A stretch of 33,432 bases of DNA from Candidatus Daviesbacteria bacterium RIFCSPLOWO2_01_FULL_37_10 (GCA_001776865.1 MFDK01000008.1:1384-34815); one strand, 5' to 3'; positions 1 through 33,432 are shown, counted from the stretch's first letter. The notes: generated by a model from the letters alone, not told the origin. Numbers and translations: made by a program.

Positions 1-599
1 ATAATCAGGTTATATTTTTTACGTACATAAATTTGAATTGCCTCATCAATTTTATTTCCACCTACTCTAACTGACGAATGAACAACAACTCCTCCCAAAC
101 AAATAACAGCCGCTTCAGTTGTACCTCCGCCAATATCAACAATCATATTGCCGGAAGCGTTTGCTATAGGAATCCTGGCTCCAATTGCTGCAGCAAGAGG
201 CTCATCAATCAAGAACGCTGTTTTTGCACCAGCTGAGAGTGTTGCATCCAGTATTGCCCGTTTTTCTACCGAAGTTACTCCTGCAGGTGCGCAAACCATA
301 ACTTCCGGTTTAAACAGCCTGCTTGATCCGCAAACTTTATCAAGAAAAAATCTTATCATTGCTTCAGTAATAACATAATCTGCAATAACTCCATCTCTCA
401 TTGGACGGGAAGCAGTAATATTTCCCGGAGTCCTACCAAGCATTTCTTTTGCCTCATTCCCAACTGCCAGGACTTTATTATCATCAGTTGATATTGCGAC
501 AACTGTAGGTTCATTAAGCACAATTCCGGCTCCGGCAAGGTAAACAAGAGAGTTTGCAGTACCTAAATCTATTCCGATACGCTTTGAGAAGTTAAACAT
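1..599 (-). CDS. mreB: Rod shape-determining protein MreB, N-terminal part (runs off the window start)
   Basis: Reverse-strand reading from ATG at 597-599: [37 protein letters not shown]...[43 protein letters not shown]; actin-fold phosphate motifs. Absent from the ORF track because it is open at the edge. Confidence 0.96.
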
Positions 600-608
600 A
601 AAAGGAAA

Positions 609-704
609 GTCATCCTGAACCCGCCAAAGGCGAGGTTCGCTCCTTTCAGGAGCGGCTTGATTCAGGATCTCTTAACAAAGATTCCGAAACAAATTCGAAA
701 TGAC
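609..704. repeat. Family A palindromic repeat (gtcatcctgaa ... ttcaggatct ... gaaatgac)
   Basis: Shares gtcatcctgaa/ttcaggatct/attccgaaa/aatgac blocks with copies at 4869, 6354, 12557, 26191, 29008 and 29294. Confidence 0.8.
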
Positions 705-778
705 AGATGGTGGTGCAATTCTATCAACAAGTATACTCAGTCACAAGATACACTAAATGGAACAAAAGGGGTCACAGG

Positions 779-1957
779 TTACTTTAAATTAATCCCATAC
801 AAATTCGGCTCTGAGGCTGTGGGGGTTGGCAGCGAATTTATAATAACCAGTCTTGATGAATCCGGCCATGCAAATACAAACGAGTTGTCAAAACCTCCGG
901 CATAAATTATTGCTTTATTGCTTCCATCAAAATCTACAACAGAGATCTGAGTCTTTTCCACCAAAACTATATGCCTTGAATCCGGAAGCCAGGTATGAGA
1001 AAGCGCCATAGGTATATCAAACTTCTGATCAGTGTCAAGGTCATACACCTTAAACTTTAAAGAGTCTTCAGCTTTCAGACTCGCTTCGCTGTCAGTCTTC
1101 AGACTGTCTGATGACTGATGACTGATGACTGATGACTCTGTGTACATAAACTTAGTCTCATCCGGAGCCCATTTTAGATTTGCTGAACTTGAGGCTATTT
1201 TACGCGCTTCAGTATTTTTTATATTTAAAAATCTTGCTTCATCTTTTGTTTTTATATCTTCTTCCCAGCTTTTCAATGTTGCCGAAAGAATAGCTGTAAT
1301 ATCCCTGGGTTCAGAATTTATTCCGTTATCATTTAGAAGATAATTGTTGTTTCCTACGGTTGCAAGAAGTTGTTTTGAATCCGGTGACCAGCGGACAGTT
1401 GCTTCCGTATAATTTATAATCCTGCTTTCAGCTATCTGATGAGGCTCTGCTCCTCTTGCAAAAGCAATCGGCTGATCTGATTTCAAAGTCCAAACCCAAA
1501 CTCCTGCCTTTTTATTTAATGAACCGTCAGAAGAAGTTGAAGAAACAATATAGGCAAGTTTGCTACCGTCAGGCGAAAGAATGGGATTTTTTACTCCTGT
1601 AAAAGTTAAAGGATAAACTGTAGGTATAGCCGGAAAAAGAGTTATTTTTAAATCAGTTACAAGCCCTTCTTTAACTTCAACTTTTTTCTCCCATGAAATA
1701 AATCCTTCTTTTACTACTTTTACGGAATACTCTTTTGGCACAAGTGATGAAACAGTAGCATTTGTTGCCGTTGTAAGATGGCCATCTATATAAACAGATG
1801 CTGCATCAGGTACAGATGTAATTGTAATTATACCCGTTCCGACAATTCTTTTTTCTTTAGTAGAAAATGTGTAGCCCTTGGCTAAGAAAATAGCCGCAGT
1901 TGCAGCAATTCCTATTACGAGAAGCGTTATTAAGGTAATAACAAAGCGTTTACTCAT
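779..1957 (-). CDS. Membrane-anchored PEGA-domain protein with WD40/TolB-like repeats
   Basis: N-terminal TM; TITSVPDAASVYIDGHLTTATNATVSSLVPKEYSVKVVKEGF is PEGA-like; NPILSPDGSKLAYIVS and VRWSPDSKQLLA are beta-propeller-like. Confidence 0.8.
   Translation of the reverse strand: MSKRFVITLITLLVIGIAATAAIFLAKGYTFSTKEKRIVGTGIITITSVPDAASVYIDGHLTTATNATVSSLVPKEYSVKVVKEGFISWEKKVEVKEGLVTDLKITLFPAIPTVYPLTFTGVKNPILSPDGSKLAYIVSSTSSDGSLNKKAGVWVWTLKSDQPIAFARGAEPHQIAESRIINYTEATVRWSPDSKQLLATVGNNNYLLNDNGINSEPRDITAILSATLKSWEEDIKTKDEARFLNIKNTEARKIASSSANLKWAPDETKFMYTESSVISHQSSDSLKTDSEASLKAEDSLKFKVYDLDTDQKFDIPMALSHTWLPDSRHIVLVEKTQISVVDFDGSNKAIIYAGGFDNSFVFAWPDSSRLVIINSLPTPTASEPNLYGINLK
1088..1138. repeat. Heptanucleotide tandem repeat (ctgatga x4 at 1108-1135) inside a coding region
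   Basis: cagtcttcagactgtctgatgactgatgactgatgactgatgactct; encodes SVISHQSSDSLKTDS on the minus strand. Confidence 0.8.
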
Positions 1958-1997
1958 ATTAGTATAACCATCATAATACTTATACTAACACAAGATA

Positions 1998-2711
1998 CTA
2001 ACTTCCCTCAAGTCTAGCCCTTACGATAAGCCTGTTTAAAAGCGTTCCCGGAGGATCACAAGTTTGCAGCGTTAAAACAGAGGTATTATATTTATCTGTT
2101 AAAAAATGTGTGTCTAATGGCTTCGCAACTGTTTTGTCATAAACTATATAATCATATCTTCTGTTTTTATAAAACATAATTATCCTGTCTCCTGACTCAA
2201 CTTCCCGTAAAAGATAAAATATAGCGTTAAACCGGACTATATTCCACGGTGCATCAGTTGAATGAGAAAAAAGATAAATATTTCCAGGTTCTCCTGGAAA
2301 ATTTGTGCCTTTTGCATGGGCAACTCCCTCACTCAGTGCTTTTACATATTCTTTTTCATCTGCCGGACTTACATTGGGAACTACTTTTGCGTTTGCATTA
2401 ATTTTTTCGATTACTATTCCAAATTCAGTTGAAACCGGGGTAATTACGGATCCTGCGGATTTCAGTTCTCCAAAACCGCCTGTTGGAACCTCAATTGGTT
2501 GTCCCTGCTCGGATCGAAGAGTTTCTGAACCTGCATCTGAAGTGATAATCTTCGGAATCGTTCTTTTAACACCCCTTAACCTATCTAATCTATATTCAAA
2601 TTCTACTTTTGTAAGAGGACCTAAAACTAAAACAAAACTTAATAAACCTGTAAAAAAAAGTAAGTAGCCTAAAAATCTAACAAAAAATACAATTTTGAAT
2701 CTTTTTGACAT
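1998..2711 (-). CDS. Sortase family protein (class D/E-like)
   Basis: N-terminal TM, LFSHSTDAPWN (catalytic His), VLTLQTCDPPGTLLNRLIVRAR (catalytic Cys/Arg). The track start at 2717 is TTG; ATG at 2711 is preferred. Confidence 0.88.
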   Translation of the reverse strand: MSKRFKIVFFVRFLGYLLFFTGLLSFVLVLGPLTKVEFEYRLDRLRGVKRTIPKIITSDAGSETLRSEQGQPIEVPTGGFGELKSAGSVITPVSTEFGIVIEKINANAKVVPNVSPADEKEYVKALSEGVAHAKGTNFPGEPGNIYLFSHSTDAPWNIVRFNAIFYLLREVESGDRIIMFYKNRRYDYIVYDKTVAKPLDTHFLTDKYNTSVLTLQTCDPPGTLLNRLIVRARLEGS

Positions 2712-2719
2712 ATCCAAAG

Positions 2720-2792
2720 CGCCGTTGAGAGGAATCGAACCCCCAACCTACCCCTTAGGACGGGGTTGCTCTGTCCATTGAGCTACAACGGC
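2720..2792 (-). tRNA. tRNA-Arg(CCT)
   Basis: Acceptor GCCGTTG/CAACGGC; anticodon stem-loop ACCCC-GTCCTAA-GGGGT; T arm TGGGGGTTCGATTCCTCTC. Confidence 0.93.
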
Positions 2793-2838
2793 ACAACAAT
2801 ATAATTATACTCCTAAAGGTGATAAAATTGAACTTGCT

Positions 2839-2910
2839 CGGGGTGTAGGTCATCGGTAGACCGCTCGATTCGGGTTCGAGAGGCAGAGAGTTCAATTCTC
2901 TCCACCCCGA
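2839..2910 (+). tRNA. tRNA-Pro(CGG)
   Basis: Acceptor CGGGGTG/CACCCCG; anticodon stem-loop CTCGA-TTCGGGT-TCGAG; T arm AGAGAGTTCAATTCTCT. Confidence 0.93.
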
Positions 2911-3300
2911 CTAGTATGCTGTTGCTTGGTTTTTAGTATCTCCTCAAACAATTGAGATGCCTTGGACTTTGCATGAAACCATCCTTACATCATAAAACAC
3001 CTACTGTAGGATATTTACAGGGATAGGTTGGAAGGTATACTTTAAAGGACTATCCTTACAAGCGGCTTAGTCGAGTTAATCCAGAGTTAAGCTTAGTTAA
3101 AACCCTAAAAAGTCCCTAAAATACTGTTTAACTCTACTTTGGATTCTTACCAGATAATACTTAAACCCTCGTCTGTATATTTGGAGAAGTCTTTATCCTA
3201 AGTGATCAATATTAAATCTTCCTTAGTCACCTGCCAGACCAGCATTCTGTCAAACGAATCTTTATGGCTTTTCTTTGAAAGTTTATGATATATTTAACAT

Positions 3301-4137
3301 ATGTCTGATCAATTAAATGAAGGTGAACCAAAAGAGACAAGAAACGGGATAAACAGGAGATCATTTATTACGTTTACTGCAAAAACACTTGCATATGCTG
3401 CTGCAGCAGCAACAGCCTTAGTTAATCCATTTGAAAGCAACAGAGGCAATAATAATACTCAGCAAAAAGCTGGTGCTCAAATACCAGGAGTAGAGGTAAT
3501 TGATCATATTACATCAGAAAATCAAACTGATCAATTATTTGAAGGTATTAAAGCTTTTGTTTTTGAAAAATATATACAAAACGATTTGTCTCAAATAAAT
3601 CAAAAAATAGAGGCTGCAGCAAAAGAACATCTGGATAAAACTGAATTTTTTCCTCCATTTGCTGCAAAAATCAAAAATTATCATGCCCTGATAATAAATG
3701 CGGCTAAAACTATAGAGAAAATTACAGGAAAAACTGTAGATCCTGATTGGATTGGCATCATGTTTGGCTTAATACTTGCTGAGAGTTCTGGTGATCCCGG
3801 GGCGGTTCATGTTGATCCGGAAGATCCAAATAACGAGGAAAAGGAAGACCGCGGCCTTTGCCAGATAAAACTTCCAACTGAAAGGATTGTCAGGAATAAG
3901 TTGAACTGGGGGGAGGTAAATATATTTGACCCTGGAATTAATATTACAATAGGACTTGAATATCTAATGATACTGATGGAAAAATATAATGATCCGGTTT
4001 TAGCTTTATCAGCATATAATTTTGGTGATGAAGTTGTAGATGCTCACCGAGACAAGGGCGGACATCCATTATCTAACCCTGGGATTGAAAATGTAATAAA
4101 AGTCCTTGGATCCGCAAAAGCAGTACTACTAGGTTAG
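3301..4137 (+). CDS. Lytic transglycosylase (SLT/lysozyme-like fold) with twin-arginine-like N-terminus
   Basis: GINRRSFITFTAKTLAYAAAAATALV leader; IMFGLILAESSGDPGAVHVDPEDP...RGLCQIKLPTE...DPGINITIGLEYLMILMEKYNDPVLALSAYNFG is typical of Slt domains. Confidence 0.85.
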   Translation: MSDQLNEGEPKETRNGINRRSFITFTAKTLAYAAAAATALVNPFESNRGNNNTQQKAGAQIPGVEVIDHITSENQTDQLFEGIKAFVFEKYIQNDLSQINQKIEAAAKEHLDKTEFFPPFAAKIKNYHALIINAAKTIEKITGKTVDPDWIGIMFGLILAESSGDPGAVHVDPEDPNNEEKEDRGLCQIKLPTERIVRNKLNWGEVNIFDPGINITIGLEYLMILMEKYNDPVLALSAYNFGDEVVDAHRDKGGHPLSNPGIENVIKVLGSAKAVLLG

Positions 4138-4197
4138 TACCTCATAGCACACACGGTTTTGAGATAACAGTTCGAAGCTGGTATAATTAGCTCATAA

Positions 4198-4280
4198 GCC
4201 GGGGTGGCGGAATGGTAGACGCGATAGACTCAAAATCTATTAATCGCAAGATCGTGAGGGTTCGACTCCCTCCCCCGGCA
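4198..4280 (+). tRNA. tRNA-Leu(CAA)
   Basis: Acceptor GCCGGGG/CCCCGGC; anticodon stem-loop ATAGA-CTCAAAA-TCTAT; long variable arm TTAATCGCAAGATCGT. Confidence 0.94.
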
Positions 4281-4290
4281 CTATTTAATT

Positions 4291-4878
4291 ATGGAAAAAT
4301 TTAATGGGAAACTCGTAATTGGACTTACGGGAGAAAGTGGTGCCGGAAAAGAAACTTTTACAAGACTTCTAACAGAATTCGCCGAGGAAAAACAAAAAAC
4401 TATCGGGATCGAAACATTTTCCAGTATTTTATTCGAAACACTTGAGAGTTGGCATATCTCAACAACAAGAGGAAATTTACAGGAACTTCCCAGAATAATG
4501 ATTCAGGCTTATGGTGACAACGTGCTTGCTGATGCAGTTTACCAGCGAATCCTAGAAAGAGATGAAAACATAATTATTCTGGATGGCGCCAGGAGAGAAA
4601 GCGATCTTGCAATGATTAAAAAATTTCCTAATAATATTTTTATTTATATTACTGCTGAACCAGAAATTAGATGGAAAAGGTTACTACTAAGAGGTCAGAA
4701 GACAGGGGAAAAAGAAAAAACCTGGGAACAATTTCTTGAAGAAGAAAAAGCTGAATCTGAACTTGAAATTTCAAAAATAGGAGCTAGCGCAGATTTTAAA
4801 ATTGTAAATAATGGAACGATGGAAGAATATCGAAAACAGGTTGAAGAATTTTACAGTACATATGTCCAGTCATCCTGA
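4291..4878 (+). CDS. P-loop nucleotide/CoA kinase-like protein
   Basis: GLTGESGAGKETFTRLL Walker A; IIILDGARRESDLAMIKKFPNNIFIYITAEPEIRWKRLLLRGQK is NMP/dephospho-CoA kinase-like. Confidence 0.7.
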   Translation: MEKFNGKLVIGLTGESGAGKETFTRLLTEFAEEKQKTIGIETFSSILFETLESWHISTTRGNLQELPRIMIQAYGDNVLADAVYQRILERDENIIILDGARRESDLAMIKKFPNNIFIYITAEPEIRWKRLLLRGQKTGEKEKTWEQFLEEEKAESELEISKIGASADFKIVNNGTMEEYRKQVEEFYSTYVQSS

Positions 4879-4935
4879 ACTTGATTCAGGATCTATATAA
4901 TAATTGTATAGATTCCGGATCAAGTCCGGAATGAC
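4869..4935. repeat. Family A palindromic repeat; supplies the stop codon of the upstream CDS
   Basis: gtcatcctgaacttgattcaggatct...agattccggatcaagtccggaatgac; TGA stop at 4876-4878 lies inside it. Confidence 0.85.
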
Positions 4936-4946
4936 AAAAAGCTGAT

Positions 4947-6311
4947 TTAGGCTGCGGCTGGAAGTTTAGCTTCTTCTTTTTCCATCTGAACAGCTTTTCC
5001 TCTTTGTTTTTCCATTCCATAAAACTTTACTCTTTCTGCCCGAAACATCAAGTTTATTTCTCCTGTTGGACCATTTCTGTGTTTTTGTATATCTAAAATT
5101 ACCTGTTCAGGTTTTTCCGGATCCTCGCGGTAGATAAACATAACAACATCTGCATCCTGCTCTATTGCCCCGGATTCCCGAAGATCTGCAAGCTGAGGTC
5201 TTCTGGTTCCCCGGGATTCAACAGCCCTGGAGAGTTGGGAGATTGCCAGAACTGGAATTTTAAGCTCCCTCGCTAAATTTTTTAAATTTTGTGAAATTTC
5301 AGAAACTTCCTGAACCCTATTTTCCAGATTTCTTCCGTGTACAAGCTGAAGATAATCCACAATTAAAAGTTTAAGCCCATGCTCTATTTGAAGCCTTCTT
5401 GCTTTTGTTCTCATCTCTGACATAGAAATTCCCGGAGTATCATCAATGAAAAGGGACGCTTCAGCAAGCTCCCCCATTGCCTGAGATAACCTGTCAAAAT
5501 CTTTTTCATCAAGACGACCGGTTTTTAACTTCCATGCATCAATATCTGCCTGAGCTACCAAAAGCCTATCCACAAGCTCTTCCTGGCTCATTTCCAGAGA
5601 AAAAATTCCAACAGGAAGCCCGCTATTTACAGCAACAAACTGGGCAACGTTAAGAGCAAAAGAAGTTTTACCCTGGCCCGGACGCGAAGCTAAAATTATA
5701 AGGTTTGAATCCTGCATCCCTGCCAGTTTTGAGTCTAGATCTCTGAATCCTGTGGGTACTCCCCTAAGCTTCCCTGAGCTTTTCTGAAGTTCATCAAGCC
5801 TGTCAAAAGATTGGGTTAAGGCATCTCTAATTGCAGTAAAATCACGTTTTACATGTTCCTGAGAAAGGGAAAAAATACCAGCTTCTGCAGACTCCAAGAG
5901 CTCATCAACAGATCCACTGTCGTTATACGCTTCCTCAATTAACTTTGTAGCATTCGTTATTAAATTTCTTCGAATTGCATGTTCTTTTATAATTCTTGCA
6001 TAATGTTCAATATGAGCCGAAGTTGGAACTATATTTACAAGGGTTGTTAAATAACTTACCCCGCCGATTTTGTCATATGTCCCTTCTTTCTTTAACTGTT
6101 CTGTTAAAGTAACAAGGTCTATCGGTTCACGCTTTTCAAAAAGCGCCTTCATTGCAGAGAAAATCTGTCCGTGCGTATCGCTCCTGTAAAAATTTCCGGC
6201 ATGAAGTAGCTCTGCTACCCTGACTATTGCATCTTTATCAATCAAAAGTGCTCCAATAAGGGATTGTTCAGCTTCTATATTTTGCGGAGGTAATTTTGGA
6301 GTGTTTGCCAT
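4947..6311 (-). CDS. dnaB: Replicative DNA helicase DnaB
   Basis: LPPQNIEAEQSLIGALLIDKDAI...LIILASRPGQGKTSFALNVA...LLIVDYLQL...AISQLSRAVESR...RESGAIEQDADVV. Confidence 0.98.
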   Translation of the reverse strand: MANTPKLPPQNIEAEQSLIGALLIDKDAIVRVAELLHAGNFYRSDTHGQIFSAMKALFEKREPIDLVTLTEQLKKEGTYDKIGGVSYLTTLVNIVPTSAHIEHYARIIKEHAIRRNLITNATKLIEEAYNDSGSVDELLESAEAGIFSLSQEHVKRDFTAIRDALTQSFDRLDELQKSSGKLRGVPTGFRDLDSKLAGMQDSNLIILASRPGQGKTSFALNVAQFVAVNSGLPVGIFSLEMSQEELVDRLLVAQADIDAWKLKTGRLDEKDFDRLSQAMGELAEASLFIDDTPGISMSEMRTKARRLQIEHGLKLLIVDYLQLVHGRNLENRVQEVSEISQNLKNLARELKIPVLAISQLSRAVESRGTRRPQLADLRESGAIEQDADVVMFIYREDPEKPEQVILDIQKHRNGPTGEINLMFRAERVKFYGMEKQRGKAVQMEKEEAKLPAAA

Positions 6312-6321
6312 AAAGGTAATT

Positions 6322-6357
6322 TGACAATTTGAGTATAATTTCTAACTCAAATTGTCA
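6322..6357. promoter_or_regulatory. 13-bp perfect inverted repeat immediately upstream of dnaB
   Basis: TGACAATTTGAGT (6322-6334) and ACTCAAATTGTCA (6345-6357), 10-nt spacer, 10 nt before the dnaB ATG. Confidence 0.6.
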
Positions 6358-6442
6358 TCCTGAGCGAGTGAAACGAGCGAAGGATCTCGGTCGGAATTCC
6401 CGAACAGTTAGTAATTAGATTCTTCGCTTCGCTCAGAATGAC
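6354..6442. repeat. Family A palindromic repeat, variant
   Basis: gtcatcctgagcgagtgaaacgagcgaaggatct...agattcttcgcttcgctcagaatgac. Confidence 0.85.
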
Positions 6443-6444
6443 AG

Positions 6445-7086
6445 TTAGGTTTTGCTAAGCAGAACCACTTGCAATTCTTCGGGCAATTTGTCCCTGGTAA
6501 TCGATAATTTTGATATCGGGACTATATTCTCTGCTCCCATTTCTTTCAAAAATTTATCTACTGGCTCCAGGGGAAATTTTAAGCCTTCTAAGCCGTAATG
6601 CATAGGGATTACAATTTTTGGTTCGAGCTGGGAAATAATATTAGATGCCCCTTTTGCATCTATTGTATATACAGATCCTACAGGAATTAGAAGTATATCT
6701 GCATTTATTGCCGCGATTTGATCCTCTGTTAAGACAGATTGTCCCAGGTCACCAAGGTGTACAATATTTAACCCGTCAATTGTTGCATTAACAATTGTAT
6801 TTAATCCTCTTTCCGCGCCCTTTACATCATCATGAAATGAAGGAATTCCTGAGATTACAACTCCTTTTACCTCGTATTCACCAGGCCCGGAAAAAACTGC
6901 AGGATTTCCGGCTACTGCCCCGACATTGTTATGATCCTTATGATCATGTGTTTTAAAAACAATATCTGCCTCAAGATCCTTCGGAAGTTTTAGTCCGGTA
7001 AATTCACTATCAAATGGATCTATTAACAAAGCTGCATTCTTACCTTTTAGCTTTAAACAAGCTTGTCCGTACCATATTATGTCCAT
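6445..7086 (-). CDS. Metallo-beta-lactamase-fold hydrolase (UPF0173-like)
   Basis: GQACLKLKGKNAALLIDPF; KTHDHKDHNN (HxHxDH); NIVHLGDLGQ; IPMHYG. Confidence 0.88.
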   Translation of the reverse strand: MDIIWYGQACLKLKGKNAALLIDPFDSEFTGLKLPKDLEADIVFKTHDHKDHNNVGAVAGNPAVFSGPGEYEVKGVVISGIPSFHDDVKGAERGLNTIVNATIDGLNIVHLGDLGQSVLTEDQIAAINADILLIPVGSVYTIDAKGASNIISQLEPKIVIPMHYGLEGLKFPLEPVDKFLKEMGAENIVPISKLSITRDKLPEELQVVLLSKT

Positions 7087-7161
7087 GCAAGAAATATTAA
7101 CATATTTAGATACTACCCGCTAGAGTCCAAAATTTAGTATAATTTCATAAACTCTAATTAA

Positions 7162-7596
7162 ATGAACAAAAAACTCACAACAGCCGAATTTACATTTTCT
7201 CTGGTTCTACTGCTTATTTGCGGGCTTTTTGTCCTGGGTGTACTCTACTTTGTTTTATATATTGATACATCAAATAACCCGAATCGCTCTTATTTCAAAA
7301 CCGGACCCATAACAAAAAAGCCTGCAACCTTAATGCTGGAACTTAACAATCCTGATAATGATCTTCTCGTTTTTAATAAGGAGCTTGAGATAAGCGGGAA
7401 AACTATACCAAATTCATATGTTTTAGTAACAAATATGTCAGATGATATTGTTATAAAGTCAAGGTCTGACGGAAGTTTTTCTGGTGAATTTGAATTGAGT
7501 GATGGGGTAAATGAGATAAAAATCATCTCTTTTGATCAAAACGGTGAACAGAAAGAAGTAGAAAGAGCTGTTTATTTTTCAAAGGAGAAGATATGA
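7162..7596 (+). CDS. Membrane-anchored Ig-like (glucodextranase-B-like) domain protein
   Basis: N-terminal TM, then TLMLELNNPDNDLLVFNKELEISGKTIPNSYVLVTNMSDDIVIKSRSDGSFSGEFELSDGVNEIKIIS. Confidence 0.65.
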   Translation: MNKKLTTAEFTFSLVLLLICGLFVLGVLYFVLYIDTSNNPNRSYFKTGPITKKPATLMLELNNPDNDLLVFNKELEISGKTIPNSYVLVTNMSDDIVIKSRSDGSFSGEFELSDGVNEIKIISFDQNGEQKEVERAVYFSKEKI

Positions 7597-8324
7597 ATAA
7601 AGCCTTAGTAAGTATAATAGTTATAATAGTTATAAATTTTATACTACCCCCGACCTTTGCTCTAGATTCCACTCCATCTGCAACTGTAAAAGAAAAACTT
7701 GATGCGCTGAAAGCAGAAATTGCTTCCAAAGCTGCAAAACTAAAATCGGAAATAAATAGAAAACTTACAAATAAAGCTTATATTGGGATTATAAAATCAA
7801 AATCAGATGCATCAATTACACTAGGTTCAAAAGTTGGCACAAAAATGGTTTCTGTAAATCAGGATACGGTATATGAAGACAAAAATCCGGTAAAGAAAGG
7901 CACTAAAAAAGTTGCTTCAGGCATATTAACTATTAAAGAAGAATCGAGCATTGCAGCCTTGGGTGATGTTGATGACACAGGCGTACTCCACGCCAAAAAG
8001 ATCGTAATTCTCCAGCCTCCAGCCTCCAACCTCCAACCTCCAGTATACTTTTGGGGTCAGATCATTTCTGAATCTGATGAAATAGTTTCAATCAAAACAA
8101 AGGACAGTGCGATTAAGACGGTTTCAATGTCAGAGATTAAACTTAAATTTAAAACTGATGATTTTGTAATAATTACGGGTACTTTAGGAAAAAATGATAT
8201 CCTTGAAGCAAAGTTCCTTTATGTAATCCCAAAAGGTCCTCTCTTAAAATCAAAAACTGCAACGCCTTCTGCAACTCCAAAACTCGCACCAAAAACTACT
8301 CCCAAACCAACTACTAAACCCTAA
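7593..8324 (+). CDS. Secreted hypothetical protein (DUF5666-like beta domains, Thr/Pro-rich tail), translationally coupled to the upstream gene (ATGA)
   Basis: Signal sequence; ATG at 7593 overlaps stop TGA 7594-7596; C-terminal SATPSATPKLAPKTTPKPTTKP. Confidence 0.7.
   Translation: MNKALVSIIVIIVINFILPPTFALDSTPSATVKEKLDALKAEIASKAAKLKSEINRKLTNKAYIGIIKSKSDASITLGSKVGTKMVSVNQDTVYEDKNPVKKGTKKVASGILTIKEESSIAALGDVDDTGVLHAKKIVILQPPASNLQPPVYFWGQIISESDEIVSIKTKDSAIKTVSMSEIKLKFKTDDFVIITGTLGKNDILEAKFLYVIPKGPLLKSKTATPSATPKLAPKTTPKPTTKP
8010..8044. repeat. Heptanucleotide tandem repeat (ctccagc/ctccaac x5) inside a CDS
   Basis: ctccagc ctccagc ctccaac ctccaac ctccagt; encodes LQPPASNLQPP. Confidence 0.8.
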
Positions 8325-9043
8325 ACGGGGAATCTATTTAATAAGTCTTCAGGAAAAATCTTCGGAAGTTCGCTTACAAGTTTATTTAATTCTTTAATTG
8401 TATTTACTGTTCCCCAATAGTTTCCTTTGTAAGCATATATTTTACCTTGTGCGGCAAGCTCAGGGAAAACTTGGTCTTCATGATCCCCAACTTCCGGGAA
8501 AAGCTCGATACAGGAACGGTTTAAAATATAAACTCCAGCACTTACCCAATGAGGTAAAACTGGTTTTTCTCTAAAACCTTTTACTTTATTTGACTCATCT
8601 ATCTCTACAATTCCAAATGGACTAACGAGTTGAACAGTAAAAATAGTTGCCATAGCATTTTTACTGCTATGCAGCTCAATCATAGGTTCAAGAGATTCTG
8701 CTATAACTTCATCTCCATTTGATCCATAAACTAAATCCACATCAGAAGGAATAAACTGTAAAGCATTTTTAAAAGCTCCCCCACGACCTAAAGGTTCCTC
8801 TTCAATAGCATAATCAAATTTTATACCCCACTTTGACCCATCCCCAAAATATTCTTTAATAACTTCACTCTTGTAACCGCAGGAAAATACAATATGCTCA
8901 ACACCCTGATCTATAAGAAGTAAAACCTGATATTCAACAAGAGGCCTACCTAAAATATCAACCATTGGTTTTGGAACTTTATCAGTTAGAGGTCTTAAAC
9001 GCTCCCCTTTTCCGCCGGCCAATATAATTGCATGTTTTACCAT
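8321..9043 (-). CDS. Sugar-phosphate nucleotidyltransferase (HddC/ManC-like)
   Basis: AIILAGGKGERLRPLTDKVPKPMVDILGRPLVEYQ. Confidence 0.9.
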   Translation of the reverse strand: MVKHAIILAGGKGERLRPLTDKVPKPMVDILGRPLVEYQVLLLIDQGVEHIVFSCGYKSEVIKEYFGDGSKWGIKFDYAIEEEPLGRGGAFKNALQFIPSDVDLVYGSNGDEVIAESLEPMIELHSSKNAMATIFTVQLVSPFGIVEIDESNKVKGFREKPVLPHWVSAGVYILNRSCIELFPEVGDHEDQVFPELAAQGKIYAYKGNYWGTVNTIKELNKLVSELPKIFPEDLLNRFPV

Positions 9044-9084
9044 ACAATCTAATATACCACACCATTACAATAATCCGCTAATGA

Positions 9085-9582
9085 TTAAAACCAAAGCCTA
9101 ATTTCTTTTTCTGCTTCCTCAAGGGAACCTGAGGCGTGAATCAGGTTGTAGGCAGGTCTTTCTTCCATATTAGCCTTCAAGATCGAATCAGTACCCAAAT
9201 CTCCTCTGATCGTCCCCTTTTCAGCGGTTGAAGGATCTGTAAAGCCCGTTATCTTACGGACATGTGCAACCGCATCTTCCCCTCTCAAAACCATTGCTAC
9301 AATTGGTCCTGAAGTTATAAATTTTCTAAGCCATGTTACAACTTTTTTTCCCTGGTCATATGCACTTTTAACTTTTTGCCCTGCTGCAATAGTTTTTTCT
9401 CCAATGGATTCAAGGTAAGCTTTTTCCATGGGATAATGTTTTTCAACAATACTTAAAGGCGCCTTAAGCATTTTAAGTTCGACTACTTTTAACCCGGCAA
9501 TTTCATACCTTCTTATTATTTCCCCAATAAGATTTTTTTGAGTTCCATCGGGCTTAATCAAAACTAGTGTTTTTTGTATCAT
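9085..9582 (-). CDS. ndk: Nucleoside-diphosphate kinase
   Basis: KTLVLIKPDGTQKNLIGEIIRRYE...GEDAVAHVRKITGFTDPSTAEKGTIRGDLG...NLIHASGSLEEAEKEI; carries a segment longer than in ~150-aa NDKs before FITSGPIVAMVL. Confidence 0.95.
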   Translation of the reverse strand: MIQKTLVLIKPDGTQKNLIGEIIRRYEIAGLKVVELKMLKAPLSIVEKHYPMEKAYLESIGEKTIAAGQKVKSAYDQGKKVVTWLRKFITSGPIVAMVLRGEDAVAHVRKITGFTDPSTAEKGTIRGDLGTDSILKANMEERPAYNLIHASGSLEEAEKEIRLWF

Positions 9583-9640
9583 ATTACTTTGTTAATATAA
9601 CAATTATAACTATTATAATGATTATATTAAAGAGTCAAAT

Positions 9641-10714
9641 TTATTTTATTTCCACATCCTCTACCTCATACGTTCCATCTTCATAAACTGTAACTAATCC
9701 AAACCTTGACTCCTGGGTATTCCTCAAAGAAGTTAAAGCACCAATTGTAGTCATAGAAAGTCCGGTTTCAGGCTCAATATACCTTGTAAAAAAGTGTATA
9801 TCTCCTGAAAAAACCTCCTTTACTCCTGCATCTTTTAACATTTTAATAAGTTTTTTTGCCTCAGATTTTAACTGTTCTGTTACCTTACCCATAACTCTAC
9901 TTGATGAAGGATGATACAATGGCTCATGTAAACCTACAAAGATTACATTTATTTCCGGTTGATTTTTTACCGTGCTGAGCTGACCATTCAACCAGTCAAT
10001 CTGAAGCTGACCTAAACCTAAATAATTGTCACTATTATCCAATATTAGAATTTTTGCATTTCCAAAGCTAAATGCCTGATTTGAAGGGCCAAAAATTTTG
10101 TTAAAATTAGTTAGCGGCGGTACACTTTTATTCCTTGAATCCCAAAGATCATGGTCTCCGGCTGTAATAAAGTATCTGATACCATTCTCATCAAATTTAT
10201 GCTTGGCAGACTCAAGTTCCTGCTCTGTACCAACCTCAGTATAATCCCCAAGGCCAATAAAAAACTGAGCTTTATTTTCCTTTGCTTTGCTTAAAGCTTT
10301 TGCCAAATTTTCATTATCGCTATGTGAATCCGCAACAAGAGCAAATTTAAATGAAATAGCAGACTTATCTTTTGGTGCGATTTTTTCAGGCTTTAGTTGG
10401 GATGAATTTGCGCCTTGCTGAGACACAGATCCTTTAGTTTTTTCCCCGCTTACAGAATCTTTAACATCATCAACTTTTTGTTTTAAATTTTTAGTAACTA
10501 TTGATAATAAAAAAGCAGTAATTTTTTCCGTTGAGGAAAAATTTGTAATTATTGCTTTCGGGCTAATTTCCAGAGGGTCAGCCCCTGAAAACTCCTTATA
10601 TGCAGAATAAACTCCACCAATAAGTGTTGCAAAAATTATAAGGCTTAAAAAAAGCCTGAATATAATAAAAACTGGATTAGTTCTTTTTTTATGGTTTTTT
10701 CTTCGGTCAAACAT
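9641..10714 (-). CDS. Membrane-anchored calcineurin-like metallophosphoesterase
   Basis: ALVADSHSDNENL, GLGDYTEVG, TAGDHDLWD, VGLHEPLYH, VFSGDIHFF. Confidence 0.9.
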   Translation of the reverse strand: MFDRRKNHKKRTNPVFIIFRLFLSLIIFATLIGGVYSAYKEFSGADPLEISPKAIITNFSSTEKITAFLLSIVTKNLKQKVDDVKDSVSGEKTKGSVSQQGANSSQLKPEKIAPKDKSAISFKFALVADSHSDNENLAKALSKAKENKAQFFIGLGDYTEVGTEQELESAKHKFDENGIRYFITAGDHDLWDSRNKSVPPLTNFNKIFGPSNQAFSFGNAKILILDNSDNYLGLGQLQIDWLNGQLSTVKNQPEINVIFVGLHEPLYHPSSSRVMGKVTEQLKSEAKKLIKMLKDAGVKEVFSGDIHFFTRYIEPETGLSMTTIGALTSLRNTQESRFGLVTVYEDGTYEVEDVEIK

Positions 10715-10717
10715 GGA

Positions 10718-12529
10718 TCACATCCTCTCTGGCGCCTCAATTCCCAAAAGATATAGTCCTTGTTTTAAAATTACAGCTACTGAACAAGTTAATGCCAGCC
10801 TTAAATCCGAATTCTCTCCTTTGATTATTGGATGTTTTTGGTAAAATAAGTTAAATAGTGATGCCAAATCTAATAAGAATGAGGCGATAATATTCGGATG
10901 TAAACTTTCTGCAGCTTCAATAACTATAGCTTCAAAATGTTCTATCTTTTGCAATATCAACCTTTCTTCTTTTTCAAGCTCAATTGATACAGTTTGAGGG
11001 TGTTGGACTGAGTGCGGCAAATCTACATCATAATCATACTGCGCATTTCTAAGAACAGATTTAGCACGGGCATATGTATATTGGATGTATGGACCAGAGT
11101 CTCCGGAAAGTGAAACTGATTTTTCTATATCAAATGTAATATCAGTATGCGGGGCATACTTAAGCATAGAAAACTTAATTGCACCAAGACTAATTTGATT
11201 TATAACTTGTTCTTTTTCCTCCTTAGCCATTTCGTCATTGCGAGCTGAAGGCGAAGCAATTGCTGTTGACGTTCTATTCATAATCTTTTCTATTCTCTTT
11301 TTTACTTCATTATGGAGCCAGTCAAAAGTAATTACATCTCCTGTCCTTGAAGCCATTTTTCCGGAAGGCAGATTAACCATACCAAACGGAAAATTGATCA
11401 TTTTGTCTTTAAAGCCGGGGTCAATAAGTTCAAGCGCTTTAAACATCACTTTAAAATATTCTGCCTGCTCTGAACCGGAAAGTATTATCCCTGAATCAAA
11501 AGGCCAAATTTCCATCTTTACCTTTGCAAGCCTTAAATCTTTAGCTTCATAAGTTGGATATCCTGCAGTTGTTACAAAAACACGATTGTGTAAACTATGC
11601 TTTTCACCTGGAAAAATAATTGCCCCCTGATCTGAAACAAAAACTTTTTCGAGATTTTCCTCTACTAATTTTTTACCCTCCTCTTCAACTTCAGACTCCC
11701 AAAAACTTCTATCAAACTTTACCCCTATTTTTTGATAAAGATGCTCAAAATATTCTTTACTCCACTGCCTGGTTTCTTCCAAAATAAGCTCAACCGAAGG
11801 GTCTTTTTGATAGATTAATTTATTAAGACCGTTAATTTCACCTTTGATTTGATCGTCTTCTTCATATTTTCCAGCCCCCAAAGTATAAGCCTTAGCTAAA
11901 AATACTATTTTTTCATTCAGGGACTGTTTTTTAATCTTTTTATATTCCGTTTCAAGCTTCTTTATTCCCCATATTGCTTTTGCAACTGGCAAACCAATAT
12001 CAGATCCATATGTGCTCCGAAATACTTTATTCCCTTGCGATTCTAAAAGCCTGCTTAAACTTTCGCCGAGAGAGATATTTCTAGTATGGCCAATATGGAA
12101 CAATTTATGGGTATTCGGCTGAGAATATTCCATAAATACTTTTTTCTTTTCATCCTGCGAAGCTTCAGCGAAGCGGGAAGGATTTACCAGGGATGCATAA
12201 TCACAAACTTGATGCAGACTTTCCAAAAGAGCATTCGGTTTTATAAAAAAGTTAATGAAACCTCCACCGGCAACTTCTACCTTCTCTAAGTAATTTAAAC
12301 TACTTAAGTGACTTAAAATTTCGTTAGCAATTTGCACCGGCGACTGCTTACTATCAGGGCTTTTTTGTTTAGCAAGCTGCAGAGCTATATTCGAAGTATA
12401 CTCTCCAAACTCCGGATTTTTCGGAATAGATAAAACTATATCAGCCCCGATTTTATCGGGGTCACTACTTTTATACCCCAACTCCTCAACTGCCTTTTTC
12501 AAATCCTCCAAAATCTTACTTTTAAACAT
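10718..12529 (-). CDS. argS: Arginyl-tRNA synthetase
   Basis: VFMEYSQPNTHKLFHIGHTRN (HIGH), GMVNLPSGKMASRTGDVITFDWL (KMSKS-like), DSGPYIQYTYARAKSVLR. Confidence 0.97.
   Translation of the reverse strand: MFKSKILEDLKKAVEELGYKSSDPDKIGADIVLSIPKNPEFGEYTSNIALQLAKQKSPDSKQSPVQIANEILSHLSSLNYLEKVEVAGGGFINFFIKPNALLESLHQVCDYASLVNPSRFAEASQDEKKKVFMEYSQPNTHKLFHIGHTRNISLGESLSRLLESQGNKVFRSTYGSDIGLPVAKAIWGIKKLETEYKKIKKQSLNEKIVFLAKAYTLGAGKYEEDDQIKGEINGLNKLIYQKDPSVELILEETRQWSKEYFEHLYQKIGVKFDRSFWESEVEEEGKKLVEENLEKVFVSDQGAIIFPGEKHSLHNRVFVTTAGYPTYEAKDLRLAKVKMEIWPFDSGIILSGSEQAEYFKVMFKALELIDPGFKDKMINFPFGMVNLPSGKMASRTGDVITFDWLHNEVKKRIEKIMNRTSTAIASPSARNDEMAKEEKEQVINQISLGAIKFSMLKYAPHTDITFDIEKSVSLSGDSGPYIQYTYARAKSVLRNAQYDYDVDLPHSVQHPQTVSIELEKEERLILQKIEHFEAIVIEAAESLHPNIIASFLLDLASLFNLFYQKHPIIKGENSDLRLALTCSVAVILKQGLYLLGIEAPERM
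11233..11272. repeat. Palindromic repeat (cgtcattgcgag...gaagcaat) inserted in frame in argS
   Basis: Encodes TSTAIASPSARNDE on the minus strand. Confidence 0.75.
12151..12183. repeat. Short palindromic repeat (catcctgcgaagcttcagcgaagcgggaaggat) in frame in argS
   Basis: 33 nt = 11 codons; encodes NPSRFAEASQDE region just before the HIGH block. Confidence 0.75.
12287..12319. repeat. Family C repeat (taagtaatttaaactacttaagtgacttaaaat) in frame in argS
   Basis: Same type as the element at 28491-28526; encodes ILSHLSSLNYLE. Confidence 0.65.
12445..12461. repeat. 17-bp palindrome CCCCGATTTTATCGGGG in argS
   Basis: Arms CCCCGAT/ATCGGGG; encodes DPDKIG; resembles the palindrome at 12806-12823. 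Confidence 0.6.
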
Positions 12530-12556
12530 ATCCTAATCATACCATAAATTTACCTT

Positions 12557-12582
12557 GTCATCCCGGACTTGATCCGGGATCT
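12557..12582. repeat. Family A half-element (gtcatcccggacttgatccgggatct)
   Basis: Matches the left arm of the family A copies. Confidence 0.75.
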
Positions 12583-12616
12583 ATGAACTGCTAGATTTCT
12601 TTATAAGGAAATAATT

Positions 12617-12739
12617 ATGCGTAAATTAACTGGTAATATTAATGTTGAAGATATTAATGTTACAGTAGCTATTTTCTACATGCTATTTATGATTGCAGTG
12701 TTACTTCTTCTTATTCTATATTTTGCTGTTCTTAAATGA
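12617..12739 (+). CDS. Small single-TM protein (40 aa)
   Basis: MRKLTGNINVEDINVTVAIFYMLFMIAVLLLLILYFAVLK*; aaggaa upstream of the ATG. Confidence 0.55.
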   Translation: MRKLTGNINVEDINVTVAIFYMLFMIAVLLLLILYFAVLK

Positions 12740-12805
12740 ACCCCCATGGTTAAAACCGTGTTATCCTTGAATACGCCTTCGACCGGTTCTAATGGTTCAA
12801 TTCAC

Positions 12806-12823
12806 CCCCGACTAAAGTCGGGG
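12806..12823. repeat. Palindrome CCCCGACTAAAGTCGGGG
   Basis: Arms CCCCGACT/AGTCGGGG; intergenic. Confidence 0.7.
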
Positions 12824-12891
12824 TACTCTTGAACAATTATAGACTTCCTCAAAAAATCCTCTAGAAAATAGTTTTTAAAAGTAGGTATTTT

Positions 12892-13341
12892 TTACTTTAG
12901 CTCTGATCGTATGGCTACACCTCCCCATTGGTTTACAACTAGCGTAGCAATACGAGTATCATCCTCCTGTATAAATCGTACATAATCTTGACTCTTAGGA
13001 TTAAAATCAATTCTTGAAATACCTTGAAGCTCATATGTTGGAACAATACGCTCACCGAAACTTTTTCCATACGTAACACCATATGCATATTCATTAACTC
13101 CACGACCACTGAATTGACTTAGGACTAATTCAAACACATCTGTTCTATACATTCTACTGCGCAGTATCCAACGATTTAACATACCCCGCGTATCAGAAGA
13201 TGCGCGAACTCCAACGTCCAATATACTACTCAACCTGTTAAGAGTCTCTTGATCAAAGAGGTTTGACATTCGTAAATCTGCCAATATTCCCTGATCAAAC
13301 ATTTTTTGTCTTTCTATTAAATCTATTTCTCTAGTTTCCAT
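12892..13341 (-). CDS. Hypothetical soluble protein
   Basis: METREIDLIERQKMFDQGILADLRMSNLFDQETLNRLSS...; the track start at 13359 is TTG, ATG at 13341 preferred; no family recognised. Confidence 0.6.
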   Translation of the reverse strand: METREIDLIERQKMFDQGILADLRMSNLFDQETLNRLSSILDVGVRASSDTRGMLNRWILRSRMYRTDVFELVLSQFSGRGVNEYAYGVTYGKSFGERIVPTYELQGISRIDFNPKSQDYVRFIQEDDTRIATLVVNQWGGVAIRSELK

Positions 13342-13444
13342 ATAGTTCCAAAATGCCAAATATTGACATTATAGTGCAAATTTTAAACTACTATAGTATA
13401 TAATAAGTCAACTGTTCTTTGTTTTGAATTTATGTGGAAAGAGG

Positions 13445-13552
13445 CTATTTGAAGAAAGCAATATAAACAACGACTAAGGATATAACTCCCAAGAAAAAAG
13501 CTATTAATGCTCTGGCATTAACTTCAAGAATGTCAATTTTTTTTTCTTTCAT
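13445..13552 (-). CDS. Small single-TM protein (35 aa), ATGA-coupled to the upstream small gene
   Basis: MKEKKIDILEVNARALIAFFLGVISLVVVYIAFFK*; start overlaps the stop of 13549-13749. Confidence 0.65.
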   Translation of the reverse strand: MKEKKIDILEVNARALIAFFLGVISLVVVYIAFFK

Positions 13553-13749
13553 AAAGAACTCCGTAGTGAAAATGCAATTAACAATGAAACTATAACACCA
13601 ATTAAATTACCTGTCAATACAACCCATTTTTTTAATCCTGTTGTATCAGAAAAATTCGGCGTAATAATAATCGCTCCAACCCAACCTGCCGACAAATTGA
13701 CAAATAAATCCGAAACAATCGACCTTAGAACTGGATTAATAACTTCCAT
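13549..13749 (-). CDS. Small two-TM membrane protein
   Basis: MEVINPVLRSIVSDLFVNLSAGWVGAIIITPNFSDTTGLKKWVVLTGNLIGVIVSLLIAFSLRSSL; the track start at 13767 is TTG. Confidence 0.65.
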   Translation of the reverse strand: MEVINPVLRSIVSDLFVNLSAGWVGAIIITPNFSDTTGLKKWVVLTGNLIGVIVSLLIAFSLRSSL

Positions 13750-13796
13750 GTTTTCTGAATATAACAAAATATATAATACTATGTCAAGTCAAACAC

Positions 13797-14780
13797 CTAC
13801 CTACCTTTTAAATCATAAATGAATTTTAATACTCCAGCAACCAATAAATAATACCCAATCCAAACCAGCCAGACTTGTTCCCCTATATAAACCCATGCCC
13901 AGTTAAATCCGGCAAAGAAGTTAACTATGTAAATAAAATATGTGAGAATTATATTTAGTAAAAATCCCATTATCACTGCCAAAGTAGGACTGATAAAGGT
14001 AAGCACTAAAAGAATAGCTCCTCCTATCATAATAAACGGGATTGTCCAAAGCACCAGTAAATTTGCAGGCAGTGCAACTAAAGATATTTGATGAAAGTTT
14101 TGAGCGATAACAGGAAGAACTAAAACTTGAGCAGCTAGACTTACGCTTAAATCTCCTCTGATAAATTTTGGGATCTTTGCAAATTTACTCATAAGCATAG
14201 GCGATACCCCAACAACTCCGAGCGTTGCCAGGAAAGATAATTGAAATGATAAAGATGTTATCCAGACCGGATTTATCAAAAGCATCAAAGCCCCTACTCC
14301 AATTACTATCCAAATACTATCCTTTTCTCTTCCTAAAGCTTGTGCCAAAAATCCTGCTGAAACCATAATAGCTGCCCTTAATATAGGGACTTCTGCACCT
14401 GTAAGCAGTGTGTAAAATACAATTGATAAAAAGCTTAAAATGAGTGCAGTTTTTCTCTTGATTAAACCAGAAAAAAAGAGAAAGAATCCTGCAACCATAC
14501 TTAAATTCTGACCTGAAGCTACAACAATGTGCAGCGTTGAAGTATCCCGCAGTGCAAGTCTAAGCTGTCCGGGAAGTTCCTTATTTTGCCCAAGCACAAT
14601 TCCAGAAAGAAGCTGTGCTTGCGGTGAAGGTAAAATTTCTGCTATTTTTGAATCTAAATTATCCCTTAAGCCTTTAAGTAAGTGAGTCTTAAGTTCCCAT
14701 CCGCCCTGCTCCCACCTAACCCAGTAAAAAAATATATAAATAAAAATTGCCAGTAATAGAGGAACTTTTGAGTTTATCAC
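13797..14780 (-). CDS. comEC: ComEC/Rec2 competence channel core domain (compact)
   Basis: LLSGIVLGQNKELPGQLRLALRDTSTLHIVVASGQNLSMVAGF; PILRAAIMVSAGFLAQALGRE; SLSFQLSFLATLGVVGVSP. GTG start. Confidence 0.92.
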   Translation of the reverse strand: MINSKVPLLLAIFIYIFFYWVRWEQGGWELKTHLLKGLRDNLDSKIAEILPSPQAQLLSGIVLGQNKELPGQLRLALRDTSTLHIVVASGQNLSMVAGFFLFFSGLIKRKTALILSFLSIVFYTLLTGAEVPILRAAIMVSAGFLAQALGREKDSIWIVIGVGALMLLINPVWITSLSFQLSFLATLGVVGVSPMLMSKFAKIPKFIRGDLSVSLAAQVLVLPVIAQNFHQISLVALPANLLVLWTIPFIMIGGAILLVLTFISPTLAVIMGFLLNIILTYFIYIVNFFAGFNWAWVYIGEQVWLVWIGYYLLVAGVLKFIYDLKGR

Positions 14781-14781
14781 T

Positions 14782-15369
14782 TTAAAAAACTATTATTGAA
14801 CTTTTTATTTTCTCAAATACAGCTTTGCTAACTATTTTTTGGTTTAATAAATCATCTGTTTTTTGATATGGTCTGCCTGAGATAATTTTTGCAGCAGTAA
14901 CAGGACCAATTCCGGGAAGTGCCTCCAGTTCAGACTGAGAAGTCATGTTTATATTTACCTGCTGATTTGCTGATATTCCAGCTACCACACCTCCTTGCCC
15001 TATACCTGCTGCTGCGAAGTCCCCTTCAAAAGGGACGTAAATTTTCATTCCATCTGATAATTTTTGAGCTAGATTTAAGTTTTTTGATATATAATCTTTA
15101 TTTGAAGCGATGGAAAATCCGCCGGCTTCTTGTATAGCATTTTCAATTAACTGACCCTCTTTTAGTTTATATACACCAGGATTTATAACAGCTCCGGAAA
15201 TATCAACATTAATATTTTTTTCTTTTGAAACAATACTTTCTTTCGGGTATGAAACTTCCGGACTTTTAGTAAAAACCACCCCCCCTAATATTAAAACTGC
15301 GCCAACAAGTGAAAGTGCTATGGGGATCTTAAACTTATTTATAGTTTCTATTAAATTCTCTCTGCTCAT
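14782..15369 (-). CDS. comEA: ComEA-type protein: TM, SLBB domain, helix-hairpin-helix
   Basis: VDISGAVINPGVYKLKEGQLIENAIQEAGG; INMTSQSELEALPGIGPVTAAKIISGRPYQKTDDLL. Confidence 0.93.
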   Translation of the reverse strand: MSRENLIETINKFKIPIALSLVGAVLILGGVVFTKSPEVSYPKESIVSKEKNINVDISGAVINPGVYKLKEGQLIENAIQEAGGFSIASNKDYISKNLNLAQKLSDGMKIYVPFEGDFAAAGIGQGGVVAGISANQQVNINMTSQSELEALPGIGPVTAAKIISGRPYQKTDDLLNQKIVSKAVFEKIKSSIIVF

Positions 15370-15372
15370 ACA

Positions 15373-15825
15373 CTATATTTTCCACATTAGAAACCTCTTG
15401 TCAACTCTTTTTCTCAATCTGTGCGTACTTAATATCTCTCTATAGCTTTTTTTCCAGGATGCGTAGGCAATAACCAATTTTTGCAAACCCCTATCTTCTA
15501 ATTCTTTCCGTATCACTCCGCCGTGATGAGGATATTTATGAAGTTTAGCTTTCGGAGAAGAAAAACCGTGTGTATAATGACAAAGCTCATGCGCAATTGT
15601 ATGATCTATGACTAAAGCAGGAATATTCTCATCTTTAAACATACTTGTGATTGTAATATGTGAGCTTTTCGAACGCCTATCCATCTTTATAGAGCCCAGG
15701 CGAAATCTGGAGAAACGCCCAAATCTAATAAATACTTTATTTTCCTGGAGGACATCAGGGAAAAAATTCGACCATATATAATCTAACCTTGATAAAAGCC
15801 AAATATCATTTCTCATTGCTTTCAT
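15373..15825 (-). CDS. SprT/YgjP-like zinc metallopeptidase
   Basis: IDHTIAHELCHYTHGF (HExxH), HHGGVIRKELEDRG. Confidence 0.75.
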   Translation of the reverse strand: MKAMRNDIWLLSRLDYIWSNFFPDVLQENKVFIRFGRFSRFRLGSIKMDRRSKSSHITITSMFKDENIPALVIDHTIAHELCHYTHGFSSPKAKLHKYPHHGGVIRKELEDRGLQKLVIAYASWKKSYREILSTHRLRKRVDKRFLMWKI

Positions 15826-18595
15826 TACTTCCTTCCTCCTCGTTTACCATCCACCAGTCAAAACTCAAATCTTCCTCTACTACCCCTGGTGCAGAAACGG
15901 TAAATAAACTACTCTTAACTTTCTTTGTTACAGCCAGAACTCTATCTGTTTCTGTGGTTGGCGTAATAAGTATTCTGGAGTTTTCTTCGACTAAAGGACT
16001 TTCCAGATTAACTGATTTATTTCCTTTCTTAATTACACCTTGTCCTGTAATCTTATTAGAAACTACCTTAAAATCTGCGACTAATATACTTTGGGCTTTT
16101 AAATTACCTGTACTATCGATCGTAACTTTTCCATTAAACAAATCTACAAACTCAGCCAAAGGCGAGCTTTGCAGATAAAGGGTTTGAAGTGCGTTTATAG
16201 AATTCTGAGATACACTAAGAGTTCCATCTACTGATAAATCACCAGCAATAGTAGTTGTGCCAAGAAAAACATTACCCAACGATTTCAATGTACCTGAAAT
16301 TACAACGTCTAAAGTCGTCAGAAGTTTTTCAGAAGATAAGTTTTCTGTTACTTTGAGATCAGTTAATAATCCTCTGCTGCTTGTCCCGGGCAATGCCGAG
16401 GGAGTAGCTAGAAGTTCATCCGGGGGCTCAAGATCCAAAGGATCAGATGATTTAAGACTCTGGCTTATTTCTTTACCGGTATATGGAAATTTTTCATTCG
16501 CCTTTTCAATATCTTCTATCTTGGATTGCAATCTATTAAGCTGAGCAACAGTTTTTGCATTTTCTATCTCGCTGGATAAATAATTTGCTTTAAGTAATTC
16601 TAAACTTGCAGTAATATCCAACGCATCCGGGTTTTCACTCATTTCATCTTGTAAATTCATTTTTCTAACGTCAATTATTAGCTGCGCAGTCTTTAACTTG
16701 GGTATTACTAGACTTCCTTCTTCGTCAATAACAAGATTTGCTAATACTTGAGCCGGATCAGCAAATGTTGGATTTACAAAGATCATGATCTTACCTTGGC
16801 AAAGCATAGGAGAAACTCCGGGAGTTTTTTGGGATTCAACTCCCGGAGTTAAACAATCGGCAGTGAAGCTTTCCAAAGCTTTACCCACTACCTGACCAGG
16901 TACTGTCGCCTTCATTGCAACGCCCGGGGTAGATGAGCTGGTTAAATAATCGCCAGGTTCGATTTCTCCATTTTCAGTGGAAACTTTAACAGGAACCCTG
17001 CCTGCTAAGGCAACCGGTTTTGGATTTAAATTTCCTTCACTATTTTTAAGGCTTAATTTAAATCCTGGAGCCGTGGATATAATTCCAAAAAGTTCTTTTT
17101 GATATGGTTTATTTGCTTTTTTAATATTTTGATATTCACTTATTATAACCAAATCCCCTTGATCCGAATCATCAAGCACATTATATTCTTCTGCAATATC
17201 TGCATTTCCGGAAGTTATAGCAGTTGCCGCTGCAGAAATTACTCCATCTGCAAATACATCACCCTCAAAATCAACTCTAAATACTGAATTATTCACGCCT
17301 GAAACCTGTGAATCCAGCCTCAGAATATCGGAATCCAAAATATTTAAATCCGAGACTAGATGAAGTCTTGATAACGGCGAATTTGTTCCAATCCCAACTG
17401 CACCTGTTTCATCTACAACAAAGGGTGTTAAATCAGAAAAACTCCCGTCATCATTAATGATAAACTTGTTTTCTCCGGAAATATTTATGCTAAAATCAGA
17501 ACCATTCGCACTATCAGAGAGTGTAATCTTAATATCCCGGTTATCCGAAGTTTTAAACTCGCTACCTGTATCATAAGCTGATTGTAAACTTGAAATATTA
17601 CTTAATGAATTCCATCCGGAAGCTGATTTTATATAAAGCCCTGAAGATGCATCAGATTTTTTGAAGTAATAATCCCCTGCAGTTCCTAAACTTATTTCCG
17701 GTACTTCGGAACCGTTTAACAGTTCAATACTCCCAAGCTTAAAATTATTAGCTGCAAAAACATCCCCGAATATTTTTTTAATATATGCTTCTTTAAAACT
17801 TGAATCCGGACTGCCTAAAATCAGCAAATCACTCTGAGAGGGTTTAATATCCTTAGAAATAACACCTGAAATTTCTAAGTTAGTTTGGGGGATATAAATA
17901 TATTGATTTTCAATCTCAGGTTCAGGCTCTGATTGAATATTGCTTACCGATTTCTGAAGGTTTTCAACTGCTCCTGCAATCTCATATATCTGGCTTGCCA
18001 GGTTTTCTGTTTTTTCCCCCAATATATTTTTAGACTCATTTATAAAATTATTTTCTATAGAGTTAAAATAATATGCTCCTGTTATTAAGAAGAAAATTAT
18101 TAATATTAGTATGCTAAAACCCAAAGAGAGTCTTGACAATCTAAACGATTCCTTTTTATTTTTAGCAATTAATACCCCTTGAGTGCTAACACGATTTTCC
18201 AGGAGTTGGTCAATACCTAGTGAGTTCTGTAGCTTAGTTATTTCTCTTTTACTAAACCTCCTTGCTCCACCTTTTGTCCTAACGCTTTGAATTAAACCTT
18301 TGTTATCCCATGCTCTTATGGTATCTTTTGAAACTTGAAGCAACTTAGAAGCCTTACCAACTGAGATCAAACTTAATGCTTTAACCGGGCTTAATTCACT
18401 TTTTAAAGCTTTAAGTTGACTTAAGTTATACCTTCTTGATCCGCCACTCGTTCTTAATACCTCAATTTTACCCTGCTTTTCCCAATTTCTTAATGTGTCA
18501 GGGGAAACCAGTAGAAATTTAGCCGCTTTAGAAATAGAGATGAGACCTCTTTTTTGGGATATATTTTCTGTATTTGGCAGTTTAATTTTAGGCAT
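15806..18595 (-). CDS. Tandem MerR-like HTH + single TM + extracellular tail-fibre/peptidase-G2-like surface protein
   Basis: ISKAAKFLLVSPDTLRNWEKQGKIEVLRTSGGSRRYNLSQL and ISVGKASKLLQVSKDTIRAWDNKGLIQSVRTKGGARRFSKREI; TM LGFSILILIIFFLITGAYYF; VGIGTNSPLSRLHL; ADIAEEYNV...ALAGRVPVKVSTENGEIEPGDYLTSSSTPGVAMKA. Confidence 0.85.
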   Translation of the reverse strand: MPKIKLPNTENISQKRGLISISKAAKFLLVSPDTLRNWEKQGKIEVLRTSGGSRRYNLSQLKALKSELSPVKALSLISVGKASKLLQVSKDTIRAWDNKGLIQSVRTKGGARRFSKREITKLQNSLGIDQLLENRVSTQGVLIAKNKKESFRLSRLSLGFSILILIIFFLITGAYYFNSIENNFINESKNILGEKTENLASQIYEIAGAVENLQKSVSNIQSEPEPEIENQYIYIPQTNLEISGVISKDIKPSQSDLLILGSPDSSFKEAYIKKIFGDVFAANNFKLGSIELLNGSEVPEISLGTAGDYYFKKSDASSGLYIKSASGWNSLSNISSLQSAYDTGSEFKTSDNRDIKITLSDSANGSDFSINISGENKFIINDDGSFSDLTPFVVDETGAVGIGTNSPLSRLHLVSDLNILDSDILRLDSQVSGVNNSVFRVDFEGDVFADGVISAAATAITSGNADIAEEYNVLDDSDQGDLVIISEYQNIKKANKPYQKELFGIISTAPGFKLSLKNSEGNLNPKPVALAGRVPVKVSTENGEIEPGDYLTSSSTPGVAMKATVPGQVVGKALESFTADCLTPGVESQKTPGVSPMLCQGKIMIFVNPTFADPAQVLANLVIDEEGSLVIPKLKTAQLIIDVRKMNLQDEMSENPDALDITASLELLKANYLSSEIENAKTVAQLNRLQSKIEDIEKANEKFPYTGKEISQSLKSSDPLDLEPPDELLATPSALPGTSSRGLLTDLKVTENLSSEKLLTTLDVVISGTLKSLGNVFLGTTTIAGDLSVDGTLSVSQNSINALQTLYLQSSPLAEFVDLFNGKVTIDSTGNLKAQSILVADFKVVSNKITGQGVIKKGNKSVNLESPLVEENSRILITPTTETDRVLAVTKKVKSSLFTVSAPGVVEEDLSFDWWMVNEEEGSNESNEK

Positions 18596-18599
18596 AAAA

Positions 18600-18666
18600 G
18601 TTATGAAAAAGTTATGAAAAAGTTATGTCCTGCTTTAAGATAAACAAAAATCTTTGGATTTGTCAA
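18600..18666 (-). promoter_or_regulatory. Promoter with three 11-bp-phased direct repeats (CATAACTTTTT) upstream of the HTH surface protein
   Basis: Minus strand: TTGACA (18661-18666), 18-nt spacer, TATCTT (18637-18642), then CATAAC at 18622-18627, 18611-18616 and 18600-18605; ATG at 18593-18595. Confidence 0.65.
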
Positions 18667-18677
18667 TATATCAAAAA

Positions 18678-19012
18678 TTAAACAGGTTCGGAAATTATTT
18701 CCGGAGTAATACCGGGAACTGGGGTAGAAATTTCATCTGATAATGTCCATACCCTGGCTTGGTTCGGATCGTTAATTACTTTGTTTGTGTGCTGTGTTGT
18801 AGAATTGTAGATTTCAGTCTCTTTTGAATAGTAATAATTAGCAGATCTTACTATTTCAGACCCTGTATATCCTAAAAATGTGCCTTCAATAATTAGATTA
18901 ATTGAACGCCCTCAAAATCCTCGTGCAATAACTAACTATCCCGTTCAAAATCATATAATGTATACTTGAATTCATCACTTTTTCCATCAAATTCCTTCAA
19001 GTCTATGCTCAT
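18678..19012 (-). pseudogene. Broken ORF remnant
   Basis: MSIDLKEFDGKSDEFKYTLYDFERDS* followed in another frame, without a start codon, by LIIEGTFLGYTGSEIVRSANYYYSKETEIYNSTTQHTNKVINDPNQARVWTLSDEISTPVPGITPEIISEPV*. Confidence 0.45.
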
Positions 19013-19082
19013 TTTTCAGTTTTTCCTTTTATAACAGTCTAAATTTAACATAAAAATCCTTAGCAGTCAAGCCTTTTGAGTG

Positions 19083-21500
19083 TTAAATTACAAAATTAAT
19101 GATTTTTCCAGGTATGTAAATTACTTTTTTAGGTTTAGTTTTATTTATAAACTTTTTAAGGTTTTCGCTTTCAAGTGCCAATTTTTCTACAATCTCTTTA
19201 TTACTTTTCATATCTTTTTCGATCAAAATTGTGTCTCTAACTTTTCCATTAACCTGTATAACGACGTTAATTTGCACTTCTTCCAGGTATTTGCTATCAA
19301 TCTTAGGCCAAGACTGCTTATGTATGGAGTATTTTTCACGAATACTTAGCCACATTTCCTCTGTAATATGAGGCGCAAACGGTGCTAACAACAGAAGTAG
19401 AATTTTCACAGTCATTTTTGAAGCTCTTTTTTGTTTAAAAATAAAATTTAAAAACTCCATGAGTGAGGAAATGGCAGTATTAAACCTTAAGTTTTCAATA
19501 TCATTTCCTACCTTTTTAATGGTTTTATGAGCAATTTTAAGCTCTTCTCCTGTTTGTTCAGCATCGTCTGCCAAATCCGTCATCTGCCAGACTCTATTAA
19601 GGAACTTGAATATCCCACCTATTGAAGCATCTCTAAAATCCCCGCCTTCTGAAAATGGTCCCATAAACATTAAGTACACTCGAAGTGTATCGGATCCATA
19701 CCTTTTGATATATTCATCCGGATTAATCACGTTACCTTTAGACTTACTCATTTTAGCACCCTCTTTTATGATCAGACCGTGCGCCCTGAATTTTTCAAAT
19801 GGCTCTTCAAAATTAATTTTACCCATATCTTTCAACACCATAGTTACAAACCTGGCGTACAGAAGATGCAATACCGAATGCTCAGCTCCACCTATATACA
19901 TATCCACAGGTAACCAACTCTTAGTTCTCGAGTCGTCGAAAGGTTTATTATCAAATTCTGTAGAGGGATACCTTAAAAAATACCATGCGGAGTCCAGGAA
20001 AGTATCAGAAACGTCTGTTTCCCTCTTTGCTGAACCAGAACACTTAGGACACTTTGTATTTACAAAATTATCATCAGATGCAAGAGGAGATTTTCCAGTC
20101 CCCTTTGGCCTAAAATCTTTGATATATGGAAGCTCTACAGGTAAATTTTCTTCCGCTACAGGCACAGTCCCGCACTTTTCACAGTAAATAATAGGTATGG
20201 GAGGACCCCAATATCTCTGCCTTGAGATAAGCCAGTCACGCAGATGGTATGTTGTAACTCGCTTGCCCCAACCTTTTTCCTCCATAAAATCCATTATTTT
20301 AACTGTTGCTTCATGTATATCTAAACCATTTAGAAATTCAGAATTAACCATCGTTCCTTCTTCCTCTTGAACTTGCTCTACTTTTGTAATCTTTGAGGAA
20401 TCTCCATCTCTACCCACAACCACTCTCTTAACCTCCAAACTAAACTTCTGTGCGAACTCAAAATCTCTCTTATCATGGCCGGGAACACCAACTACAGCGC
20501 CAGTCCCAAATTCCATAAGTACAAAATCTGAAATCCAAATCGACATTTTGTATCCTGTTAACTCATTTAGTGCGTATGAACCTGTGAAAACTCCTGTTTT
20601 CTCTCTACCTTCTGCGATTCGATCCTTAGATGATTTATTTTTAGATACTTTGATATATTGTTTAGTATCTTCTAAATTTTCTGGCTTTATGAATGACAAA
20701 GCTTGAGGATATTCAGGAGCAATAACTATAAAAGTTGCACCGTAATTTGTATCCGGACGGGTTGTGAAAACTGTAATTTTTTCAGGGTTCCCTTCTACTT
20801 TATAAGTAATATTTATTCCTTCCTTTCGCCCTATCCAATTTCTTTGCGCAATCTTGATTTTTTCGCTCCAGTCAATATGATCCAGATTATTCAAAAGCCT
20901 GTCTGCATAATCTGTGATCTTAAAAAACCATTGTTCAAGCTCTTTTTTTTCAACTGCAGCTCCACATCTTTCGCAAATTCCAGAGATAACCTGTTCATCA
21001 GCAAGCACAGTTCTGTCTGCAGGACACCAATTTACGCTGGCTTTTTTTTTGTATACCAAACCTTTTTTATACATCTGCAGGAAAAGCCATTGAGTCCATT
21101 TATAATAGTTTGATTTATATGTTTCCACTGTCCGAGTCCAGTCAAAAGCATTACCAATAGCTGTAAGCTGTGCATAAAACCTTTTTTCTGTACGCTTACT
21201 TACTTCAAAAGGATGCTCATTAACCTTCAAAGCATAATTTTCACTGTGTATTCCAAACCCATCCAAACCAATAGGCTCAAATACATCAAAACCCTGCATT
21301 CTTTTAAACCTGGAATATATATCCGTACCTGTGAAAGGGTACATATTACCTACATGAAGTCCTTCTGCAGAAGGGTACGGAAACATCATCAGAACATAGT
21401 AAGGTTTCCCCGCCCTATCCATATCCGGATTATACAGCTTATCCTTTCTCCATTTTTTCTGCCATTTAGATTCGATCTGGGAAGGGTTATACTTTTTCAT
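19083..21500 (-). CDS. leuS: Leucyl-tRNA synthetase
   Basis: YYVLMMFPYPSAEGLHVGN; DWLISRQRYWGPPIPIIYCEKCG; EGAKMSKSKGNVINPDEYIKRYGSDTLRVYLMF. Confidence 0.98.
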   Translation of the reverse strand: MKKYNPSQIESKWQKKWRKDKLYNPDMDRAGKPYYVLMMFPYPSAEGLHVGNMYPFTGTDIYSRFKRMQGFDVFEPIGLDGFGIHSENYALKVNEHPFEVSKRTEKRFYAQLTAIGNAFDWTRTVETYKSNYYKWTQWLFLQMYKKGLVYKKKASVNWCPADRTVLADEQVISGICERCGAAVEKKELEQWFFKITDYADRLLNNLDHIDWSEKIKIAQRNWIGRKEGINITYKVEGNPEKITVFTTRPDTNYGATFIVIAPEYPQALSFIKPENLEDTKQYIKVSKNKSSKDRIAEGREKTGVFTGSYALNELTGYKMSIWISDFVLMEFGTGAVVGVPGHDKRDFEFAQKFSLEVKRVVVGRDGDSSKITKVEQVQEEEGTMVNSEFLNGLDIHEATVKIMDFMEEKGWGKRVTTYHLRDWLISRQRYWGPPIPIIYCEKCGTVPVAEENLPVELPYIKDFRPKGTGKSPLASDDNFVNTKCPKCSGSAKRETDVSDTFLDSAWYFLRYPSTEFDNKPFDDSRTKSWLPVDMYIGGAEHSVLHLLYARFVTMVLKDMGKINFEEPFEKFRAHGLIIKEGAKMSKSKGNVINPDEYIKRYGSDTLRVYLMFMGPFSEGGDFRDASIGGIFKFLNRVWQMTDLADDAEQTGEELKIAHKTIKKVGNDIENLRFNTAISSLMEFLNFIFKQKRASKMTVKILLLLLAPFAPHITEEMWLSIREKYSIHKQSWPKIDSKYLEEVQINVVIQVNGKVRDTILIEKDMKSNKEIVEKLALESENLKKFINKTKPKKVIYIPGKIINFVI

Positions 21501-21779
21501 AGATTGATTGTAACATAAATCAGAATAACTAGGAAAACTCGGAAAGCCGGAAAATCAGAGGAATCAGACAATCAGCAATTCTGATACGCTGAAAAATCCG
21601 ACAGACTGGTATTCTGAGTAATTCTGAGTTTTCTGAACTTTCCACATCACTTTTCACATTCATGTTTAGAACTTATACTCAATTATATTTGATATAGTTT
21701 AATATTATTACGATGTATACTTGATACCTAATACTTACTACTCTATACTAATTAATGCCTATGCGTTAATTAACTTGAT

Positions 21780-21831
21780 AGTTTACGATATATAAAGATA
21801 TCTTGACAAATAATTCTTATTTTCGTAAACT
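21780..21831 (+). promoter_or_regulatory. Promoter flanked by a 9-bp inverted repeat, upstream of the c-like protein
   Basis: AGTTTACGA (21780-21788)/TCGTAAACT (21823-21831); TTGACA (21803-21808), 17-nt spacer, TAAACT (21826-21831). Confidence 0.5.
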
Positions 21832-21840
21832 TATTTAAAT

Positions 21841-21878
21841 ATCTCGGGCTAAGCAGACGGAAGCCCGAGATTTTTTTT
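21841..21878 (+). terminator. Intrinsic-terminator-like hairpin in the 5' leader of the c-like gene
   Basis: ATCTCGGGCT-aagcagacgga-AGCCCGAGAT followed by T-tract: 10-bp perfect stem. Confidence 0.85.
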
Positions 21879-21918
21879 GGACTTTGACTTATCTTCCTTC
21901 TTGTTATACCCTGAATAT

Positions 21919-22809
21919 ATGCTAAAGGCTCTCGTCAATATAATAATTAAAATTTTCTCTCAAAGAAAATTTCAAGCTCTGCTTATAATCTTTACAATTC
22001 TTCTCGACCAGAATTATATGAGAAGCATTTATTCTTCGAATATAAATTCGATACTACCTCTAGCCCTACCCCCTGTTTTTGCACAATCTGATATAGCTGC
22101 AACGTATGATTTAAGCGAAAATATCCAAAATGGTGATATATTAATATACAAACCTGAAACAGGAATATCAAAATCAATAATCCCTTATGACTTCAACATT
22201 TTTGGTGTAAAACAAGATACACCTATTGCAGTATTTCGAAGGGTTGATAAAACAGACAGCGCAGTTGCAAGATCCGGAATTGCACAGGTAAATGTAACCA
22301 CTGTAAACGGGTCTATTAAAACCGGAGACCGCATAACTTCATCCCAGATCCCGGGTTTCGGTATGAAAACCGGAATTTCAGGTTATGTATTGGGAGTTGC
22401 AATGAGCTCTTTTGGAGATACAGACGGTCAGGATTTTATTTTTCAGGATCAAAAATTAAGAGCCGGAAGGATTCCTGTGGCTCTAAAGATTGAGTATGCG
22501 GAGCTTACATCTCCAAGGTCTTTGAATAATTTTTTCTCATATCTCGGTACATCATTTTTGCAGGGAGTAAATGACCCCAGAAACTTAAACCAAGCTATAA
22601 AATATATCTTTTCAGGGCTAATCCTGCTTGTTGCCATAAGCTTCAGCCTGATAATCCTGATACGTTCAATTCCTAAGTCAATTGAAGCAATTGGAAGAAA
22701 CCCGCTGGCCAGAAGAACAATTATGTTTTCTATTATTTTGAATATTTTTATTGTTATTGTAATAACCCTTGGCGCAATCCTTGCTGCATTCATTATCCTG
22801 CGATTGTAA
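21919..22809 (+). CDS. Secreted-domain protein ending in an F-ATPase subunit c-like two-TM hairpin
   Basis: Signal/TM then SDIAATYDLSENIQNGDILIY...GIAQVNVTTVNGSIKTGDRITSSQIPGFGMKTGISGYVLGVAMSSF; C-term YIFSGLILLVAISFSLIILIRSIPKSIEAIGRNPLARRTIMFSIILNIFIVIVITLGAILAAFIIL. The track start 21877 is TTG in the terminator U-tract, so ATG 21919 is preferred. Confidence 0.7.
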   Translation: MLKALVNIIIKIFSQRKFQALLIIFTILLDQNYMRSIYSSNINSILPLALPPVFAQSDIAATYDLSENIQNGDILIYKPETGISKSIIPYDFNIFGVKQDTPIAVFRRVDKTDSAVARSGIAQVNVTTVNGSIKTGDRITSSQIPGFGMKTGISGYVLGVAMSSFGDTDGQDFIFQDQKLRAGRIPVALKIEYAELTSPRSLNNFFSYLGTSFLQGVNDPRNLNQAIKYIFSGLILLVAISFSLIILIRSIPKSIEAIGRNPLARRTIMFSIILNIFIVIVITLGAILAAFIILRL

Positions 22810-22821
22810 AATTAATATTTA

Positions 22822-23328
22822 CTATTTTTTTAAAAGTTGCGAAAAATCATATTGATATGAGTGAAAAACTAACCCCTCAGGTCGCATCGAATGCTGTAAA
22901 GGTAAACGTAGTGACTTAACATCTCTATATTCATAAGAGTAAGGGGTAAATGAATACCCTTCCGGGCCATTATGAATTAAACTGAAAACTCCTCTGTGAA
23001 AACTCTGTTTAATATTTGTTCCAGTATCTATAGACATGTCTCCAACTGTAAACCTTAACTGCCCAATTGCTCGATAAACTTGCCGCATTTCAAAAAATAA
23101 ATCCCCCCTTCTTTCTAGGAATTCACTCCCGGGTGTTCTTTTCTCCAGATCTGCCGCCATATCCAAAAGAATAGCTTTAACTCTAACTGAACCTATTGAA
23201 GTATAAACACCTTTTTCGTGTAAAGGAGAATGTACCCGGTCATTTCTATCGTCAATTATCAAATCCCCTTTTTCCAGTATACACCCCGTTTCATCTACAC
23301 CAACTAAATAAGCAACTTCAACAACCAT
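22822..23328 (-). CDS. Hypothetical protein, divergently arranged to the ATPase cluster
   Basis: MVVEVAYLVGVDETGCILEKGDLIIDDRNDRVHSPLHEKGVYTSIGSVRVKAILLDMAADLEKRTPGSEFLERRGDLFFEMRQVY...; the track start 23355 is TTG; no family recognised. Confidence 0.65.
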   Translation of the reverse strand: MVVEVAYLVGVDETGCILEKGDLIIDDRNDRVHSPLHEKGVYTSIGSVRVKAILLDMAADLEKRTPGSEFLERRGDLFFEMRQVYRAIGQLRFTVGDMSIDTGTNIKQSFHRGVFSLIHNGPEGYSFTPYSYEYRDVKSLRLPLQHSMRPEGLVFHSYQYDFSQLLKK

Positions 23329-23373
23329 AAAATTTATTATACACTTAAGTGTCAAGGTCTAAAGTTTTGTGAT

Positions 23374-24117
23374 ATGATTTCCATAATGCCTAATATAGAC
23401 TTCGTAAGTATCACAGCTTTAATCATTGTAACTATTTCAGGTTTTTTGTTTTTTTATCTTCAGAAGAAACATCAGCTTCCTTCCGAGCCTGACTCATACC
23501 AGGAAAAAGGATATAAAATTCTGCAAAATGCTTCCAAAAAAGCCCAGGCAATTTTAGGCATGGCAGAACTTGATGCAATTAAAATTTCAGCAGATACGCG
23601 ATTTTACAGGGAAAAGCTTGCAGAAAGGTTTGATAAAGAAGCAGAAATAGCTTCTAAATTGGCATCTGAGCTAATAAAATTGAATTCCCAAAAAACAGTT
23701 GATGAATTTAATATTTATATGAATCAGCTAAAATCTGATCTTGAAAAATCCAATAAAGATTTTACTGACTATCTAATTTACTTAAAAAACGATGCAGATG
23801 CTCAAAAAAACCAAAGTCAAGATGCAGTAAAACAACAGATATTACAGATCTTTGTAAAATTTGAAGAGAATTTAAGCCAATTTCTTATGGCTTCCGAACA
23901 GCGCTCAGTGCAGTCTATTGAACTTGAGCTAAGTGCTGCCCGCCAGCTTATTGAAACATATAAGCAGCAGCAGCTTAAACTTATCGATGAAAATGTTATA
24001 GCTATGCTTGAAAAAACTCTGAGCCTGGTTCTTGCAAAAAAAATGTCTTTGCAGGATCAGGTTGACCTGGTTTATGAAGCTCTGGAGAAAGCTAAAGCGG
24101 AAAAGTTCATTATTTAG
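23374..24117 (+). CDS. atpF: F-ATPase subunit b-like (TM + long coiled coil)
   Basis: One N-terminal TM, then a long charged helix; C-term ENVIAMLEKTLSLVLAKKMSLQDQVDLVYEALEKAKAEKF; first in the delta-alpha-gamma-beta-epsilon cluster. Confidence 0.75.
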   Translation: MISIMPNIDFVSITALIIVTISGFLFFYLQKKHQLPSEPDSYQEKGYKILQNASKKAQAILGMAELDAIKISADTRFYREKLAERFDKEAEIASKLASELIKLNSQKTVDEFNIYMNQLKSDLEKSNKDFTDYLIYLKNDADAQKNQSQDAVKQQILQIFVKFEENLSQFLMASEQRSVQSIELELSAARQLIETYKQQQLKLIDENVIAMLEKTLSLVLAKKMSLQDQVDLVYEALEKAKAEKFII

Positions 24118-24143
24118 GGTCGGACCCTTAAGGGTCCGACCCT
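24116..24143. repeat. 28-bp perfect palindrome AGGGTCGGACCCTTAAGGGTCCGACCCT
   Basis: Reverse complement is identical; lies between atpF-like and atpH-like genes. Confidence 0.9.
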
Positions 24144-24152
24144 GTAACAACT

Positions 24153-24626
24153 ATGGATATTATTGACACAATTCTTACAAATACATACACAATCCAGGAT
24201 ATGCGCCACAGGATGAGAATTTTAAAATCTAACCTTGAAAATACGCTTTTCGGGAAAGTTCAAACTGAAATACTTTCTTCAGATGATACTATCTGGCTTT
24301 CTTCTCTCACCCTCTCTTTTATCAATTATTTCACAAAGGATAACATTTACTCCTCTTTTAAAAATATTGAGGCTGAACTTAAGAAACTTAAGATCCTTAT
24401 AATCTATCTTAGCTTTGAACCTGAACAGGAGCAGATTGAAAATATAGGCAAATGGCTGAGAACTAATCTAACGGAGATAAAACTATTTGATATAAAACTG
24501 GACCCGTCTCTTCTCGGCGGAATAGCTTTGGTAAAAAATGGTGTGTACAAAGACTATTCACTCAAATCCAAAATACAAGAACAGGGGGAAATGATTTTAG
24601 TGGAATTTAAGAAATACATTAGATAG
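24153..24626 (+). CDS. atpH: F-ATPase subunit delta-like
   Basis: C-term FDIKLDPSLLGGIALVKNGVYKDYSLKSKIQEQGEMI matches the delta/OSCP C-terminal pattern; gene order. Confidence 0.75.
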   Translation: MDIIDTILTNTYTIQDMRHRMRILKSNLENTLFGKVQTEILSSDDTIWLSSLTLSFINYFTKDNIYSSFKNIEAELKKLKILIIYLSFEPEQEQIENIGKWLRTNLTEIKLFDIKLDPSLLGGIALVKNGVYKDYSLKSKIQEQGEMILVEFKKYIR

Positions 24627-24712
24627 CTATCAGTCATCAGCTTTCAGCTATCAGACTTTTTTTGTCTGAAGACTGAAGACTGAAGACTGAAGACTGAAGA
24701 CTGAAGACTGAT
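24625..24712. repeat. Family B repeat: ctatcag/ctttcag arm plus ctgaaga x6 (24666-24707)
   Basis: tagctatcagtcatcagctttcagctatcagactttttttgtctgaagactgaaga...; ends 2 nt before the alpha ATG (24714). Confidence 0.85.
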
Positions 24713-24713
24713 T

Positions 24714-26153
24714 ATGAATGAAGTAGGTTATGTTTTAAATATACGGGACTATCTAATTACCCTAGACGGACTTCCAACTGTACGTATTAATGACTTAATC
24801 GAAACACAATCTCATGTAAGAGCAGTTATAAGCGCCTTACTTCCGGATAGGGTTGAGGCATGGATTCTGGATGAAGGTACAGTTTCTCCAGGCCAGTTAT
24901 TCAAAAAAACTAACACAAAGTTAAATATTACAGTTGGTGATTTTTTACTGGGACGGGCAATAAACCCGATCGGTATTCCCATAGATGGAAAAGGAATACT
25001 TTCTAAAACAAGGGGCCAGGTTTTAAGCCTTGACCAAAACGCTCCGCCTATCATAAAAAGGCAGTTTATAAACACTCAACTAATTACAGGCATGACTTTA
25101 ATTGATACTCTAATCCCTCTTGGAAAAGGGCAAAGGCAGCTTCTGCTTGGAGATCCCCATTCCGGAAAAACGCCATTTATTATTGACTTACTTGTAAACC
25201 AGTCAAGGCTCGGTACAGTTTGCGTATATACTGCCATAGGAAAACCAATAACTGCGGTCAGAAACATAATTGATACTTTAAACGAAACAGGAGCAATAAA
25301 AAATACAGCAATTGTAGCAGCTTCGTCTACTGAGAGCCCTCCGCTTATTTTTTATACTCCATATGTAGGATTTACAGTAGCAGAATATTTCCAGAGGCAG
25401 GGAAAGGATGTTTTAATTATTCTTGACGATTTGGGAACGCATGCGCAAGTTTACAGGGAACTTTCATTACTCGGAGGAAGGTCCCCGGGTAAAGAGTCTT
25501 ATCCTGGTGATATTTTTCATACTCATGCGAAACTGATGGAAAGAGCCGGGAATTTTAATAAAGCCGGCGGAGGCGGATCAATTACTGCCCTTCCCGTAAT
25601 GGAGCTTAGCGAAAACGATATAACCGGCTTTATACCAACAAATTTAATGGCTATGACAGACGGCCATCTGGTTTTTACTTCTGCACTGTTTGCTCAAGGT
25701 TTTCGCCCTGCAGCAGACAGCGCAGCTTCTATCTCAAGGGTTGGAAGGCAAACTCAACCCAGGCTGCAAAATCTATTATCCCAAGCCATGAAACAAATCC
25801 TAGCAGAGGCATCCGGGCTTGAAACCGTGAGCAGGTTTAGCGGCGAACTACCGAAACAAACTCGAGCCACTTTGAATCAAAAAGAGATAATTAATGAGAT
25901 TTGTAAACAGGAACCGCTTAGCCTGATCCCGCCTGAAATACAAATAATACTGCTTGGACTTATATTTACAAGTTTTCTAAGCAATCAAAATGTTTATTTT
26001 CTTCAAAAAAACAAACTAAAAATACTTGAGTTTCTTCTCAAAGAATCTAAAGTTAAAGCGTTTGCCAGAAGTTTAACCAAGCTTAAAAATCTGGATCAGC
26101 TGATTGCTAAACTTGAGATTATTGTGCCAAAATTAAAGGAAATATGTAAATAA
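24714..26153 (+). CDS. atpA: F-ATPase subunit alpha (N-terminally short)
   Basis: LGDPHSGKTPFIIDLL; RELSLLGGRSPGKESYPGDIFHTHAKLMERAGNF; GGGGSITALPVMELSENDITGFIPTNLMAMTDG; FRPAADSAASISRVG (Arg finger). Confidence 0.93.
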   Translation: MNEVGYVLNIRDYLITLDGLPTVRINDLIETQSHVRAVISALLPDRVEAWILDEGTVSPGQLFKKTNTKLNITVGDFLLGRAINPIGIPIDGKGILSKTRGQVLSLDQNAPPIIKRQFINTQLITGMTLIDTLIPLGKGQRQLLLGDPHSGKTPFIIDLLVNQSRLGTVCVYTAIGKPITAVRNIIDTLNETGAIKNTAIVAASSTESPPLIFYTPYVGFTVAEYFQRQGKDVLIILDDLGTHAQVYRELSLLGGRSPGKESYPGDIFHTHAKLMERAGNFNKAGGGGSITALPVMELSENDITGFIPTNLMAMTDGHLVFTSALFAQGFRPAADSAASISRVGRQTQPRLQNLLSQAMKQILAEASGLETVSRFSGELPKQTRATLNQKEIINEICKQEPLSLIPPEIQIILLGLIFTSFLSNQNVYFLQKNKLKILEFLLKESKVKAFARSLTKLKNLDQLIAKLEIIVPKLKEICK

Positions 26154-26163
26154 ACAGAGTTTG

Positions 26164-26289
26164 AACTGGTTTCAAAACTCAATCGCAATCGTCATCCTGA
26201 ACTAGTTTCAGGATCTCAGAGATTCCGAAACACATTCACTGCGTTCAGTGCAGGCAAGTTCGGAATGACGGTTTTGAAACGGGTTTTTT
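26164..26289 (+). terminator. Terminator-like long stem with T-tract enclosing a family A repeat
   Basis: GTTTCAAAAC (26169-26178)/GTTTTGAAAC (26271-26280) then gggtttttt; family A element nested at 26191-26269. Confidence 0.45.
26191..26269. repeat. Family A palindromic repeat between alpha and gamma genes
   Basis: gtcatcctgaactagtttcaggatctcagagattccgaaacacattcactgcgttcagtgcaggcaagttcggaatgac. Confidence 0.85.
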
Positions 26290-26307
26290 GTTACTTCGTA
26301 ATAGAAT

Positions 26308-28490
<2,183 letters not shown>

Positions 28491-28493
<3 letters not shown>

Positions 28494-28526
28494 GTGGCTT
28501 AAGTTACTTTAAGTCACTTAAATTAC
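28491..28526. repeat. Family C repeat (taagtggcttaagttactttaagtcacttaaattac)
   Basis: Contains the beta TAA stop (28491-28493); similar to 12287-12319. Confidence 0.7.
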
Positions 28527-28528
28527 GT

Positions 28529-28792
28529 ATGGCTGAAGAAACATTAAAATTACGCATCGTAACTCCAAGAGCTGTTGTATTTGAGGGCAAAGCTTTATCG
28601 ATCTCATCTACAAACTCCAAAGGAAAATTTGACATTTTGCCCAAACACGCAAATTTTATTACCATAGTTGAACAAAAACCAATAATCATAAGGGTGGAAG
28701 GCAGAAAAAGACTGACTTTTAACTTTCCTGTTGCAATAATTTCAAATGTTAGAAACCAGGTTAATATTTATACGGATATCTCCCTGAAATAG
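28529..28792 (+). CDS. atpC: F-ATPase subunit epsilon (N-terminal beta-sandwich only, 87 aa)
   Basis: LKLRIVTPRAVVFEGKALSISSTNSKGKFDILPKHANFITIVEQKPIIIR is a typical epsilon N-domain. Confidence 0.9.
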   Translation: MAEETLKLRIVTPRAVVFEGKALSISSTNSKGKFDILPKHANFITIVEQKPIIIRVEGRKRLTFNFPVAIISNVRNQVNIYTDISLK

Positions 28793-28868
28793 CTTTCAGT
28801 CATCAGCTTTCAGCTATCAGACTTGTTTTGCATGTCTGATGACTAACGACTGATAGCTGATGACTCTT
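28790..28868. repeat. Family B palindromic repeat downstream of epsilon
   Basis: tagctttcagtcatcagctttcagctatcagacttgttttgcatgtctgatgactaacgactgatagctgatgact; includes the epsilon TAG stop. Confidence 0.8.
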
Positions 28869-28889
28869 ATTATAAATGTATTTACTCTC

Positions 28890-28960
28890 TTGACAAACCT
28901 CTGCAAATCTATGTACGATGAGTAAAGAATCTATGCAAAATGCAAGATTTACATAGATTT
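28890..28960 (+). promoter_or_regulatory. Promoter with three AATCTATG half-sites upstream of the giant HTH surface protein
   Basis: TTGACA (28890-28895), 18 nt, TACGAT (28914-28919); AATCTATG at 28906-28913 and 28928-28935, inverted CATAGATT at 28952-28959; 11-bp perfect IR AAATCTATGTA (28905-28915)/TACATAGATTT (28950-28960). Confidence 0.65.
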
Positions 28961-29007
28961 TGAGCAGACGGACAAGATTTTGGACAAGCCAGAATGACAA
29001 TACCCTT

Positions 29008-29033
29008 GTCATCCTGAACTTGTTTCAGGATCC
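29008..29033. repeat. Family A half-element in the 5' leader of the giant gene
   Basis: gtcatcctgaacttgtttcaggatcc. Confidence 0.8.
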
Positions 29034-29038
29034 ACACA

Positions 29039-32000
29039 ATGAAGGATCCGTTTGCAACTTTAGATTTAGTTAAAATTAGTGAAGCTGCCAGAATACTTGG
29101 TGTGTCTATTGATACACTAAGGAGGTGGGAAAAGGCAGGGAAAATTACACCAGTCAGAACTCCGGGAGGAACAAGATTATATTCTCTTTATGAACTGCAA
29201 GATATAAATCCAGCGGCAATAAGATATTCTCTACAGGTTCCATCTACAAAAGAGTTATTTGAGAAAAAAGAACAGGAAGATGATAATTTAACTGTCATCT
29301 CGAACGCTAGTGAGAGATCTCAAGATTCCTCCTTACAAAAACAAACCACTGAATCTAGAGATTTCTCGCCTGTGGCTCGAAATGACAAAAATACCAAACC
29401 CTATCTTACTATATCACTTATAAGTTTGCTTATCCTTCTAACAGCCGGGTCTACTCTTTTCATAAACTCATTTCTCGATCATCCCGGAGGGAGCGGAAAG
29501 GAGGCAAAACTACATATCAATCCAAATGTACTTGCTGCATCAACCATTACAGCAGAGGGAAAATTCCTGGAATTCAATGCTGATACTGTCATAACCGGAA
29601 ATCTGGCGGTTGAAGGCGAAGGAATTTTTGGTGAAAACCTTACAGCTCCGAATATTATTTACGACCTTGTTGCAGGAGAAGGAATAACTATTTCTGAAGG
29701 CCAAACCCCAACAATTTCATCGTCAAGTTTAGATACGCTTGCAACTGTTACGGCTAGAGGATCAATAACAACAACAGGGATAACTCTTGGTGACGCACTA
29801 AACCTTGGAAATCTTGCCTCTGACCCTTTATCTGCCGCAAACGGTGCAACTTATTACAATACAGGATCCAATAAATTCCGCTGCTACATTAACGGCTCCT
29901 GGAAAGACTGCGATACAGATACAAACTCCGGCGGATCAATGAGTTCTTTCACTCTAGCAGGAACTTCCGGAACATCTCAAACTATATCAGACAGTAACAC
30001 ATTAACCATTGCAGCTGGTACAGGGATAACAACTACCGCAGAAGCAACTGATAAAGTAACAGTTGAGGCAACTCTGGGTACTGATATTGATACCAGCGAG
30101 ATTATCGACAATACTATCACTTCTTCAGATTTAAATGCTGCATTGACATTCGCAGATGGTGATTTCATAGATCTAGCCTCAATCATACATGATGATTCGG
30201 CTCTTCAGGGTTTAAGGTTGCCACAGGCAGCAAGTTTGACCAACCTAACTTCAGGCGAGGGATTTTTGGCATGGGACAGTGATGATAACCAGGTTAAAGC
30301 TTATAACGGCTCTTCATGGACCAGTATATCAGGAGCTTCAACTACACTACAGGAAGCTTATGGTAATGATACTGACGGATCTGATGCTATTGTTGCTCTA
30401 ACTGCTGATGATGACTCATTAATTTTCAGAAATCCTGCAACTTCCGGAACTGATTCCGGATATATTTTAAAACTGGACCAGCTTGCAACCGGTGCTGTTG
30501 ATGTCTTGCAAATTTCAAATGCCGGAACCGGGACTCTTTTAACCCTTGATTCCTCAGGAACAGGAACCAGTGCTGATGGAATATTAATCAGGCAAACCTC
30601 TTCCGGTACAATCACAGATGCTATAGATGTAACTGATGAAACTATAACAAATGCAATCAATGTAGGTACCAATACTATCGCCGGTACAACCGCAAATATT
30701 GATCTAACCTACTTTGATGTAGCTGGCACAACAGGTGCTGTAACCATTGATCCTCAAACAACAGGAACTTATCTGGACTTTACTCTGGAGACAGAATGGA
30801 CAAACGGAACCTTGATTAATGCAGACTATGCCTCTGCAACAACCCAATCCGGAGGAAATATTACAGGGGCATCGTTTAATTTTAACTCCAATTTAACCGG
30901 CGCTGCGGATCTGGATGTAACAGGGATAAATGTACAAACTCCTGCACTAACGCAGTCTAGCGCGGTTACAACAAATTACATTGGCTATAATATCTCTGCC
31001 TCCGGGGCTTTAACTCAAGATATCGCAGCAGGAGTAATTAATTGGAGGGGTGTAGATCTAACTACTCCAGCACTTACAGAAACTACTGGTACTATCACCT
31101 CATATGGAATTAATGTATCTCCAGGATCTGCCGGAGCTGGAGCAGAATTTGCCGGTATTAATATAGCAAACTCTGCTGGAGGTGGATCAACCACAGAATA
31201 TGGTTTAGTTATTGGTTCAGGATACGACCAGGACTTAAGATTTGTAGATACCTCAATCCAGCTGGTATCTTCCGGAGCTGATGGACAGTTTGATTTTACA
31301 GATGGATCAAATACTCTCTGCAGCATAGATGATACAGGATCTGTTGGCAACCTTTCCTGTACAGGTACAATAACAGGAGTAGGCGCCGTTGGTTACTGGA
31401 CTAGAACCTCGACCACCCTCTCTCCTGCTACAGCAAATGATATAGTATCCATAGCAACTACAAATACAACCGGAGCAGATTTAGCTATCACTAATACTGG
31501 AATTTATACTGGTACTGGGATAGTTAATATTACTGCTAATTCAGCTACTTCTGGAGACATATTAACACTCTCTGCAACAGCTTTAAGTACTGGTACAGCT
31601 CTAACTCTAGCAGGTCCAACTTCTACTGGAGTAACTGATCATTTTGTTAAAATCTCATCAGATGTTGGATCTGCTTCCTCCCTAGTTAATCTTAACCCAG
31701 ATTTTAGTGGATCTGCTGTAACAGGTTATGGAGTATATAATTTAGCTACTGATGCAACAGGAAATGGTAATACAGATTATGGATACTATGGATCTCTGGC
31801 TTTAACAGGTAATGCAGGAAAAATTGGCACCGGTATCTACTCTACAGTAACTTCCACCTCAACCACTGCTGATACCTTATATGGAGTAGATATACTTACT
31901 GACCATAACGCTGCTTCAGCCTCAGGAAACAAAACATTATATGGACTGCGTTCTCAAATAACGAATGATGGAATAACCGATGCCGCCGGAACTCACAATA

Positions 32001-33432
32001 TTTATGGCGGATATTTTGTAGCAACAGGAAATACAGGGGGTACTTCTACAACTTATGGTATATATACAGATGCCAACGCAGCTGATACCAGCTATGGAGT
32101 ATATATAGATGACGGAGCAGGAACTACTGATTATGGAGTTTATCAGACTGCTGCTGATGATGACAACTATTTTGCAGGTAATGTGGGATTAAATGATACT
32201 ACCCCAACAGAGGGAAGATTAACCCTGGCTAACGCTTCTAATACTGTACCGGCATTTTATCTAACAGAAACTACCGCCACCACTTTGGGAAATGGAGCCA
32301 ATACCACTGGAGTAATTGATTTACAATCTACTACTCTAACTACCGGTAATTTCTTAAATATAGAGGTAAATGCCTTAAACTCCGGAAAGGCCTTAAATAT
32401 AACAAACACAACAACCCTAACCTCAGGCACATTAGTCTATGCATATACTGCATCAACTGCCCTTACCGGAACTGCCACAACAGGAAACGGACTTTTGGGT
32501 AATTTTGAATGGGCACCGGGTTCATCAACAACTGCCACTGGAGATTTATTCAGAATTGCTATCGGCACAAGCGGTACAACTACGGGTAACCTTTTTAATA
32601 TCGTTGATACAACAAGTTCTATTTTTTCCGTATCAGAAACAGCGCTTACTACTTCCCTACCTTCGAACTTTACCTCTACCGGAGATGTTTCTATAGCTTA
32701 TGATATCAATTTTACTAACCCCACGGCAAATTTTATAAAGTCCCAAGCCCCTATTAATATTACTGCAGGAGAATCGTTTAACTCTACTGACTTGACCCTT
32801 TCAACATATAATTTTGGCTCTGTAATAGTGGATTCAACAGTTACTACCAGTGCAGCTGCAAGCACAAAATATGCTTTTTATATAAACACAGGTGACACTA
32901 CCACAACAGCAGATACAATCTACGGGCTCTACTCAACAAACGCCCTATCAGGTGCTGCTGCTAAAATAGGTTACGGAATCTATTCTACAGTTACCTCTTC
33001 TTCCACCACAGCTGATACCCTTTACGGCGGATATTTTGCAACTACCGCCTCCGGCAATGCAGCCAGGACTGCTAATTACGGCGTTTATAGTAACCCGGCA
33101 TCTTCCTCTACCACAGCTGATACACTATACGGACTATACTCTAATCCTGTTAAAACAGGCATAACAACCACCGGAACTCAATCCAACTACGGAGGTTATT
33201 TTGCCCCATCGTCCACAGCAGCAACTACCTCAACTGTTACAGATGTTTTTGGGGTATTTGTTTCCAATACAGCAACTCATGCAACTAATCAGGGTACAGT
33301 AAACTCATACGGGCTTTATATCGACAATGGAACTTCAGATGCAAACGGCACTTCAACAAAATATGGTATCTATGTTGAAAACTTAAGTTCCGCTGACAAT
33401 AATTATTCAGCCATCTTTGCCGGAACCAATGC
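29039..33432 (+). CDS. Giant MerR-like HTH + TM + Thr/Ser-rich repeat surface protein (>=1464 aa, runs off the window end)
   Basis: MKDPFATLDLVKISEAARILGVSIDTLRRWEKAGKITPVRTPGGTRLYSLYELQ; TM YLTISLISLLILLTAGSTLFI; later STTADTLYGGYF..., TANYGVYS..., STTADTLYGLYS. Same frame read at both ends; the track lists no terminated long ORF here, so it appears open. Confidence 0.9.
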   Translation, partial: MKDPFATLDLVKISEAARILGVSIDTLRRWEKAGKITPVRTPGGTRLYSLYELQDINPAAIRYSLQVPSTKELFEKKEQEDDNLTVISNASERSQDSSLQKQTTESRDFSPVARNDKNTKPYLTISLISLLILLTAGSTLFINSFLDHPGGSGKEAKLHINPNVLAASTITAEGKFLEFNADTVITGNLAVEGEGIFGENLTAPNIIYDLVAGEGITISEGQTPTISSSSLDTLATVTARGSITTTGITLGDALNLGNLASDPLSAANGATYYNTGSNKFRCYINGSWKDCDTDTNSGGSMSSFTLAGTSGTSQTISDSNTLTIAAGTGITTTAEATDKVTVEATLGTDIDTSEIIDNTITSSDLNAALTFADGDFIDLASIIHDDSALQGLRLPQAASLTNLTSGEGFLAWDSDDNQVKAYNGSSWTSISGASTTLQEAYGNDTDGSDAIVALTADDDSLIFRNPATSGTDSGYILKLDQLATGAVDVLQISNAGTGTLLTLDSSGTGTSADGILIRQTSSGTITDAIDVTDETITNAINVGTNTIAGTTANIDLTYFDVAGTTGAVTIDPQTTGTYLDFTLETEWTNGTLINADYASATTQSGGNITGASFNFNSNLTGAADLDVTGINVQTPALTQSSAVTTNYIGYNISASGALTQDIAAGVINWRGVDLTTPALTETTGTITSYGINVSPGSAGAGAEFAGINIANSAGGGSTTEYGLVIGSGYDQDLRFVDTSIQLVSSGADGQFDFTDGSNTLCSIDDTGSVGNLSCTGTITGVGAVGYWTRTSTTLSPATANDIVSIATTNTTGADLAITNTGIYTGTGIVNITANSATSGDILTLSATALSTGTALTLAGPTSTGVTDHFVKISSDVGSASSLVNLNPDFSGSAVTGYGVYNLATDATGNGNTDYGYYGSLALTGNAGKIGTGIYSTVTSTSTTADTLYGVDILTDHNAASASGNKTLYGLRSQITNDGITDAAGTHNIYGGYFVATGNTGGTSTTYGIYTDANAADTSYGVYIDDGAGTTDYGVYQTAADDDNYFAGNVGLNDTTPTEGRLTLANASNTVPAFYLTETTATTLGNGANTTGVIDLQSTTLTTGNFLNIEVNALNSGKALNITNTTTLTSGTLVYAYTASTALTGTATTGNGLLGNFEWAPGSSTTATGDLFRIAIGTSGTTTGNLFNIVDTTSSIFSVSETALTTSLPSNFTSTGDVSIAYDINFTNPTANFIKSQAPINITAGESFNSTDLTLSTYNFGSVIVDSTVTTSAAASTKYAFYINTGDTTTTADTIYGLYSTNALSGAAAKIGYGIYSTVTSSSTTADTLYGGYFATTASGNAARTANYGVYSNPASSSTTADTLYGLYSNPVKTGITTTGTQSNYGGYFAPSSTAATTSTVTDVFGVFVSNTATHATNQGTVNSYGLYIDNGTSDANGTSTKYGIYVENLSSADNNYSAIFAGTN
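29294..29386. repeat. Family A-type element inserted in frame in the giant protein (93 nt = 31 codons)
   Basis: gtcatctcgaacgctagtgagagatct...agagatttctcgcctgtggctcgaaatgac; encodes VISNASERSQDSSLQKQTTESRDFSPVARND. Confidence 0.8.
31832..33150 (+). repeat. Degenerate YGxY / STTADTLYG repeat array in the giant surface protein
   Basis: IGTGIYSTVTSTSTTADTLYGVDI (from ~31829) vs IGYGIYSTVTSSSTTADTLYGGYF (from ~32966) vs ASSSTTADTLYGLYS (from ~33098). Confidence 0.8.

Follow-up and report, generated by a model that had tools for sequence, protein, structure and literature searches.

The giant protein encoded at the end of the window, i.e. the whole stretch of 33,432 nucleotides analysed here, is best explained as a surface fibre acting on the expression of its own gene: a membrane-tethered BldC-like autoregulator joined to a phage-tail-fibre-like surface protein. 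From sequence data, we put the probability of this reading at about 70%. If it is true, a structural surface protein would double as its own transcription factor, and this throughout much of a lineage of the CPR, bacteria in which little is understood of surface proteins. Besides, the protein-operator pairs make the specificity testable in vitro, with no culture of the organism needed.

The giant protein and its domains

The window corresponds to G000:C8:1384-34815 of a Candidatus Daviesbacteria (CPR) draft genome of 969,723 bases in 40 contigs. The reading frame that begins at 29039 is uninterrupted up to the window end, where a scaffold gap of 41 N starts exactly; coding resumes beyond it, and the rest of the gene could be traced through a second gap (40 N) to a stop codon at L005:8857, which gives the full length listed below provided the gaps stay in frame. 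The downstream gene, which carries DUF2341 and LamG-type domains, overlaps the giant gene. The parts of the protein present in the window are:

29039..33432, + strand: the giant HTH-TM-surface protein, about 2,310 aa long, of which the N-terminal 1,464 aa are in the window
29069..29206, + strand: MerR/BldC-type winged HTH, residues 11-56 (VSIDTLRRWEKAGKI ... RTPGGTRLY), from Pfam, BldC chains and AlphaFold
29207..29401, + strand: hypervariable cytoplasmic linker, residues 57-121, from the alignment; residues 87-120 have a pLDDT <50
29402..29476, + strand: single transmembrane helix, residues 122-146 (AlphaFold helix; hydropathy TM 124-142)
29477..33432, + strand: Thr/Ser/Gly-rich ectodomain, in-window portion, from the translation and the comparison with members

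The N-terminal HTH announced by the preliminary description is firmly recognised: residues 12-48 match Pfam MerR (PF00376) with an E of 1.3e-14, MerR, MerR_1 and HTH_17 all exceed their cut-offs, the nearest chains of solved structure are those of BldC (6amk, 6ama), and AlphaFold models residues 11-60 with a pLDDT of 91-96. The score for the NCBIfam BldC subfamily is 30.1 bits, for a cut-off of 77. The single TM, previously placed around residues 120-142, is found there by both hydropathy and AlphaFold. The Thr/Ser/Gly-rich, YGxY-type repeats are likewise seen in the translation, and a search of the gene for DNA tandem repeats found no array.

The ectodomain begins with a juxtamembrane VLA motif and a block LTAPNIIY...GQTPTI, both common to other members. 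The VLA motif (window 29528-29536, residues 164-166) lies outside the TM, is nearly invariant and recurs in other families. Such conservation could be expected if a protease cut near the membrane and let a free HTH fragment regulate the gene. However some 20 residues separate the motif from the TM in the window's protein, and more than that in other proteins; cleavage at this place would therefore not alone free the HTH, and we regard a released regulator as very unlikely.

A second member of the family, P0001, is found in the window on the opposite strand:

15806..18595, - strand: P0001, 929 aa, with a pair of MerR HTHs, then a TM (by eye around residues 155-178) and a tail-fibre-like ectodomain
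18596..18628, - strand: three tandem 11-bp repeats CATAACTTTTT directly 5' of the P0001 ATG, predicted RNW-class operator
18637..18666, - strand: predicted P0001 promoter, TTGACA at 18661-18666, 18-bp spacer, TATCTT at 18637-18642

Its C-terminal half is homologous to the C-terminus of the giant protein. The fibre character of these proteins is suggested by relatives: members L052 and L047 contain a Peptidase_S74 chaperone domain (E about 1e-13), L047 has PHROG tail-fibre matches, and the modelled terminal domain of P0001 has a weak structural match to the tailspike of cyanophage Pam1 (E 4e-3, rmsd 1.9 over 72 columns). In the window's giant protein, the parts that could be read have no Pfam S74 match. 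For the ectodomain (pLDDT mostly <50) and for the C-terminus of P0001, AlphaFold gave models mostly of low confidence, the usable parts being the HTH, the TM and one terminal beta domain. As the ectodomain model is poor, a trimeric stalk, which is likely, is argued from the S74 domains of the relatives and the one weak structural match.

Two side observations concern the same proteins. GC-rich palindromic stretches at L005:8481-8525 and in the window near 16920 encode an in-frame TPGVE in both giant proteins, and possibly represent a small mobile palindrome. At 21877-22809 (+ strand) the window also encodes a 310-aa membrane protein, devoid of any Pfam match, with a stretch resembling the "GRVPVKVS...GD.LTSSS.PGVAMKA" module of the giant proteins.

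Distribution of the family and its locus

With the N-terminal part as a query, matches were found in 35 of 45 family genomes, many of them within frames that stay open over 600-4,500 aa. In 18 out of 20 long regions there is an ORF with a single or double HTH at its N-terminus, followed by one TM and a long ectodomain, the longest ORF reaching 4,508 aa; L039 and L048 gave no HTH call. Outside the family but within the same class, most of 20 loci also show the HTH-TM-ectodomain layout, L153 being a clear exception, with a different protein. The fusion thus recurs in dozens of independent assemblies within and outside the family, single-contig genomes (G007, G029) included, and the frame is unbroken to the window end; that HTH and repeats are separate genes, or that the fusion is an assembly error, is excluded. 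A search with the start of the ectodomain alone reached 7 of the 45 genomes, and HTH-less versions may exist. In Woesebacteria there is a shorter relative composed of an HTH, a linker of ~130 residues, a TM and a short tail mostly ending in SPIP or SPVP; forms of this HTH-linker-TM type that lack an ectodomain and end few residues past the TM are L085, L092, L100, L102, L117, L120, L122 and L132.

After removal of duplicates and of members without a called TM (P0001 was exempted from this last filter), the analysis comprised 38 distinct family genes, whose recognition helix is of RW type in 29 and of NW type in 9. The giant gene has conserved upstream neighbours:

27120..28792, + strand: atpD and atpC, with synteny in relatives

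Among the RW genes, 21 of 29 lie directly 3' of atpD-atpC; L028, L031 and several NW genes adjoin leuS. This usual place after atpD-atpC makes it a fixed chromosomal locus, and a prophage origin is not favoured.

The HTH and its presumed contacts with DNA

In BldC, Thr27, Arg30, Trp31 and Arg47 are named as DNA contacts (PMC5859096). They align, with an offset of one, with T26, R29, W30 and R46 of the giant protein, which are invariant in 20 aligned members; among these the HTH hardly varies, while the stretch that links it to the TM is hypervariable. By contrast BldC Lys26 and His46 are replaced by D25 and T45, so that the base preference should differ from that of BldC. The conserved contact residues, together with promoter repeats that match the HTH class (see below), give good support to DNA binding by the giant protein. 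Another function is known for an HTH-TM protein: the HTH of RodZ binds MreB. The HTH could similarly anchor a cytoplasmic partner and not DNA, but this is hardly credible, since the positions in the wing and recognition helix through which BldC touches DNA do not vary, and the promoter motifs track the HTH class.

Phased repeats in the promoter of the giant gene

Ahead of the giant gene we find a predicted promoter and four putative half-sites:

28890..28895, + strand: predicted -35 element TTGACA, present in relatives
28914..28919, + strand: predicted -10 element TACGAT, 18-bp spacer, from the sequence and relatives
28896..28905, + strand: putative operator half-site 1, degenerate (AACCTCTGCA), within the promoter spacer
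28906..28915, + strand: putative operator half-site 2 (AATCTATGTA)
28928..28937, + strand: putative operator half-site 3 (AATCTATGCA), 22 bp from half-site 2
28950..28959, - strand: putative operator half-site 4, an inverted copy that reads AATCTATGTA on this strand

The exact motif AATCTATGYA has three copies in the window, all inside one 54-bp stretch before the giant gene. When one mismatch is allowed the single half-site is not rare (10 matches in the window, 7.5 expected), so that the claim rests on exact sites, their clustering and their phasing. In its own genome the 22-bp double site has one exact match, at the giant-gene promoter, and one further match with 3 mismatches; the tandem 10-bp form is found at its own promoter with 2 mismatches and at one other place with 3. 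The repeat pair of P0001 matches at P0001 alone.

This near privacy bears on a proposal of the preliminary description, a surface adhesin or contact sensor signalling straight to DNA. In a contact sensor of ToxR/CadC type, the ectodomain would sense contact with a host or surface and the tethered HTH would switch an adhesion gene set. The layout is indeed that of published transmembrane transcription regulators, and the DNA-binding half of the proposal is well supported by sequence. On the other hand the genomes searched have the phased double site almost nowhere but at its own promoter, a pattern more in keeping with autoregulation than with a sensor that commands a regulon, and Pfam recognises no ligand-binding or sensor domain; the contact sensor therefore appears rather unlikely.

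The region around the start codon shows a further feature. Within 28970-29070 of the window a GCAGACGG box stands 5' of the ATG and could pair with CCGTCTG or TTGTCC just 3' of it in a putative start-codon hairpin, an arrangement also seen in L014, L012, L016 and others, many of the RW class. For the inverted repeat GCAGACGG ... CCGTCTG, stems of at least 8 occur in 12 of 29 RW genes versus 45 of 460 controls, which hints at translational control too. Compared with Rfam, the 5' region gave nothing above threshold, and one sub-threshold chance match.

Promoter repeats follow the HTH class

AATCTATGYA, with at most one mismatch, is present in 25 of 29 RRW-class promoters (at least two copies in 22, at least three in 19). 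Of the control ORFs 34 in 461 have it, and Markov shuffles yield 0.08 matches per promoter; the promoter counts are not independent, as orthologues share descent. The eight controls with at least two copies comprise three truncated family members, one gene divergent from a member, and genes of IS607 type or MerR genes. Spacings on the same strand peak at 10, 22/23 and 32/33, and an inverted copy follows. The first two copies occupy the 18-bp spacer between -35 and -10, where the mean column identity over 24 promoters is 0.84, versus 0.47 upstream and 0.41 by random expectation; the alignment was anchored on TTGACA, whose own identity is therefore no evidence. More AATCTATGYA clusters were noticed at L062:6479-6503, L070:6254-6284, L069:6513-6545, L021:1662-1694 and L027:1415-1469, several of them apparently within a coding region.

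RNW-class genes have instead CCTAACTTTTT-like repeats with an 11-bp spacing, and the KTLRRW HTHs of other families go with AACTTGGACA repeats. The table of HTH class against motif is nearly diagonal: D-RR with AATCTATGYA in 26 of 30, D-RN with TTCCTAANTTTT in 9 of 11, and K-RR with AACTTGGACA in 6 of 8, the motifs being defined and scored on the same promoters except for L138, L140 and L086, which belong to other families, agree with the pairing and count as independent checks. Several members (L017, L049, L050, L054) have no recognisable site. A tentative view is that, as part of a self-limitation of the fibre, each HTH class diverged in step with its operator, among paralogues as well as between families.

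A proposed surface fibre regulating its own gene

Under the favoured reading, that of a fibre acting on its own gene, the BldC-like winged HTH would remain cytoplasmic, one TM helix would anchor the protein and the very long tail-fibre-like ectodomain would project outward. The HTHs, probably several of them clustered through oligomerisation of the fibre, would bind head-to-tail to the 10-11-bp phased repeats, which occupy the -35/-10 spacer and would extend beyond the transcription start. Once bound, the HTHs would most likely block RNA polymerase and so restrain, by negative feedback, the production of a very costly protein. The position of the sites over the spacer, the -10 element and the early transcribed region argues for repression by the protein's own HTH, and the giant protein is probably an autorepressor. 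Nevertheless MerR proteins can activate from an operator located in the spacer, and the regulation may instead be positive. The acting form of the HTH could be the nascent chain, the mature tethered protein or a released fragment. It is conceivable, though we advance it with reserve, that the N-terminal HTH, made first, binds its own promoter through the private operator and so limits the number of fibres, possibly during translation and export of the chain.

The same early synthesis of the HTH, and sites at its own gene only, would also suit a mere tether. RacA anchors the chromosome, and the HTH might in a comparable manner hold its own locus at the membrane and aid co-transcriptional export of the giant chain, with little regulatory role. 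The MerR-like RacA is moreover said to contact DNA via an arginine equivalent to BldC Arg30 (PMC5859096). But the sites fill the promoter spacer, which is no neutral place and points to transcription control; a simple tether seems unlikely.

Comparison with known systems

An earlier description of the HTH-TM-giant family was not found in the open-licence PMC papers searched. Like the giant protein, ToxR, CadC and TcpP unite in a single polypeptide a DNA-binding domain at the N-terminus, one TM and a part outside the cytoplasm (PMC10269533), and with a DNA-binding domain and a TM in one chain the giant protein has the layout of one-component transmembrane regulators. The ToxR-like architecture previously claimed holds as an analogy of this layout, the ectodomain being giant, but not for the DNA-binding domain, which is of BldC/MerR type: Pfam finds in the giant protein no Trans_reg_C domain, the OmpR/PhoB type of ToxR and CadC. 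The ectodomain, fibre-like and up to thousands of residues long, and the phased operator, essentially at its own promoter only, also differ. The main text of a survey of transmembrane regulators, in which more than 100 DNA-binding domains occur, names neither MerR nor Patescibacteria; MerR-type cases may stand in its tables (PMC10269533).

BldC of Streptomyces (6amk, 6ama) is the closest solved HTH, and equivalents of its Arg30, Trp31 and Arg47 are found in the winged HTH of the giant protein. It binds direct repeats head-to-tail and cooperatively, about one helical turn apart (PMC5859096); phased direct repeats at about such a distance also stand in the promoters studied here. However BldC is a soluble protein of 68 residues with many targets, whereas the giant protein is membrane-tethered with a private site. 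Classical MerR proteins also differ: in place of their dimerisation coiled coil, effector domain and palindromic operator, the giant protein has an HTH leading into a variable linker and a TM, and putative sites that are mainly direct repeats.

TnpA of the IS607 family binds cooperatively to direct repeats, as BldC does, the repeats measuring about 9-11 bp in the two systems; those of TnpA are four in number, 9 bp long and in helical phase (PMC6188088). It has like the giant protein an N-terminal MerR-type domain, but is a serine transposase with a resolvase domain and not a surface protein. The cyanobacterial TnpA genes L088 and L096 have the same recognition helix and, beside their start, AATCTATG-like copies in tandem with a 10-bp spacing. 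As other IS607 genes with SIDTLRRWE, e.g. L090, lack such copies, the TnpA motif counts as supporting evidence only. Separately, the cyanobacterial HTH proteins L105-L107, L109 and L110 are preceded by AATCTAGGCA or TATCTATGCA, L106 being found with pPIWI_RE-associated domains. Finally, the likeness to S74 phage tail fibres comes through the S74 domains of L052 and L047, the PHROG matches of L047 and the terminal domain of P0001; at the opposite of such fibres, the giant protein is cellular, sits at a conserved chromosomal locus and carries an HTH and a TM.
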